Part shown: positions 1 through 64,000 of the stretch, in pieces
Layout: every line of letters begins with the position of its first letter
Position numbering within the stretch: the first letter of the stretch is position 1
Assembly (NCBI RefSeq): GCF_000280925.3
Contig: NZ_CP012109.1
Coordinates: forward strand, 7,274,501 to 7,338,500
From: Myxococcus hansupus
GTDB taxonomy: Bacteria; Myxococcota; Myxococcia; Myxococcales; Myxococcaceae
Direction: 5' to 3'
DNA length: 64,000 bases
Notes under the pieces: generated by a model
Told to the model about the DNA's origin: nothing
The model's database searches: none
Seen by the model: the letters and a program-made list of their open reading frames with translations, nothing else
Program-made: the position numbers and the translations under genes

Positions 1-2595
1 GGTGCAGCGCCGATGGCCGGCCCTGGCACGAGGCCCATGGCTGGCCCTGGTACGGCGCCCATGGCAGGTCCTGGCGCGCGAGCAGGAATGGACCCCGCGC
101 GACGCCCCGCGGCTCCGGGGCAGCCCGCGCGGCCTCCCACTGCGCCTGCGGGTCAACGCCCCCCAGGGGCACCCACCGCGGCCCGCCCGCCCGCAGCGAG
201 CCCTGCTCCGCCGCCCGCGCCGCTCCCCGTGGCCGTCCCCGCGGTGGAAGGCGATGACGCCGCACCGGAGATTCCAGCTCGCGGTCCGTTGGAGCAGTGC
301 TCCCCCATCCGCCTCTACGGCCGCATCGCCGCGCGAGAGCAGACGGGCCTGCTCTCGCTGACGTTGGCGGACCGAGCCGTCCACATCCACTTCCGCAAGG
401 GCAACCCCGAGTTCGTCGACTCGACGCATCCGGAAGAAGCGCTCGGGTCATCCCTGGTCGCGGCGAAGCTGCTCACGCCCGAGCAGCTCCAGCAGGCAGG
501 GGGCTCCCTGGAGCGCTTCGGCGGAGACCTGCTCACCGCGCTCTTCGGCTTGGGACTGCTCCAGCCGGCCACGGCCTTCACGTTCCTCGCGCAGCGCGCG
601 GCAGGCATCCTCGGCCGGGGCCTCAAGGCCGAGGTCGGCACCTTCACCTTCGAGCTGCGCGACCTGCCTGCCAACAAGGCGATGCCGCTGGGCAATCGGT
701 GGGCGGTGTTGAGCGACACGGTGCGCCGCATTCCATCGGCGGACCTCAAGCGCAGGCTGACGCCGGTGCTCCAGCTCCCCATCATGAAGTCTGGCGGCGT
801 CGTGGCCGCGAGCGAGCTGCGCCTCACGCCGCATGAAGTCCGTGCGCTCACGGTCATCGACGGCGTGCGCTCGGTCTCGCAGCTCCTGACGGACTTCGCG
901 CAGGACACGGACCACCTGCTGCGGATCACCTTCCTGCTCCGGGAGCTGGATGCGGTGTCGTTCGCCGGGCAGGCCCGAACCGGCCCAGGGACACCGCCTC
1001 CCGCCGAGCAGGCCGCTGGCGCCGCGCCACGCCCCAACGTCGCCGCCGCGCAGCGCCCCGCTGGTGCGCCGCCCGCCTCCAATCCCAACATCGCCATGGA
1101 GCAACAGGCCGTGGCCACCGGTGCACAGCCCGCTGGGGCCCAGGGTCTGCACGGCGCAGGTGCGCAGCGCCCCGCGGGCGCAGTCGGTGCGCAACACCCC
1201 GCCGGCACCGCGCCCAACGTCGCGGGTGGACAGCCCCTCGCAGGCACCGTGCCCAACGTCGCGGGAGGCCAGCCCATCGCGGGAGCACCGCGCCCCGCTG
1301 GCGCAGCGCCCCACGTCGCGAGTGGACAACCCGTCGCAGGCACACCGCCCAGCGGCGCGGGAGGTCAGCCCATCGCCGGAGCACCTCGCCCCGCGGGAAC
1401 ACCGCCCCACGTCGCAGGGGGCCAGCCCATCACGGGAGCACCGCCCAACGTCGCGGGTGGACACGCCGCGCGCCCGGCAGCACCGAACGTCGCGGGAGGC
1501 CAGCCCATCGCCGGTCCCGGTGCGGTCGCCCAGCGCCCAGCAGCACCGAACGTCGCGGGAGGCCAGCCCATCGCCGGTCCCGGTGCGGTCGCCCAGCGCC
1601 CGGCGGGTGCGAACAGCACGAGCCCTGGCCCCGCGGGCGCCCCACGCCCAGCCGGCACCGCGCCCAACGTCGCGGGAGGCCAGCCCATCGCCGGTCCCGG
1701 CGCAGCGGGAGCGCAGCCACCCGTCCCCGGCGCGCCACGTCCCGCCCCTACCGCGGGTCCAGGAGCGCGTCCCGCCGGGCCCGTCCCCACCGCGGGCCCT
1801 GGCGCCACGCAGCGCCCCACCGTCCCCACCGCGGGCCCCGGCGCCCCACAGCGCCCCACCGCTCCCGTCGCGGGGCCCGGCGCCACCGCCGCCACGCACG
1901 CGAATGCCCCGGGCGCGGACGAGATTCCCGCCCTGCGCCAGCTCACCACCGCGATGAAGCAGCAGAACCACTTCCAGCGGCTCGGGCTGACGGAGCAGAC
2001 AAACTCCAGCGCGGTGAAGATCGCCTACTTCCGCTTGGCCAAGCTGTACCACCCGGACACGCTGCCGCAGGGCGCGCCGCCGGAGTTGGAGAAGCTGAAG
2101 GCCGAGGTCTTCGCCTACGTCGGCGACGCCTACCGCACGCTCTCCGACGACAAGAGCCGCGCCAGCTACATCGAAGAGCTCAAGAGCGGCGGCAGCGGCG
2201 ACGGCGTGGACATCAACGGCATCCTCATGGCGGAGGAGCTGTTCCAGAAGTCCTGCATCCTGGTGAAGGCGCGCAAGTTCCCGGACGCCGTGAAGATGCT
2301 CGACGAGGCCATCAAGCTGAACCCGGAGGAAGCGGAGTTCTACGCCTGGCGGGGCTACGCCCGCTTCTTCATGGCGGCGGACAAGAAGGCCGCCCAGCCC
2401 GAAGCCTTCCGGGAAATCCAGAACGCCATCCGCCGCAACGAGCGTTGCGCGCCCGCGCACTACTTCCTCGGGGTCATCGCCAAGCTGAGCGGTGATGCCC
2501 CCGGGTCGCTCAAGCACTTCAAGCGCACCGTGGAGCTCCAGCCGGACCACATCGACGCGCAGCGGGAGATCCGCATGGCGTCGCAGAAGAAGTAG
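1..2595 (+). CDS. DUF4388 / J-domain / TPR protein, 5' end outside window
   Basis: The reading frame is open at base 1 and the repeat pattern continues to the left, so the true start lies outside the window. In order it holds a Pro/Ala/Gly-rich stretch, a DUF4388-like domain (about nt 280-1000), a very long Ala/Pro/Gly-rich linker with repeated [10 protein letters not shown] units (about 1000-1915), a J-domain (about 1960-2200) with the HPD motif (YHPDT), and TPR-like helices to the end. J-domains stimulate Hsp70 ATPase, so a DnaK-partner role is inferred. DUF4388 proteins are common in myxobacteria and often tied to signalling or gliding complexes. No signal peptide can be judged because the N-terminus is missing. 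Function is not established. Confidence 0.85.
1471..1596 (+). repeat. 63-bp tandem repeat, two copies, in a linker
   Basis: Two nearly identical 63-bp units (1471-1533 and 1534-1596) encode a 21-residue unit containing [10 protein letters not shown] and GPGAVAQ. Degenerate copies occur from about 1200 to 1710. The length is a multiple of three, so copy-number change would keep the frame. Confidence 0.85.
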
Positions 2596-2658
2596 GGTGC
2601 GCCCCCTCACCCCGGGGCCCTGGAGGCCCCATCCGAAACCATGAAGGAGAGAAGCAAC

Positions 2659-2949
2659 GTGCCGCTCACTGGGAAGCAACGCCGCCATCTGCGCGCGCTA
2701 GGACACCACCTGGAACCGGTGGTCATCGTCGGCCAGGCCGGCGTCACCGAAGGTGTCATCGCCGCCGTCGAACAGGCGCTGCAGGACCACGAGCTCATCA
2801 AGGTGAAAATCAACGAGGGCCCGGAGACGCGCCAGGAGGGTGCTCAGCGCATCGCCGAGGGCGCCCAGGCGGAGCTCGCGCAGCTCCTGGGCCGCACCGC
2901 GCTCCTGTTCAAGAAGCGCAAGAAGGACTCCAAGTTCGAGAAGTTCTAG
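2659..2949 (+). CDS. YhbY-family CRM-domain RNA-binding protein
   Basis: A protein of 96 residues that is a single CRM domain, the same size as YhbY of other bacteria (about 97). It begins PLTGKQRRHLRALGHHLEP and carries the GxxG-type loop VGQAGVTEGV. YhbY proteins bind pre-50S ribosomal particles and assist ribosome assembly. GTG at 2659 is chosen because AAGGAG (2644-2649) sits at good Shine-Dalgarno spacing before it and family members start at this LTGKQ motif; an in-frame ATG at 2641 would put that ribosome-binding sequence inside the gene. The C-terminus is Lys-rich. It follows the J-domain gene by about 60 bp and may be co-transcribed. Confidence 0.9.
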   Translation: MPLTGKQRRHLRALGHHLEPVVIVGQAGVTEGVIAAVEQALQDHELIKVKINEGPETRQEGAQRIAEGAQAELAQLLGRTALLFKKRKKDSKFEKF

Positions 2950-3005
2950 GCCAGCACCCGGTCCGGCCGCGCCGCGGAGCCCTCGAGCCCGCGGCGCCCG
3001 ACCCC

Positions 3006-4316
3006 CTACCGCGTGAAGTCGGCCGCTCCCGCCACGAGCTCGGCCGCCACGCTCAGCCGCTCCAGCAGCGCGGGCCCGAAGTACTGACGCCGGGACTCTC
3101 CCAGGCCGCCCTCCACGTTCGCCGCCGTCTCCACGTAGCCCACGTAACCATCCGCCAGCCCGAGCACGCCCGTGGCGCCCGTGCGCCGCAGCAGCTCCGC
3201 GCCCGCCGCCACGCTGGGCTCGCCCGGCACCGCCACCAGCTTCAGCGGCCCCAGCACCAGCGCCGCCACCTCCGCCAGCCGGGGCGAGGAATCACACAGC
3301 AGGTTGTCTCCCGCCGCCCGCGTCAGTGACGGCACCAGCCGCGACGCGTCCGGCCGAGGCATCGCCGCATCCGCGCGCGCCAACGCCAGCCGCACCGAAT
3401 CCCCCACGGGCGACAACGGCGCGTTGCCCGCCAGCTCCGCCAGGGCCCGCGCGAAGCCCGACACCCGCTCCAGCCCCAGCCCCTTCGAGTACGCCACCGA
3501 CGCGTTGCCCACCGCGCCCTGCAGCAACAGCGTCACGCCGCTGCCCGCCTCCTCGCGCAGTGCGCTGAGCCGGCCCGGGTAGTCCGGATCCACGTAGGCC
3601 CGGTGACGCGGCACCATCGTCGGGTGTGCGGCGAAGAACAGCAGCTCCGCCACCGGCGACTCCGCGCCCCGCAGCACCGCGCGCGTCAGCGTCCCATCCG
3701 GAATCGCGCCGCCACTGCGCGAAGCCACGAAGTCCGGCTCACGGGCCTCGCCCACCTCCAGCGACACCGGAGCCAGCGCGGCGTCGGCACGCGACAGGGC
3801 CTCCCCCGCGGCGGCGGTGATGGCCTCCACCACGTCCTCGCGATACCGCCCGGTGCCCGAAAGCTGCGCCACCAGTCGAGGGTCATAGCCCCCCAACGAG
3901 GAGTGCGTGTGTGTGGCGAGCACGAGCACCTCGCTCAGCCCCGACGCCTTCACCCGCTCGCGCACGCGCGTGACGAGCACATCCGGCACCAGCAGCAGGT
4001 CCAACGACACCACCCCCACCCGCGTCCCACCGGCCTCCAGCACCACCGCGCGTGCGTGGAGCGGAACGTCAGCCTGTCCCGCCTCGGGCCGGGGCGGCGA
4101 GTAGCCCGCCACCACCACGGGGAACGGCGGCGCCAGCGCGACCTTCGCCGCGCCCGCGCGCAGGGGGCCTTCGCCTTGAACCCGTGACACCAGCACGGGC
4201 GCGCGTTCAGCCCAGGAGCCGCACCAATTCCAGGACGCCAGGGCATATGCGACGCCCGCGGTGAGTAACACCATGGGAAACAAGGAACGCCAGCGTGCCA
4301 GTCGCGAGGAAGCCAT
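3006..4316 (-). CDS. neutral/alkaline ceramidase-like protein, membrane anchored
   Basis: 436 residues with one hydrophobic N-terminal segment (about 13-30), which suggests an anchored periplasmic protein. It resembles the N-terminal catalytic domain of neutral/alkaline ceramidases: a THTHS motif at 135-139, HPT at 231-233 and a following DPDYPGRL segment are typical of that family. The usual catalytic GDxSPN stretch is replaced by GAVGNAS (267-273), so ceramide hydrolysis is uncertain. It is also shorter than full ceramidases (about 650), lacking most of the C-terminal domain. It may act on another amide or ester lipid. Divergent from purF. Confidence 0.7.
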   Translation of the reverse strand: MASSRLARWRSLFPMVLLTAGVAYALASWNWCGSWAERAPVLVSRVQGEGPLRAGAAKVALAPPFPVVVAGYSPPRPEAGQADVPLHARAVVLEAGGTRVGVVSLDLLLVPDVLVTRVRERVKASGLSEVLVLATHTHSSLGGYDPRLVAQLSGTGRYREDVVEAITAAAGEALSRADAALAPVSLEVGEAREPDFVASRSGGAIPDGTLTRAVLRGAESPVAELLFFAAHPTMVPRHRAYVDPDYPGRLSALREEAGSGVTLLLQGAVGNASVAYSKGLGLERVSGFARALAELAGNAPLSPVGDSVRLALARADAAMPRPDASRLVPSLTRAAGDNLLCDSSPRLAEVAALVLGPLKLVAVPGEPSVAAGAELLRRTGATGVLGLADGYVGYVETAANVEGGLGESRRQYFGPALLERLSVAAELVAGAADFTR

Positions 4317-4460
4317 GCGCGGGCCAGACTACCCGCAGGGACTGGCCTTTGGGACGCCTGACTGCCCACATGAAACGACTCTGGCGTCGGGTGGAATACC
4401 CACCAGAGGGGCATGCGTTCCTGTTCCGCTCACCGCTCGAAAGGAGTAAGGCAGCGCGCC

Positions 4461-5852
4461 ATGTGCGGCATCTTCGGAATCGTGGGGCACGCCGAGGCCT
4501 CCAACCTGACGTACCTGGGACTGCACGCCCTCCAGCACCGGGGGCAGGAGTCCGCGGGCATCGTTGCCTCTGACGGCATGGCGCTGCGTGCGCACCGGCA
4601 GATGGGACTCGTCGCCGATATCTTCGACGCACCGGTGATCGCCGGCCTGCCAGGGCAGGCGGCCATCGGTCATGTGCGCTACTCCACCGCGGGAGGCAGC
4701 GCGCTCAAGAACGCCCAGCCGCTGTTCGTGCAGTACGCGGGCGGCCAATGCGCCATCGCGCACAACGGCAACCTGGTGAACGCGGCCGAGCTGAAGCAAC
4801 AGCTCGAGGCCGACGGCGCCATCTTCCAGTCGGACGCGGACACGGAAGTCATCCTGCACCTGCTGGCGCGCTCCAAGCAGCCGACCTTCGAGCAGAAAAT
4901 CGTCGAGGCGCTGCGCAAGGTGACGGGCGCCTACAGCCTGCTGGTGCTCACGGAGAACAAGCTCGTCGCGGTGAGAGACCCGCACGGCATCCGTCCGCTG
5001 GTGCTGGGACGGATGAAGGAAGGCGCGTACGTGCTCGCCAGCGAGTCCACCGCGCTGGACCTCATCGAGGCGGAAATCGTCCGGGAGCTGGAGCCGGGCG
5101 AGCTGCTCGTCATCGAGAACGGGCTGATGCGCACCAGCAAGCCCTTCGCGGAGCCTCCGCGGCAGGCGCGCTGCATCTTCGAGCACGTGTACTTCGCCCG
5201 GCCGGACTCCACGCTGTTCGGCAGCAACGTGTACGAGGTGCGCAAGGAGCTGGGCCGCCAGCTCGCGAAGGAGCAGCCCGCGCCCAACGCGGACCTGGTC
5301 ATCGCGGTGCCGGACTCGGGCGTGCCCGCGGCCATCGGCTTCGCCCAGGCCAGCGGCATCCCCTACGACGTGGGCCTCATCCGCAGCCACTATGTGGGCC
5401 GCACCTTCATCGAGCCGCAGCAGTCCATCCGCCACTTCGGCGTAAAGCTGAAGCTGTCCGCGGTGCGGCAGGTGCTCAAGGGCAAGCGCGTGGTGGTGGT
5501 GGATGACTCCATCGTCCGTGGCACCACGAGCCGCAAGATCGTGAAGATGATCAAGGCCGCGGGAGCGCTGGAGGTCCACCTGCGCATCTCCTCGCCGCCC
5601 ACGAAGTGGCCTTGCTACTACGGCATCGACACGCCGAGCCGTCAGGAGCTCATCGCCGCCACGCACACGCTGGAGGAGATCGCCACGTACGTGACGGCGG
5701 ACTCGCTGGGCTACATCTCCCAGGAGGGCCTGGGTCGCGCGGTGGGTGACCCGGAGCGCGGCAGCTTCTGCACCGCGTGCTTCTCCGGCAAGTACCTCAT
5801 CGGCGAGTTCGGTGAGGAGCAGCGCTCCCAGCCGAGCAAGCTCACCGCCTGA
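4461..5852 (+). CDS. purF: amidophosphoribosyltransferase
   Basis: 463 residues. First committed step of purine synthesis: PRPP + glutamine to phosphoribosylamine. The N-terminus MCGIFGIVG gives the Ntn glutaminase nucleophile Cys2. The PRPP-binding loop [13 protein letters not shown] lies near residues 346-358. A C-terminal [10 protein letters not shown] motif matches the [4Fe-4S] type PurF of Bacillus. ATG 4461 is chosen because it places Cys directly after Met and AAGGAG lies at 4441-4446; an upstream start at 4413 would add a 16-residue leader, formally possible because Bacillus-type PurF has a propeptide. No other purine gene is nearby. Confidence 0.97.
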
Positions 5853-5875
5853 CCTGACGCCAGCATCACGCTCGA

Positions 5876-5907
5876 GGCCCTCTGTCCGCACCGCCGGACC
5901 GAGGGCC
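5876..5907. terminator. convergent hairpin between purF and the RluA-family gene
   Basis: A 13-bp stem with one mismatch (GGCCCTCTGTCCG at 5876-5888 against 5895-5907) with a six-base loop lies between two convergent genes. The T-run after it is poor, so a bidirectional terminator is inferred from position and stem strength. Confidence 0.65.
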
Positions 5908-5923
5908 TTCGTGCATCCAGCGC

Positions 5924-6892
5924 CTAGCGCCCCATGAAGTCCACGAGGTCCGCCGGCAGGGGCGACTCGAAGACGACTTCTTCTCCCGAGCCCGGATGCG
6001 GGAAGGCGATGCGCGCGGCGTGCAGCGCGTGTCGCGGCAGGCGCAGGCGCTCCCACGCCTCCGGCTCCAGGCAGCGCTTGCTGAAGCGGTCGAAGTAGCC
6101 CGGGTCCGGCCCGTACATCTTGTCGCCCACGAGCGGGAACCCCGCGTGGTGCAGGTGGATGCGAATCTGGTGCTGACGCCCCGTCTCCGGGAAGCACCGC
6201 AGCAGCGCGAAAGGCGCGCCGTCGCGGGTGAAGCGGCGGAGCACCTGGAAGCGCGTGCGGCTCTCCTTCCCCGCCACCGGGTCGATGCGCACGGCGATGC
6301 GGATGAGCTCGGTGCCCTCCGCGATGGGCGCCTCGACGGTGAAGGTGTCCTCGGGCGGGTGGCCCTCGCACAGCGCGAGGTACTCCTTGTGGACGTCACG
6401 CGAGACGAACAGGCGCCCCAACACCCGGCAGGACTCGGTGGTGCGCCCGCAGACGACCAGGCCGCTGGTCTCCCGGTCCAGGCGGTGCGCGGGCTCGGCG
6501 AAGCGCTCACCAAAGCGCTCCCGCAGCAACGTCACCAGCGTGCCCTTCTGGTAGCGCGCGGACGGGTGGATGGGCAGGCCCGCGGGCTTGTCCAGCACCA
6601 GCAGCCAGTCATCCTGGAACACCACGGGCAGCTCCGTGGGCGTGGGCGGCTCCTCGCTGGCGCGGCGCCGGAGACGGAAGGACAGCCCCGGGTACACCGG
6701 CGTGGAGGGCTTCAGGCGGCGCTCGTCGCAGAGGACGCCCCGCAGGATGACGCCCTGGAGCCGCTCCAGCGACATGCGGCGAATCTTCTGCGCCAGGTAT
6801 TCATCCAGCCGCCAGCCGGCGTAGTTCGGCTCGACGACGTAGCGGATGTCGACGTAGCCCTCGGGGGCTTCTTCTGGCTGCTCGCGGTGCAT
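5924..6892 (-). CDS. RluA-family 23S/tRNA pseudouridine synthase
   Basis: 322 residues. It isomerises uridine to pseudouridine in structural RNA. An N-terminal S4-like RNA-binding region (about 15-80, with YAGWRLDEYLAQKIRR) precedes the catalytic domain; the catalytic Asp is in HRLDRETSGLVV, and RQHQIRIHLHHAG is the conserved RluA-family core motif. The exact RNA target (RluA, RluC or RluD type) cannot be assigned from sequence alone. It is convergent with purF. Confidence 0.9.
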   Translation of the reverse strand: MHREQPEEAPEGYVDIRYVVEPNYAGWRLDEYLAQKIRRMSLERLQGVILRGVLCDERRLKPSTPVYPGLSFRLRRRASEEPPTPTELPVVFQDDWLLVLDKPAGLPIHPSARYQKGTLVTLLRERFGERFAEPAHRLDRETSGLVVCGRTTESCRVLGRLFVSRDVHKEYLALCEGHPPEDTFTVEAPIAEGTELIRIAVRIDPVAGKESRTRFQVLRRFTRDGAPFALLRCFPETGRQHQIRIHLHHAGFPLVGDKMYGPDPGYFDRFSKRCLEPEAWERLRLPRHALHAARIAFPHPGSGEEVVFESPLPADLVDFMGR

Positions 6893-6972
6893 GGGCCTGC
6901 CAGCGCTCTAACACGGCGGGCCCGGGGCGGGCCCTGGAACCCCAGGGCCCGTCCAAACGGAGCGTCAGGCCG

Positions 6973-8103
6973 TCAGGCGGAGGCTGCCTGAATCGGCTGG
7001 TCCTCGACGCCGAGGAAGCTGGCGAAGAGGTCCGCGATGCGCTCGGCGGCGCGGCCATCCCAGAACTCCGGGACGCGCCCCTGCTTGCCATGCCCGTCCA
7101 GTACGCGGTCGGCGGCCATGCGGATGCGGACCGGGTCGGTGCCCACCACCTCGTTGGAGCCCTCCTCCACGGTGATGGGACGCTCGGTCTGCTCGCGCAG
7201 GGTGAGGCACGGGATGCCCATGGCGGTGGTCTCCTCCTGGAGGCCGCCCGAGTCGGTGAGCACCAGCCGCGCCTTCGACGTGAGCGCCAGGAAGTCCAGG
7301 TAGCCCATGGGGTCCACGGGCCGCAGGTTCGGGCTCTGTTCGAACCAGGAGTCCAACCCCTGCTCCGAAATCACCTTCCGCGTGCGCGGGTGCACCGGGA
7401 AGATGACGGGCAGGCGCGTGGAGACGTGGGCCACCGCGGACATCAGTCCGCCCAGCAGCTTCGGGTCATCCACGTTGGAGGGCCGGTGGAGCGTGCACAC
7501 CGCGTAGCCGTGCGGGATGAGCCCCAGGTCCTTCAGCAAGGGCAGCTTGTCGGCCTTCTCTCGCGAGGCGAAGAGCGAGTCGATCATCACGTTGCCCACG
7601 AAGTGGATGCGAGCCGGGTCGGTGCCTTCCTTGAGCAGGTTGGCGTCCGCGTCGCGCGAGGGCGTCAGCAGCAGGTCCGACAGCCGGTCGGTGACGAGCC
7701 GGTTGATCTCCTCGGGCTGGTGCGGCGAGTAGCTCCGCAAGCCCGCCTCGACGTGCGCCAGGGGTATCCCCAGCTTGGACGCCACCAGCGCGGCGGCGAT
7801 GGTGCTGTTGACATCCCCCACCACGGAGACGAGCGCGGGCGGATGGGCCAGGAAGACCTTCTCCAGTTCCACCATCATCCGCGCGGTCTGCTGCGCATGG
7901 CTGCCCGACCCGATGCCCAGATGAACGTCTGGGGCAGGCAAGCCGAGGTCTGAGAAGAAAACGTCGCTCATCTTTGCGTCGTAGTGCTGCCCCGTGTGGA
8001 CAAGGATTTGCTCCAACGGGGTACGCTCGGCGATGGCGCGATAGATGGGCGCGACCTTCATGAAGTTCGGACGCGCCCCAACGATATGAATGACCTTCTT
8101 CAT
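6973..8103 (-). CDS. wecB: UDP-N-acetylglucosamine 2-epimerase (non-hydrolysing)
   Basis: 376 residues. It interconverts UDP-GlcNAc and UDP-ManNAc for surface polysaccharide. Family landmarks are MKKVIHIVGARPNFMK at the N-terminus, VGDVNST, HVEAGLRSY and TDSGGLQEE, the last in the UDP-binding C-terminal lobe. The ATG at 8103 is chosen because the protein family starts at this KKV..GARPNF motif; the in-frame extension upstream is unrelated sequence. It diverges from kdsB with 107 bp between. A 6-bp inverted repeat (CACTGG/CCAGTG, 8122-8144) lies in that gap and could be an operator, though this is weak. Confidence 0.95.
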   Translation of the reverse strand: MKKVIHIVGARPNFMKVAPIYRAIAERTPLEQILVHTGQHYDAKMSDVFFSDLGLPAPDVHLGIGSGSHAQQTARMMVELEKVFLAHPPALVSVVGDVNSTIAAALVASKLGIPLAHVEAGLRSYSPHQPEEINRLVTDRLSDLLLTPSRDADANLLKEGTDPARIHFVGNVMIDSLFASREKADKLPLLKDLGLIPHGYAVCTLHRPSNVDDPKLLGGLMSAVAHVSTRLPVIFPVHPRTRKVISEQGLDSWFEQSPNLRPVDPMGYLDFLALTSKARLVLTDSGGLQEETTAMGIPCLTLREQTERPITVEEGSNEVVGTDPVRIRMAADRVLDGHGKQGRVPEFWDGRAAERIADLFASFLGVEDQPIQAASA

Positions 8104-8210
8104 GTTGCGACCAAAGCTAGGCACTGGAGCCGCGCTGGCCAGTGTCCGATGATGCGAATGTCCAATCCCGGGGGCCGGCATACGTCGCGAACCTGATAGA
8201 CGGAGGGGTC

Positions 8211-8951
8211 ATGCAATCTTGCCGGACCGTTGCAGTCATTCCCGCCCGACATGCCAGCACCCGCTTCCCAGGCAAGCCGCTGGCAATCATCGCCGGCCGG
8301 ACAATGATTGAGCACGTCTGGCGCCGCTGCCAGGAAGCCCAGGCCTTCGACGAGGTCTGGGTGGCCACCGACGACGAGCGCATCCGCGCCACGGTGGAGG
8401 GCTTCGGCGGCCGCGCGGTGATGACCAGCCCCGCATGCGCCACCGGAACGGACCGCGTCGCCGAGGTCGCGCTCGAACGTCCAGACGTCGACATCTGGGT
8501 GAACGTTCAGGGAGACGAGCCCCTGGTGGACCCCGCCGCGCTCCAGCGCCTCGCGGGCCTCTTCACCGACCCCGCCGTGCGGATGGGCACCCTCGTCCGG
8601 CCGCTCGAGGCCGATGAGGCCAGCAGCCCGCACGTGGTGAAGGCGGTGCTCGCGCTCAATGGCGACGCGCTCTACTTCAGCCGCAGCCTGGTGCCCCACG
8701 TGCGCGAGCCCGGCGCGTCCGCGCCGCGGTGGGGACACATTGGCCTGTACGGCTACCGGCGCGAGGTGCTGCTGTCGCTGGCGAAGCTGGCACCCACGCC
8801 GCTGGAAGAGGCGGAGAAGCTGGAGCAGCTCCGCGCGCTGGAACACGGCATCCCCATCCGCTGCGCGAAGGTCGCCTCGCATACGGTGGCCGTGGACGTG
8901 CCCGGTGACGTGGAGAAGGTCGAGGCCCTCCTCCGCGCGAGAGGGGGTTGA
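8211..8951 (+). CDS. kdsB: CMP-KDO synthetase (3-deoxy-manno-octulosonate cytidylyltransferase)
   Basis: 246 residues. It activates KDO with CTP before transfer to lipid A in the cytoplasm. The N-terminal nucleotide-binding motif [17 protein letters not shown] is diagnostic. ATG 8211 follows GGAGG (8202-8206) at correct spacing, so the in-frame upstream extension to 8142 is not used. It shares the KDO pathway with kdsA and kdsC about 6 kb away. The next gene starts at the stop codon, indicating an operon. Confidence 0.96.
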
Positions 8952-8953
8952 CC

Positions 8954-9919
8954 GTGGGCTTCTTCAAGAACGTCTTCGGCGGGGGCAAGACGGAGGAGGC
9001 AACGCCTTCTCCCGACAGCGCGCCCACGCCAGGGGCTCCGCCCGGAGCCGGAGCCACCGCCCCGGCCGTCGACCCGGCGGGCGCGGCCCTTCCCGTGGAA
9101 GCCCGGGTGCCCGCGCCCGCGGAGCTTCCCGCCGCGCCCAAGCCACCCGCCCTCGCGGAGCTTCCCGCCGCGCCCAAGCCACCCGCGCCCGCGAAGACGG
9201 AGCGCCCCAAAGAGACCCGCAGGACGCAGCAGGAGGACGAGGACATGGAGGGCGTTCAACGGCTGGTGTCGCGCAAGGTGGAGCGGGTGCTGGAGCAGCT
9301 CGGGACGGTCGCCACGCGCGCTCGCACGGGCGAGGAGGTCCCCACCATCACCGCCACCCTGCACCTGTCCCACGGCCATTCGCTGACGGGCGAGGTCGTG
9401 GACTACATCCCGCGCGAATCGGTGCTGCTCGCCCTGGGCAAGGAAGGCCTGCGCCGCTCGGAGTCGGTGGCCTACGTGGACATCGCCACGGTGGTCGCGG
9501 TGTCAGTGAGCCACGCGGAGAAGCTGCTGGAGCTCACGCAGTTGGTGCGCCCCAACCCCACGCGGCAGGACATCGTCACGCTGCTGGAGAAGCTGCCCCA
9601 CGCCCTCACCGAGCAGTTCTGGCCGGGGGAGATGTCGCTGGGCGGCAAGCCGCTGCGCTTCGACGTGGACTGGATGGGGCTGGACGACGAGCCGGGCCGC
9701 CGCGCGCTCGAGTCCGCCGTGAATGTCACCAGCCACGCGCTGCGCGCCCTGGCCCAGGAGCAGGGACGCGAGGTGCTGCGCCGCATCACCACCGTGCGCT
9801 TCCTCAAGGGCCGCGACACGCGCGCCGCCGTGGAGGGAGAGACGGGCACGGTGACGGTGGGCCCGGGCGAGCCCACCGTGTCCGCCTTCCGGAAGTCCTT
9901 CGCCGCCGGCATCAAATAA
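8954..9919 (+). CDS. hypothetical protein with Pro/Ala-rich N-terminus
   Basis: 321 residues, not recognised. The first about 95 residues are low complexity (Pro, Ala, Gly) with a 12-residue tandem repeat around AELPAAPKPPA. The remainder is a folded-looking domain: a helical stretch (MEGVQRLVSRKVERVLEQL), a strand-rich part with HLSHGHSLTGEVVDYIP, and a C-terminal helical region. No signal peptide or membrane span. GTG 8954 is preferred because GAGGGGG (8941-8947) sits seven bases before it, whereas the TTG at 8948 is too close. It abuts kdsB and its 3' end overlaps the convergent aldo/keto reductase gene by 8 bp. Confidence 0.75.
   Translation: MGFFKNVFGGGKTEEATPSPDSAPTPGAPPGAGATAPAVDPAGAALPVEARVPAPAELPAAPKPPALAELPAAPKPPAPAKTERPKETRRTQQEDEDMEGVQRLVSRKVERVLEQLGTVATRARTGEEVPTITATLHLSHGHSLTGEVVDYIPRESVLLALGKEGLRRSESVAYVDIATVVAVSVSHAEKLLELTQLVRPNPTRQDIVTLLEKLPHALTEQFWPGEMSLGGKPLRFDVDWMGLDDEPGRRALESAVNVTSHALRALAQEQGREVLRRITTVRFLKGRDTRAAVEGETGTVTVGPGEPTVSAFRKSFAAGIK
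9119..9190 (+). repeat. 36-bp tandem repeat, two copies
   Basis: Copies 9119-9154 and 9155-9190 are almost identical and encode the duplicated 12-residue unit AELPAAPKPPA(L/P) in the disordered N-terminus of the gene starting at 8954. Confidence 0.85.
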
Positions 9920-10760
9920 CGGGCAGCGACGCGGGCTCGGCGTCCAGCGGGAAGGCGCCGTCGAGCATCGCCAGCTCCTCGGAGGTCAACACCAGCGACG
10001 CGGCGGCGGCGTTGTCCCGCGCGTGGGCTTCCCGGCTCGCCTTGGGAATGGCGAACAGCGAGGGCCGACGCACCAGGAACCGCAGCGCCACCTGGTACGG
10101 CGTGACGCCATGCGCGCGGGCGATGGCACCCAGCACCTTCCCACCCCGGCTGTCGGGCCGAGGGAAGCTGCCGTTGCCAAAGGGGCTGTAGCCCACCACC
10201 GCCACGCCGTTCGCTTCACACCAAGGCAGGACGGCGTGTTCGATGGCGCGCTCCTCCAGATGGTAGAGCACCTGGTTGCACGCGATCCGCCCCGGCCCCG
10301 CGAGCGAGAGCGCCTCCTCCAGGTCCTCCACGTCGAAGTTGCTCACGCCCCAGGCGCGAATCTTTCCGTCCGCTACCAGCTTCTCGAAGGCGCGCACCGT
10401 CTCCTCCAGCGGGTGCGAACCCGGCCAGTGCAGCAGGTAGCAGTCGAGCCAGTCGGTGCGCAGCCGCTTCAGGCTCCGCTCGCACGCGGCGAGCGTCCCC
10501 GCATAGGTGGCGTTGGACGGCATCACCTTCGACACGAGGAAGACCTCGTCCCGCCGGCCGGCGATGGCCTCGGAGACGATGGACTCCTCCACCTGGCCGT
10601 GGCCGTACAGCTCGGCGGTGTCCACGTGCGTCATCCCCAGGTCCAACCCGGCGCGAAGGGCACGGAGGGCGCTTGCCCGGTCGTCCGCTTCCATCTGCCA
10701 GGTCCCCTGCCCGAGGACGGGCACTGACACCCGCGTGCTCCCGAATCCGTGCTTCTCCAT
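9912..10760 (-). CDS. aldo/keto reductase
   Basis: 282 residues, normal for the family. NAD(P)H-dependent carbonyl reductase with a TIM-barrel fold. The catalytic tetrad is visible: Asp in HVDTAELYGHG, Tyr in the same motif, Lys in VFLVSKVMP and His in CYLLHWPGSHP. The C-terminal cofactor-binding part (FAIPKASREAHARDNAAA) is intact. The substrate cannot be predicted. It is convergent with, and overlaps by 8 bp, the hypothetical gene to its left. Confidence 0.92.
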   Translation of the reverse strand: MEKHGFGSTRVSVPVLGQGTWQMEADDRASALRALRAGLDLGMTHVDTAELYGHGQVEESIVSEAIAGRRDEVFLVSKVMPSNATYAGTLAACERSLKRLRTDWLDCYLLHWPGSHPLEETVRAFEKLVADGKIRAWGVSNFDVEDLEEALSLAGPGRIACNQVLYHLEERAIEHAVLPWCEANGVAVVGYSPFGNGSFPRPDSRGGKVLGAIARAHGVTPYQVALRFLVRRPSLFAIPKASREAHARDNAAAASLVLTSEELAMLDGAFPLDAEPASLPVI

Positions 10761-10870
10761 GGCGCTCCCCCTGACATGGCGGCTGACCCGCGTAGGAGAG
10801 GATTAATACCCCTTCAGCACACACGCAGGCGCCCAGTGCACCGCCCGCAGGCTCGCGTTAGTCTCCGCCG

Positions 10871-12637
10871 GTGTCTTCCCCCGAGAAAGATTCGACAGCC
10901 CGGCCGCCTCCTCGCGTGACGCTGCGCCGCCTCCTGATGCTGGCGCGCCCGGAGGTGGTGCCCCTCGCCGGGGCCACCCTCTTCCTGCTCATCAGCAGCG
11001 GCGCCACGCTCGTCTATCCCCGCGCCATTGGCGACCTGGTGGACCAGGCCCTCAACGCGAAGAACCGTCAGGTCGTGGACGGGCTCGCGCTGGTGATGCT
11101 CGCCGTGTTCGTGGTGCAGGGCCTCGCCATGGCCCTGCGCGCCTACCTCTTCAACACCGCCGGCGAGCGCGTGGTGGCGCGGCTGCGCAAGGACCTCTTC
11201 CGCGCCCTGCTGTCCCAGGAGGTGGGTTTCTTCGACGCGCGCCGCACCGGTGAGCTCACCAGCCGCCTGTCGTCGGACACCACGGTGCTCCAGAACACCG
11301 TCACCGCCAACGTGTCCATGTTCCTGCGCTACGCCGTCACCGCCGTGGGCGGCGTGGCCCTGCTGTTCTACACATCCTTCCAGCTCACGCTGGTGATGCT
11401 CACCGTCATCCCGCCGGTGGCCATTGGCGCCGTGCTGTACGGCCGCCGCGTGCGCGCCATCTCCCGCCAGGTGCAGGACGCGCTCGCCGCCAGCGGCGAG
11501 GTGGCCGAGGAGGACCTGTCCGGCATCCGCACGGTGCGCTCCTTCGCCGCGGAGCGCCACGAGGTGGAGCGCTACAGCGTCGCCGTGGAGCGCTCCTTCA
11601 CGCTGGCACGCGACCGCACGTTCCAGTCCTCCGTGTTCCTGGGCGCGGCGTCCATCGCCGGGTACGGCTCCATCGCCGCGGTGCTGTGGTACGGCGGCCG
11701 GCTGGTGGTGGACGGCAGCCTGTCCGTGGGCGCGCTCACCTCGTTCCTCATCTACACCATGCTGGTGGCCTTCTCGTTCAGCGGCATCGCGGAGCTGTGG
11801 GCGGACTTCATGCGCGCCAGCGGCGCCGCCGAGCGCGTCTTCGAGCTGCTGGACCGCCAGCCCGCCATCCGCGCCGGCGGCGAGCAGCTCACGGACCTGC
11901 GCGGCCACGTGGAGTTCCGCGGCGTCCACTTCTCCTACCCCACCCGGCCCGACGTGCCGGTGCTCCAGGGCTTGGATTTGGAGCTGCGGCCGGGCGAGGT
12001 GGTGGCGGTGGTGGGCCCCTCCGGCGCGGGCAAGTCCACGCTGGCCTCCCTGCTGTCACGTTTCTATGACCCGCAGGGCGGCGAGGTGCTGCTGGACGGC
12101 CATCCGCTCACCGCCCTGGAGCCGGAGTGGCTGCGCCGCAACATCGGCATGGTGGCGCAGGAGCCCCAGCTCTTCTCCTGCTCCATCGCGGACAACATCC
12201 GCTACGGCCGGCCCGACGCCACCGACGCCCAGGTGGAAGAGGCCGCTCGCGCCGCCAACGCCCACGCCTACATCGAGCGCTTCCCGGAGGGCTACCGCAC
12301 CCAGGTGGGCGAGCGCGGCGTGCAGCTCTCGGGTGGCCAGAAGCAGCGCGTCGCCATCGCCCGCGCGGTGCTGAAGGACCCTCGGCTGCTCATCCTCGAC
12401 GAGGCCACCAGCGCCCTGGACGCGGAGAGCGAGCACCTGGTCAAGGACGCGCTGGAGCGCCTGATGCAGGGCAGAACCACGCTCATCATCGCCCACCGCC
12501 TGTCCACCGTGGCCAACGCCAACCGGGTGCTGGTGCTCGACGGCGGCGTCATCATCCAGAGCGGCACCCACGCCTCCTTGATGAACCAGGAGGGCCTGTA
12601 CCGGCGGCTGGTGGAGCGGCAGTTTGTCGCAGCTTGA
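10871..12637 (+). CDS. ABC exporter, fused membrane and ATPase domains
   Basis: 588 residues. An N-terminal six-helix exporter domain (about 25-320) precedes an ATPase domain with Walker A GPSGAGKST, signature LSGGQKQRVAIARAVL and Walker B LLILDEATSALD, then the H-loop in IIAHRLST. This half-transporter layout (MsbA/BmrA/MdlB class) acts as a dimer in the inner membrane; lipid A or drug export is possible but no substrate is shown. The start is GTG 10871, with no strong Shine-Dalgarno. It stands alone and is followed by a small ORF and a strong terminator. Confidence 0.93.
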   Translation: MSSPEKDSTARPPPRVTLRRLLMLARPEVVPLAGATLFLLISSGATLVYPRAIGDLVDQALNAKNRQVVDGLALVMLAVFVVQGLAMALRAYLFNTAGERVVARLRKDLFRALLSQEVGFFDARRTGELTSRLSSDTTVLQNTVTANVSMFLRYAVTAVGGVALLFYTSFQLTLVMLTVIPPVAIGAVLYGRRVRAISRQVQDALAASGEVAEEDLSGIRTVRSFAAERHEVERYSVAVERSFTLARDRTFQSSVFLGAASIAGYGSIAAVLWYGGRLVVDGSLSVGALTSFLIYTMLVAFSFSGIAELWADFMRASGAAERVFELLDRQPAIRAGGEQLTDLRGHVEFRGVHFSYPTRPDVPVLQGLDLELRPGEVVAVVGPSGAGKSTLASLLSRFYDPQGGEVLLDGHPLTALEPEWLRRNIGMVAQEPQLFSCSIADNIRYGRPDATDAQVEEAARAANAHAYIERFPEGYRTQVGERGVQLSGGQKQRVAIARAVLKDPRLLILDEATSALDAESEHLVKDALERLMQGRTTLIIAHRLSTVANANRVLVLDGGVIIQSGTHASLMNQEGLYRRLVERQFVAA

Positions 12638-12720
12638 ACGTCTGGTGCCCACACGGCTTGGGCCCTGCACCCAGCGACAGTGGCGGCCATTTCCCGGCCC
12701 GATTAAGTCAGGGGCTCCGA

Positions 12721-12776
12721 AAGGAGGTGATGCCTTGAACGACAGCAACTCCAAGGCGTCCACCTCCGCGTCGGTG
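12721..12776 (+). promoter_or_regulatory. maximal Shine-Dalgarno with self-complementary masking sequence
   Basis: AAAGGAGGTGAT (12720-12731) is complementary over its whole length to the usual 3' end of bacterial 16S rRNA. Inside the ORF it serves, CACCTCC (12761-12767) can pair perfectly with GGAGGTG (12723-12729). A competing hairpin (CCACC 12760-12764 with GGTGG 12772-12776) would free the ribosome site. This looks like a translation-control element; the switching behaviour is inferred. Confidence 0.45.
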
Positions 12777-12782
12777 GCCTGA
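12735..12782 (+). CDS. 15-residue Ser-rich peptide, possible leader ORF
   Basis: TTG start seven bases after GGAGG, giving the peptide MNDSNSKASTSASVA, then TGA. The ribosome-binding site is one of the strongest in the window, which argues for real translation of this tiny frame. It is followed 38 bp later by a strong intrinsic terminator, so a short self-contained transcript or an attenuator leader is possible. It sits after the ABC exporter gene and before a small zinc-ribbon-like gene. No homolog is recalled. Confidence 0.4.
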   Translation: MNDSNSKASTSASVA

Positions 12783-12819
12783 AAAGGCGCTGAGGCGGTG
12801 GCAGACGCTGGCAGTTCGG

Positions 12820-12852
12820 GGCCCGTTTCCCGCGAGGGAGACGGGCCTTTTT
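12820..12852 (+). terminator. strong intrinsic terminator with GNRA loop
   Basis: A 12-bp stem (12820-12831 with 12836-12847, one G-U pair) is capped by the tetraloop GCGA and followed by TTTTT. Together with the preceding small ORF it fills most of the 305-bp gap between the ABC exporter gene and the next gene; the 81 bp from 12638 show no clear promoter. Confidence 0.88.
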
Positions 12853-12942
12853 ACGGACGCTCGGGAATGCCGGACCGCCCCTCCTGTTCGGAGCGCGCCA
12901 GGGGGAGGCCGACCCAACACGTTTCTTCCGGGAGTCACAGCC

Positions 12943-13176
12943 GTGTCCATCACCCCATGCCCCAGCCCGCTGCCCACCGCCCTTCGTGACGAAGAGTCCG
13001 TCGACACGCAGCGCAACCTCTTCTGCCCCAACTACGACGCCTGCCTGCACCTGGTGGTGAAGCGCGGCTGGGAGGGGTGGAGCTGCCGGAACTGCGACCT
13101 GCGCAAGTTCCGCGTCGGCCAGCCGACCGCCCAGGAGTTCGCGGTCGCCCGCCCGGGTGGTTGGGACGGCAACTGA
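12943..13176 (+). CDS. small Cys-rich zinc-ribbon-like protein
   Basis: 77 residues, GTG start with GGGAG eight bases upstream. The core has four cysteines in a FCPNYDAC ... CRNCDLR pattern, which suggests a single zinc site; the rest is polar. No membrane segment. The family is not recognised. It lies just upstream of pyrG in the same direction (84 bp gap), and could bind nucleic acid or protein. Codon use and GC look native. Confidence 0.7.
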   Translation: MSITPCPSPLPTALRDEESVDTQRNLFCPNYDACLHLVVKRGWEGWSCRNCDLRKFRVGQPTAQEFAVARPGGWDGN

Positions 13177-15734
<2,558 letters not shown>

Positions 15735-15765
15735 TGCGTCAGCGCACAGAGGAGTCGAGCAAGCC

Positions 15766-16341
15766 ATGGTGACGGAAGCCCCTTCCAGACTGGGAAAGGA
15801 AGAGCTCACGTCCCGCGCTGCGCGCGTGCGCCTGCTCGTCTTCGACGTGGACGGGGTCCTCACGGACGGGGGCCTCTACTACGGCCAGGACGGCGAGCTG
15901 ATGAAGCGCTTCGACGTCAAGGACGGCCACGCGCTCGTCATGGCCCGCCTGTCGGGCCTGCCCGCCGCCATCCTCACCGCCCGCACCTCCGGCATCGTGG
16001 AGAAGCGCGGCAAGGAGCTGGGGCTCGCGGCGGTGTTTCAGGGCCGACGTGACAAGTCGGCCGCGCTCAAAGAGCTGGTCGCCCAACTGGACGTGCCCCT
16101 GGACGCCTGCGCCTACATGGGTGACGACCACAACGACCTGGGCCCACTTTCAATGGTGGCTCTTTCCGCTTGTCCTGCGGATGCGGTCCCCGAAGTGCGC
16201 CACGAGGCCCACTTCGTTACCCAGAGTCCTGGCGGCCGAGGGGCCGCTCGTGAACTCGTGGAACTGTGTCTCAAGGCCAGTGGCCGCTGGGACGACGCAG
16301 TGGGTCTGATGAGAGGGTCTGATAGGCGCGGTACTCAGTAA
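15766..16341 (+). CDS. kdsC: KDO-8-phosphate phosphatase (HAD family)
   Basis: 191 residues, capless HAD phosphatase. The motif FDVDGVLTDGGLYY supplies the nucleophile Asp and general acid Asp, and GDDHNDLG is the Mg-binding motif near the C-terminus. It releases KDO from KDO-8-phosphate. GAGGAG at 15749-15754 precedes the ATG. It lies 31 bp after kdsA. The arabinose-5-phosphate isomerase gene is not in the window. Confidence 0.95.
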   Translation: MVTEAPSRLGKEELTSRAARVRLLVFDVDGVLTDGGLYYGQDGELMKRFDVKDGHALVMARLSGLPAAILTARTSGIVEKRGKELGLAAVFQGRRDKSAALKELVAQLDVPLDACAYMGDDHNDLGPLSMVALSACPADAVPEVRHEAHFVTQSPGGRGAARELVELCLKASGRWDDAVGLMRGSDRRGTQ

Positions 16342-16420
16342 GGTTGAAGAAAACCCGTGTTCAAGGTAGGTGAATAGTTCCATGGGCAGCGGAATGATGC
16401 AGCAAGAGGGGAGTACGGCG

Positions 16421-17002
16421 ATGACGGACCAGCTCTACACCACGCACGACATCAGTCGTTTGCTTCAGGTGGACCCGTCCACCGTGAGCAAGTGGATTGA
16501 CCGGGGCATCCTGATGGCTTTCAGGACGCCGGGCGGCCACCGCCGCGTGCGGTCGGCGGACCTGCGCACCTTCCTCATCACGCACCAGATGCCTGTGCCG
16601 GAAGAGCTCGGAAGCGGCACCGTGCGCCTGCTCGCGGTGGATGACGAGCGCCCGGTGCTGGACGCCATCAAGCGCGCGTTCAAGCCGTTCGCGGCCCAGG
16701 TGGAGCTGCAGACGACGACGAGCGGCGTGGAGGCCCTGCTGCTCGTGTCCGAGCAGAAGCCGCACGGCATGATCATCGACCTCAACATGCCGGACATCGA
16801 CGGCCTCGAGGTCTGCCGCCGCATCCGCGCGCGCAAGCAGATGGAAGGCGTGCGGCTCATCACCATGACGTCCGCGCACACGCCGGAAGTCGTGGAGCAG
16901 TCCAAGCAGGCCGGCGCGCTGGCGTGCCTGGCCAAGCCGCTGGACGTCCAGCAGGTGCTGGAGCTGTTCCGCGTGCCAATGGCGCTCAGCGCCAAGCGGT
17001 AG
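16421..17002 (+). CDS. HTH/receiver regulator with DNA-binding domain first
   Basis: 193 residues from ATG 16421, chosen because GAGGGGAG (16406-16413) sits seven bases before it; earlier in-frame starts at 16370 and 16382 have weaker sites. Residues about 5-50 form a MerR/excisionase-like winged helix (ISRLLQVDPSTVSKWIDRG and TPGGHRRVRSADL). Residues about 68-185 are a receiver domain with DDE acidic residues, the phospho-Asp in IIDLNMPDIDG, and a conserved Lys in AKPLD. The order is the reverse of ordinary response regulators. No kinase gene is adjacent; the partner is unknown. It follows kdsC by 79 bp and may be expressed with it. Confidence 0.88.
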   Translation: MTDQLYTTHDISRLLQVDPSTVSKWIDRGILMAFRTPGGHRRVRSADLRTFLITHQMPVPEELGSGTVRLLAVDDERPVLDAIKRAFKPFAAQVELQTTTSGVEALLLVSEQKPHGMIIDLNMPDIDGLEVCRRIRARKQMEGVRLITMTSAHTPEVVEQSKQAGALACLAKPLDVQQVLELFRVPMALSAKR

Positions 17003-17008
17003 CACAGG

Positions 17009-17040
17009 CAGGGCTTCCGCCTCTGTCCGCGGAAGCCCTG
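17009..17040. terminator. perfect 12-bp convergent hairpin
   Basis: CAGGGCTTCCGC (17009-17020) pairs perfectly with 17029-17040 around an eight-base loop, between the regulator gene and the convergent hsp20. There is no T-run on the + side; the position supports bidirectional termination. Confidence 0.7.
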
Positions 17041-17101
17041 GCAGGGGTTGTGATGATGGGAGGCAGGTGACCTCCCTGGCCAGCGGTGTGCGCCCGGGGC
17101 C

Positions 17102-17545
17102 TCAGCCCTGGACCTTGACTTCGATGACGCGAGGCTTGCTCTCCTCGCGCCGAGGCAAGGTCAGCGTCAGCACGCCCTGCTCGTAGCGCGCTTCCACCTT
17201 GCTGGCGTCCACGCTGTCAGGCAGCGCGAAGGAACGGGCCAACGTTCCGAAGGCGCGCTCTTGCCGGCGCACGTTGACGCCCTCCGCGCGGGGCTCGGCC
17301 TTGCGCTCGGCCTGCACGGTGAGGATGTCCTTCTCCACCGTCACCTGGATGGACTTCGCCTCCAGCCCGGGCATGTCCAGTTGGAGCGTGAGCCCGCTCT
17401 CGGACTCGAGGATGTCCGCGGCCGGCGTGCGCTCCCGCGGCGCCTGACGCCACATGGGCTGCGTCAGCTCGCGGAAGAGCGCGTCCACGTCGCGCATCAA
17501 CGGGTTCACCACCACGGCGGAGTTGAACGGATTGCGGGTCTGCAT
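17102..17545 (-). CDS. Hsp20/alpha-crystallin small heat-shock protein
   Basis: 147 residues. An ATP-independent holdase that forms large oligomers. The alpha-crystallin domain (about 42-140) has the core LTLQLDMPGLEAKSIQVTV and the terminal GVLTLTLPRREESKPRVI; the tail ends with a VIEVKV motif. ATG 17545 is chosen because AGGAGA lies nine bases upstream and the upstream in-frame extension is low quality. It resembles SP21/HspA of Stigmatella, linked to heat and development in that relative; expression here is not shown. No CIRCE element was seen. Confidence 0.93.
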   Translation of the reverse strand: MQTRNPFNSAVVVNPLMRDVDALFRELTQPMWRQAPRERTPAADILESESGLTLQLDMPGLEAKSIQVTVEKDILTVQAERKAEPRAEGVNVRRQERAFGTLARSFALPDSVDASKVEARYEQGVLTLTLPRREESKPRVIEVKVQG

Positions 17546-17756
17546 GGACGTCTCCTGTTCGTGTCGCCCTCGCGGACGCACGGCATGACTGTGCTTGTGT
17601 TGGTTCAGGTTCGCGGTCGCCGCGGTGCCCCCCACCGGGGCTCCAGCGCCGCCTCACAAGACTCAAGAGAACCATGCTTCGGAACGTGTCAAGCAACGCC
17701 CCGAGGCCCCGCGCGGGCCCTCACACCACGCTTGCCTGCCCGCCTTCCCGGCCGAC

Positions 17757-17951
17757 TCAGTCGTCGTCGCGCCCGAGCTGCACCGCGTACCCTTCTTCGT
17801 CGCGGGACACCTGCACCGTCCACGGACGGCAGCACACCGGGCAGTCCTCGATGTACGACTCCGAGGCCACGCCGATGGGGTCCACGGCGACCTCGACCGC
17901 TTCACCGCAATAGGGACACTGCTGGGTGGCGGATTCCGCGAAGGGTTGCAT
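17757..17951 (-). CDS. CPxCG-type cysteine-rich small protein
   Basis: 64 residues starting at ATG 17951 after GAGGAGG. It has two zinc-knuckle-like pairs, CPYCGEAVEV and CPVCCRPWTV, and fits the Cys_rich_CPXG family found in many proteobacteria, of unknown role. It is acidic overall with a DDD terminus. It diverges from the MshEN-domain gene, leaving 59 bp for both promoters. Confidence 0.85.
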   Translation of the reverse strand: MQPFAESATQQCPYCGEAVEVAVDPIGVASESYIEDCPVCCRPWTVQVSRDEEGYAVQLGRDDD

Positions 17952-18010
17952 GGCAGGCCTCCTCATCGCGGACGCAGCGTCCGCGCATCTAGACGGTAGA
18001 ATGCGGAGCC

Positions 18011-18859
18011 ATGGCATCTCCTTCCCGGAATCGCATTGGCGACATCCTCGTCAAGGCACGCGTCATCGACGACTTGCAACTGCGCAGCGCGCTGGCCACC
18101 CATGACCAATGGGGAGGCCGCCTGTCGCGCATCATCGCGGACCTGGGGCTGGCCACCGATGACGTCATCACCGAGGCCATCTGCCAGGGCCTGGGAATGC
18201 AGCGCATCCAGTTGGGCAACGTCACACGCGACGCGGGCGCGCTCGCGCGCGTGGACGTGAACCTCGCCGAGCAGAAGGCCGTCTTCCCCGTGTCGCTGAA
18301 GGACAACGGCAAGACGCTGGTGCTGGCCATGGCGGACCCCACGGACCTCGTCACGCTGGACCAGGTGGCGGCGAAGAGCCGCGCCCGCGTGGTCGTCATG
18401 GTGGCGGGCGAGCGTGAAATCGAACACGCCATCCTCCGCCACTACCGCGGGCAGGAACCGGTGGTCAGCACGCGCTTCGGTGGCAAGCAGCGCGAGTCGG
18501 ACGAGGACACGTCCTCGGATGAAGACGAGTTCAAGGTCGTCGACATGAGCGGCAACACGGTGGTGAAGCGCATCGCGGACATCACCCCGCCCGCGCCCGC
18601 CGCCGCGCCCCCTCCGCCGCCGCGCGCCGCGGAGCGAGCCCCCGCGCCGGCCAGCAACGCGAGCGCCGCCGACATCCTCGACGAGATTCTCGCGGGCGGC
18701 GCGCCGTCCTCGGAGTGGAGCGACGAGGACCTGAAGCGTCTGCAGACGGTGCAGCAGAACCAGGAGAAGAGCTCCAAGATTCTGCGCGCGCTGCTGGAGC
18801 TGCTCCTGGAGAAGGGCGCGCTCCAACAGCGCGAGCTGGCCGCGAGGATGAGGCTGTAG
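18011..18859 (+). CDS. orphan MshEN / T2SSE N-terminal domain protein
   Basis: 282 residues. Residues about 7-150 match the MshEN/T2SSE_N domain seen at the N-terminus of PilB and GspE ATPases (RIGDILVKARVIDDLQL, then a second GGRLSRIIADLGLATDD half), a fold that can bind c-di-GMP. No ATPase domain follows; instead there is an acidic Ser/Asp region, a Pro/Ala-rich linker and a helical C-terminus with ILDEILAGG and a coiled-coil-like stretch. It may be a stand-alone signal reader or an adaptor for a secretion or pilus machine. c-di-GMP binding is inferred. Confidence 0.8.
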   Translation: MASPSRNRIGDILVKARVIDDLQLRSALATHDQWGGRLSRIIADLGLATDDVITEAICQGLGMQRIQLGNVTRDAGALARVDVNLAEQKAVFPVSLKDNGKTLVLAMADPTDLVTLDQVAAKSRARVVVMVAGEREIEHAILRHYRGQEPVVSTRFGGKQRESDEDTSSDEDEFKVVDMSGNTVVKRIADITPPAPAAAPPPPPRAAERAPAPASNASAADILDEILAGGAPSSEWSDEDLKRLQTVQQNQEKSSKILRALLELLLEKGALQQRELAARMRL

Positions 18860-18868
18860 TCCGCGTCC

Positions 18869-20062
18869 TCAGCCGAGCTCGAGCAGCTCGCGGCCGGTGA
18901 GCCCCAGCAGGAAGAGGATGGTGTCCAGGCCTCCCGCGGAGATGGACGTATCGGCCGCGGCGCGCAGCTTGGGCTTCGCCCGGAAGGCGATGCCCAGCCC
19001 GGCACGCTCCAGCATCAGCAAGTCATTGGCGCCGTCGCCCACGGCGACCACCTGGTCCAGTTGGATGCCCTCCGCCTGGGCCAGCGACGCCAACAGCTCC
19101 GCCTTGCGCCGCGCGTTGACGATGGGGCCCACGGTGCGACCGGTGAGCTTCCCGTCGCGCACCTCCAGCTCGTTGGAGTGCGCCACGTCGATGCCCAGCC
19201 GCGCCTTGAGGGCCTCGGCCGCCACGGAGAAGCCGCCGCTGATGACGGCGGTGCGGTACCCCAGCCGCTTGAGCACGCGCACCAACGTCTCCGCGCCCTC
19301 CGTCAACGGCAGGTTCGCCGCGAGCTGGTGCACCACGGACACGTCCAGGCCCGCGAGCAGCGACACGCGCTGACGCAGCGACTCGTCGTAGTCCATCTCG
19401 CCCTGCATCGCGCGCTCGGTGATGGCGGCCACCTGCTCGCCCACGCCGTGCGCGCGCGCCAGCTCGTCGATGACCTCGATGCGGATGAGCGTGGAGTCCA
19501 TGTCCATGACGACCATCCGCTTGCCGCGCCGGAACAGACTCTCGCGCTGCAACGCCACGTCGAAGCCGCCCGATTGCATGGACAGCTCCAGCAGCGCCTG
19601 CTTGAGCGCGTCCGGAGGCTGCCCGGCGGCCAGGGCGAGGTGGATGTCCACCGAGCCCAGGTGCGGCTCACTGGTGCGGGTGATGCGCTCCACCTGGGCG
19701 CCGTGGGCGGTCAGCACCTGCGTCAGCGCGTGCAGCTCCCGGGCGCCCAAGGCGCGGCCCACGGCGGTGACGACGAAGCGCGGGCCCCTGCCGTCCTCGG
19801 ACGCGGGCGCGTGGACGGGCTCGAAGTCCAGCGTCACGCCCAGCGACTTCGCGGCGGCCACCAGCGGCTCCAGCACGGCGCCCGCGTCCCCGGACAGCCG
19901 CGCGAGCAGGCAGAGGGTGAGCCGCCCCCGCACCACCACCTGCTCCACGTCGAGCAGCTCGGCGCCCGCTTCCGCCAACAGGCCGGTGAGGCGCGAGGTG
20001 ATGCCGGGCTGGTCCTTCCCGGTGACGGTGATGAGCACGCTTTCGGACGAGGGCGAGGTCAT
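18869..20062 (-). CDS. serB: phosphoserine phosphatase with ACT domains
   Basis: 397 residues, longer than E. coli SerB (322), matching the class with two N-terminal ACT-like domains (about 8-90 and 95-170). The HAD domain has VVMDMDSTLIRIEVIDEL (nucleophile and acid Asp), a Ser in AVISGGFS, a conserved Lys in NARRKAELL and GDGANDLLML. It makes serine from phosphoserine. The ACT domains suggest amino-acid feedback. It follows the kinase-like gene by 73 bp in the same direction. Confidence 0.95.
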   Translation of the reverse strand: MTSPSSESVLITVTGKDQPGITSRLTGLLAEAGAELLDVEQVVVRGRLTLCLLARLSGDAGAVLEPLVAAAKSLGVTLDFEPVHAPASEDGRGPRFVVTAVGRALGARELHALTQVLTAHGAQVERITRTSEPHLGSVDIHLALAAGQPPDALKQALLELSMQSGGFDVALQRESLFRRGKRMVVMDMDSTLIRIEVIDELARAHGVGEQVAAITERAMQGEMDYDESLRQRVSLLAGLDVSVVHQLAANLPLTEGAETLVRVLKRLGYRTAVISGGFSVAAEALKARLGIDVAHSNELEVRDGKLTGRTVGPIVNARRKAELLASLAQAEGIQLDQVVAVGDGANDLLMLERAGLGIAFRAKPKLRAAADTSISAGGLDTILFLLGLTGRELLELG

Positions 20063-20135
20063 GGCCCCGCCAAGTCTGGCAGTCCCCCGCGTGCGCGGCG
20101 AGCCCCGAGTGCGCCGGGGCCCGGCCGCCCGGCCG

Positions 20136-21695
20136 TCACTCCTTCGGCGTGTCGGACGAGATGACGAGGTCGCCCTTGCCGAGGAACTCCCGCTCCGGGA
20201 AGGCCTTGTAGAAGTCCTCCAACATGGCGTCGACGTCCGGGTAGCGCTGCTCGCGCTTGTCCTGGGTGGCCTTGTCGAAGAGCTGATCCAAGCCGCTGGG
20301 GGCCTCCGGGTTGACCTCGGAAGGCAGCGGCGAGCGGCGGCCCGGAATCTGACCGGTCAGCATCTCGTAGAGGAGGATGCCCAGCGCGTACACGTCCGCG
20401 GCGGGGCCCGGCTCCTTGCCGCCCCGGTTCATCAACTCCGGCGCCATATAGGACATGCCGCCCGTGCCCACGAAGACCTGGGGCATGCCCTTGGTGGAGT
20501 CCACCTCCACCACGCGGCCCAGGCCGAAGTCGGCCAGCTTGGCGTTGCCATACGCGTCGAAGAGCACGTTCTCCGGCTTGATGTTGTGGTGCGTGAGGCC
20601 CGAGGCGTGCGCGGCCCGCAGGCCGTAGGCCATCTGCAAGAAGGCACGCAGCGCGAAGGGCACCGGCACGCCGTTGCCACCACCCGCGTCCAGCCGCTCC
20701 CGCAGGCTGCCCTGCATCAGCTCCAGCACGAAGTACGGCCGCGCCGCTTCCACGTTCTGGTCCACCACCTGAACCACGCCGGGGTGACGCACCTGCGCCT
20801 GGGCGCACAGCTCCTTCTTCAGCCGCTTGAGGACCTCGCCCCGCTGCAGGAAGGAGAAGTAGCCGAAGATGTCCTTCAGCTCCTTGAGGCAGATGTCCAA
20901 CCCGAGCGCGGTGACGCGGCCCTTGAAGACGGTGCCCAGCGGCCCGGTGCCGATGGGGTCGAACTTCTGGTAGCGCAGGTCCAGCTCCGAGCCCTTCGGA
21001 GCGGAGGCGGCGGGCGCTGCGGCGGCGGGAGCGGGGGTGGGCGCGGCGGGAGCGGGCATGGGGGCGGCGGCAGGCGCGGAAGGGGTGGGAGACGGCGAGG
21101 CGGCGGACGCCGGGGGGAAACCCTGAATGATGACCGTGGCCTCGCGGCGGGGCTCGGCGGCGACGGCGGAGGGCGGCGGCATGGGGATGGCCGCGGCGGG
21201 CGTGCCCAGGTCCAGCGCGGGCATGGCCGAGCGTGAGCTGCGCATCGGCGGCATGGGCGGCGGCGCGGGCGTGGGGCCCGGCGTCGGGTGGGCTTCCACC
21301 TCCGTCTCGTCCAGCAGCAGCTCGGGCGGCGGCGGCGGCACCATCAGGGGCTCGTCGCCCTCCTGGGGCTCCTCGGGCGTGCCCACCACGGCGGCGAGCT
21401 GATCGGCGAAGAACTCACCGACCTCCACGGAGAAGCGCTCGTTCAGCTCGCCCCCCGCCACCTGCTCGCCCTGCTCGGTGAGCTTGAGCTGGGCCTCGCG
21501 GTCCATGGCGATGTAGTGGAACTTCCGGAGGAAGAAGAAGTAGTTGTCGAACTCGAGCGACACGGACGGTTCGAGGGCGGCCTTCACGTCGGCCAGCTTG
21601 TTCGAGCGTCCAAGACGGCCGTTCTCCCTCAGGTTCCGGAGGATGAACAGCGCCTCGCCACTGACGGTATCGCGATTGAGGGCGGGCTTCTGCAT
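20136..21695 (-). CDS. Ser/Thr kinase-like protein lacking catalytic Asp (predicted pseudokinase)
   Basis: 519 residues. Residues 1-105 form a helical winged-helix-like region, followed by a Pro/Ala-rich linker (about 110-235) and a Hanks-type kinase fold (about 240-510). The glycine loop (GTGPLGTVFKG), the Lys (K271 in ICLKELK), the alpha-C Glu (E295) and DFG (389-391) are present, but the HRD motif reads HHN at 369-371: the catalytic Asp is Asn. The base change was checked at nt 20583-20585 (AAC on this strand). Phosphotransfer is therefore unlikely unless rescued. It lies between the PilZ-receiver gene and serB, same strand. It may act as a binding scaffold. Confidence 0.85.
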   Translation of the reverse strand: MQKPALNRDTVSGEALFILRNLRENGRLGRSNKLADVKAALEPSVSLEFDNYFFFLRKFHYIAMDREAQLKLTEQGEQVAGGELNERFSVEVGEFFADQLAAVVGTPEEPQEGDEPLMVPPPPPELLLDETEVEAHPTPGPTPAPPPMPPMRSSRSAMPALDLGTPAAAIPMPPPSAVAAEPRREATVIIQGFPPASAASPSPTPSAPAAAPMPAPAAPTPAPAAAAPAASAPKGSELDLRYQKFDPIGTGPLGTVFKGRVTALGLDICLKELKDIFGYFSFLQRGEVLKRLKKELCAQAQVRHPGVVQVVDQNVEAARPYFVLELMQGSLRERLDAGGGNGVPVPFALRAFLQMAYGLRAAHASGLTHHNIKPENVLFDAYGNAKLADFGLGRVVEVDSTKGMPQVFVGTGGMSYMAPELMNRGGKEPGPAADVYALGILLYEMLTGQIPGRRSPLPSEVNPEAPSGLDQLFDKATQDKREQRYPDVDAMLEDFYKAFPEREFLGKGDLVISSDTPKE

Positions 21696-21760
21696 GGGGA
21701 AGGGACTCTATGCGGTCCCCCCGCCGACGCTCAACGGATGACTGGCGGTAAAACGCGCGC

Positions 21761-22510
21761 CTACTTGATGCGCAGAAGCTGCTTCACCGTCTCCAGGACC
21801 TCCACGAAACGGACCGGCTTGCGCAGGTAGATGTCCACGCCCAACTGCATGGCGCGGTCCTGCGCCTCCTTGCCGCCCGCGGAGATGGCGATGATGGGAA
21901 TGGCGCGCAGCGCCTCTTCCTCGCGCATGCGCTCCACCAGGGCGAAGCCGTCCATCACCGGCATGTAGAGGTCCGTCATCACCAGGTTGAAGCGGTCCTC
22001 GCGCAGCATCTGCAGCGCGTGGTGCCCGTCCGGCGCGAAGTGGACCTCCAGGGGGACCTTCCCGTGCAGCTCGCCGCTGGCGAGCTTCTTCAGCACGTAG
22101 CTGTACATCTCGATGATGTGCGGGTTGTCCTCGACGATGAGCACACGGTACCCCTCGTGCTCGACGTGGGACGCGTGGCTGTCTGCTCCTGCCGCACTCA
22201 AGATGTCACCCAGTTTCCGTCGGTCCTGCTCGCGCTCCACGCGAACGCCGACGCCCGCGGGCTGATCGGCGCGCGCAGGCCGCGTCCAGGCCACGGTTCC
22301 GCTGACTTCTACCGGATCCAGAAGGCCCGGGAAAGAAAGTGCGAGCCGGACCTCGTCCCCCAGGCGGAAGACCTGCTCCGTCTGAACGAACAGGCCCTCA
22401 TGGGACAGGTTCTCCGTCACGTCACGGGCCTGACGCCCGTCCGTGTAGTCCACTCTCAGCACAGCGGGGACGCGGGGGTGCTGGCGCTTGTCCTCTGGAC
22501 CCGGGTTCAT
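21761..22510 (-). CDS. PilZ domain fused to response-regulator receiver
   Basis: 249 residues. N-terminal PilZ domain (about 8-100) with the RxxxR motif (RQHPR) and NxSxxG motif (NLSHEG), both needed for c-di-GMP binding in characterised PilZ proteins. The C-terminal receiver (about 120-245) has paired acids in VEDN, phospho-Asp in MTDLYMP and Lys in LRKPV. It matches the Myxococcus paralogous PilZ domain family (TIGR02266 type). It has no output domain, so it presumably couples c-di-GMP and phosphorylation to a protein partner. The predicted pseudokinase gene follows 65 bp later. It diverges from nuoE. Confidence 0.88.
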   Translation of the reverse strand: MNPGPEDKRQHPRVPAVLRVDYTDGRQARDVTENLSHEGLFVQTEQVFRLGDEVRLALSFPGLLDPVEVSGTVAWTRPARADQPAGVGVRVEREQDRRKLGDILSAAGADSHASHVEHEGYRVLIVEDNPHIIEMYSYVLKKLASGELHGKVPLEVHFAPDGHHALQMLREDRFNLVMTDLYMPVMDGFALVERMREEEALRAIPIIAISAGGKEAQDRAMQLGVDIYLRKPVRFVEVLETVKQLLRIK

Positions 22511-22575
22511 AACAAGGGCTTGAAATCGCTCGGCAATTTGCTGATGGCAACCCAGTGTAGCTTCGAGGGTTTATG

Positions 22576-22604
22576 TTGACAACGTAGCCATTGGGGCAAT
22601 ACGT
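22576..22604 (+). promoter_or_regulatory. possible nuo promoter with consensus -35
   Basis: TTGACA at 22576-22581 lies 17 bp before ATACGT (22599-22604), a poor -10. If used, transcription would start about five bases before the nuoE ATG, giving an almost leaderless message. nuoE shows no Shine-Dalgarno, which agrees with this. Confidence 0.35.
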
Positions 22605-22615
22605 ACCGGCCCGCC

Positions 22616-23104
22616 ATGGCGGAGCCCCTGTTCACCTCTGAAGAGCAGAAGACGTTCGACGCGGGAATCGCGGAGATCATCTCCCACTACCCTCCGGATC
22701 GCAAAAGCGCGGGCATGCTCCCAGCGCTGAGGCTGCTCCAGGAAATCAAGGGGTGGCTGCCCCCGGATGGGTTGCGGCTGGTGGCGAAGCATCTCGAGGT
22801 CACTCCCGAGCGGGCCATGGAAGTGGCCAGCTTCTACGTGATGTACCACCTCAAGAAGCCGGGCAAGTACGTCATCGACGTCTGCACGAACCTGTCCTGC
22901 TCGCTGTGGGGCGCGGAGAAGATGCTCGCCTACCTGGAGCAGAAGCTCGGGCTCAAGGCAGGTGAAGCGAACGAGAAGTTCACCTTGCGAGAGACCGAGT
23001 GCCTGGCCTCGTGCGGTACTGCGCCCTGCCTGCAGATCAACGAGGATCATCACGAAAGCCTGACGCAGGCGAAGCTGGATGCCATCCTCGCCAAGTTGAG
23101 CTGA
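22616..23104 (+). CDS. nuoE: NADH-quinone oxidoreductase subunit E
   Basis: 162 residues. The [2Fe-2S] subunit of the NADH-dehydrogenase module of complex I. The four cysteines are in CTNLSC and ECLASCGTAPC. It is the first gene of the seven-gene nuo block and is followed by nuoF after 38 bp. No Shine-Dalgarno is visible before its ATG. Confidence 0.95.
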   Translation: MAEPLFTSEEQKTFDAGIAEIISHYPPDRKSAGMLPALRLLQEIKGWLPPDGLRLVAKHLEVTPERAMEVASFYVMYHLKKPGKYVIDVCTNLSCSLWGAEKMLAYLEQKLGLKAGEANEKFTLRETECLASCGTAPCLQINEDHHESLTQAKLDAILAKLS

Positions 23105-23142
23105 ACCTCCCCCACCCTTCTTAGGCTTAGGACGTCATCGAC

Positions 23143-24479
<1,337 letters not shown>

Positions 24480-24483
<4 letters not shown>

Positions 24484-24986
24484 ACATCGAGCTCGTTCTT
24501 TTCGGAGCGTTCGCGCTCCTGACGCTGCTGTCGGCCGGAACGGTCATCTTCGCGCGCAGCCCGATCAACTCGGCCATGGCGCTGGTGTCCACGTTCTTCT
24601 TCCTGGCCGGCATCTACGTGCTGCTCTGGGCGCACACCATCGCGGTGATGCAGGTGCTCGTTTACGCGGGCGCCATCATGGTGCTCTTCCTGTTCGTCAT
24701 CATGCTGCTCAACCTGGGTGAGTCGCCGACGCGCGGCAAGCCCACGCTGGCGCGCATCGCGGGCGGCGCGGCCACGGTGGGGCTGTTCGCCGTGCTGGCC
24801 ATCATCCTGCTGAAGATTCCGGCCGAGCCGGCGACGCTGAGCCTGGAGGCCCAGGCGAGCTTCGGCACCATCGCCACCATGGGTGAGGTCATCTTCACCC
24901 GCTGGCTGCTCCCCTTCGAAGCCGTGAGCTTGCTGCTGCTGGTGGCCATGGTGGGCGCCGTCGTCGTGGCCAAGTCGCGAATCTGA
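24480..24986 (+). CDS. nuoJ: NADH-quinone oxidoreductase subunit J
   Basis: 168 residues with five predicted membrane helices. The family motif MQVLVYAGAIMVLFLFVIML is present. The TTG start at 24480 overlaps the nuoF stop codon, indicating coupled translation. The genes for NuoG, NuoH and NuoI, which usually lie between nuoF and nuoJ, are missing here. Confidence 0.93.
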
Positions 24987-25059
24987 TCGCCCATTCCGGA
25001 CAACTTTTCTGTGCTAGATGGCGGCGCAGGCAGCCGCTCGCGAGGCCCCGAACAGGCCC

Positions 25060-25362
25060 ATGGTTCCCATCACCTACTACCTCCTGCTTGCCGCCGCCCT
25101 GTTCTGCATGGGCATGTTCGGCGTGCTCGTCCGCCGCAACGCGCTGGTCATCTTCATGTGCGTGGAGCTGATGCTCAACGCGGCGAACCTCACGTTCGTG
25201 GCCTTCGCGCGCATGCGTGGTGACGACCTCGGCCACGTGTCCGCCTTCTTCGTCATCGCGGTGGCGGCGGCGGAAGCCGCCATCGGTCTGGCCATCGTCA
25301 TCGCCGTCTTCCGGAGCCGGGGCAGCGTCCTGGTGGAAGACATCCGGACGATGAAGCACTGA
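25060..25362 (+). CDS. nuoK: NADH-quinone oxidoreductase subunit K
   Basis: 100 residues, three membrane helices, the standard size for NuoK. The conserved membrane Glu is in MCVELMLNAANLTFVAF. ATG 25060 is chosen over 25018 because it gives the standard N-terminus (MVPITYYLLLAAALF). Confidence 0.95.
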   Translation: MVPITYYLLLAAALFCMGMFGVLVRRNALVIFMCVELMLNAANLTFVAFARMRGDDLGHVSAFFVIAVAAAEAAIGLAIVIAVFRSRGSVLVEDIRTMKH

Positions 25363-25381
25363 GCCCCCAGGAGCCACTGTC

Positions 25382-27610
25382 ATGACTCTCGTCGAATTCT
25401 TCCGGGCGGCCCCCGTGGCGCCAGACATCCTGGCCCCCTCCCTCTGGCTCATCATCGCCCTGCCCCTGCTCGGCGCGTTCATCTGCGGCGTGTTCGGCAA
25501 GATGCTGGGCCGGGCGAACGTGCAGCTCATCGCGTGCGCGACGGTGGCCGGCGCCTTCGTCCTGAGCGTGTTGGCCTTCTGGGCCACCAGCTCCTACAAC
25601 CCCGAAACGGGCCGGTTGGCGGCCGTGTACCCCAACCCGTTCGGCCTCGAGCGGGACTTCGTGCGGTACGCGCTCGCGTACGACTACGGCACCTGGTTCT
25701 CGGTGGGCGACTTCCGGGTGAACTTCGGACTGATGGTGGACCATCTGTCCGGCATCCTGCTGCTCATCATCACCGGCGTCGGCTTCCTCATCCACCTGTA
25801 CTCCACCAGCTACATGGAGCACGACGCGGCGTACTGGCGGTTCTTCGCGTACCTGAACCTCTTCGTCGCGGCGATGCTGACGCTGGTGCTGGCCGACAAC
25901 CTGGTCCTGCTCTTCGTGGGCTGGGAGGGCGTCGGCATGGCGAGCTACCTGCTCATCGGCTTCTGGTACGACGACCCGGCCAAGGCCTGGGCCGGTCGCA
26001 AGGCCTTCGTCACCAACCGCATCGGTGACTTCGCGTTCCTCATCGCCACCTTCCTGCTCGTCCTGCTGGTCTCCGCCTTCACGCAGCAGTCGAACGCGGC
26101 GGACTTCAACAACGCCGGCACGACGTCGCAGCACTACAAGGCCGCGCTGGCGCAGAAGGGCCCCGTGACGTTCAAGGGCCTGGAGAAGATGGCGGAGGGC
26201 CTGCTGGACACCGCCGCGGACCAGGTCGACCTGAGCACGCCCATCCAGGCGGGCCCGCTGGCGGGCTACACCTTCGGCGGCGTGATGACGGCGGCCATGC
26301 TGCTGTTCCTCCTGGGCGCGGCGGGCAAGAGCGCGCAGCTCCCGCTGTACGTCTGGCTGCCGGACGCCATGGCCGGCCCGACGCCGGTCTCCGCCCTCAT
26401 CCACGCCGCGACGATGGTCACCGCCGGCGTCTACCTGTTCAGCCGCATGTCCGCGCTGCTGGTGCTGAGCCCCACCGCCATGGCGACCATCGCCATCATC
26501 GGCGCGCTCACCTCGCTGCTGGCGGCGCTCATCGCCTTCGCGCAGGACGACATCAAGAAGGTGCTCGCCTACTCCACGGTGTCCCAGCTCGGCATCATGT
26601 TCATGGGCGTGGGCATGGGCATCTTCTGGGCGGCCGTGTTCCACCTGATGACGCACGCCTTCTTCAAGGCGTGCCTCTTCCTCGGCGCCGGCAGCGTGAT
26701 GCACGGCAACGGCGACGAGACGGACATCAAGAAGCTGGGCGGCCTGCGCAAGGAGATGCCCTGGACCTGGGCGACGTTCCTCATCGCCACGCTGGCCATC
26801 ACCGGCATCGTCCCGCTCTCCGGCTTCTTCTCGAAGGACGCCATCCTCCACGCCGCGCACCTCAACAAGCTCGCGGGTCTGGAGTGGGTGGGCGGCGTCG
26901 TCTACTACCTGGGCCTGCTCATCGCCGCGTCCACGGCCTTCTACATGACGCGCGCCTACCTGCTCACCTTCGAGGGTCCTCGCTCGAAGGAGGCCAAGGT
27001 GGCCCACGCCCACGAGAGCGCCTGGCAGATGACCCTGCCGCTGGTGGTCCTCGCGGTGCTCAGCGTCGTCGCCGCGCGGTACGCGTTCGGCATCAACTTC
27101 TTCGACATGTCGGCGCAGCCGGTGCTGGACAACTTCCTGAGCCCGGTGTTCAGCGCCACCAAGCGCATCACCGAGGGCAGCTCGCTCGTGGTGCTCGACA
27201 CCAGCCGCCCGCAGGTCTTCCCGGACTACCTCAAGGCCTGGGCGGTCGCCATGGCCGGTGGCGGTCTGGCGTTCTACATGTACCGCGTCTTCTTCCCCGC
27301 GCGGGTGGGCCAGCCGGTTCCGGCCTACGCCCGGGCGGTGCGTCGGGCGGCCCAGAACAAGTTCTACGTGGACGAGCTCTATGAGCTGATCCTCATCCGT
27401 CCCGTGAAGTTCATGAGCTTCCTCCTCTTCCGCGTGGTGGACGCGCTCGTCATCGACACCGTGGCGGTCCGCGGCACCGCGTGGGTGACGGCCCGCGTGG
27501 GCAGCGCGCTCCGGTACGTGCAGTCGGGCGACGCCCAGGCCTACGCCGCCGTGATGGCCATCGCCCTGCTGGGCGGTGTCGTCTACGCCCTCATCCAGGT
27601 GATGCAATGA
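25382..27610 (+). CDS. nuoL: NADH-quinone oxidoreductase subunit L
   Basis: 742 residues, longer than the E. coli subunit (613) with an expanded region after the sixth helix and a long C-terminal amphipathic helix. It is an antiporter-like proton channel of complex I. Recognised by VGWEGVGMASYLLIGFWY and LPDAMAGPTPVSALIHAATM. AGGAG precedes the ATG. nuoM overlaps its stop codon by four bases. Confidence 0.97.
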   Translation: MTLVEFFRAAPVAPDILAPSLWLIIALPLLGAFICGVFGKMLGRANVQLIACATVAGAFVLSVLAFWATSSYNPETGRLAAVYPNPFGLERDFVRYALAYDYGTWFSVGDFRVNFGLMVDHLSGILLLIITGVGFLIHLYSTSYMEHDAAYWRFFAYLNLFVAAMLTLVLADNLVLLFVGWEGVGMASYLLIGFWYDDPAKAWAGRKAFVTNRIGDFAFLIATFLLVLLVSAFTQQSNAADFNNAGTTSQHYKAALAQKGPVTFKGLEKMAEGLLDTAADQVDLSTPIQAGPLAGYTFGGVMTAAMLLFLLGAAGKSAQLPLYVWLPDAMAGPTPVSALIHAATMVTAGVYLFSRMSALLVLSPTAMATIAIIGALTSLLAALIAFAQDDIKKVLAYSTVSQLGIMFMGVGMGIFWAAVFHLMTHAFFKACLFLGAGSVMHGNGDETDIKKLGGLRKEMPWTWATFLIATLAITGIVPLSGFFSKDAILHAAHLNKLAGLEWVGGVVYYLGLLIAASTAFYMTRAYLLTFEGPRSKEAKVAHAHESAWQMTLPLVVLAVLSVVAARYAFGINFFDMSAQPVLDNFLSPVFSATKRITEGSSLVVLDTSRPQVFPDYLKAWAVAMAGGGLAFYMYRVFFPARVGQPVPAYARAVRRAAQNKFYVDELYELILIRPVKFMSFLLFRVVDALVIDTVAVRGTAWVTARVGSALRYVQSGDAQAYAAVMAIALLGGVVYALIQVMQ

Positions 27611-29334
27611 GCTTCTTCGACACCCACCTGCTCAACCTCGTCGTCTTCCTGCCGCTCGTGTTCGCGGCGCTGGTGGCGATGCTGCCCGCCAGCGAGAACG
27701 GCCAGATTCGCACCGTCACGCTCATCGCCATGGTCGTGGACCTGGTGTTCGGCGTCTGGGCGTACATGGCCTACGTGCCGGGCGGTCCGGAGTTCCAGCT
27801 CGAGTACCGGGCGCGGTGGTTCGACCTGTTCGGCACCAGCTACCACGTGGGCGTGGACGGCCTGGCCGTGAGCCTGCTGCTGCTCACCGTCTTCCTGGGC
27901 CCGCTGGTGGTGCTGGCGTCCACCACGTACATCAAGTTCCGCATCAAGGAGTTCCACCTGGCGCTGCTGGTGCTCCAGACGACGATGCTGGGCGCGCTGG
28001 TGTCGCTGGACGTGCTGCTCTTCTACGTCTTCTTCGAGGCCATGCTCATCCCCATGTACCTGCTGGTGGGTGTGTGGGGCGCCGAGGACCGCCAGATGGC
28101 GGCGGTGAAGTTCTTCCTCTACACGCTGGCCGGCTCGCTGCTGATGCTGGTGGCCATCATCGCCGTGTACTTCATCAGCTCGCCGGTGGGCGCGCGCTCG
28201 TTCGACTACGCGAGCATCTACAACGGCCTGCTGGACGCCAACCGTCAGCTCAGCGCGTGCACCACGGAGGGGTCGTGTGACTCGCTGACCGGGCTGGCCG
28301 CCACGCTGCACACCTGGGGTCCGTGGCTGTTCGCGGCGTTCGCCATCGCGTTCGCGGTCAAGGTCCCGATGTGGCCGCTGCACACCTGGTTGCCGGACGC
28401 GCACGTTCAGGCGCCGGTGGCCGGCTCCATGATTCTGGCCGGCGTCACCCTGAAGATGGGCACGTTCGGCTTCTGGCGCTACGCGATTCCGTTCTTCCCG
28501 GTGGCCACGCAGCAGGCGCGGCCCTTCCTGGCCACGCTGGCCGTCATCGGCATCGTGTACGGCGCGCTGATGTGCCTGGCGCAGCGGGACATCAAGAAGC
28601 TCATCGCGTACTCGTCCGTCAGCCACCTGGGCTACTGCATGCTGGGCATCCTGGCGATTACCGCCGAGGGCGCCACGGGCAGCGCGTACCAGATGCTCAA
28701 CCACGGCGTGTCCACGGGCGCGCTGTTCCTCCTGTTCGGCTACCTGTACGAGCGGCGCCACTCGCGCCTGATGGCGGACTACGGCGGCATCGCGAAGGTG
28801 ATGCCGGTATTCACCGCGGCCTTCGTCATCATCACCTTCTCGTCCATCGCCGTGCCGGGCACCAACGGCTTCATCGGTGAGTTCCTCGTCCTCCTGGGCA
28901 CCTTCAAGAGCGACCTGGGCGAGGCGGCGGGCAACGCGCACCTGACGATGGTGTTCGGCGCCTTCGCAACGCTGGGTGTCATCCTGGGCGCGGCCTACAT
29001 GTTGTGGATGGTGCAGAAGGTGTTCTTCGGTGGCCTCACGCACCGGGAGAACCAGCACCTGACGGACATGAACCTGCGCGAGGGCCTCACGGTGCTCCCC
29101 TTCATCGTGCTGGTCGCGGTGATGGGTCTGCAGCCGCAGCCCTTCCTGGACCGCCTGTCGCCGTCCACGGACCGCTTCCTGGCCCGCGCCCGCGTGGGCA
29201 CGCCGGGCGCGGCCCTGCAGGAGGACCAGCTCCGGGTGGAGGTGATGTCCCTGCCGCCCCGTCAGGTCGCCGCCGCGCCGTCCGCGCCCGTTCCGCTGGC
29301 CGCTGCCCCGGCCGTTCCCTCGCCGCGGCAGTAA
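27607..29334 (+). CDS. nuoM: NADH-quinone oxidoreductase subunit M
   Basis: 575 residues with about 14 membrane helices. The antiporter-like subunit is recognised by FFEAMLIPMYLLVGVWG and LPDAHVQAPVAGSMILAG. ATG 27607 overlaps the nuoL stop (ATGA), which fixes the start; the longer frame upstream is out-of-context nuoL DNA. The C-terminus carries an Ala/Pro-rich tail beyond the last helix. Confidence 0.96.
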   Translation: MSFFDTHLLNLVVFLPLVFAALVAMLPASENGQIRTVTLIAMVVDLVFGVWAYMAYVPGGPEFQLEYRARWFDLFGTSYHVGVDGLAVSLLLLTVFLGPLVVLASTTYIKFRIKEFHLALLVLQTTMLGALVSLDVLLFYVFFEAMLIPMYLLVGVWGAEDRQMAAVKFFLYTLAGSLLMLVAIIAVYFISSPVGARSFDYASIYNGLLDANRQLSACTTEGSCDSLTGLAATLHTWGPWLFAAFAIAFAVKVPMWPLHTWLPDAHVQAPVAGSMILAGVTLKMGTFGFWRYAIPFFPVATQQARPFLATLAVIGIVYGALMCLAQRDIKKLIAYSSVSHLGYCMLGILAITAEGATGSAYQMLNHGVSTGALFLLFGYLYERRHSRLMADYGGIAKVMPVFTAAFVIITFSSIAVPGTNGFIGEFLVLLGTFKSDLGEAAGNAHLTMVFGAFATLGVILGAAYMLWMVQKVFFGGLTHRENQHLTDMNLREGLTVLPFIVLVAVMGLQPQPFLDRLSPSTDRFLARARVGTPGAALQEDQLRVEVMSLPPRQVAAAPSAPVPLAAAPAVPSPRQ

Positions 29335-29352
29335 GCCGCCTGAGCTTCCGAC

Positions 29353-30912
29353 ATGAACCTGCCCAATCTCAGCCTGGCAGACTTCCTCCCGCTGCTGCCC
29401 ACCATCATCATGGTGGTCGGCGCCTCCATCCTGCTGCTGTCGGAGGTGTTCCTCTCCTCGACGGCGTCGCGCGCGTACCAGGCGGTGCTCACCGTGGTGA
29501 CGGCGGTGGCGGCTGGTGCCACGGCGCTGTCGCTGATGTTCGAGCCGCCGCAAGAGGTGATGCTCGGCTTCGGCGTGCTGGACCCCTTCTCCAGCTTCCT
29601 CACCTTCGTGGTGTGCGTGGGCCTGGCGCTGGCGACGCTGAGCTCGGTGAGCTTCCTGCGCAAGCGCGGCGCCGAGCGCGGTGAGTTCTACGCGCTGATG
29701 CTGTTCGCCTCGGCCGGCATGAGCCTGCTGGCGATGTCCAACGAGCTCATCACGCTCTTCGTGAACATCGAAGTGCTCTCCATCGCCACCTACGCGCTGA
29801 CGTCGTACCTGCGGCGCGGCACGCGGCCGAGCGAGGCGGGCTTCAAGTACTTCATCCTGGGCGCGTTCTCCTCCGCGGTGCTGCTCTACGGCGCGGCGCT
29901 GCTCTACGGCGCCACCGGCACCACGCACCTGACGGCCATGGCGGGCCCGCTGGCCTCGGCCCTGTCGACCCAGCCGGGCCTCGTGTACGCGGGCATCATC
30001 CTGGTGGGCGCGGGCTTCGCGTTCAAGGTGGCCGCGGTGCCGTTCCACATGTGGACGCCGGACGTCTACGAGGGCGCCCCGACGCCCGTCACCGCGCTGA
30101 TGAGCGCGGGCGTGAAGGCCGCCGCCTTCGCCGCGATGGTCCGCGTGTTCTTCATGGTGGGCAAGGGCGTGGACCCGCAGATGCTGCTGGGCCTGTTCTC
30201 CGTGCTGGCCTTCCTCACCATGGTGGCGGGCAACCTGCTGGCGATTCCGCAGCGCAACGTGAAGCGCATGCTGGCGTACTCGTCCATTGCCCACGCCGGC
30301 TACCTGCTGGTGGGCGTGGCCGCCCTCTTCGTCACCGGCCCGGGCGAGCAGTTCCGCCTGCTGGGCGCGTCCGCCCTCACCGGTGGCAGCCCGCTGGACA
30401 TCGCCCGCTCCGAGGCGCTGCGCGGCATCCTCTACTACCTGCTGGCCTACACGTTCAGCGCGGTGGGCGCGTTCTCCATCATCTCCGTCCTGGAGCGTCG
30501 CGAGGACGAGGAGAAGGGCACCGCCTGGGATTTGGAGCGCTTCAGCGGGCTGGCGCAGCGCAAGCCGGGCTGGGCCTTCGCCATGGCCGCCTTCATGCTG
30601 TCGCTGGGTGGCATCCCGCCGACCATCGGCTTCATGAGCAAGCTGCTCATCTTCCAGGCCGCGGTGGACGCGGGCCTCATCGGCCTCACCATCGTCGGCG
30701 TGCTGTCCAGCGCGGCGGGCGTCTATTACTACCTGCGCGTGGTCGTCTACATGTTCATGCGGCCGGTGCCGGAGGGCGCGCAGACGCTCGAGCGGAGCTG
30801 GTCCACGGAGCTGGCGCTCGTCGTCTCCACCCTTGGCGTGGTGGTGCTGGGCATCATCCCCGGCCCCGTGATGACGTGGCTGGAGCAGGCCAGCAGCATC
30901 TTCGGCCAGTAA
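29353..30912 (+). CDS. nuoN: NADH-quinone oxidoreductase subunit N
   Basis: 519 residues, the third antiporter-like subunit. Motifs include FHMWTPDVYEGAPTPVTALM and RMLAYSSIAHAGYLLVGVA. It begins 18 bp after nuoM and closes the block; a strong terminator follows. Confidence 0.96.
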   Translation: MNLPNLSLADFLPLLPTIIMVVGASILLLSEVFLSSTASRAYQAVLTVVTAVAAGATALSLMFEPPQEVMLGFGVLDPFSSFLTFVVCVGLALATLSSVSFLRKRGAERGEFYALMLFASAGMSLLAMSNELITLFVNIEVLSIATYALTSYLRRGTRPSEAGFKYFILGAFSSAVLLYGAALLYGATGTTHLTAMAGPLASALSTQPGLVYAGIILVGAGFAFKVAAVPFHMWTPDVYEGAPTPVTALMSAGVKAAAFAAMVRVFFMVGKGVDPQMLLGLFSVLAFLTMVAGNLLAIPQRNVKRMLAYSSIAHAGYLLVGVAALFVTGPGEQFRLLGASALTGGSPLDIARSEALRGILYYLLAYTFSAVGAFSIISVLERREDEEKGTAWDLERFSGLAQRKPGWAFAMAAFMLSLGGIPPTIGFMSKLLIFQAAVDAGLIGLTIVGVLSSAAGVYYYLRVVVYMFMRPVPEGAQTLERSWSTELALVVSTLGVVVLGIIPGPVMTWLEQASSIFGQ

Positions 30913-30935
30913 CGACTCAGCCCGGCTGTCACTTC

Positions 30936-30975
30936 ACGCCCGCCCCGGCTTCGTGCCCGGGCGGGCGTCGTGTTT
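30936..30975 (+). terminator. terminator of the nuo block
   Basis: ACGCCCGCCC (30936-30945) pairs with 30959-30968, followed by CGTGTTTTC. Stem strength and T-run support intrinsic termination after nuoN. Confidence 0.8.
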
Positions 30976-30985
30976 TCAGCGGCCG

Positions 30986-31825
30986 TCAGGGCCCGGCGTC
31001 TGGCAACGGGCCCTGGAGCTGGAATGTCTCCAGACGCGTCTGCGCCCCCGCGTCGCGGAGCCGCTGCACCAGCGGCGCGTCGTCCATCAGCGCGACATTC
31101 AGGGAGGACACGCCCTCCCCCATCCGGAGGAAGGCGTCCTCCAGCAGCGTCCGCGCATGCGCGGGTGACACGGCGAAGAAGGGGAACAGGGTGGGCCCGG
31201 AGGCGCGCAGGTCCATCATCCCCAGCCACTGGCGCCCGGGCGCCCGCGAGTCGACGAGCCCCAGCACCCGGTGCGACGCACGGGCCACGAAGCACGCCAG
31301 CTTGCCGGGCACCATCCGGAAGGCCTCCGTCAACGCGTCGCAGTCCTCTCGCGTCACCGGCACCAGGCGCCCCTCGGGTGACGCAGGGGGAAGCGCGTCC
31401 AGGTGCGCCCGCGTCACCCGCAGCGTGGTGGCCTCGCGCACCGGCCGCATGCCCAACGAGGTGTAGAGCGCGAGCGCGGGCACGTTGTCCCGCTTCACGT
31501 TGAGGCCCCAGCGGGCACACCCTTGTGCGCGCAGGTGCTCGGCCAGGTGCGCCATCATCGTCCGCCCCAGCCCCTTCCCTCGCGCGGACGGGGCCACCAC
31601 CAACTGGCTCACGTACCCGAAAGTCCCCAGGGACTCCGCCACGCCGTAGGCCTCAACACCCCGGGGGCCCTCCGCGAGCAGGGCGAGGGGCGCGAGCTCC
31701 GCCGCCCACATGGACTCAGGAGGTGGGGGGTCATCCACCCCGAGCTCCAAGAAGAGCCGGGCAAAGACGGCGTGGTCCTCCAACCGACCTGGACGCACCA
31801 CCCACGGCGATTCCGCGAAACCCAC
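30986..31825 (-). CDS. GNAT-family N-acetyltransferase
   Basis: 279 residues from GTG 31825, chosen because AAAGGGAG lies five bases upstream; the longer in-frame start at 31894 would run into the sRNA terminator. The GNAT core (about 10-140) shows the acetyl-CoA motif VVAPSARGKGLGRTMMAHL and the following NVKRDNVPALALYTSLGM. The second half is a less clear C-terminal domain. Substrate unknown. It lies just downstream of the pxr-like RNA, as in M. xanthus by recall. A ribosome reaching it would require its own message or read-through of the sRNA terminator. Confidence 0.88.
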   Translation of the reverse strand: MGFAESPWVVRPGRLEDHAVFARLFLELGVDDPPPPESMWAAELAPLALLAEGPRGVEAYGVAESLGTFGYVSQLVVAPSARGKGLGRTMMAHLAEHLRAQGCARWGLNVKRDNVPALALYTSLGMRPVREATTLRVTRAHLDALPPASPEGRLVPVTREDCDALTEAFRMVPGKLACFVARASHRVLGLVDSRAPGRQWLGMMDLRASGPTLFPFFAVSPAHARTLLEDAFLRMGEGVSSLNVALMDDAPLVQRLRDAGAQTRLETFQLQGPLPDAGP

Positions 31826-31868
31826 CTGAGCTCCCTTTCGTCGCGTGCTGTCAGAGATTACAGACGCC

Positions 31869-31990
31869 GAAAAGAAGGCAGCCCGACACCCCAAAGAGGT
31901 GCCGGGCCGCGGGTCTTCTCAAGGTGACTCACCGGAAGTGCTGAAGGGGTGGGGGGGAACCGCCTTCAGCCTCGCTTCGATGTGTCCCGC
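31869..31990 (-). ncRNA. pxr: Pxr-like small RNA
   Basis: The strand opposite to the reference shows three hairpins in a row. SL1 (31940-31970) has an 8-bp stem GCTGAAGG/CCTTCAGC and a loop holding exactly seven C (31951-31957). SL2 (31911-31939) is a small GGTG-AGT-CACC stem. SL3 (31878-31910) is a 13-bp stem with two G-U pairs followed by CTTCTTTTC, an intrinsic terminator. A sigma-54-type promoter lies just upstream. In M. xanthus, Pxr is a development-blocking sRNA whose activity was lost by a C-to-A change in a run of seven C in SL1, and it is flanked by a sigma-54 regulator and a GNAT gene; both agree. The predicted transcript is about 120 nt. Ends are predicted, not measured. Confidence 0.85.
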
Positions 31991-32000
31991 GTGTTCCTCT

Positions 32001-32016
32001 AGCAGTCGCCATGCCA
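32001..32016 (-). promoter_or_regulatory. sigma-54 (-24/-12) promoter of the sRNA
   Basis: Reads TGGCATGGCGACTGCT on the minus strand: GG at -24 and GC at -12 spaced by ten bases, close to the TGGCAC-N5-TTGC consensus. Transcription should start near 31990, just before the first sRNA hairpin. Confidence 0.75.
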
Positions 32017-32094
32017 GCCGCCTCGCGGTGAGAAACTCTAGTTTTCTCAAGCACTTGAAGGACTAACCGACGCTGGCCCTGCCCCATGGCTGCA

Positions 32095-32144
32095 TTTCAG
32101 TGCTGCAATGGGGTTTCAGATGTGAAAAAGCCGAGTGATTTCAG
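32095..32144 (-). promoter_or_regulatory. three CTGAAA repeats, possible activator sites
   Basis: CTGAAA occurs on the minus strand at 32095-32100, 32114-32119 and 32139-32144. These lie about 105-155 bp upstream of the predicted sRNA start, where sigma-54 activators usually bind. Site function is inferred. Confidence 0.35.
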
Positions 32145-32158
32145 CGGGTTCTCTTTTT

Positions 32159-32218
32159 CACCTATGAACCCGGCCATTTCGGATCTGAATCCATGGCCGC
32201 GGGAAAGTTACATAGGTG
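32159..32218. other. 60-bp nested inverted repeat
   Basis: CACCTATG (32159-32166) pairs with CATAGGTG (32211-32218). Inside, CCCGGCCAT pairs with ATGGCCGCGGG apart from a two-base bulge, and GGAT-CTGA-ATCC forms the tip. Neither strand has a T-run after it. It lies 21 bp downstream of the regulator stop codon and could end that transcript or be a regulatory site. With the sRNA and repeats it accounts for the 414-bp gap between genes. Confidence 0.6.
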
Positions 32219-32239
32219 AGCCTCTCTCCTACTTCAGGG

Positions 32240-33684
<1,445 letters not shown>

Positions 33685-33688
<4 letters not shown>

Positions 33689-36177
33689 GGGAAGGACGGA
33701 GGCTGCGACAGAGGCAGCCTGAAGGTGAAGGTGGTACCGCGACCCGGGATGCTGTCCACGGCGATTTCGCCCCGGTGCTCCTCGAGGATGCGCCTGACGA
33801 CGGCCAGGCCCAGGCCGGTGCCCTGGGCCTTGGTGGTGAAGAAGGGTTCAAAGACGCGGTGGAGCAGCTCGGCAGGGATGCCCGGGCCCTGGTCCACCAC
33901 GTCGATGCGAAGCTGCTCGCGCCCCGCATGGGCCTCGCGGCGCGCGCGCACCTGCACCAGCCCGCCCTGCGGCATGGACTGGATGGCGTTGACGGCCACG
34001 TTGACCAGCGCCTGCCGGATGAGGCGGCGGTCCATGGGCACCGGCGGCAACCCGGGCTCCACGTCGGACTGGATGAGGATGGAGCGGTCCGCCCCGCCGC
34101 CCTGCATGCGCGCCGCCTCCAGCGAGTCCTGGAGCACGCGCCCCAAGTCCTCCTGCTGGAGCACGGGGTCCCTGGGGCGCGTGTAGTCCAGCAGGTCCCC
34201 GACGATGCGGTTGAGCCGGTCGCTCTCCTCACCCAGGATGTCCAGCAGCATGGCCGCGTCCCCGCCGGGGACCAGCAGCCGGCGCAGCGACGCCACCGCG
34301 TTGAAGATGACGCCCAGCGGGTTGCGCACCTCGTGGGCGACAATCGCGGACAGCTCGCCCAGCGCGGCCAGCCGCTCCCGCTTCACCATCTCCGCGCGCG
34401 TGGCCGCCAGCTCCGCGTAGCTGGCCCACAGCGACTCGTACAGGCGCGCATTGGCGATGGACAGCGCGAGCTGGCCACACGTGGCCTCCGCCAGCTCAAT
34501 CAGCTCCGGCCCGAAGGCCCGCGGCCCGCGCGTGTCGTCCACCACCACCACGCCGATGAGCTCCTCGCGCGAGGTCAGCGGCAGCGCGAGAATCGCCTTC
34601 TCGTCGAAGCGGTGCGCGAGCTCCGAATTGAAGCCTCCCTCCGCCGTGGACACGTCTTCCACGGCGATGGGCCTGCGGTCCCGGGCCACGCGCGCCGTCA
34701 GCCCATCTCCGTGCAGCGGCAGGACCACGGTGCGGAAGAAGTCCCGGTGGGCAATGGACGCCGCGGCGCCGCGCAGCACCCGGGCGCTCTCGTCGTAGAG
34801 GAGGATGTAGCAGTTGGACACGTCCAACAGCCGGACGAGGAAGTCCGCCGCCACGTCCAGGATGCTCGACGTCTCCAGCACCCCCGACGTGGTGCGCGCG
34901 AGGTCCAGGAGCAGGCGCGTCTCCGAGAGCTGCCGCGCGGACTCCGTGCGCAGGCGGCGCTGCTCCAACAGCGAGACCAGCAGCTCCGACAACGTGCCCA
35001 GCAGTTGCAGGTCCCGCGCGTCGAAGGCGTGGCCCGGCGCGCGCAGCACCTGGAGCGCGCCGCACACCTCTCCGCCGCGCGTCAGACACACCACCGCGCC
35101 CGTCCCGAGCCTGCCGCCGGACAGCTCCGCCAGGGACGCCTCCTGCGCGGGCGAGGACAACGCGCCCTCCGCGCGGCCCACCAGCACGGCCGTGAGCCGC
35201 GCGGCGTCCGCCGACGCCTCCAGCCCCACATGGGACGACAGCGCCAGCGCGCCCTCTGGAGGCAGCGACACGTGCAGGGCCGCGGCGCTGGCCTGCAGCA
35301 GGGACGCGACGCGCGCCAGGAAGTCCTCCTGCGAGGGCGGCGAAGGCTGCGCGACGAAGCGCGCCACCTGCGCCACCGACTCCATCTCCCAGCGGCCGCG
35401 CGCGCTGTCCGCCTGCACCCGCGCGTCCGTCAGCGCGGCGCTCACCACCTTGGCGAAGAGCATCAGCACCGAGCCATGGTGCGGCGCCACCCAGTGGCCC
35501 GCCACCCACAGCACCTCGGTTTGAGGGCCGCCCACGGGCAGGTAGACGTGGCTGGGAGCGGAGTGCTCCGCGCCACCGAACACGGGCCGCCCGTCCGCGA
35601 GCGACTCCAGGCCCAGTTGAGCGTCCTCGGGGAGCTGCGCCCCGTCGCGGGCCACCAGCCCCTCCCCTTCCCAGCGCAGCAGGCGGGCCCGGAAGCCCGC
35701 GGCCTCCAACCCCTTCAGCGCGACGCGGCGCACCGCGTCCTCGGAGTGCGCGGAGACCAGCCCCGCGGAGGTCTCCACCAGCCGCTCGGCCACCGACATC
35801 TCCGGAGGCCGCCCCTCCGTGGGGATGCAGTTGAGCAGCAACGCGGAGCCGCCGCCCTCCAGCTCGAGCCGGGACGTGAGGACGGCCACCTCCCGCGTGA
35901 CGCCGTTGGCACACGGCACCTGGAACAACTGCGCGCTGGCGTCGAGCGGGGCGCCAGCCTCCACCCGCCGGTAGCGCTCGATGAGCCGGCTGCGGTCCTC
36001 CGGCTGGACGAAGTCCATGGCGGAGCGGCCTTCGACGTGCTCCCGCGCCAGGCCCACCATGGCGACGTACGCGTCGTTGGCGGCGAGCACGCGCCCGTCC
36101 GCCAACACCACCACGGGGTTGCGGAAAGGCTCGATGACGGTCCGAAGGTCCGCCTCGCTGTAGCGCTTGGTACTCAT
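33685..36177 (-). CDS. PAS/GAF hybrid sensor histidine kinase
   Basis: 830 residues, no membrane segment, so probably cytoplasmic. N-terminal PAS domain (about 10-120), a divergent GAF-like region (about 150-390), a clear GAF domain (about 420-570), then HisKA with phospho-His in AIVAHEVRNPLGV, and HATPase with N-box VNVAVNAIQSM, G1 VVDQGPGI and G2 GTGLGLAVV. It overlaps selB by four bases upstream and the regulator by four bases downstream. The signal is unknown; GAF and PAS domains suggest a small intracellular ligand or redox cue. Confidence 0.94.
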
Positions 36178-38090
36178 CCGCGACGCAGCACCCGCTTCTC
36201 TCCCACCCGGAGCGTCACCTTCTCCCGGTCGAAGTACTCGGACAGGGGGATGACGAACTTGCGGCTTTGCCCGACCATCTCCTTGAAGTCCTGGGTGGTA
36301 ATCTCCTTCTTCTCACGCAGGTGGGCAACCAGACGCTCGCGCAAGGCCGTCAAGGCCCGGGCCTCGAACCAGAGCCCCTCCGTCACGCGCACCACCACGC
36401 CCTCCGCCACCAGGACGCCCAGCAACTCCTTCAGCCGGGCCTCCGGAAGCTGGAGTTTCTGCTCCAGTTCGGAGAGCGTGGGAGGCGCGAGCCCCGCCGC
36501 GGAGAGCTCCACCGCCAGCCGCGTCCGGGCGGCACTCTCTCCCAGGGTCAGCGTGCGGCCGCGCCCCTTGAGGCGCACCCCCTCTCGCTCCAGCTCCACC
36601 CGGCCTCCTTCCACCAGGGCCTGCAACACGCGCTGAAACACCCGCGCATCCAGGGGCGCGGACAACCGCTGCCGCAGCTCCTCGCGCGACAGGCTGTCAC
36701 GCAGGGGCTCGCGCTCATGGAACGTGGCCAGCAGCGACAGGGCCCGGCCCTGCAAGCCCTCGAAGACTTCACCGGAGAGATACAGCCGCCGCTCCCGGTC
36801 GACGAGCAGCGCGCCGCCCCGCGCGCCCAGCAACTCCAGCGTGCGCGTCAGCACCCGAGGCCCCAGCGCCGAGCGGCCGAACAGCTCCGGCTGCGTCAGC
36901 CCCCGGTAGCCCGCCTGACGCAGCAGCCACGCCACCTGCGCCCCAGGGTCCGCCTCCAGCAGGGGCGCCACCAGCGCCGCGCTGCCCTTGCGCCGCCGGG
37001 TGGACGCGATGGAGAGGACGTGCCCCCCCGCCACCGTGGCGCCGCGCCCCGGCAGTGCCCGGGCGCCCCGCAGGATGAAGCGCTGCCCCACGAGCGCGCC
37101 CACCGGCGAGGCCAGCCGGAGCTGCGCCAGCGTCGTCTCGCCGGGCTCCAGGCGCTCCACGTCCAGCAGCGCCACCGTGGCCTCCACCTGCGCGGTGCCC
37201 AGGTGCAACAGCAGCTTCGTGCGGCGCGGCAGCGGCGCGGGCGCCGCGGGCAGCAGCGTCAACGCCACGTCCAGCATCGCCGTCTCGGGGAGCTCGCCCG
37301 CGCGCACCAGCACCATGCCCCGGTGCAGCGCCTCCGGCTCCACGCCCACCAGGTTCACCGCCGCGCGCTGCCCCGCCGTCACACGGCCCACCGCCTCGCC
37401 GTGACGCTGCACGCCGCGCACGCGCAAGGGACCGGGCAGGCCCGGCAGCAGTGACACCGCGTCCTCCACCGCCAGCGCGCCGGACAGCAGCGTGCCCGTC
37501 ACCACGGTGCCAAAGCCCTTCATGGAGAAGACGCGGTCCACCGGGAGGAAAGAGGGGCCTTCCAACGGGCGCTCGGGCAGGGCCGCCGCGGCGCGGGAGA
37601 GCGCGGCGCGCAGCGCGTCCAGGCCCTCGCCGGACCTCGACGAGCACGCCACCACGGGCGCCTGCTCCAGGAAGGTCCCCACCGTGAGCGAGGCCAGGTC
37701 CGCCTCCACCAGTGCGCGCCACTCCGGGCCGAGCTCCGCCAGCGTGTCCGACTTGGTGAGCGCGATGACCCCCGCCTTCACGCCCAGCAGCCGGCAGATG
37801 TCCAGGTGCTCGCGCGTCTGGGGCATCACGCCCTCGTCCGCGGCCACCACCAAGACGGCCAGGTCCACGCCGCCAGCGCCGGCGGCCATGGCCTTCACGA
37901 AGCGCTCGTGACCGGGCACATCCACCACGCCCGCCACCGCGCCGTCATCCAGCGTCAGGTGGGCGAAGCCCAGCTCCAGGGTGATGCCACGGCGCTTCTC
38001 TTCCTTCAGCCGGTCGGTGTCGATGCCGGTGAGCACCTTCACCAGGGACGTCTTGCCATGGTCGATGTGGCCCGCCGTCCCGATAATCAT
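36174..38090 (-). CDS. selB: selenocysteine-specific elongation factor
   Basis: 638 residues, the standard SelB size. It delivers Sec-tRNA to UGA codons with a SECIS hairpin. The GTPase domain starts [20 protein letters not shown], with [12 protein letters not shown] and TKSD; beta-barrel domains follow, then winged-helix repeats at the C-terminus (about 460-638) that bind SECIS. It overlaps the sensor kinase gene. selA, selC and selD are not in the window, so they must lie elsewhere if the pathway is active. Confidence 0.93.
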
Positions 38091-38109
38091 GGCGTCACCA
38101 CGCCAGGGC

Positions 38110-38859
38110 TCATGCGCCGGCCTTGTCCGGGTCCTCGTCGAAGCGCACGTCGCCCGTGGACGGCTCGTAATCCCACGGGAAGACCATGAGCGACGCGGTG
38201 GAGAGCGCGGAGTAGTCCGGCGAGAAGCCGCCCGGCTTCGTCACCAGGCACGCGGTGGCCACCTTCTTCGCGCCCGCCTCACGGGCCAGCGCGCTGGCCA
38301 GCTCCAGCGTGTCGCCGCTGGAGGCCACGTCGTCCACAATCAACACGCGGCGGCCCTTCAGCTCGGCGGGCATCTCCTCGGAGACCTGGGGCGCCTTCGA
38401 CGACTTCGGCGCCCCGCTGCTCCGGTCCCGGCTCCGGCGGCTGATGCGCACGGGGAAGAACGGGCAGCCGAGCGCCCCGGCCAGCGCCCCACCCACGAAG
38501 ACGCCTCCATGGGCCACGCCCACCACCACCTGGGGCTCGAAGGTCTCCTGGATGGAACCGGCGAGCTGCTGCACGGCGCGGTCGAACTCCTTCCAGGTCA
38601 GCTCCTTCACCCCCGAGGACGCGGAGCGGCCCCGTGACTGGTCCTTCCCCGTGGGCTGGCGCGGCGCTTCCACCTGGGGCGCCAGCACGAGGTCCTTTGG
38701 GATGGAGACGAGCTTCTCCGCCTGCCCCCGCGACGACGGAACAGGAGACTTCTTCGAAGAGGCCTTCTCGGTGGGTTTGCTCGGGGCCTTGGGCCCGGGC
38801 GCTGCCCGCTTGGTCGCCACGGCGGTGAACTCCGGCTGGGGTGTGTGCGGCCCCGTCAT
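38110..38859 (-). CDS. type I phosphoribosyltransferase with long disordered N-terminus
   Basis: 249 residues from ATG 38859; an in-frame ATG at 38901 is an alternative, and neither has a strong ribosome site. The first about 80 residues are Lys/Pro/Ser-rich and likely disordered. The PRTase domain then has the PRPP loop [17 protein letters not shown] and [18 protein letters not shown] basic Ser/Arg insert ([17 protein letters not shown]) interrupts the fold. It could be a hypoxanthine/xanthine-type enzyme or a PRTase-like regulator; the substrate is not clear. It is 19 bp upstream of selB. Confidence 0.82.
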
Positions 38860-38948
38860 ACTCAAAGGGCCGCACGGTGGCCACATCCGGCCACACCTCA
38901 TGGAGTGACACTGTCGCGCGGCAACACACGCACGGCGCAGTGCGGCGC

Positions 38949-39980
38949 TCAGGCGCTCAGCCGCTCCTCGACCATCCGGTCCGCCACCTGCTCGGGGCGC
39001 AGCCCTGACTCCTTCGCCCGGGTCAGCACCGTGTCGATGGTGTCGAAGATGTGCGAGGCCCGGGAGTACGCCTTGTCCCGGTCATACCCCGCCCACTCCT
39101 GGGCCACGTTGATGAGGCCGCCCGCGTTGGCCGCGTAGTCGGGCACGTACAGGATGCCCCGCCGCGCCAGGTGCTCGCCGTGGCGCGAGGTGAGGAGCTG
39201 GTTGTTGGCCGCGCCGCACACCGCCTTGACGTTGAGCAGCGGCAAGGTGGCGTCGTTGATGGCGCCTCCCAGCGCACACGGGGCGAAGATGTCCGCCTCC
39301 ATGCGATGCAACGCATCGGCCTCCACCGCGGTGGCGCCGTAGTGCGTCACGGCGTGCTGCACGCTGGCGGGGTTGATGTCGCTCACCCACACCTGGGCGC
39401 CGCGCTCGTGCAGCTCCTTCACCAGGTACATGCCCACGTGGCCCACGCCCAGCACCGTGACGCGCAGGCCCTTCAGGTCCGGGCTGCCGAAGACGTGCTT
39501 CGCCGTGGCCTCCATGGCGCGCGCCACGCCATACGCCGTCACCGGCGACGGGTCCCCGCTGCGCTCCTTGAGGCCAACGACATACTTCGTGTGCTGGCGC
39601 ACGTGCTCCATGTCGTCCGGGCTGGTACCGCTGTCCTCGGTGGTGATGTAGCGCCCACCCAGCGACTCCACCGCGCGGCCAAAGGACTCGAAAAGCCTTG
39701 CACGGTCGAAGTCGCCGCGAGGCAGCATGATGACCGCCTTGCCGCCTCCATGGGGCAGCCCGGCCAGCGCGGCCTTGTATGTCATTCCGCGCGCCAGACG
39801 CAGCGCGTCCGCGACCGCTTCCTCCTCGCTCGTATAGGTCGACAGCGCGCGGGTGCCGCCCAGCCCAGGCCCCAGCCGCGTGTTGTGCATGCCGACAATG
39901 GCACGCAGCCCCGTCTTGGAATCGCTCAACAGGTGGACGGCTTCGTAGCCGCCCTCCAGCAACTGCGTGAAGTAGCTCAT
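38949..39980 (-). CDS. Leu/Phe/Val/Glu dehydrogenase (leucine dehydrogenase type)
   Basis: 343 residues from ATG 39980, which gives the usual N-terminus. It deaminates branched-chain amino acids with NAD. The catalytic Lys region MTYKAALAGLPHGGGKAVI and the NAD motif VLGVGHVGMYLVKEL are present. In myxobacteria branched-chain amino acids feed iso-fatty-acid synthesis, so a role there is plausible. Next upstream is hslO, 34 bp away, same direction. Confidence 0.9.
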   Translation of the reverse strand: MSYFTQLLEGGYEAVHLLSDSKTGLRAIVGMHNTRLGPGLGGTRALSTYTSEEEAVADALRLARGMTYKAALAGLPHGGGKAVIMLPRGDFDRARLFESFGRAVESLGGRYITTEDSGTSPDDMEHVRQHTKYVVGLKERSGDPSPVTAYGVARAMEATAKHVFGSPDLKGLRVTVLGVGHVGMYLVKELHERGAQVWVSDINPASVQHAVTHYGATAVEADALHRMEADIFAPCALGGAINDATLPLLNVKAVCGAANNQLLTSRHGEHLARRGILYVPDYAANAGGLINVAQEWAGYDRDKAYSRASHIFDTIDTVLTRAKESGLRPEQVADRMVEERLSA

Positions 39981-40014
39981 GGCGCGCGGCAAGTACCGTC
40001 GCGCCCGTGCCAAG

Positions 40015-40899
40015 TCAAATGGCGCCGCGTTCCAACATGCCGCGGATTTCATCTCCAGGAATGACATACCGCGTCGTGCAAAACTGGCACGTCGCCTCCG
40101 CCTGTCCTTCCTTCTCCAACAGGTCCGTCAATTCCTCACGGCCCATGGCCAGCAGCGCGCGCAGCACCCGGTCCTTGCTGCACGAACAACCAAAGCGCAG
40201 CGGGTAGCGAGACATCACCTCGAAGTCCTCTTCGGGCAGCAGCGCGCGCAGCACGGCCGCGCCGCCTTCCGCCCCATGCGCCTGCAGCGCCGGCGCGAAG
40301 TCCCGGCGAAGCCGCTCCCCCAACTCCGCGAAGGCGGCCATGTCCGCGCTCGGCAGCGGCTGGACGAGCAGGCCGGCGACATGGCCCAGGGGCTCCGCGT
40401 CTCCACCCTCCGGAAGCTGCGCCAGCATCACGTGCGACGGGAGCTGGTCCGACTGGCGGAAGTAACGCTCCAGGTCGCCGGCCAGGTCGAAGGCCTCCAG
40501 GTCGACCGAGGAGCGGTAGTACTCGCCCCCGCCCAGGTCGCGCAGCACGGACAGGAAGCCCTTGTTCCCCAGCACCGGACGCCAATGGTACTGGCCGTCG
40601 CCGCCGGCGTACTCCACGAGCGTGTTCTTCACGTACCCGCGGACGAGCCCGGAGGTGTCCCCGTCCACGAAGAGCCCGCGCAACGGCCCATCACATTCCA
40701 GTTGGATGTTGATGCGCGAGTCGTTCTTCTGAAGGGCCCCCATCAGGGCGGCGGCGGTGAGGGCCTGCGACAGGAGCACGGCGGCGGCGGGCGCGGTGTG
40801 GTGGGTGGCACGCGCCTGACGCGACAGCTCCGTGGTGGAGGCCAACACCACGCGCAGGTCCGTCTTCTTCAACAATCCACTGACAAGCTCGTCGGACAT
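40015..40899 (-). CDS. hslO: redox-regulated chaperone Hsp33
   Basis: 294 residues from ATG 40899 (MSDELVSGLLKKTDLRVVL). A holdase activated by oxidation. The C-terminal zinc switch has all four cysteines: CSCSKDRV and CQFC. An in-frame extension upstream is unrelated. It lies 34 bp before the leucine-dehydrogenase-like gene and may share a message with it. Confidence 0.94.
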   Translation of the reverse strand: MSDELVSGLLKKTDLRVVLASTTELSRQARATHHTAPAAAVLLSQALTAAALMGALQKNDSRINIQLECDGPLRGLFVDGDTSGLVRGYVKNTLVEYAGGDGQYHWRPVLGNKGFLSVLRDLGGGEYYRSSVDLEAFDLAGDLERYFRQSDQLPSHVMLAQLPEGGDAEPLGHVAGLLVQPLPSADMAAFAELGERLRRDFAPALQAHGAEGGAAVLRALLPEEDFEVMSRYPLRFGCSCSKDRVLRALLAMGREELTDLLEKEGQAEATCQFCTTRYVIPGDEIRGMLERGAI

Positions 40900-41160
40900 A
40901 TCGGTTGCGACTAGCGTGCCCGAGCCCGCATTGCCCGCCAACGTCAGAAGGCGGGAGCCCCGCCGCCCGCCCGCCGGCCAGCAGTGGGGCCTGGGGTGAC
41001 GCATAAGGTCAGCCTTATGCCTCCGTGTGGGTGTGCTGGCATGCGGGGGTGCGGAAGAAATCCAGCCCCGGCGCTGGAACGGCTATAAACCGCCGTCCGA
41101 CTGTCACCTGCCCTCGACGTGGACGCGGCAAGACGCCCGCGCGCCGCCGCTGGAGATTCG

Positions 41161-41841
41161 ATGAGCACCCAAGCCGCTGCCGCCGTAGAAACGAAAACAC
41201 CGCTCCTCAAGTCCCGTCTGGGCTCGTTCCTCGCGGTGGTGCCCCTGTCCGTCTGGGTCGTCAACCACCTGTGGGACAACCTCTCCGCCTTCAACGGCGC
41301 GGACGCCTGGCAGAAGTCGGTGACGACCTACGCCAACCCGTTCTCCCAGGTCTTCACGTTCGTCATCGTCCTGCTGCCGCTGCTCATGCACACCGGCTGG
41401 GGCATCGTCCGCCTGTTCAGCTTCAAGCCGAACAACGTCCGCTACAACAACTACGGCAACCTCAAGTACATCCTCCAGCGCCTCAGCGCGGTGGGCGTGC
41501 TGGCCTTCCTGGGCGCCCACATCTGGCTGGCCTTCCTCTACCCGCGGCTGGTGCTGGGCCACCCGGAGGCGTTCGACGACATCGCCCGGGAGATGCGCTA
41601 CCACCTCCCCACCCTGGTCGTTTACCTGCTGGGCACGCTGGGCACCTCGTTCCACCTGGCCAACGGCATCCAGGGCTTCGCCATGGGCTGGGGTCTGCTC
41701 TCCAGCGAGCGCTCCATGCGCAAGTTCGAGCCCGTGGTCATCATCACGTTCCTCGTCCTCACGGCGATGAGCTGGGCGGTCATCTACGCGCTCTACACCG
41801 CGGGCGCCGCCTTCAGCCCCGTGGGCGCCACCCCTCCGTGA
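41161..41841 (+). CDS. sdhC: succinate dehydrogenase cytochrome b subunit, orphan
   Basis: 226 residues, five predicted membrane helices, of the Bacillus/epsilon (b558) type rather than the SdhC/SdhD pair. The haem-ligand His residues fit LLMHTGWGIVRLF, FLGAHIWLAF and TSFHLANGIQGF. ATG 41161 follows GGAG. No sdhA or sdhB follows; ssb lies convergent. The flavoprotein and iron-sulfur subunits must be elsewhere. It could instead serve a fumarate reductase. Confidence 0.88.
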   Translation: MSTQAAAAVETKTPLLKSRLGSFLAVVPLSVWVVNHLWDNLSAFNGADAWQKSVTTYANPFSQVFTFVIVLLPLLMHTGWGIVRLFSFKPNNVRYNNYGNLKYILQRLSAVGVLAFLGAHIWLAFLYPRLVLGHPEAFDDIAREMRYHLPTLVVYLLGTLGTSFHLANGIQGFAMGWGLLSSERSMRKFEPVVIITFLVLTAMSWAVIYALYTAGAAFSPVGATPP

Positions 41842-41892
41842 TGCCCCGCCCCGGCGCCACGCGCGCCGGGGCCTCCAGGTGCTGAAAAGCCC

Positions 41893-41934
41893 ACCGGCCG
41901 CCCCCGAGTCTTCCGGGGAGCGGCCGGTTTCATT
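41893..41934. terminator. bidirectional terminator between sdhC and ssb
   Basis: ACCGGCCGCCCCCG (41893-41906) pairs with 41914-41928 with one bulged base, followed by TTCATTTC on the + strand. A second GC-rich hairpin (41848-41872, 10-bp stem GCCCCGGCGC) lies just after the sdhC stop codon. Confidence 0.8.
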
Positions 41935-41967
41935 TCAGGGCACCGAAGGCGTCAGCCGGGGCCGGGA

Positions 41968-42471
41968 CTAGAACGGGATGTCGTCGTCGCCAGGGCCGCC
42001 GTTGTGGCCTCCACCGCCCATGTCGTCCGGAGGCGGCTGGCCGTAGTCGTTGTTGTCGCCGCCGCGCTGCTGGGAGAACTGCCGGCGTCCACCGCCACCG
42101 CCTCCACCGCCGCCCATGCCGTCTCCGGCGTCACGCCCGCCACCGCCCAGGAACGTCACGGCGTTGGCCACCACCTCGGTGGTGTAGTTCTTCCGGTTCT
42201 CCTTGTCCGTCCACTCGCGCGTCTGCAGGCGGCCCTCGACGTAGCACTGCCGTCCCTTCTTCAGGTACTCGCCGCAGAGCTCCGCGAGCTTTCCCCAGAC
42301 GACGATGCGGTGCCACTCGGTCCGCTCCTGCTTCTGGCCATTCTTGTCGACCCAGCTCTCGCTGGTGGCGATGCGGAAGTTCGCCACCGCTTGCCCACCG
42401 GGAGTGAACCGGACCTCCGGGTCCGCCCCCAGGTTGCCGATGAGGATGACCTTGTTCACGCCTCCAGCCAT
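41968..42471 (-). CDS. ssb: single-stranded DNA-binding protein
   Basis: 167 residues. The OB-fold domain (about 1-115) starts [19 protein letters not shown]; a Gly-rich disordered linker follows and the acidic tip DDDIPF that recruits replication and repair proteins is intact. Convergent with sdhC. Confidence 0.96.
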
Positions 42472-42626
42472 GACTGCGTTCCTTTCTCACGAGAACCGGT
42501 CCACCACGGACCGGTTACGACCCGGCGGGCAGCACCCGCCGGGTTTGATGCCCACCTATAGCAGCGGGGACTGACACCCAGCCAGAAACCGGATTTGTTC
42601 CTGGGGGCCGTACGCCTGCCTGCCAT

Positions 42627-42648
42627 CCGGACGGGGAGGCCCGTCCGG
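42627..42648. terminator. hairpin after dacB
   Basis: CCGGACGGG (42627-42635) pairs perfectly with 42640-42648, four-base loop, 31 bp downstream of the dacB stop codon. No T-run follows on the minus strand, so termination is inferred. Confidence 0.5.
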
Positions 42649-42679
42649 TGGGGCGCGTGAGAGACGCGGCGGAGGCGGA

Positions 42680-44926
42680 CTACCCGCCCGGGCGGGTGTC
42701 GGCGGTGGGAGACTCGGGCGCCTTGCCCGCGGGCGCCACCACCTCCACCGCGTTGAGGCCCGCGGGCGTCCGGGCCGGAGCCTTGGCCTCCGCCACCTTC
42801 TGCGACAGCGTGGAGTCCAGGCCCTTGGCGAACGACGCCAGCCGCGCGTCCGACGCGCCCAGGGTGCGGCGCAGGGACTTCCAGAACGGGTGGTCCGCCT
42901 GGCCCGCCTGCACCAGCGCGCGCGCCAACAGCGTGGTGCACGCGTCCCGGTCCCCGGCGCTGGCGGCGCGCAGCGCCACCACCAGCTCCTCCGGCGCGGT
43001 GCGGGCCACCTCGCCCAGGGCCTCCGCCATCTCGCCCTGGGACTGGGCATCCGTGCCCGCCGCGCCCGCCAGCTCCAGCACACGCGCGAGCGCCTCCGCG
43101 TTACCGCCCGCGGCCAGCTCCACCATGCTGCTGACGCCCGGCACCTCCACCGACAGCAGCCGCGCCACCTCGCGCAGCCGGCCGTACACCTCCGTGGTGG
43201 CCGAGTAGCTGTCCAGCAGCGTGCGCGCGCCCAGGTAGTCGTGCGGGTTGGACTGGTACAGCCCCTCCGCCAGCACCGCGCGCACGGCCGGGTCGCGCTC
43301 GCTGCGCCACGCCGTGCGCAGGAAGCCGATGTTGCGCTGGTCGCGCTGGGCCCCCAGCTCCAGGTACGTCTTGATACGGGCGGCCACGTCGTTGAGGCCC
43401 CCCGCCGGACGGCTGCTGTCCGCCAGCGCGGCCACCGCCGTGGACGGCCCCAGGCTGGAGCCCGTGGCGGCCACCGCCGCGCCCAACGCGTCCAGGCCCG
43501 CGACGATGGGGCCCGCGCGGCCCGCGAAGTCGTTGGCCATGATGGAGAAGGTGAAGCGCTCTCCGCCCGCGCTCGTCACGTAGCCGCTCAGCGCGGAGAC
43601 GCTCTCCAGGGTGCCCGTCTTCGCGCGCAGCCGGCCCACGGCGTCGCTGCCCTCGAAGCGGTACTTGAGCGTGCCGTCCTTGCCGGCGATGGGCACGGAG
43701 GACAGGTACTCCGGCGCGAAGGGGAAGCGCTGGACCATGTGCCGCAGCAGGCCGTTGAGCTGCGTGGCGGAGAAGCGGTTGGCGTCGTTGAGGCCGCTGC
43801 CGTTCTTCATCACGTAGGTGCCGCGGGGGATGCCCACGTCGCGCTCCAGGAACTGCTCCACCACCTCCACGCCCTTGGTGAAGGAGCCCGGGGCGCCGCG
43901 CAGCTCCGCGCCCATGGTCTTCAAGAGCTGCTCGGCCACGAAGTTGCTGGAGAGCTTGTTGAGGCGCTTGAGCAGCACGTCGAAGGTGTCCGACTGGGCC
44001 ACGTGCAGCATGCGGGCCTTGGTGGACGTCTTGCCCAGCTTCACCTTGCCCTTCATTTTCACGCCGCGCGTCGTCAGCATCTGCTTGAGCGACTGCCCGA
44101 AGTACATGGGCGGGTTGTCGATCTTCTTCCAGACGCTGACCGCGCCGCCGCGCTCGTTCGGGAGCTGGCCGCGCACGACAATCTTCTGCTGCAGGCCCAC
44201 GGCGTCCGACTTGACGAACACGCGGCGGGCGCGGCGCGGACCGGTGGTGAGCTGGTTCTCCAGCACGAAGTAGTCGCTGGGCGGCTCCACCTCCACCGAC
44301 CCCTTGGCGCCCGGCGCGTTGCCGGGCCGCAGGTAGATGGCCACCGCGTTCCAGTTGAGGCTCACCGCGCCGGTGGGCGCCATGTACGCGCGGTCCGTGT
44401 CCTCCTGGTCATAACCGGGCGGCGTGCGCTCGGCGTCGAACCAGGAGTCATCCACCACGATTTCGCCCACCTCGCGCACGCCCGCGTGCCACAGCTCCGC
44501 GACGATGCCCCACAGGCGCTCGGTCGTCATGGACGGGTCGCCCTTGCCGCGCACGTAGAGCGTCTTCACCTTGCCGTCCGCGCCCAGCTCCGGCTCCACC
44601 AGGAACTCGGTGTCGTAACGGAACTCGGGCCCCAGGGACGCCAGCGCGGCGGCGGACGTCACCAGCTTCACGTTGGAGGCCGGGTTGAGCAGCTCGTCGG
44701 CGTTGTGGCTGAACACCACGGTGCCGTCGTCGAGGCTCTGCATGAGCACGCCCATGCGGCTCGCCTTCAACGGCGCGCGCTGGAGGACCTCCAACAAGGC
44801 CGTTTTCAGCGCCTCGCGGTCCGCCCGTTTCGCATCGGGAGCGGGCGCGGCGCGCGCGGCGTGAGAAAGCGACAGGAAAATAATGGCCGACGCGGCCAAG
44901 ATGGAGCTGGCTCGATGGACCTGCAC
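42680..44926 (-). CDS. dacB: PBP4-type D-Ala-D-Ala carboxypeptidase/endopeptidase with long C-terminal extension
   Basis: 748 residues from GTG 44926, chosen because GGAGAG lies just before it; an ATG at 44953 lacks such a site. A signal peptide (about 1-27, ending AARA) directs export. The peptidase-S13 domain has SxxK (SNVK, 84-87), the SxN-type motif in MKNGSGLND and KTG in RAKTGTLES. It trims peptidoglycan peptides. The E. coli protein is 477 residues; here about 260 extra helical residues, with HEAT/TPR-like character (LAEGLYQSNPHDYLGAR), follow the enzyme. Their role is unknown. Confidence 0.9.
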   Translation of the reverse strand: MQVHRASSILAASAIIFLSLSHAARAAPAPDAKRADREALKTALLEVLQRAPLKASRMGVLMQSLDDGTVVFSHNADELLNPASNVKLVTSAAALASLGPEFRYDTEFLVEPELGADGKVKTLYVRGKGDPSMTTERLWGIVAELWHAGVREVGEIVVDDSWFDAERTPPGYDQEDTDRAYMAPTGAVSLNWNAVAIYLRPGNAPGAKGSVEVEPPSDYFVLENQLTTGPRRARRVFVKSDAVGLQQKIVVRGQLPNERGGAVSVWKKIDNPPMYFGQSLKQMLTTRGVKMKGKVKLGKTSTKARMLHVAQSDTFDVLLKRLNKLSSNFVAEQLLKTMGAELRGAPGSFTKGVEVVEQFLERDVGIPRGTYVMKNGSGLNDANRFSATQLNGLLRHMVQRFPFAPEYLSSVPIAGKDGTLKYRFEGSDAVGRLRAKTGTLESVSALSGYVTSAGGERFTFSIMANDFAGRAGPIVAGLDALGAAVAATGSSLGPSTAVAALADSSRPAGGLNDVAARIKTYLELGAQRDQRNIGFLRTAWRSERDPAVRAVLAEGLYQSNPHDYLGARTLLDSYSATTEVYGRLREVARLLSVEVPGVSSMVELAAGGNAEALARVLELAGAAGTDAQSQGEMAEALGEVARTAPEELVVALRAASAGDRDACTTLLARALVQAGQADHPFWKSLRRTLGASDARLASFAKGLDSTLSQKVAEAKAPARTPAGLNAVEVVAPAGKAPESPTADTRPGG

Positions 44927-45111
44927 ACTCTCTCCGGGGAAGTCAGGTGCCATTATGCGGAACGGGGCAAAAGACGAGCAAGGGTGAGAGACAGCGTGAG
45001 TCCACGTCTGGGCGCTCGCTCTACCAGCAGGCAGAAACCTGACATTCCAACTGTAACGGCGTGACTGACGCGGGACCCCAGTGAAACACGCCTGTCCACG
45101 AGGTGACTTCG

Positions 45112-45576
45112 ATGAGAGCGGTGGTGCAGCGCGTGCTGGAGGCGTCGGTGACGGTGGAGGGCCAGCGCGTGAGCGAAATCGGCCCGGGGCTGCTCGTGCT
45201 GCTGGGCGTGGGCAAGGGTGACACGGAGGCGGATGTGCCGTGGATGGTGGAGAAGCTGGCCACGATGCGCATCTTCGAGGACGCCGAGGGGAAGATGAAC
45301 CTGTCCCTGGAGGACACGTCCCGGCAGCTCATCGTCGTCAGCCAGTTCACCCTCTACGGCGACACGCGCAAGGGCCGCAGGCCCAGCTTCATCGACGCCC
45401 TGGAGCCCGTGGCCGCCAAGGCCCTCTATGAGCGCACCTGCGAGCTGCTGCGCCAGCGCGGGCTGAGCGTGGGCACCGGCATCTTCGCCGCGGACATGAA
45501 GGTGGCGCTCGTCAACGACGGGCCCGTCACCCTGCTGCTGGAGAGCCCGGGCCCGGCTACGCCCAGCAAGGGCTAG
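45112..45576 (+). CDS. dtd: D-aminoacyl-tRNA deacylase
   Basis: 154 residues from ATG 45112 (MRAVVQRV), with GAGGTGA as ribosome site; the in-frame GTG at 45103 is inside it. It removes D-amino acids from tRNA. Hallmarks are [17 protein letters not shown] and the cross-subunit [12 protein letters not shown]. Its stop overlaps that of the convergent gene, sharing the palindrome CTAG. Confidence 0.95.
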
Positions 45577-46417
45577 ATGCGAACCCCGGAGCTCTTCGTC
45601 ACCAGCGCCGCCAGCCCCTGCTTCGCCAGCGCCGCGCCCCGCAGGTGCGCGGTGAGCGCGCCCAGCTCGCGAATCCAGTTGGCCGCGCGCGGCCCCAGTC
45701 CGGAGAAGGCCACCGTGAGCGGCGGCGGCTGCGCCTGCTTGCCCAGCCAGTACGCGAGCACCTCGTCCTTCTCCGGCAGCGACGGCAGGCGCATCCGCTC
45801 CTGCTCGCGCGTCAGGAGCCGCTCCAGCTTGCGCGGCAGGTTCACCTGCCAGTGGGCCACCTTGCGCGCCGGGCGCCACGCCCAGTCCGCGAAGGCGTAG
45901 CGCTCGCCGGGGGAGTACTCGCCCCGGCCCTGCGTGACGAAGACCTGGTCCGGAGGAAACTCGGGGAAGGGCTCCCACTGCCCCGCCAGCAGCGAGGCCA
46001 GGCCCACGTCCTCGCGGGGCCGGAAGCGGAACTGGTCCCGCACCTCCCGCGCGGCGCGCGCGTCCCAGTAGGGGTAGTTCGCCTCCTCCACCATCAGCGC
46101 CAGGTGCAGGGCTTCATCCCAGCCGTCCGCGTAGCCCATCTCGGCGTCGCCCACCTCCCAGCCGGAGGGGCCCTCCGCCCAGGGGAGGAAGACGAGCCTG
46201 TCCACCAGGTCCGCCCAGGGGTCCGCGTCCAGGGAGCGCACCCCGCCCGGAATCGCCGTGGCGAGCATCCGCTCACAGAGCATGCGCGCCTGGCCATCCC
46301 CAACTGCTCCTGGAGCGACTCCAGCGCGCCGGGGGCGTCCCCCATGGCCCTCCGGAAGAAGGGCAGCAGGTGCTCATGAAAGAAACGGTCGCTGATGGGC
46401 CTCAGGACGACGTCCAT
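45573..46417 (-). pseudogene. hypothetical gene split by a one-base frameshift
   Basis: The N-terminal part (MDVVLRPISDRFFHEHLLPF, from 46417) runs into nonsense after about residue 40, while the rest (ARMLCERMLATAIPGG onward) continues in another frame to 45573. The break is near CCCC at 46298-46301 on the + strand; one extra base there would restore a 281-residue protein (845 bp is one short of a multiple of three). It is either a real recent mutation or a sequencing error in a homopolymer. The intact protein is soluble, Trp-rich, with no recognised domain. The rest of the gene is intact, so decay is not advanced. Confidence 0.7.
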
Positions 46418-46450
46418 GGTGCGGATGTTCCCCCCGGAACGCCGCCCGGC

Positions 46451-46912
46451 TCAAGGCCGCGCGTCTTCCTGGACGATGAGCGCGTGGATGTCCGCGGCCG
46501 TGGGTGCCTCGAGGATGGCGGCCCGGAAGCGAGGATTCTTGAACAACCGCGAGATGCGGGCCAGGGCCTTGAGGTGAACCCCCGCGCTGTTCTCCGGCGC
46601 CACCAGCGCGAAGAACAGGTGGGTGCTCTTGCCGTCAATGGCCTCGAAGTCCACGCCGGCGCGGGACACGCCGAAGGCGGCCTGGAGCTGGGCCATGCCC
46701 GGCAGCTTGCCGTGGGGAATGGCCACGCCCTCGCCGATGCCGGTGCTGCCCAGCTTCTCGCGCTCGCGGAGCACCTCCACCAACCGGTCCGAGGATAGCT
46801 GCGGGTGGGCGCGCACCAACGTGGCGCTCAGCTCGCGCAACACTTCAGGCTTCGTCCGCGACTGCATGTCGGCGATGACGGCTTGGGGGCTGAGGAACTC
46901 GGCGATTCTCAC
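46451..46912 (-). CDS. ptsN: PTS EIIA-Ntr nitrogen-regulatory phosphocarrier
   Basis: 153 residues from GTG 46912, with GGGAG five bases upstream. EIIA domain of the mannitol/fructose type. The phospho-His is in GVAIPHGKLPG. It belongs to the PTS-Ntr chain that links metabolism to potassium and nitrogen responses. rpoN and hpf lie about 0.5-4.5 kb upstream on the same strand, echoing the common rpoN-hpf-ptsN order, but with extra genes and a 484-bp gap here. Confidence 0.92.
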   Translation of the reverse strand: MRIAEFLSPQAVIADMQSRTKPEVLRELSATLVRAHPQLSSDRLVEVLREREKLGSTGIGEGVAIPHGKLPGMAQLQAAFGVSRAGVDFEAIDGKSTHLFFALVAPENSAGVHLKALARISRLFKNPRFRAAILEAPTAADIHALIVQEDARP

Positions 46913-46983
46913 TGACGCTCCCGCGCTGGCGCTCCTGGTTGGCGGCAATTACTCCTCACCCCTCATTAGTGCAAGGGTGGCCT

Positions 46984-47023
46984 GTCATCATGCGCATGCA
47001 CCGCGCCTACTGCGCATCATGAC
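46984..47023. promoter_or_regulatory. 40-bp dyad upstream of ptsN
   Basis: GTCATCATGCGCA (46984-46996) and TGCGCATCATGAC (47011-47023) are inverted with 12 of 13 matches, around a 14-base spacer, about 71 bp before the ptsN start. It is a candidate operator or a transcript hairpin. It lies in the 484-bp gap between ptsN and hpf, which shows no credible gene. Confidence 0.5.
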
Positions 47024-47139
47024 GCGGAAGGGAAGCCCGTCCTCCAGGGTGATAGGGCTTCATCTGCCCGCGTGCTCCACTGAGGGTGGCGACGACCCCC
47101 ACCCCGCGCAGCCAGGGACTTCCCATGAAGCGTCCGCTC

Positions 47140-47175
47140 CTGTCGACAGACATCGACATCGCGTCGTTGTCGACA
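47140..47175. repeat. paired TGTCGACA palindromes
   Basis: CTGTCGACAG (47140-47149) and TGTCGACA (47168-47175) have centres 27 bp apart. It could be a regulator site, with weak support. Confidence 0.25.
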
Positions 47176-47352
47176 CGTGGTGCCAGCGGGGGGCGGCGCC
47201 CGCACCCGCGGGTGATACCAGGGCATCCCCGTGAAAGCGGCGGTCACACCCTCGGCACACAGATGGCCCGGATGACGCCGGCGCGTTTCATCGCCCATCG
47301 GCCGGCGGGGCTCACCGGGTGAGCGCGCTCGCGGCGGCCTTGGCGGCGTCAC

Positions 47353-47384
47353 GCGCCGTCACCCGGCAAGCCCGGTGACGGCGC
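47353..47384. terminator. hairpin after hpf
   Basis: GCGCCGTCACC (47353-47363) pairs perfectly with 47374-47384, 13 bp after the hpf stop codon on the minus strand. There is no T-run, so termination or RNA protection is inferred. Confidence 0.55.
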
Positions 47385-47396
47385 ACGACGTCAAAC

Positions 47397-48068
47397 TCAG
47401 GTGCCCGTGGCGGCGACCGCCGGGGCGTGCGGCTCGATGAGGCCGTACTGGCCATCCTTGCGCCGGTAGACGATGCACAGCGACTCCGACTCCACGTTGT
47501 GGAAGACGTAGAAGTCGTTGTCCATCAGGTTCATCTGCATCACCGCATCGTCCACGGAAAGCGGCTTGACGGTGAGGTGGGTGGCCCGCACCTCGCGCGA
47601 CGCGCGGGGTTGGGCCGCGGGGGGAGGCGCCGACACCACCGTGGGCTTCGGTGCCGCCTCGCTGCTCGCGGAGGCCTCGGCCAGGGACGTCAGCTCCTCG
47701 ACGTCCGGGACCTCGAACACGGCGTGGCGGACCCGGAGCTGCTCCACCAGGTCCTGCCGGTGGTGGACGCGCTCACGGCCATGGTGCGTCTTCAGCTTGT
47801 CACGGTAGCGGCGAAGCTGGCGTTCGATCTTGTCCATCGCCAGGTCGATGGACGCGTACATGTCATCGCTCTTGTCGCGGCCCCGGAGCACCCATGCGCC
47901 GGAGTGGATGGTGATGTCCGCGTGATGCAGGTGACGCTCCAACGACAGGACCACATGGGCCTCGCCGGCGCGATCCAACAGCCGGTTCACCCTTTCGACC
48001 TTCTCGCGTGCGTACTCCTTGAGGGAATCCGACGCCCCGAACTGACGGAAGGTGATGTTGAACTGCAT
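47397..48068 (-). CDS. hpf: long-form ribosome hibernation promoting factor
   Basis: 223 residues from ATG 48068, with AGGAGG upstream. The N-terminal HPF/RaiA domain starts MQFNITFRQFGASDSLKEYA; the C-terminal dimerisation domain (VDDAVMQMNLMDNDFYVFHN) makes 100S ribosome pairs. The longer in-frame start at 48221 is unrelated sequence. A Pro/Ser-rich linker joins the domains. Belongs to the rpoN neighbourhood. Confidence 0.94.
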   Translation of the reverse strand: MQFNITFRQFGASDSLKEYAREKVERVNRLLDRAGEAHVVLSLERHLHHADITIHSGAWVLRGRDKSDDMYASIDLAMDKIERQLRRYRDKLKTHHGRERVHHRQDLVEQLRVRHAVFEVPDVEELTSLAEASASSEAAPKPTVVSAPPPAAQPRASREVRATHLTVKPLSVDDAVMQMNLMDNDFYVFHNVESESLCIVYRRKDGQYGLIEPHAPAVAATGT

Positions 48069-48302
48069 GCGTGGCTGCCTCCTAGGGTGAGAGGTGAGCT
48101 CCGTGACGGATCTGAAACTTTCCCAGCCCCGGAAAGCAACCCACCCCGCCAGGTTGCCTGTTCCCGGACACACCACCCGTCCGAGGGACGACATCCCGCC
48201 TGCACCCCACGTCACTGGCACGGCCCCGTTTTTGGGGCCATGCCGGTGACGATTCCGTCACGTCACGCGCCGCGTCAGCTCCCGCGAGCAGCCGCCCGCC
48301 CG

Positions 48303-49085
48303 TCACTGCACGTTGACGACGCGCTCCTCGGAGTGGAACACCGACGCCGAGCAGCCAGCGACTCCCGTGCACTCCAGCACCGTGCCCGGCGCGGTGCCGC
48401 TCAGCGTGAGCAGGTGGACGGCGACCGGCGTGGTCTGCAGCAGGTTGAAGCTGACGGTGCCCTCCTGCTGTGTGGTGGGGACGGTCGCCGTGGCGAGCCC
48501 GCCCTCGCGCAGCAGGGTGGCGGTGATGGGGCCCGGAATTTCGCCCTCGGGCATCCAGCGGAAGTCGTACGGCTGGCCGCGCATGAGGCGGTCCTCGGCG
48601 CCGGGGCCCTGGAAGGAGAAGAAGCGCTTGGCCTTCCCGTCCTTCATCACCAGGGTGACGGTGTGCGTGCCGTCCTGGAGGACGACGCGCGCGTCCTCCG
48701 TGGGCTGCCGCTCCCAGATGTTGGGGTCGAAGTCGTAGTAGGCCCGCGTGGGCACGCACACGTCGCGGCCCGCGGTGCCATCCACGCCGCCGCGCTCCAG
48801 CGTCATGGGCTGGCCGTTGAAGGTGGCGGTGACGCCCTCGCGCAGCTCGGTGCAACGCCCCCCCGCCGCCGAGGAGAACGTCACGGTGACGCGGTGGGAG
48901 CCCAGCTCGTCCAATCCCTCGAAGACATCCACATCCGACTGGGCGAGCGTGAGGGTGCGGTCCGCCATCGTCGACAGGTCGACGACTTCCGAGGTCAGGC
49001 TGCCGCCACAGCCCGACAGCAGGCCCACCGCGACGACGGCCCCCGCCGGGATGCGAAGAAGATTGCGACAAAGAAAGGGGTTCAT
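48303..49085 (-). CDS. lipoprotein of unknown function
   Basis: 260 residues. The signal peptide ends with the lipobox LLSGC (Cys at 26), so it is lipid-anchored; no Asp follows the Cys (it is GG), which would permit outer-membrane sorting by the usual rule. The mature part is beta-rich with no recognised domain. It is inserted between hpf and rpoN, same direction, 12 bp after the GNAT gene. Confidence 0.8.
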   Translation of the reverse strand: MNPFLCRNLLRIPAGAVVAVGLLSGCGGSLTSEVVDLSTMADRTLTLAQSDVDVFEGLDELGSHRVTVTFSSAAGGRCTELREGVTATFNGQPMTLERGGVDGTAGRDVCVPTRAYYDFDPNIWERQPTEDARVVLQDGTHTVTLVMKDGKAKRFFSFQGPGAEDRLMRGQPYDFRWMPEGEIPGPITATLLREGGLATATVPTTQQEGTVSFNLLQTTPVAVHLLTLSGTAPGTVLECTGVAGCSASVFHSEERVVNVQ

Positions 49086-49097
49086 GCGCCGCGCACC

Positions 49098-49748
49098 CTA
49101 TACCCCCGCCCCGGCCGCGGCGAGCAGCCCTTCCAGGCGAACCTTCACTTCCGGCCACTCCGTGTCGATGACGCCGTAGTACGCGCTGTCCCGCACCACG
49201 CCGCCGCGCACCAGCATGTGGTTGCGCAGCACGCCCTCGAAGCGAGCACCCAACCGCTCGATGGCCGCGCGAGAGCGCGCGTTGTGCTGGTCCGTCTTGA
49301 GCTGCACCCGCATGACGCCCAATGCCTCGAAGGCGTGGCGCAGCAGCAGGTACTTGCACTCCGTGTTCACCGGCGTGCGCCACACCCGCCGCCCCAGCCA
49401 CGTGTAGCCAATCTCCAGCGTGCGGTGGTCGCGTTGGATGTCGAGAAAACGCGTGGAGCCCACCGGCGCGCCGGTCCGCTGCTCCAGGATGACGAAGGGG
49501 CGCTCGCTCCCTCGCTCGGCCGCCTGACACGCGCTGTCGATGAAGTCCGCGACGTCCGCCTCCGTCCGCAGCGCGCGCGAGAACCACGTGAAGATGTCGG
49601 GTTCGCACAACGCGGCCAGGGCCGGCGCGTGCTCCGGGCGCAGCGGCTCCAAGCGGACGTGCCGCCCTTCGAGCGTGACGGGCGGGACGACGAGGGGCAC
49701 GCACTCACGGCGAGGCATGCCGGAATCGGGCGGAGGGCTGGCGCTCAT
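49098..49748 (-). CDS. RimJ/RimL-like GNAT acetyltransferase
   Basis: 216 residues from ATG 49748. It resembles RimJ/RimL-type N-acetyltransferases: RLEPLRPEHAPALAALCEP, IGYTWLGRRVWRTPVNTECK, and a C-terminal GARFEGVLRNHMLVRGGVVR motif. It transfers acetyl from acetyl-CoA to an amine, possibly a protein N-terminus; the substrate is unknown. It lies between rpoN and the lipoprotein gene. Confidence 0.9.
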   Translation of the reverse strand: MSASPPPDSGMPRRECVPLVVPPVTLEGRHVRLEPLRPEHAPALAALCEPDIFTWFSRALRTEADVADFIDSACQAAERGSERPFVILEQRTGAPVGSTRFLDIQRDHRTLEIGYTWLGRRVWRTPVNTECKYLLLRHAFEALGVMRVQLKTDQHNARSRAAIERLGARFEGVLRNHMLVRGGVVRDSAYYGVIDTEWPEVKVRLEGLLAAAGAGV

Positions 49749-49810
49749 GGCCGCCCCACTCTGCCCACCCCGGCACGCCGCGGACAAGCGGCGCGCCGGA
49801 GGCCCTGGAC

Positions 49811-51328
49811 TCAGTAGTACCGCTTGCGCTTGCTGCTGGGGAGGATGCCCAGCACCTCGCGGTACTTGGCCACCGTGCGGCGGGCAATCTCGGTGCCCTG
49901 CGAGCGCAGCAGCTCCACGATTTTCTGGTCCGAGTACGGGTTGCGGGCGTCTTCCTGCGACACCAACTGCTTGATGTGGTGCTTCACCGCCTCGCTCGCG
50001 GTGTCCTCACCGGACACGCGGGCGATGGACGAGTTGAAGAAGTACTTCAGCTCGAAGATGCCCTGCGGGGTGTGCACGTACTTGCTGGTGGTGACGCGGC
50101 TCACCGTGGACTCGTGCATGCCGATGTCCTCGGCCACGTCCCGGAGGATGAGCGGCTTGAGGTGGGCGATGCCCTTGTCCAGGAAGTCCCGCTGGAACTT
50201 CACGATGCTCTCGGTGACCTTGTAGATGGTCCGCTGCCGCTGGTGGATGGAGCGGATGAGCCACATCGCGCTGCGCAGCTTGTCCTGGATGAAGTCCTTC
50301 GTCTGGCCGGGGCCCACCGCGCCCGTCTTCAACGCGTTCCGGTAGGTGCCGGAGATGCGCAGCTTGGACAGGCCGTCATCGTTGAGCACCACCGTGTACT
50401 CGTCCCCCATCTTGTAGACGAACACGTCGGGGGTGATGTACTGCGCGTCGTCCCCGCTGAAGTTGCGGCCCGGCTTCGGGTCCAGCTTCGGGAGCAGCCG
50501 CACCGCCTCCACCACCTCTTCCAAGGTGACCTTCAGGTCCTTGGCGATGGCGGGCAGGTTCTTGCTCTCCAGGTACTTCATGTGCCGCTTGATGATGAGG
50601 CCCAGCAGCGGCGCGTGCGGCTCCTTCATCCCCTGGAGCTGGATGAGCAGGCACTCCTGCAAGTCACGGGCGCCGCAGCCGCGCGGGTCCAACATCTGGA
50701 TGCGGCGCAGCGTGCGCTCCGCGACGTGCATGGGCACGTCCGCCTCGTTGGCCAGGCGGATGAGCGGATCTCCGTCCACTTCCGGCAGCTTGAGGTAGCC
50801 GTCGTCATCCAGGTTGCCCAGGATGAGCATGGCGATGCGGCGCTCGGCGTCGTTCAGGCGCAGCGTGCCGAGCTGCTCCTGGATGTGGTCGACCAGGTCC
50901 TCCTTCTTGACGAGGTTGGCCTCGAACGACGGCAGGTCGTCCGTGGCCACGTTCCCCTTGTTGGAGGCGGTGGTCGGCTCGTTGAACTGGTAGCTGTTGA
51001 GGTACTGCTCCCAGTCGATTTCCGGGGGGCCCTCCCCGTCCGCCTTGAACTCCGTGGCGGTGTCGCTGGTGGCCGCGGGCAGGTCCATGTCCCGCGGCAT
51101 TTCCACGTTGTCAGCCTCCAGGGAGGCTTCACCGGGTTCCTTGTCCCCCACGTCTCCCGGGGCCTGCTCGTCGGGCTGCTCCAGCAGTGGGTTCTGCTCC
51201 ATCTCCTCGCGGACCTGCTCGAGCAGCTCCATGCGGGACAGTTGGAGGAGCTTGATGGCCTGCTGCAGCTGCGGCGTCATCACCAGCTGCTGGGCAAGCT
51301 TCAGGCTTTGTTTCAGTTCCATCGCCAT
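49811..51328 (-). CDS. rpoN: RNA polymerase sigma-54 factor
   Basis: 505 residues. Region I starts LKQSLKLAQQLVMTPQLQQA (Gln-rich, activator contact), region II is acidic, and region III ends with the RpoN box RRTVAKYREVLGI. It recognises -24/-12 promoters such as the one at 32001-32016. It lies downstream of lptB, with 247 bp between. Confidence 0.97.
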   Translation of the reverse strand: MAMELKQSLKLAQQLVMTPQLQQAIKLLQLSRMELLEQVREEMEQNPLLEQPDEQAPGDVGDKEPGEASLEADNVEMPRDMDLPAATSDTATEFKADGEGPPEIDWEQYLNSYQFNEPTTASNKGNVATDDLPSFEANLVKKEDLVDHIQEQLGTLRLNDAERRIAMLILGNLDDDGYLKLPEVDGDPLIRLANEADVPMHVAERTLRRIQMLDPRGCGARDLQECLLIQLQGMKEPHAPLLGLIIKRHMKYLESKNLPAIAKDLKVTLEEVVEAVRLLPKLDPKPGRNFSGDDAQYITPDVFVYKMGDEYTVVLNDDGLSKLRISGTYRNALKTGAVGPGQTKDFIQDKLRSAMWLIRSIHQRQRTIYKVTESIVKFQRDFLDKGIAHLKPLILRDVAEDIGMHESTVSRVTTSKYVHTPQGIFELKYFFNSSIARVSGEDTASEAVKHHIKQLVSQEDARNPYSDQKIVELLRSQGTEIARRTVAKYREVLGILPSSKRKRYY

Positions 51329-51454
51329 GAGACGGGGTCTCCAGGGTTGACTTGGTCCCTCAGCCAGAGGGCCACAATCAAAGACCGTGCCAACGTAACA
51401 AGGAGCCCTGACTTCGTCTAGCCCCGAAACGAGGGTCCCTTGCTTGCATGCTCA

Positions 51455-51472
51455 GAATTCCACAAGGAATTC
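51455..51472. promoter_or_regulatory. AT-rich dyad upstream of rpoN
   Basis: GAATTCC-ACAA-GGAATTC is a perfect 7-bp inverted repeat of notably AT-rich bases in a GC-rich region, 127 bp upstream of rpoN and 104 bp after lptB. Operator function is a guess. Confidence 0.3.
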
Positions 51473-51575
51473 GAGAGCTTGGAACCACTCAGGGTGTCAC
51501 ATGCGCGTTGACAAGTCGGCGCAAAAGCGGGGCCAACCCATTCTAAGCACGCCTCTGACAGGTGGCCAGCCGTCC

Positions 51576-52316
51576 TTACAGCGCTTGTTGGAGGCGGAAC
51601 CGTTCCCCCAGGTAGACGGCTCGCGCCTTGGGAGACGCGGCGATCTCCGCCGGGGTGCCCTCTTCGAGAATCTGCCCCTGTGCGATGATGTACGCGCGAT
51701 CACAGATGCCCAGGGTGTCCTGCACGTTGTGGTCGGTGATGAGGACGCCCAGGCCGCGCTCGCGCAGGAGGAAGATCTGCCGCTGGAGGTCGCCCACGTT
51801 GATGGGGTCCACGCCGGCGAAGGGCTCGTCGAAGAGGATGAAGCGGGGCTGGGGGATGAGGCTCCGGGCAATCTCGGCGCGCCGGCGCTCGCCACCGGAG
51901 AGCGTCTCCCCCAGGGACTCGGACACGTGCGTGAGGCCGAACTCCTCCAGGAGGGTGTCGGCGCGCTGCCCGCGGGCCTTCGAGTCCAGATCCTTCTGGC
52001 GCTCCAGCACGGCCAGGAAGTTGTCGCGCACGGTGAGCTTGCGGAAGACGGAGGCTTCCTGTGGCAGATAGCCCACACCCCTGCGGGCGCGGCGGTGCAT
52101 GGGCAGGTGCGTGAGGTCCTCGTCCCCAATGCGCACGCGTCCCGCGTCCGGAGACACCAGTCCCACGACCATGTTGAAGCTGGTCGTCTTGCCCGCGCCG
52201 TTGGGGCCCAGCAGGCCCACCACTTCGCCGGGCGCCACGCTGAAGGACACGCCGCCCACCACCTTGCGGCGGCGAAAGGTCTTCTCCAGGCCCTCCGCGT
52301 ACAGCTTCGCGCTCAT
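51576..52316 (-). CDS. lptB: LPS export ABC transporter ATPase
   Basis: 246 residues. The cytoplasmic ATPase of the Lpt bridge that carries LPS to the outer membrane. Walker [18 protein letters not shown], signature [15 protein letters not shown] and Walker [14 protein letters not shown] are intact. Its start overlaps lptA by four bases. Confidence 0.97.
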
Positions 52317-52918
52317 GGCTGCGTGCCTCCCTGGGCGGAGGGGGCCGCCGGGCGGGCCGGGGCCGGGCGCCCCTTGCGCTTGGCGGGCGCGGGGTTGGCG
52401 GGCATCGACTCGAAGACGATGACGGCGTTCTCCACTTCCAGCCGTTCATTGCCCAGCGTCAGCCGGACCTTCGTGCCGCGCATGTGCGTGGTGCCCTGGC
52501 GCGCCTCGGGCGAGCCCGTCACCACCAGCACGCCGCTGGGCACGTCGTACTCGGCGCGCTCACCGCGGGCCAGGCGGTCCCCGTCCACGGCCTCCACGCC
52601 GCCGGTGCACACCACCCGCGTCACCTCGCGCTGCGGCGTGTAGTTGGCCGTCATCCGGTCGCACTTCAAGTCCAGCGTGCGGTGCTTCACCTTCACGTTG
52701 CCCGTCAGCGTGGCCTGGGACTTCTGGAAGGTGACGTTGTCGCCGTTGATTTGAACGGGCTCCTTCAGGTCCTTGGCGCCACCCAGGGGGTTGGGGGCGC
52801 GGGTGCCCGCCGCCGGAGCCGGGGCCACCGCGGCGGGCGGCGTGCCCTGCGCGGGCGTGGCGGCGAGCACGGGCGCGGGCTGCGCGACGAAGAAGGCCGT
52901 TACGAGGAACTCAATCAC
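52313..52918 (-). CDS. lptA: LptA/OstA periplasmic LPS-transport protein
   Basis: 201 residues with a hydrophobic N-terminus and signal cleavage near VLAATPA. The OstA-like beta-jellyroll (about 55-165) begins [19 protein letters not shown]. The C-terminus is Pro/Ala-rich and unusually long. It bridges LptC and LptD in the periplasm. Four-base overlaps with lptB and lptC show tight coupling. Confidence 0.9.
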
Positions 52919-53466
52919 TGGGGCGCTCCCACCACGGTCTCCACCGAGCCCGCGAAGTTGAACGTCTCGTCCGGGAAGTACAGCTCGAAGCGGTCCGCCC
53001 GCAGCCGGTAGTCAGGTCCCTTCACCGTCACGCCCTCGTTTCCATGCGCCCGCTCCGTGGTGGCGTCGTACGTCAACCGGGGAGTGCGGGCCTCCATGCC
53101 CTTTCCGGTGCGGATGATGACACCGCCCGAGGCCACCACCTGCTTGGACGCGAGGCTGCCCTCCATATTCGGAGCGCTCACCTCCACGCCGCCCTCCGTC
53201 CCCGGAGGCGCCCCCGCGCCGGACTGGCCCGGCGGAATCTTCAGGGTGGCGTTGGTGGCCCACACGTCGCCGGTGGTGCGCTGGTAGGAAATCTGCTCCG
53301 CGGTGCCGGACCGCGTCAGCCGCTCGCCCTCGAAGGACTCCAGGCGGGCGCCGTGCAGCACCACCTCGGGAGGGGGCTGGGCCTCGGACGCACCCGCGCC
53401 TGCCCCGGGCTTGCAACCGGGGGCGAACACCAGGACGACGAGGCTGGCGGCGAGCAGGCGTGACAC
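52915..53466 (-). CDS. lptC: LptC-like LPS export protein, possibly lipid anchored
   Basis: 183 residues. Short hydrophobic N-terminus with a lipobox-like FAPGC; E. coli LptC instead has a membrane helix. The LptC-like beta domain contains MEARTPRLTYDATTERAHG and DRFELYFPDETFN. It would hand LPS from LptBFG to LptA. Assigned from order and fold, with modest sequence similarity. Confidence 0.82.
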   Translation of the reverse strand: MSRLLAASLVVLVFAPGCKPGAGAGASEAQPPPEVVLHGARLESFEGERLTRSGTAEQISYQRTTGDVWATNATLKIPPGQSGAGAPPGTEGGVEVSAPNMEGSLASKQVVASGGVIIRTGKGMEARTPRLTYDATTERAHGNEGVTVKGPDYRLRADRFELYFPDETFNFAGSVETVVGAPQ

Positions 53467-53478
53467 GGGGCTTCCTTA

Positions 53479-54432
53479 TCACCCAGCCGAGGCGGGCGCC
53501 GCCTCCGGAAGTGGCACGTCCGCGCCCACCGGTGGACGCGTCTTCCAGCGCTGGTGCATCCACACCCACTGTTCCGGGGCCCGCCGGATGGCGTCCTCGA
53601 TTCGGGTGGACAGGGCCGCGGTGAGGGTTAGGGCGGCCGCCTCGCGGTCCGCGTCCTGGGGCACCGGCACCTCCTCCATCGTCAGGCGGTAGCCGTCCCC
53701 GTCCCGGTGGCAGAAGCCCGTCACCACCGAGGCCCCCGTGCGAATGGCCAGGTCCGCGGCGGCCCGGGGCGTGGCGGCGAGCTGGCCGAAGAAGGGCACG
53801 AAGAGCGACTGCACCTTCGTGTCCTGGTCGATGAGGATGCCCAGGATTTCGCCGCTGCGCAGCGCGCGCAGCATGGCCCGGGCCGCCCCCTCCTGGCCGC
53901 GCCAGATGCTGCGCACCCCGCCCCGGGCCCGGAACTGGCCCACCAGCTCCGTCAGCCGAGGGTCGGTGGTCTCCTTGGCGATGCTCTGGCTGGGGTACCC
54001 CGCGCGCGCCACCCGACGGGCGAGCAGCTCCCAGTTCCCCACGTGCCCGGACACGAAGACGACGCCCTTCCCCCGGGCCAGGGCCGTCTCCAGCACCTGC
54101 CGGTCGGCGTCCGACCAGGCGACCAGGCGCTCCAGGGCTTCGTCCAGGGCGCCCGTACAGGCCACCTCCAGGGCGGCCGCCGCCAGGTGCCGGAAGGCCT
54201 CGCGGGCCACGGCTTCCCGCTCCGCGTCCGACTTTTCCGGGAAGGCCACGGATAGCGATTTGAGGGCCTTGCGCCGCTCCCCACCGGCGAGGTGGTAGGC
54301 CAGCGCGCCCAACCGCGCACCCAGGCTCCGGGCCACCCCCAACGGCAGAGGTTGAAGGAGCAACAGCACGCCCCGGATGAGCACGTAGCGGAGGAAACGC
54401 TTGAGACGCTTTGCTAAGGGTGGACGCTCCAC
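53479..54432 (-). CDS. lpxL: lipid A acyltransferase (LpxL/HtrB family)
   Basis: 317 residues. It transfers secondary acyl chains onto KDO-lipid A. An N-terminal membrane segment (about 12-35) precedes the acyltransferase domain with HVGNWELL and the IDQDTKVQSLFVPFFG region. GTG start at 54432 with no Shine-Dalgarno. It begins the lpxL-lptC-lptA-lptB run and diverges from astB by only 17 bp. Confidence 0.9.
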   Translation of the reverse strand: MERPPLAKRLKRFLRYVLIRGVLLLLQPLPLGVARSLGARLGALAYHLAGGERRKALKSLSVAFPEKSDAEREAVAREAFRHLAAAALEVACTGALDEALERLVAWSDADRQVLETALARGKGVVFVSGHVGNWELLARRVARAGYPSQSIAKETTDPRLTELVGQFRARGGVRSIWRGQEGAARAMLRALRSGEILGILIDQDTKVQSLFVPFFGQLAATPRAAADLAIRTGASVVTGFCHRDGDGYRLTMEEVPVPQDADREAAALTLTAALSTRIEDAIRRAPEQWVWMHQRWKTRPPVGADVPLPEAAPASAG

Positions 54433-54449
54433 GAGGCGTTCAATATCCC

Positions 54450-55772
54450 ATGCGCGAATACAACTTCGACGGGCTCGTTGGGCCCACCCACAATTACGGC
54501 GGCCTCTCGCCCGGCAACCTGGCGTCGCAGAACCATGTGGGTGAGCCGAGCCACCCCCGGGACGCGGCCCTCCAGGGACTGGAGAAGATGCGCTTCGTCT
54601 CCGGACTGGGGGTGGGACAGGCCGTGCTGCCGCCCCAGCCCCGCCCGTCCTTGCGGGCCCTGAGGGCCCTGGGCTTCACGGGCTCGGACGAGGAGGTCAT
54701 CACCCGGGCCTCGCGCGAGGCGGAGCACCTGCTGCGGCTGACGTCCAGCGCCTCCTCCATGTGGACGGCGAACGCGGCCACGGTCGCGCCCAGCGCGGAC
54801 ACGGCGGACGGGCGCGTGCATCTGACGCCGGCCAACCTGTCGCAGATGTACCACCGGGCCATCGAGGCGGAGACGACGCACTCGGTGCTGCGCGCCATCT
54901 TCGCGAGCGAGAAGCACTTCGCGGTGCACGCGCCGCTGCCGGGCAGCAGCCACTTCGCGGACGAGGGCGCGGCGAACCACACGCGGCTCGCCACGCCTGG
55001 ACACGCGGGCCTGCACCTGCTGGCCTGGGGCCGCAGCGCGTGGCAGGACGTGCAGGGCCCCAGCCGCTTCCCGGCCCGGCAGACGCTGGAGGCGAGTCAG
55101 GCGCTGGCGCGGCTGCACCAGTTGGACGCGAAGTCGGTGCTCTTTCCGCAGCAGCACCCGGAGGGCATCGACGCGGGGGCGTTCCATACGGACGTGCTCG
55201 CGGTGGGCAACGAGCGGTTCCTGATGCTGCACGAGCTGGCCTTCGTGGACCACCCGGGGCTGCTCGCGGTGCTGCGCGAGAAGCTGGGACAGGACTTCCG
55301 CGCGGTGGTGGCCACCCAGGCGGAGCTGCCGGTGAAGGACGCGGTGAAGGCGTACCCGTTCAACTCGCAGGTGCTGACGCTGCCGGACGGCACCATGGCG
55401 ATTGTCGCGCCCGTGGAGAGCAAGGAGACGCCCGCGGCGCGGCGGTTCCTGGAGCGCGTGGTGGCCGAGGAAACGCCGGTGAAGGCCGTGCACTACCTGG
55501 ACGTGCGCCAGTCCATGAACAACGGCGGCGGCCCCGCGTGCCTGCGCCAGCGCGTGTGGCTGACGGACGAGGAGCGCGGCGCCATCAAGGCGGACGTCTT
55601 CTACACGCCCGCGCTGCATGACTCCCTGGCGGGCTGGGTGCGGCGGCACTACCGCGAGGTGCTGCGCCCCAAGGATTTGCAGGACCCGCAGCTCGCGCGC
55701 GAGACGATGACGGCGCTGGATGAGCTGACGCGCATCCTCAACCTGGGCAGCGTCTACGACTTCCAGCAGTGA
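54450..55772 (+). CDS. astB: N-succinylarginine dihydrolase
   Basis: 440 residues, normal length, from ATG 54450 (MREYNFDGLVGPTHNYGGLS). It degrades succinylarginine to succinylornithine in arginine catabolism. NHVGEPSHPRDAALQGL and the C-terminal active Cys motif GGGPACLRQRVWL match the family. No other ast gene is present. Its start is 17 bp from the divergent lpxL start, so the promoters must overlap coding DNA. Confidence 0.94.
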   Translation: MREYNFDGLVGPTHNYGGLSPGNLASQNHVGEPSHPRDAALQGLEKMRFVSGLGVGQAVLPPQPRPSLRALRALGFTGSDEEVITRASREAEHLLRLTSSASSMWTANAATVAPSADTADGRVHLTPANLSQMYHRAIEAETTHSVLRAIFASEKHFAVHAPLPGSSHFADEGAANHTRLATPGHAGLHLLAWGRSAWQDVQGPSRFPARQTLEASQALARLHQLDAKSVLFPQQHPEGIDAGAFHTDVLAVGNERFLMLHELAFVDHPGLLAVLREKLGQDFRAVVATQAELPVKDAVKAYPFNSQVLTLPDGTMAIVAPVESKETPAARRFLERVVAEETPVKAVHYLDVRQSMNNGGGPACLRQRVWLTDEERGAIKADVFYTPALHDSLAGWVRRHYREVLRPKDLQDPQLARETMTALDELTRILNLGSVYDFQQ

Positions 55773-55790
55773 GGGATGGGGCCCGCCGAT

Positions 55791-56516
55791 TCAGCGGGCC
55801 TCCAAGGGGAGGAAGGTGGCGCCGTCGAGCATCAGGCGGCTAGCCACCTCCACCATGCGCTCGGTCACGATGACGAGCGTGGGAAAATCCCTCAACCGGA
55901 AGAGGTCCAGGTGCGCGGGCAGCGAGTCGCGGGCGAGCCAGTACGCCTCTGGCAGGGGCTGACTGTCCTCGCTTCCGCACGTCGCGCAAGGACGGCGGCG
56001 CGGTTGTGGGAAGCAGGCCTCATGGAGCCGTCCGTGAAGCTCCAATTGGAGCTCGCACAACCGGGGAGGCGTCCGGGCCCGGAACGTCGCATCGACAGGT
56101 CCGCCAATGAGTCCTCGGAGCCCAGCCTCCTGCATCGCGGCCAGGGCATCGGCTCGCGCGATGGGCGTCCAGTCCTGCAATGAGAGCGGCCCGAACGCAC
56201 CGGACGCCGCGCCCGTGAGCGGCCCCAGCCGAGCGCCCGGCTCCAACACGGCGCCCTGGGGTACCAGCGGCCTGATGCGCTCGCGCAACTGGACGAAGGC
56301 ATCGAAGGCAACGGGCCAGGGGTCGGAGAACGGCTGCAGTTCGACCTGGGTCAGTCCGGAGAGGTCGACACAGGGATACTGGATGCCGGCCCAACCGCCT
56401 CCGACACCGCATGCCGGGCAGGGCTCCACCCCCGGCAACCCCCACCGGTGCGCGGCGCGACTCAGGTCACCGGTGTAGCGCGACGTCGTATCCGCTTCGA
56501 GTCGGAAGAACTTCAC
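55791..56516 (-). CDS. sitI: SitI6-family double-CXXCG immunity protein
   Basis: 241 residues, no signal peptide, cytoplasmic. Two CXXCG motifs (CPACG near residue 33, CATCG near 180) match the Myxococcus double-CXXCG paralogous family, whose members act as immunity proteins to SitA6-type toxins delivered by outer-membrane exchange. It starts 31 bp after the toxin gene, same strand. The family assignment rests on the motif pair and linkage. Confidence 0.82.
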   Translation of the reverse strand: MKFFRLEADTTSRYTGDLSRAAHRWGLPGVEPCPACGVGGGWAGIQYPCVDLSGLTQVELQPFSDPWPVAFDAFVQLRERIRPLVPQGAVLEPGARLGPLTGAASGAFGPLSLQDWTPIARADALAAMQEAGLRGLIGGPVDATFRARTPPRLCELQLELHGRLHEACFPQPRRRPCATCGSEDSQPLPEAYWLARDSLPAHLDLFRLRDFPTLVIVTERMVEVASRLMLDGATFLPLEAR

Positions 56517-56547
56517 GCGTCTCCTCCCCTTCGAACAGGCGCCGCGC

Positions 56548-57273
56548 TCACAGCGCTTCTATCCGAGAACCGCCCATCCCTGGCGTGATGGGCACGTTGT
56601 AGGGCACCACGGGCCCCGAAAGCTCGAAGCGAAACGCGAGTTCGATGGCGTGCCGCATGATGACGTCCTTCGAAGGGGGCCGGGGATTGGCGACCACGAA
56701 CCGCCGCCATGCGTTGTTCCATGCGCCTCCCGGCCCCATGCCCTTGCCACTGTGAATGCGCCAATGAACGTGTTCCGGAACGACCATCGTGAACTGGTGG
56801 ATGTCGATGCCCGCCGCCCTGAACCAGGCCGCGAGCCGCGGCTCCTGAGGAAACAGGTGGTGCTTGATGAGTTTCCCCCGCGGCCGAGGCACCGCCGGGA
56901 CGTACACCGAATGACGACGCGCCACTGACGCCACGGCCAGGGGCTGTGCATCTGCTCGAATCCCCGTGCGGCGCTGCCACCAGTTTCGGTACGCACCGGG
57001 CCCCCGGAACGCTGGCCGGCCCACAACCTTCTCCACCGTGGGCGCCGGCACGGCCGCGTTGCCTTCAACGTCGCCACACAGGAAGAGGCCACACGCCCCT
57101 TCATCACATGCGAGGACGACGCAGCGCCCCTCGGCGGGCGAGGCTTCACAGCCAACGACACCTGGGGCCCACGCAGCGGTGTCCCAGTCGCGTATCGACG
57201 GAGCGGAGGCGCCACACGCGAGCGCCCCCAACAGCGGGAGCAGCAGAGCGACATGGCGTAGGGGCTGATTCAT
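56548..57273 (-). CDS. sitA: SitA6-family polymorphic toxin lipoprotein
   Basis: 241 residues. Signal peptide with lipobox LLGALAC, required for transfer between cells by the TraA/TraB outer-membrane exchange system. The C-terminal half has a compact family signature: HHLFPQEPRLAAWF, VHWRIHSGKGMGPGG, a WN..W stretch and RFELSGPVVPYN, typical of the Myxococcus TIGR02269 lipoprotein family; the His-rich HH/H motif suggests a nuclease-like toxin. The variable part lies between. Paired with the adjacent immunity gene. The toxic activity is inferred from family. Confidence 0.83.
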   Translation of the reverse strand: MNQPLRHVALLLPLLGALACGASAPSIRDWDTAAWAPGVVGCEASPAEGRCVVLACDEGACGLFLCGDVEGNAAVPAPTVEKVVGRPAFRGPGAYRNWWQRRTGIRADAQPLAVASVARRHSVYVPAVPRPRGKLIKHHLFPQEPRLAAWFRAAGIDIHQFTMVVPEHVHWRIHSGKGMGPGGAWNNAWRRFVVANPRPPSKDVIMRHAIELAFRFELSGPVVPYNVPITPGMGGSRIEAL

Positions 57274-57419
57274 GCCCTGGAGTGTAGTCGCCCGCCCGCC
57301 TGCCCTACGGGCGGGCGTTCAGGGGCTCGGCAGCGGGCTGTGAGCCCGAGTATGACGGGCGCCCGTGGTCGTAGCCGCTTGGGGTCATCACCTTCTTGGG
57401 AGAGGAGGTGAGATTCCAC

Positions 57420-57956
57420 ATGATTCCCGAAGCGATACAGCACTATCTGCGCCGCAACGGGGTGCGTTTCGAGCGGTACTGGCACCCGCGTGCCGTGGCC
57501 GCCCAAGAAGTCGCCGAGGCCCTGCACGTCTCCGGATGGCGCGTGGCCAAGTCCGTCATCGTCCTGGCGGACCGGCAACCCTGGATTGTCGTCGTCCCCG
57601 CGGCGAGCTCCGTGGACCTGCACCAGGTCCGCGACATGTTGGGCGTCAGGCACGTCCGCCTCGCCACCGAGCAGGAGTTCTCCGGCCACTTCCCCGACTG
57701 CGAGCTGGGCGCCGAGCCTCCCTTCGGAGAGCTCTACGGCCTGCCTGTCGCCGTCGATGAGTCGCTCAGCCTGGCTGAACGGCTGCTCTTCCGCGCGGGC
57801 TCCCATGAGGAGACGCTGGAGATGCGCTTCCAGGACTTCGCCACCCTGGAGTGGCCCCTGGTGGCCTCGTTCATCGAACAGGACCAGGAGCAGCCGGCGG
57901 AGAGCAACAGCGGCGCGCCCACGCGGCCCGTCGAGGGCGCGCACGCCCATGTCTGA
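57420..57956 (+). CDS. YbaK/ProX-type aminoacyl-tRNA deacylase
   Basis: 178 residues from ATG 57420, with AGGAGGTGA upstream. The YbaK/aa-tRNA-deacylase domain includes VRFERYWHPRAVAAQEVAEAL, the catalytic Lys region RVAKSVIVLAD, and FGELYGLPVAVDESL. It hydrolyses mischarged tRNA. A second deacylase beside dtd in this window. Diverges from sitA. Confidence 0.85.
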   Translation: MIPEAIQHYLRRNGVRFERYWHPRAVAAQEVAEALHVSGWRVAKSVIVLADRQPWIVVVPAASSVDLHQVRDMLGVRHVRLATEQEFSGHFPDCELGAEPPFGELYGLPVAVDESLSLAERLLFRAGSHEETLEMRFQDFATLEWPLVASFIEQDQEQPAESNSGAPTRPVEGAHAHV

Positions 57957-57977
57957 AACAACCGAGGCCCGGGCCGC

Positions 57978-60599
57978 CTAGCGCGCGTCCCGTGCCTCGC
58001 CGTCGACGTCCGGATGGCCGCGCAGCAGGTACTCCAATTCCTCCGCGCGCGGATCATCCGTCAGCGTCTTGCGCCGCGACTCCACCCGCTCGCGCTCGGC
58101 CGCTTCCAATCGCGCCGCCCAGGCCCGCGCCTCCGTCCGCGCGCTCGCGGGCAGATGCCGCATGCCTTCGTGCACCGAACGCGCCGCCGCGTCGTACCGG
58201 CGCAGCGTCTCCTGCGTCCGCGCCACGGCGAAATACGCATCCGCGCCAGGGACCAGCCGCGCCGCCGTCTGCCTCCGCTCGAGCGCCCGCGACAGCAGGC
58301 CCTCACGCTCCAGACACGAAGCCTCCAGCGACAGCAACCGCGCGCGCTGCGCGTAGTCCGTGATGAAGGGCGCCAGCGCCTGCAACGTGTCGCGCGCCCT
58401 CCGCGTCAGCCCCGCGTCCAACTGCTGTGACGCCAACTGGAAGGACAGCGCCACGTTGCCCGGGAAGCGCGCCAGCAGCCGCTCCAGCGACTGCAAGGCC
58501 TCATCGCGCCGGCCCTGCGCGCGCAACACCTCCGCGCGCAGCAGGTACGTGTCCAACACATCCGGCGCCAACCGCTCCACCTCCACCCACGCCGCCTCCG
58601 CCGCTTCCAGGTTCCCCTGCACGATGCGCAACCGCGCCTCTCGCCCCCACAGCGCCGCGACCTCCGGCTGGCCCGCGAAGTGCGCCCTCGCCCAGTGCGC
58701 GTAATCCAGCGCCAGCTCCACGCGGCCCGGCGTGTTGACCAGCGAGTCCAGCAGCCGCACCGCGGTGGCCGGCACCTCCGGCGTCAACACCGTGAGCGAG
58801 GCCAGCGTCCGCGCCTGCGGCAACGCCTCGCTCAGCAGCACGGAGACGTCTCCCGCCTCATGCGCCAGGCGGTACTCCAGGAAGGCCTGCCCGCTCCGCC
58901 CCAGTGCCAGCAGCGCCCGCGCCGCCACACGGTGGGAGCTCGCATCCAGGGGCGCCAGGTACAGCGCCCGGTTCACCAGCGCCAGGGCCTCCCCCGCCCC
59001 TTCGCGCCCGCGCGCGGCGTGCGCCGAGGCCATCAACCGGTACAGCAGGTAGTCCGCCGGATGCCGGTCCACCAGCTCCAGCCCGCGCGCGTGGGCCTCA
59101 TGCGCCGACGCCCCCGAGGTGACCCACGTCACCAGCTCCGCCTCCGCGTCCCCCAAGCGATGCCGGCCAGGCACCAACGCCACCAGCGCCACGGCCGTGA
59201 GCACCGGCCCCAGCACCATCACCCGCACGGAGGGCTTCAAGCACCACGCCGGGTCCTCGGAGGCGCGCTCACGGGGACGCGCCACCGCGCCCAGCACCAC
59301 CAGCGCCGCCACCGCGCACGCAGGCAGCTCCAGGCTGAAGTCGAACACGTCGTGCAGGCCCAGCGCCGCCACGCCCGCGAGCGCCGCCAGGTCCAGCGTC
59401 TCCAGCCCCTCGCGCCGCAACAGGCGCAGGAAGCCCCAGACGGCCACCGCCAGCAGCACCAGGCCCAACGCGCCCAGCTCCGCCGCGGCTTGCAGCACCG
59501 CGTTCTCCGGATGCGTGAGGGTGTTGGGGTTGGGCTCCGACTGGTAGCGCGGAAACGCCGCTTCGAAGGCGCCCCGCCCCATGCCCAGCAACGGAAACGC
59601 GCGCGCGGCCTCCGCCATCATCGGCCACAGCGCCACCTTGGACTGGCGCAGCTTCTCCACGCTGTCCGCGGTGCGCGCCTCCGCCCACAGGCCATCCGCC
59701 ACCGTGTACGCCCCCACCATCAACACGGCCAGCAGGCCCAGCAGCGCCGCGGCGCTCCGGGCCCAGACGGGCGAAGCGCCCTCGCCCGAGGTGTGACGCC
59801 TGCGCAGCAACAACAGCGCCAGCAGCGCCTGACCGAAGACGAAGAAGGCGATGCCGCCACGCGACAGGGACATCACCACGCCCAGGCCCGACGCTCCGGC
59901 CGCCAGCGCGTACGGCCACGCGCGAGCCTGGTGCCTGCGCGTGAAGGCCAGCCCCACGCCCACGGTGGAGGCCAGCCCGAGGAAACCGGCCAGGTGGTTC
60001 GGGTTGCCGAACGGCGTCACCAACGGGGGCTGCGCGTGCACCCAGGGCATCACCCCGAAGAGGGACTTCACGCCCAGCAGCGCGTGGCCCAGCCCCACCA
60101 CCGAGAGCCCCGCGCCCGTCAACGCCACCGCCGCGAGCAACCGCTCCCGGCTGCCCCGTGCGCGGCACACCTGCACCGTCGCGAGGAAGGCCAACAGGTA
60201 CGCCAGGTGCTTCGCCAGCTCACGCCAGGTGGCGGACGGGTCCAGCGAGATGGGCCGGGCTCGCTCCAGTCCCAGAGGGACCAGCACGAACTCACGCAGG
60301 GCCGCGGCCTCTGGACTCAGCACCTGCAAGACGCTGGCGGGCAGCGGCACCAGTTGCACCGCGCACAGCCCGGCGCCCACGGCCAGGGGCACCGCCAGCA
60401 GGGGCACACGCAGCGACTGCCCCTGCCGCCTCGCGCCAATGGCCGCCAGCACCGCCGCCGCGCCGGACAGCGTCACCAGCGGCCAGAGCAGCCACGACGC
60501 CGCGCCCCCGAGCGCCACCGGGCACACCACGACGAGCGCCGCCAACGACGCCTCGGCGAACAGGGTGAAACGGGAGGTGCTGCGGGAAGCGCGAGGCAT
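57978..60599 (-). CDS. O-antigen-ligase-domain protein fused to TPR repeats
   Basis: 873 residues. The N-terminal about 440 residues have about 11 membrane helices and a Wzy_C/O-antigen ligase loop (FGNPNHLAGFLGL, SLSRGGIAFFVFG). The remaining about 430 are soluble TPR-like repeats (LLRAEVLRAQGRRDEALQSL). WaaL enzymes join O-antigen to lipid A core, but this family also includes protein-glycosylating ligases and polymerases, so the substrate is open. Its 3' end lies just after the deacylase gene (convergent). Confidence 0.82.
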   Translation of the reverse strand: MPRASRSTSRFTLFAEASLAALVVVCPVALGGAASWLLWPLVTLSGAAAVLAAIGARRQGQSLRVPLLAVPLAVGAGLCAVQLVPLPASVLQVLSPEAAALREFVLVPLGLERARPISLDPSATWRELAKHLAYLLAFLATVQVCRARGSRERLLAAVALTGAGLSVVGLGHALLGVKSLFGVMPWVHAQPPLVTPFGNPNHLAGFLGLASTVGVGLAFTRRHQARAWPYALAAGASGLGVVMSLSRGGIAFFVFGQALLALLLLRRRHTSGEGASPVWARSAAALLGLLAVLMVGAYTVADGLWAEARTADSVEKLRQSKVALWPMMAEAARAFPLLGMGRGAFEAAFPRYQSEPNPNTLTHPENAVLQAAAELGALGLVLLAVAVWGFLRLLRREGLETLDLAALAGVAALGLHDVFDFSLELPACAVAALVVLGAVARPRERASEDPAWCLKPSVRVMVLGPVLTAVALVALVPGRHRLGDAEAELVTWVTSGASAHEAHARGLELVDRHPADYLLYRLMASAHAARGREGAGEALALVNRALYLAPLDASSHRVAARALLALGRSGQAFLEYRLAHEAGDVSVLLSEALPQARTLASLTVLTPEVPATAVRLLDSLVNTPGRVELALDYAHWARAHFAGQPEVAALWGREARLRIVQGNLEAAEAAWVEVERLAPDVLDTYLLRAEVLRAQGRRDEALQSLERLLARFPGNVALSFQLASQQLDAGLTRRARDTLQALAPFITDYAQRARLLSLEASCLEREGLLSRALERRQTAARLVPGADAYFAVARTQETLRRYDAAARSVHEGMRHLPASARTEARAWAARLEAAERERVESRRKTLTDDPRAEELEYLLRGHPDVDGEARDAR

Positions 60600-60700
60600 G
60601 CGGAGACGAAGCGGGGAGTATCACAGGACCCTCCGCGTCGGCCCGCTCCCCAGCCTCCAGTACGAGCCGCCAGGAGACCGGCCGTGCTCGCCAGCCGACA

Positions 60701-61324
60701 TCAGAACGCGAAGGCGACCAGCGGCACACTGGGACGCGGCGTCCAGGTTCGCGTCTGCAACGCACCGCGTGCATCGCGACGGGCCTTCACGTCGCGCAGC
60801 TCGTCCTCCAGTTGGATGCGTTCGTTGACCAGTTGCTCGCGGTGGGCCCGGTTGACGGCCGCCCCCCTGCTCCCCGTGATGATACCCGCGACGAGCAGCC
60901 CCACACCCGCGGCGCCACCCACCGACAGGCCCGTGCCCAGGGCCACCAACGCGCCCCGGTTGTCCTCGTTGGACGTGCTCACCCCGTAGATGATGAGGGG
61001 GATGCCCAGCAGCAGCAGCGGCGCCAGCACGTAGCCCGAGTACGCCATCACCATCGAACCCGTGGGCCAGTTGGTGTCGATGGTGCGAATCTCGCTCTGC
61101 AGCTTCGAAATCCGCAGCGTCAGCTCACGGGCGCGGGCGTCCAGGTCCTCCTGCCGGAGCGCGGGCGCGTCGGAGGGGACGTCCACCTCCGGGGCCTCGG
61201 TCTCCGGGGCCTGGGCCACCAGCAGACGGGCGGAGACGGCGCGGCCTTCGGACGGCGTCAGCAAGGAGTGAGAAGCCAGTGACGGTGTGGTGGCGAGCAG
61301 TGCGACAGCGATGAGTGACAACAT
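60701..61324 (-). CDS. exported/membrane protein of unknown function
   Basis: 207 residues. A signal-peptide-like N-terminus, a coiled-coil stretch (ARELTLRISKLQSEIRTID), then two hydrophobic segments (about 92-112 and 125-148) and a second charged coiled coil (about 160-190). No domain recognised. It lies 101 bp upstream of the O-antigen-ligase gene, same strand. Confidence 0.65.
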   Translation of the reverse strand: MLSLIAVALLATTPSLASHSLLTPSEGRAVSARLLVAQAPETEAPEVDVPSDAPALRQEDLDARARELTLRISKLQSEIRTIDTNWPTGSMVMAYSGYVLAPLLLLGIPLIIYGVSTSNEDNRGALVALGTGLSVGGAAGVGLLVAGIITGSRGAAVNRAHREQLVNERIQLEDELRDVKARRDARGALQTRTWTPRPSVPLVAFAF

Positions 61325-61423
61325 GAGTGGCGTCTCCCCCAGGGGCGAAGCAGGCGACCAACCCTAGCATCCGCCCCGGCACGCGGGACTCGATGTCGGC
61401 TTGCATCCAGGGGACCTTCTGGC

Positions 61424-61714
61424 ATGTTCGCCGCATCCATGCGCCGTTTCATCGTCACCGCCGCCCTCCTCTGTTCCGCCCTCTCCGGCCTCATCGGCTG
61501 CAAGGGCGCCTGCCGCGAGCTGTCCGAGAAGCTGTGCGACTGCTCCATCAACTCGGTGGAGAAGGAGCTCTGCCTCCGACGCGCGGGCCAGGAGGAGAAC
61601 CGCGTGGAGCCCACGGCCGAGGACGAGGCCGTGTGTGAGGAACTCGTCGAGGGCTGCGACTGCCGCGCCATCGAGACCGAGGAAGGCAAGCGCGCCTGCG
61701 GCCTGTCGCGCTGA
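61424..61714 (+). CDS. small Cys-rich lipoprotein
   Basis: 96 residues. Signal peptide ends LSGLIGC (lipobox); the mature part is acidic and has nine cysteines counting the lipidated one (GCKGACRELSEKLCDC and so on), probably forming disulfides. An in-frame ATG at 61439 is an alternative start. Unknown function; stand-alone. Confidence 0.7.
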   Translation: MFAASMRRFIVTAALLCSALSGLIGCKGACRELSEKLCDCSINSVEKELCLRRAGQEENRVEPTAEDEAVCEELVEGCDCRAIETEEGKRACGLSR

Positions 61715-61792
61715 AGCACCCGCCGGCGTCCGTTGTCGCCCCAGCCCCCAGGGCCGCGCTCGACGCGGCTTCGCGGCGGCGGGCGTTGCCCC

Positions 61793-62980
61793 TCAGACCC
61801 CGGACACGAACGGCTTCGTGGGTGCCTGGGAAGCCCCTTCCACCCAGGGCGTGAGCGCGGCCCGGACGCGCGCGCGGAGCGGTGTTTCCACGGCGCGGTG
61901 GACCCACAGCGACGCGGGCACGCCCAGCAGCAACACCAGTCCCAGCAGCCCTTCGGGGGTGCGCAGCTCCACCCAGGGTGACAACACGTCCCCCAGGCCC
62001 TTGGCCGCCTCCGACACGGGGTACTGGAGCAGGTAGAGCGCGAAGCTGGCCCCACCCAGCTTCACGCACAGGGGCCGCGACAGCAGCCACCCCAGGGCCC
62101 CGCCCCCGCGCGCCAGGCCGTACACCAGCAGCCCGGACGCGGGCGCCAGCAGCGCGTTGTGCATCAGCGGGTATGCGATTCGAGAGCCCGCGGCCCCCGC
62201 GACCACCAGCAGCGCGGTGCCCAGCGCCGCCAACACCGCGCCCGAGCGCCCCGCCCCTCCCGCCGCCCGCTCCCGCACGAAGGCCCAGCCCAGCAGCACG
62301 CCGAAGAGGAACTCTGGCAGCCGCGCCAGCGGGTTCACCTTGAGCGCCGTCAGCCACGTCCCGGACGACGCGGCGTCGACGGGGCCAGGTCCATCCGGCG
62401 TCAGCGCCAGGTACAGCAGCGGCGGCGCCAATCCCAACACCCACGTGACGCCCAAGGCACCGGGAAGCCACGAGGGCCGCAAGCGGGACAGGCCACGCGA
62501 CAGCCATGGGAACACGCCGTAGAAGCACGCCTCCACCGCCACGGACCAGCCCGGCGGATTCCAGTACAGCGCCAGCCGCGGCAGCCACGCCTGGAGCAGC
62601 GTCAACGCGGCCAGCCCGCCCACGGCCAGCTTCGCGGCGGCCATCGCCCAGCCGTTGGTCTCCACGGACGCCGCGATGGTGGTGGGCGCCGACAGGAGGA
62701 AGGCCAGCACGTAGACGGGGTACACGCGGGCGACGCGCGCGGCCCAGAAGGCCCGGGGCGGCGTCTCCATGCGCCCGTCCGCGTCCAGGTAGTTCCAGGC
62801 GAGCACGAAGCCGGACAGGACGAAGAAGACGCCCACGGCGGCATAACCCGCGCCCACCCAGTTGCGCAGCACTTCGGGCGCCGACCCCAGGGTGGGCGCC
62901 GCGAAGTGGAACAACACGACGTGCAGGGCCGCGAAGAACCGCAGCCCCGTGAGCGCGTCGAGGGAACGACGACTGCTCAC
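61793..62980 (-). CDS. acyltransferase-3 (OafA-like) membrane protein
   Basis: 395 residues, ten membrane helices. LDALTGLRFFAALHVVLFHF with the catalytic His, and GVFFVLSGFVLAWNYLD, are the family landmarks. It O-acylates a sugar of surface polysaccharide. Adjacent to the UDP-glucose dehydrogenase gene, upstream on the same strand, two bases apart, which fits polysaccharide modification. The acceptor is unknown. Confidence 0.92.
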   Translation of the reverse strand: MSSRRSLDALTGLRFFAALHVVLFHFAAPTLGSAPEVLRNWVGAGYAAVGVFFVLSGFVLAWNYLDADGRMETPPRAFWAARVARVYPVYVLAFLLSAPTTIAASVETNGWAMAAAKLAVGGLAALTLLQAWLPRLALYWNPPGWSVAVEACFYGVFPWLSRGLSRLRPSWLPGALGVTWVLGLAPPLLYLALTPDGPGPVDAASSGTWLTALKVNPLARLPEFLFGVLLGWAFVRERAAGGAGRSGAVLAALGTALLVVAGAAGSRIAYPLMHNALLAPASGLLVYGLARGGGALGWLLSRPLCVKLGGASFALYLLQYPVSEAAKGLGDVLSPWVELRTPEGLLGLVLLLGVPASLWVHRAVETPLRARVRAALTPWVEGASQAPTKPFVSGV

Positions 62981-62982
62981 CG

Positions 62983-64000
62983 CTACCGCCGGCCGATGCC
63001 GTAGTACGTGAAGCCCAGCTCACGCATGCGCGCCGGGTCGTACACGTTGCGGCCGTCGAACACGACGGGCGACTTCATCAGCGACTTCATGCGCTCGAAG
63101 TCCGGGTGGCGGAACTCGTTCCACTCCGTCACCACGAAGAGGCCGTCCACGCCCTCCAGCGCCTCGTAGGGCACCGACGCGTAGCGGATGCGCTCACCGA
63201 AGACGCGCTTGGCGGTGTGCGGGGACACCGGGTCATGCGCGATGACCTGGGCGCCCTTGCCGATGAGGCCCTCGATGACCTCGATGGACGGCGCCTCGCG
63301 CATGTCGTCCGTCTTCGGCTTGAAGGCCAGACCCCACACGCCGAACTTGCGGCCCTCCAGCGAGCCGTAGTGCTTGGTGGCCTTGTTCACCAGCAGCTTC
63401 TTCTGGCGCTCGTTGGTGCGCTCCACGGCGCGCAGCAGGTCCAGCTCCAGGCCGTAGTCACGCGCGGTGGCCACCAGCGCCTTCACGTCCTTGGGGAAGC
63501 AGGAGCCGCCGTAGCCCACGCCCGGGAAGAGGAACGGGTAGCCAATGCGCTTGTCCGAGCCCAGGCCCTTGCGCACGAAGTCCACGTCCGCGCCCACCTT
63601 CTCGCAGAGCGCGGCGATGTCGTTCATGAACGAGATGCGCGTGGCCAGCATCGCGTTGGCCGCGTACTTCGTCAGCTCCGCCGAACGCGTGTCCATGAAG
63701 AGAATCGGGTTCTCGGTGCGCACGAAGGGCGAGTACAGGTCCCCCATCACCTTGCGCGCGCGCTCGGAGTCCACGCCGATGACGACGCGGTCCGGCTTGA
63801 GGAAGTCGTCCAGCGCGGCGCCTTCCTTGAGGAACTCCGGGTTGGAGACGACGTCGAACTCCACGCTCGTCACGCCGCGGATGGCCTCGCGAACCTTGTC
63901 CGCGGTGCCCACCGGCACGGTGCTCTTGTCCACCACCACCGTGTACTGCTTCATCGCCTTGCCGACCTGCTCGGCGGCGGCCAGCACGTACTGGAGGTCG
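62983..64000 (-). CDS. ugd: UDP-glucose 6-dehydrogenase, 5' part outside window
   Basis: The frame continues past the window end, so about the first 100 residues (NAD-binding part) are missing. 339 residues are visible. The active-site Cys is in VGYGGSCFPKDVKAL; VVVDKSTVPVGTADKV and the C-terminal VFDGRNVYDP confirm the family. It oxidises UDP-glucose to UDP-glucuronate for surface polysaccharide. The acyltransferase gene follows two bases after its stop codon. Confidence 0.95.
   Translation of the reverse strand, partial: DLQYVLAAAEQVGKAMKQYTVVVDKSTVPVGTADKVREAIRGVTSVEFDVVSNPEFLKEGAALDDFLKPDRVVIGVDSERARKVMGDLYSPFVRTENPILFMDTRSAELTKYAANAMLATRISFMNDIAALCEKVGADVDFVRKGLGSDKRIGYPFLFPGVGYGGSCFPKDVKALVATARDYGLELDLLRAVERTNERQKKLLVNKATKHYGSLEGRKFGVWGLAFKPKTDDMREAPSIEVIEGLIGKGAQVIAHDPVSPHTAKRVFGERIRYASVPYEALEGVDGLFVVTEWNEFRHPDFERMKSLMKSPVVFDGRNVYDPARMRELGFTYYGIGRR

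Follow-up and report, generated by a model that had tools for sequence, protein, structure and literature searches.

A Pxr orthologue in a Myxococcus genome and a 5' stem predicted across the Pxr family

An intact Pxr locus

The window analysed here, a 64-kb stretch of DNA, comes from a Myxococcus species close to M. xanthus, whose genome is a single contig of 9,490,432 bp and carries one copy of pxr, the gene of a small RNA (sRNA) reportedly first described in a 2010 paper. The gene lies on the minus strand at 31977-31870, where the window matches the Rfam Pxr family (RF01812) over model positions 1-109 of 109 with 125.8 bits (E 3.3e-22; gathering score 80); RF01812 is the sole Rfam family to reach its gathering score anywhere in the window. 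The genes around it are ordered as in M. xanthus: pxrK, pxrR, pxr and pxrA, then the convergent nuoN and nuoM. pxrK (33685..36177, minus strand) encodes a sensor histidine kinase (Pfam PAS, GAF, HisKA and HATPase_c; tblastn). pxrR, or nla19 (32240..33688, minus strand), encodes an NtrC-type response regulator with Pfam response regulator, sigma-54 activator and Fis HTH domains and is 96-97% identical to pxrR of M. xanthus-group loci. pxrA (30986..31825, minus strand), a GNAT acetyltransferase gene (Pfam PF00583), has its GTG start 44 nt after pxr. The position between pxrR and a nuo gene, with pxrK upstream, is the one that marks Pxr. Over its annotated 108 nt, the gene has 107 of 108 bases in common with M. 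xanthus pxr (as in locus L005); the single difference, a C-to-U change in the stem of the third hairpin (SL3), keeps a G-U pair.

A previous sequence-only reading had named the locus as Pxr-like, appealing to its hairpins and to M. xanthus-like gene neighbours. The full-length covariance-model match agrees with that identity, the neighbours (PxrK, PxrR, the GNAT gene, nuoN and nuoM) are all in place, and the similarity to M. xanthus pxr that the reading expected is borne out by the near-identity of the two genes. Judged by its sequence, the locus is Pxr, an intact and ordinary orthologue of the known sRNA. That the gene persists here with its expression or function lost is extremely improbable: the promoter, upstream palindromes, 5' stem, loop and terminator described below are all intact, and the only base change from M. 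xanthus preserves pairing in SL3. In M. xanthus, Pxr blocks fruiting-body development in rich medium, as do the M. stipitatus and Stigmatella alleles placed in M. xanthus (PMC5568312).

Predicted transcript and fold

A sigma-54 -24/-12 promoter, TGGCATGgcgaCTGCT, is found at 32001..32016 (minus strand), and 67 of 71 homologues have the same element. With +1 placed 12 nt past the G of the -12 GC, transcription is predicted to start near 31991, about 14 nt upstream of the annotated gene and close to the upper coordinate of 31990 given by the sequence-only reading. From this start to the terminator, the predicted primary transcript (31870..31991, minus strand) would be about 122 nt long; it contains the Rfam match, and its folding energy is -63.9 kcal/mol, whereas 200 dinucleotide shuffles average -45.1 +/- 3.9 kcal/mol, none being as stable (z -4.8). 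The first hairpin, SL1 (31936..31973, minus strand), follows from the Rfam structure and pair counts. SL3 (31872..31920, minus strand) is indicated by Rfam, fold and covariation as an intrinsic terminator with a conserved stem core (31910-31878) followed by CTTCTTTT, which matches the role that had been read for the third hairpin.

The middle of the molecule depends on where the 5' end is placed. The annotated 108 nt alone fold into SL1, SL2 and SL3, with an SL2 pair probability of about 0.99, so that the three hairpins in series described previously hold for the annotated gene. They do not hold for the promoter-predicted transcript, which folds into two hairpins: its mean pair probability is 0.001 for SL2 and 0.976 for an additional stem, P0, and three hairpins form only without the first 14 nt. 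The published gene and the Rfam model both begin at AAGCG (31977), and the deletion primer GV490 ends exactly before that position (PMC5684412). The M. xanthus RNA has a long form that is processed to Pxr-S in growing cells (PMC10217877, PMC5684412), and RNase D trims Pxr-XL to Pxr-L there, with a second nuclease presumed (PMC10217877). A measured Pxr 5' end may already exist in the literature.

A predicted 5' stem enclosing SL1

P0 pairs the 5' end of the predicted transcript, GGGAC-A-CAUCG, with CGGUG-A-GUC-A-CC just past SL1, thereby enclosing SL1. Its 5' arm, GGGACACATCG (31978..31988, minus strand), is upstream of the annotated gene, and its 3' arm, CGGTGAGTCACC (31923..31934, minus strand), overlaps the published SL2; fold, swap test and covariation point to both arms. 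When the predicted transcripts of 71 homologues are folded, the minimum-energy structure contains at least five P0 pairs in 70 of them, and the stem begins 0-5 nt past the predicted +1 in all 67 homologues (67/67) with a recognisable -24/-12 element, the promoter position being independent of folding.

An alignment-free swap test compared native with swapped arm pairs in 27 homologues whose arms are less than 75% alike. Native pairs reached -17.41 kcal/mol, against -13.64 +/- 0.61 kcal/mol for swapped ones (z -6.2; 0 of 20,000 permutations); in four controls, in which reversed or neighbouring segments were paired, z ranged from -1.9 to +1.2. On alignment A5 (76 copies, 71 distinct), P0 shows changes on both sides at 10 of 10 pairs, 92.2% of its cells pair, and its covariation is 0.733; shuffling gives 0.247 +/- 0.017, and sliding by 1-3 columns gives no more than 0.081. 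The published SL2 pairs in 65% on the same alignment, with a covariation of 0.248 against 0.207 +/- 0.024. A5 leans towards P0, since the model used to fit it includes that stem; the swap test is independent of A5. RNAalifold did not find P0 on A1, a plain MAFFT alignment that was not fitted, because the diverged P0 arms are misaligned there.

The functional RNA might instead be the 108-nt three-hairpin molecule, with the conserved 5' stretch being only initially transcribed promoter DNA of no structural role. The annotated gene does fold in that way by itself, published constructs (PMC5684412) and the Rfam model begin at 31977, and SL2 belongs to the fold used in published work. Every published complementation construct kept the M. 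xanthus 5' stretch (PMC5568312), and for that reason these constructs are no test of it. We nevertheless regard this reading as improbable: family-wide covariation links the 5' stretch to the SL2 region, and SL2 itself hardly covaries and is absent from most deep lineages. Comparison of about 95 genomes shows that nucleotides upstream of the published gene take part in a conserved extra stem, which the published picture does not include, and the published three-hairpin fold is probably not that of the full-length RNA.

P0 changes which mutants should be made, and in chimeras joined at the annotated start the two P0 arms come from different species. M. xanthus carrying either of two Cystobacter paralogues did not regain Pxr function (PMC5568312). 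To look for a reason, Archangium violaceum paralogues, one of them without its 3' end, were folded with the M. xanthus 5' arm; partial P0 stems still formed.

The seven-C loop

The tip of SL1, GGTTCCCCCCCACC (31948..31961, minus strand), carries a loop of exactly seven C (31957-31951), as the sequence-only reading had counted; in M. xanthus this loop is essential for function. A pattern search of 96 Myxococcaceae genomes, with two mismatches allowed anywhere, found the loop GGUUCCCCCCCACC identical in 78 of the 80 sites listed; one of the remainder has eight C and the other is GGTTTCCCCCCACC, a variant with the first C changed to U that recurs in further deep lineages in the covariance-model search. 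The GGU/ACC pairs that close the loop hardly vary and show no covariation, so the constraint is on the sequence itself, through either target pairing or a protein. For M. xanthus, an effect of a single-base loop change on development is already published (PMC5684412, PMC5568312): a C-to-A change abolishes function and leaves the RNA abundant (PMC5568312, PMC5684412).

Pairing of the invariant loop with G-rich stretches of target mRNA is the most likely reading. It is possible, if rather doubtful, that the seven C are bound by a protein, a chaperone or nuclease, and do not act as an mRNA-pairing seed. The near-invariance of the loop and its closing pairs would suit such a site; myxobacteria have no Hfq (PMC5684412), and some other partner is therefore expected; and a limited scan of six genomes yielded no conserved complementary mRNA site. 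However, an RNA that is abundant but inactive after the C-to-A change (PMC5568312) is explained by target recognition no less well than by stabilisation, and the first-C-to-U variant of the deep lineages could still form G-U pairs.

In that scan, complements of the loop (TGGGGGGGAA) numbered 3-26 per genome, pxr itself counted, with no excess over the reversed control in G034. The sites examined were mostly inside coding regions, and across the six genomes none was seen at a start codon common to several of them. The only perfect 12-nt complement in the host genome, GTGGGGGGGAAC at C1:2239615, falls in a short reading frame rich in G-runs (L096:1303-1578) with several other runs of G6-G7. It was set aside as a target because, by a rough estimate, chance alone would give a few such sites.

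PxrR and its candidate operator

Where PxrR is encoded next to pxr, the upstream region usually has one or two palindromes near TTKCAG-N2-CTGMAA. Here there are two predicted PxrR sites, an upstream palindrome, TTTCACATCTGAAA (32114..32127, minus strand), with three mismatches to the full palindrome, and a downstream one, TTGCAGCACTGAAA (32095..32108, minus strand), with one. Their positions in Myxococcus and most cultured relatives, counted from the loop, are about -166 and -147, a spacing of 19 bp. In several deep lineages, every copy has three mismatches. A PxrR orthologue is missing in six genomes of three lineages (G110-G112, with genomes of 2.1-2.7 Mb, and G103, G032 and G108), in which the best PxrR match is 44-49% identical; this is the level of a paralogue, since the second-best PxrR match in the host genome is at 49% (381 bits). 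All six PxrR-less genomes lack palindromes near -166/-147, and in G106 and G109 PxrR orthologues (70-73%) adjoin pxr. Because the palindromes are usually present with PxrR and missing without it, the tandem palindromes are likely to be the PxrR operator. Both halves of another inverted repeat, CACCTATG...CATAGGTG (window 32218-32211 and 32166-32159), occur here and in L020; the M. xanthus group retains one half, and the repeat is absent elsewhere. It was set aside as the operator because of its confinement to the M. xanthus subclade.

That Pxr is kept where PxrR is absent indicates that the RNA outlives its regulator, and we infer a role beyond fruiting in the small-genome lineage, which, from its small genomes alone, is unlikely to build fruiting bodies. 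In this lineage (G110-G112; L158-L160), pxr adjoins nuoN, a sigma-54-like element is kept, the best PxrR match is 46-48% and the loop is GGTTTCCCCCCACC. The G032 and G108 loci (L040 and L064) have no PxrR near pxr and no sigma-54 element; a sigma-70-like TTGTCA-N17-TATYTG is found upstream instead.

Range of Pxr and pxrA

With covariance model R1, which includes P0 and was used for the family survey, Pxr was found in 95 of 96 Myxococcaceae genomes and in none of 49 from the order's other families, the latter under stricter filters with which weak matches are lost. A pattern search of a genome contig collection returned 51 matches, of which 49 are genuine and all myxobacterial; the other two (L059 and L063) are chance matches without an SL1 stem or sigma-54 promoter. 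Viral contigs gave no Pxr match. One contig titled 'Comamonas sp. KCTC 72670' (L061, BNCN01000002.1) carries a Myxococcus pxr locus, with NuoN 98.7% identical to that of the window, and its title is therefore very likely wrong. Arrays of 4-5 pxr, each copy with its own sigma-54 element, occur in L031, L050, L131, L132, L133 and L148. Further paralogues with P0 and the same loop (L033:4147-4267, L034:4072-4192 and L156:1501-1626) have no PxrR or Nuo match in the surrounding stretch examined.

The downstream gene, pxrA, is the transcript most increased on pxr deletion in M. xanthus and has been placed in Myxococcus species only (PMC11928866). We found pxrA homologues with 48-56% identity after pxr in Archangium (L050, L128 and L148), Hyalangium (L079) and a MAG (L030), and detected none in the Corallococcus loci examined. 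Given these homologues outside Myxococcus, pxrA is probably older than its published range implies, with losses.

Discussion

We propose that PxrR, presumably activated through PxrK, would bind the tandem upstream palindromes and drive the sigma-54 promoter, giving an RNA of about 122 nt whose first nucleotide is about 14 nt upstream of the annotated start. Pairing of the 5' end with the region just past SL1 would make a long hairpin (P0 and SL1) that carries the invariant seven C in its terminal loop; the terminator hairpin would come next. Trimming to the active Pxr-S would block fruiting-body development in growing cells, as has been shown in M. xanthus. We hold this account as a whole with considerable confidence; family membership, P0 covariation, loop invariance, the promoter and the distribution are its computed parts.

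The 5' extension may hold the long form in the two-hairpin fold, and its loss would free GGUG...CACC for SL2; Pxr-L and Pxr-S could plausibly differ in structure by such a change from P0 to SL2. We infer this refolding, like the transcript ends, the operator and the targets. A bolder proposal, which we consider unlikely, is that Pxr is a conformational switch, in which removal of about 14 nt lets SL2 form and yields active Pxr-S, and that the RNA predates development control and has a wider role. If loss of the 5' nucleotides activates Pxr-S, the nutrient signal would act on P0 stability or cleavage; the greater age and breadth would follow from the retention of Pxr without PxrR in the lineages with 2.1-2.7 Mb genomes.

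Pxr gates a model case of bacterial multicellularity, and P0 offers a concrete hypothesis for the processing of Pxr-L to Pxr-S. Besides P0, the constancy of the loop, the distribution of Pxr across the family and its retention in genomes without PxrR add to what has been published. Direct handles on target, regulator and ancestral role come from the 14-nt loop with its near-invariant sequence, the predicted operator of PxrR and the lineages that lack PxrR. The value of the result lies in the revised structure and family-wide picture, not in the locus.

Some bacterial sRNAs, such as those of the RsaE type, have C-rich loops that pair with ribosome-binding sites. Like them, Pxr exposes a C-rich loop that could pair with G-rich mRNA; the similarity is one of working only, with no homology claimed, and Pxr itself is found only in Myxococcaceae. 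The tandem Pxr paralogues of Cystobacter and Archangium have the same loop, terminator, promoter and P0 as the gene described here, but occur as 2-5 copies in a row where this genome has one. With Pxr of M. xanthus (RF01812), the gene shares loop, terminator, sigma-54 promoter and the pxrK, pxrR, pxrA and nuo neighbours; compared with that RNA as published, the fold predicted here adds P0 and drops SL2 from the full-length molecule.

Follow-up and report, generated by a model that had tools for sequence, protein, structure and literature searches.

Paired palindromes and a sigma-54 promoter as the predicted control region of the Pxr small RNA gene in Myxococcus hansupus

The pxr locus and its control region

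A single RNA family, the Pxr sRNA (RF01812), was matched by cmscan in the 64-kb window, i.e. the whole stretch of DNA analysed here. The 9,490,432-base genome carries one copy of pxr, which lies downstream of pxrR on the same strand, the position expected for RF01812. The genes of the locus are the following.

31870..31977, minus strand: Pxr sRNA as annotated (RF01812; cmscan, 125.8 bits for a cut-off of 80)
32240..33688, minus strand: pxrR, NtrC-type activator with a receiver, an AAA+ domain with GAFTGA and a Fis HTH (domain match)
33685..36177, minus strand: pxrK, histidine kinase with PAS, GAF, HisKA and HATPase domains (domain match)
36174..38090, minus strand: selB, selenocysteine elongation factor (TIGR00475, 305 bits for a cut-off of 242)
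30986..31894, minus strand: GNAT acetyltransferase gene downstream of pxr, named pxrA in M. xanthus (domain match)

The RF01812 match confirms the sRNA gene proposed in the initial annotation, and the next upstream gene on the same strand does encode, as had been read there, a sigma-54 activator with receiver, AAA+ and Fis-type HTH domains; with its GAFTGA motif, PxrR has all the parts of an NtrC-type protein. The pxrR-pxr intergenic region measures 262 bp. The selB gene overlaps the start of pxrK and is a steady neighbour of pxrR across genomes. The same window also contains rpoN (about 49820-50296, minus strand), some 18 kb from pxr.

According to the portions of the Pxr literature covered by our search, Pxr inhibits fruiting-body development in M. 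xanthus, as do some of its homologs (PMC5684412), and its synthesis is controlled by PxrK and PxrR, pxrR being essential for it (PMC5684412, PMC10217877, PMC5568312). The same accounts predict a sigma-54 promoter in the intergenic region of 260-262 nt, where they also place an 'enhancer binding region' (PMC5684412, PMC10217877, PMC5568312), and the pxrA acetyltransferase is given as a likely Pxr target (PMC11928866). The kinase-regulator-sRNA circuit is thus already known for M. xanthus.

For the comparison, pxr was found in 93 of the 145 genomes of the order and 122 copies were taken from 83 of them, the ten pxr-bearing genomes left out all belonging to genus g6. Two weak RF01812 matches that do not have the C-rich core, L048 (G076) and L077 (G055), were excluded before counting; the weak matches of G049 and G134 also have no core, and these two genomes, having neither pxr nor PxrR, are uninformative. 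The elements that we propose upstream of pxr are listed below.

32001..32016, minus strand: sigma-54 promoter TGGCATGGCGACTGCT, 11/11 match to TGGCAYG-N5-TGCW
32038..32057, minus strand: IHF-like element CAAGTGCTTGAGAAAACTAG, between operators and promoter (motif search)
32095..32108, minus strand: candidate PxrR operator 2, TTGCAGCACTGAAA, exact palindrome
32114..32127, minus strand: candidate PxrR operator 1, TTTCACATCTGAAA, exact palindrome; spacing to operator 2, 19 bp
32131..32150, minus strand: second copy of the IHF-like element, which holds the third CTGAAA (by eye, in 27 genus sequences)
32156..32169, minus strand: weaker third candidate operator, GTTCATAGGTGAAA, one mismatch

At 32001-32016 the GG-N10-GC skeleton is present together with the TGGCAYG and TGCW elements. 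The string itself is no commoner than chance, with 34 exact matches in the genome vs 33 for the reversed control, and with 4 promoter-like strings (up to one mismatch) in the window for 6.3 expected, so that the promoter claim has to rest on conservation. This conservation indicates that the near-consensus -24/-12 site first noticed upstream of the sRNA is real: a site scoring at least 9/11 is present in all of the 117 pxr copies of the 78 PxrR-bearing genomes, and the score reaches at least 10/11 in 113 copies and 11/11 in 95.

The initial annotation had taken three CTGAAA direct repeats (32095-32100, 32114-32119 and 32139-32144, all on the minus strand) as the binding unit of the activator and had proposed to check their conservation in relatives. 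These three copies are contained within 50 bp, and when the 262-bp intergenic region was shuffled 2000 times, three copies within 60 bp were never obtained, which speaks for the repeats. However, the full triple is kept in only 2 of the 27 genomes of the genus, whereas two exact palindromes are present in 27 of 27; moreover, half-sites of these palindromes account for two of the CTGAAA copies, and the third (32139-32144) lies outside every palindrome. The direct repeats are contradicted as the binding unit by this comparison, and we consider them highly improbable in that role. As judged from the conserved letters, the unit is the palindrome TTKCA-N4-TGMAA, usually paired 19 bp apart. The position given for the repeats, in the usual activator zone, holds for the two exact palindromes, located 105-118 and 124-137 bp upstream of the predicted start at 31990.

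At least one exact palindrome accompanies 112 of the 117 pxr copies of PxrR-bearing genomes; when up to one mismatch is allowed, at least one is found in 116 copies and at least two in 112, the sole copy without any ending at a contig edge with 8 bp of upstream sequence. The mean number of exact sites per upstream region is 1.83 vs 0.0012 in shuffled sequences, only 0.12% of which hold an exact palindrome. Where two exact sites are found near the promoter (99 copies), the spacing is 19 in 68.

The location of these inverted repeats, between the stop codon of pxrR and pxr, would also fit a terminator of pxrR or a part of the pxrR mRNA. Against this explanation, the repeats follow pxr and not pxrR: (i) four pxr copies located apart from pxrR, L052 (G088), L058 (G093) and L061 and L062 (G121), all have a sigma-54 site together with palindromes, which are exact in two copies and contain one mismatch in the other two; (ii) the copies in tandem arrays carry their own promoters and palindromes; and (iii) in G050 and G054 pxrR has the opposite orientation, yet the sites stay beside pxr. 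We therefore regard a terminator or mRNA origin of the repeats as scarcely credible, even less so than the direct repeats, and we retain the palindromes as putative operators. The displaced Pxr-like genes may represent trans members of the family. In genera g3 and g7, up to five pxr copies stand in tandem (L032-L038, L044-L047).

In the spacer, the motif search selected 46 of 109 distinct promoters, with a log-likelihood of 300 vs 46-50 for shuffled spacers; in most of these 46, the start of the motif CAAGTGCYTGAAAWCA is at -41 from the promoter or, one turn nearer, at -30. The IHF consensus is WATCAANNNNTTR; read on the other strand, the motif fits it at most positions, with T/C for A at the second. 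One match to the IHF-alpha model is found in the genome (125.8 for a cut-off of 120.25), and we read the spacer motif as resembling an IHF site.

Only two exact palindromes are present in the 9.49 Mb of this genome, both at pxr, vs nine occurrences of the reversed pattern. Allowing one mismatch yields 120 sites genome-wide, of which the first part was viewed site by site, vs 236 for the reversed control. A broader regulon of PxrR was considered for this genome and rejected, with no further exact sites and with one-mismatch sites below the reversed control, and so was an autoregulation of pxrK/pxrR by the same motif, the sites of the window (up to one mismatch) being located only at pxr. PxrR and pxr apparently form a dedicated pair, the single-target claim being limited to this genome. 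In the other, larger genomes of the genus, the number of exact palindromes is 2-11, which is near the control counts, and a few of these palindromes recur in close relatives. The exact palindrome TTTCAGATCTGAAA is found away from pxr at G095:C111:565552, G104:C1:11535889 and G109:C1:6215396; this recurrence would be compatible with a possible second PxrR target in some lineages.

Distribution of PxrR and PxrK among pxr-bearing genomes

Five genomes (G122, G123, G125, G126 and G127) have pxr and no PxrR ortholog; their best PxrR matches reach 44-48% identity, the level of paralogs, whereas the orthologs of the other genera searched are at 70-74%. None of the five has an exact palindrome near pxr, and G127 has a one-mismatch palindrome at -226. 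G122 and G123 also have no sigma-54 site; TTGTCA-N17-TAT-like sequences are present instead, which, by eye, may be read as sigma-70-like. In G125-G127, which form genus g23, the GG-N10-GC skeleton is left with a poor -24 element and a score of 8-9/11, so that the loss of sigma-54 control in g23 is not certain. G087, where pxr is a weak match (29.6 bits) with the C-rich core and a TATAAA box, revealed neither palindromes near pxr nor a PxrR ortholog. The rpoN gene was found in G122, G125, G126 and G087 and was not found in G123 and G127, both assemblies being incomplete, in a set of PxrR-less genomes that is itself small. The g23 assemblies, of 2.1-2.7 Mb, keep a pxr-like RNA without a PxrR ortholog (L066-L068).

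This joint absence bears on the identity of the activator. The genome contains more than 100 PxrR-like matches (116), and two activators are described as sharing the qrr1 operators in Vibrio fischeri (PMC10162802); another sigma-54 activator could therefore bind the palindromes, PxrR acting indirectly. On the other hand, the palindromes are gone exactly where PxrR is gone, although rpoN and many other activators remain (109 matches in G122), and pxrR adjoins pxr in most genomes. We consider an indirect role of PxrR unlikely, and a direct one is preferred. The link between regulator and sRNA through the sigma-54 promoter is strongly supported by conservation, near-uniqueness of the operator in the genome and joint absence, and it is in line with the genetic data published for M. 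xanthus.

In the RpoB tree, G122 and G126 are located in different clades of PxrR-bearing genera, and PxrR is present in G086 and G085, which branch deepest in the family; this suggests that PxrR was lost at least twice, with the caveat that G126 is a long branch and that the G122 node has a support of only 94/96.

The kinase is distributed differently. PxrK is missing, with selB ending 21-78 bp before pxrR, in G053, G085, G089, G090, G091, G094 and G128, and these seven genomes, which represent seven genera, have all retained pxr with its promoter and palindromes, as well as PxrR. Eight genomes were searched whole (G085, G090, G091, G094 and G128, and also G052, G088 and G132); their best PxrK matches are at the level of paralogs, with 36-43% identity, or 51-55% over the kinase core alone, and the top match had 352 bits, slightly above the 323 bits (40% identity) of the second-best PxrK match in the present genome. 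In G086 and G093, a linked kinase resembles PxrK over its C-terminal half. The direct selB-pxrR neighbourhood was observed in distant genera (L042, L049, L053, L054, L055, L059, L069), and pxrK stands between the two genes on the Myxococcus side of the family.

From this gene content, PxrK is not part of the conserved unit. GAFTGA is present in 76 of 76 PxrR frames and the phospho-acceptor Asp in all 49 frames that cover the site, and since this residue is kept, PxrR is presumably still phosphorylated in genera without PxrK. Of the kinase-regulator-sRNA circuit predicted initially, the regulator-sRNA part is strongly supported, whereas the kinase part does not hold as a constant, being missing in seven genera that keep PxrR.

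The 5' end of Pxr RNA and a putative leader helix

Transcripts of sigma-54 promoters start about 12 nt beyond the C of the -12 GC. This C is at 32002, which predicts a Pxr start near 31990, with the annotated end 13 nt further downstream; for the pxr copies of other loci, the predicted start lies 7-15 nt from the Rfam start. Two features follow.

31978..31990, minus strand: predicted Pxr 5' leader, absent from the annotation (sigma-54 geometry, covarying helix)
31923..31934, minus strand: 3' strand of the closing helix P1, pairing with the leader; it folds SL2 in the published model

In the fold of the window RNA, the leader GGGACACAUCG pairs with CGGUGAGUCACC, with a probability of 0.82-1.0 for 10 leader bases. 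SL1 and SL3 fold, and SL2 is displaced once the 13-nt leader is included; without the leader the published SL2 forms, and the Rfam model likewise has SL2 and no leader. In the predicted structures, helix P1 thus excludes the published SL2, and the published three-stem-loop fold appears to start 13 nt too late.

To assess covariation, 42 representatives from 23 genera were aligned with MAFFT from sequence alone. The leader helix shows 80.6% standard pairs vs 40-46% when the strands are slid, a covariation of 0.570 vs 0.15-0.21, and two-sided changes in all ten pairs. In the same alignment, SL2 shows 63.4% standard pairs vs up to 60.4% slid and little covariation (0.318 vs up to 0.312). In the strict fold test, a mean of 10.3 leader pairs was obtained vs 6.6 for shuffled and 7.2 for swapped leaders, and the mean was above the shuffled value in 22 of the 23 genera. 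The helix tests were run without L052, in which the core pattern is absent, and without the PxrR-less genomes. Three other measures were less favourable to the helix: (i) a wide helix definition was non-discriminating, being satisfied by 80 of 81 observed and 81% of shuffled leaders; (ii) RNAalifold on the plain alignment gave 3 pairs only, the leader helix not among them; and (iii) duplex energy discriminated only moderately, the own leader beating all other-genus partners in only 15 of 81 cases (12 of 81 the reverse way).

SL2 appears in the window RNA after about 10 nt of 5' trimming. The Pxr literature describes a processing of Pxr-L to Pxr-S and a conversion of Pxr-XL to Pxr-L by RNase D; in the searched part of these accounts of Pxr-XL, Pxr-L and Pxr-S, a mapped transcript end was not found. 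The appearance of SL2 on trimming is the basis of a two-state reading of Pxr, where the leader would close a helix round the C-rich SL1 and the loss of about 10 nt from the 5' end would free SL2, so that this trimming could be what converts Pxr-L into the active Pxr-S. We put this forward tentatively, as a model that is more probably wrong than right. If true, the nutrient checkpoint would be a switch based on RNA refolding, with a single-purpose sigma-54 activator feeding it.

Proposed control of pxr and comparison with known systems

Taken together, these data are in agreement with a control region in which PxrR, on paired palindromes, would drive the sigma-54 promoter of pxr, a reading to which we assign a probability of about 0.86. 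In this lineage, PxrK would phosphorylate PxrR, whose dimers would bind upstream of the start, at the two TTKCA-N4-TGMAA palindromes (105-137 bp). The DNA would loop back, probably bent at the IHF-like site between operators and promoter, and the GAFTGA loop of PxrR would make the sigma-54 polymerase open the promoter at 32001-32016. The RNA would begin near 31990, the exact start being a prediction, and end at the terminator, at about 31870.

The circuit is known, and its parts now become testable: an exact operator can be mutated and the start of the transcript mapped. Further handles are the apparently single target of PxrR and the natural lineages in which the sRNA is kept in the absence of this regulator, and the absence of PxrK in many genera raises the question of the signal that feeds PxrR there. 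In the searched part of the Pxr literature, outside which the key papers of 2010, 2014 and 2016 fall, we found neither an operator sequence, in the corrected form given here or any other, nor a mention of the operator and PxrR being absent together, of the kinase being variable or of the leader helix.

The M. xanthus system, as far as it is described in the text consulted, shares with the present one the sRNA, the regulator, the kinase and the order of the genes, as well as an intergenic region of 262 nt with a predicted sigma-54 promoter and an enhancer region (PMC5684412, PMC10217877, PMC5568312, PMC11928866). The published statement that the two-component system lies upstream of pxr in all species examined, taken as worded in these excerpts, fails for PxrK in our wider set. 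In Vibrio, the parts of the LuxO-Qrr literature consulted describe a receiver-bearing sigma-54 activator that serves sRNA genes almost wholly, palindromic operators TTGCAWWWTGCAA upstream of sigma-54 promoters, as at pxr, and several sRNA copies comparable to the Pxr arrays (PMC10162802, PMC10328515). The operator spacer differs, with 3 for LuxO and 4 for PxrR, and PxrR stays below the cut-off of the LuxO model NF041946 (358 vs 800 bits). Qrr acts together with Hfq. An hfq homolog is reported to be absent from M. xanthus in the part of the source consulted (PMC5684412). Finally, the CbrB-CrcZ system of Pseudomonas also combines an NtrC-type activator, an sRNA and a sigma-54 promoter; at least 61 genes are reported to be under the direct control of CbrB, whereas PxrR looks dedicated in the genome described here.
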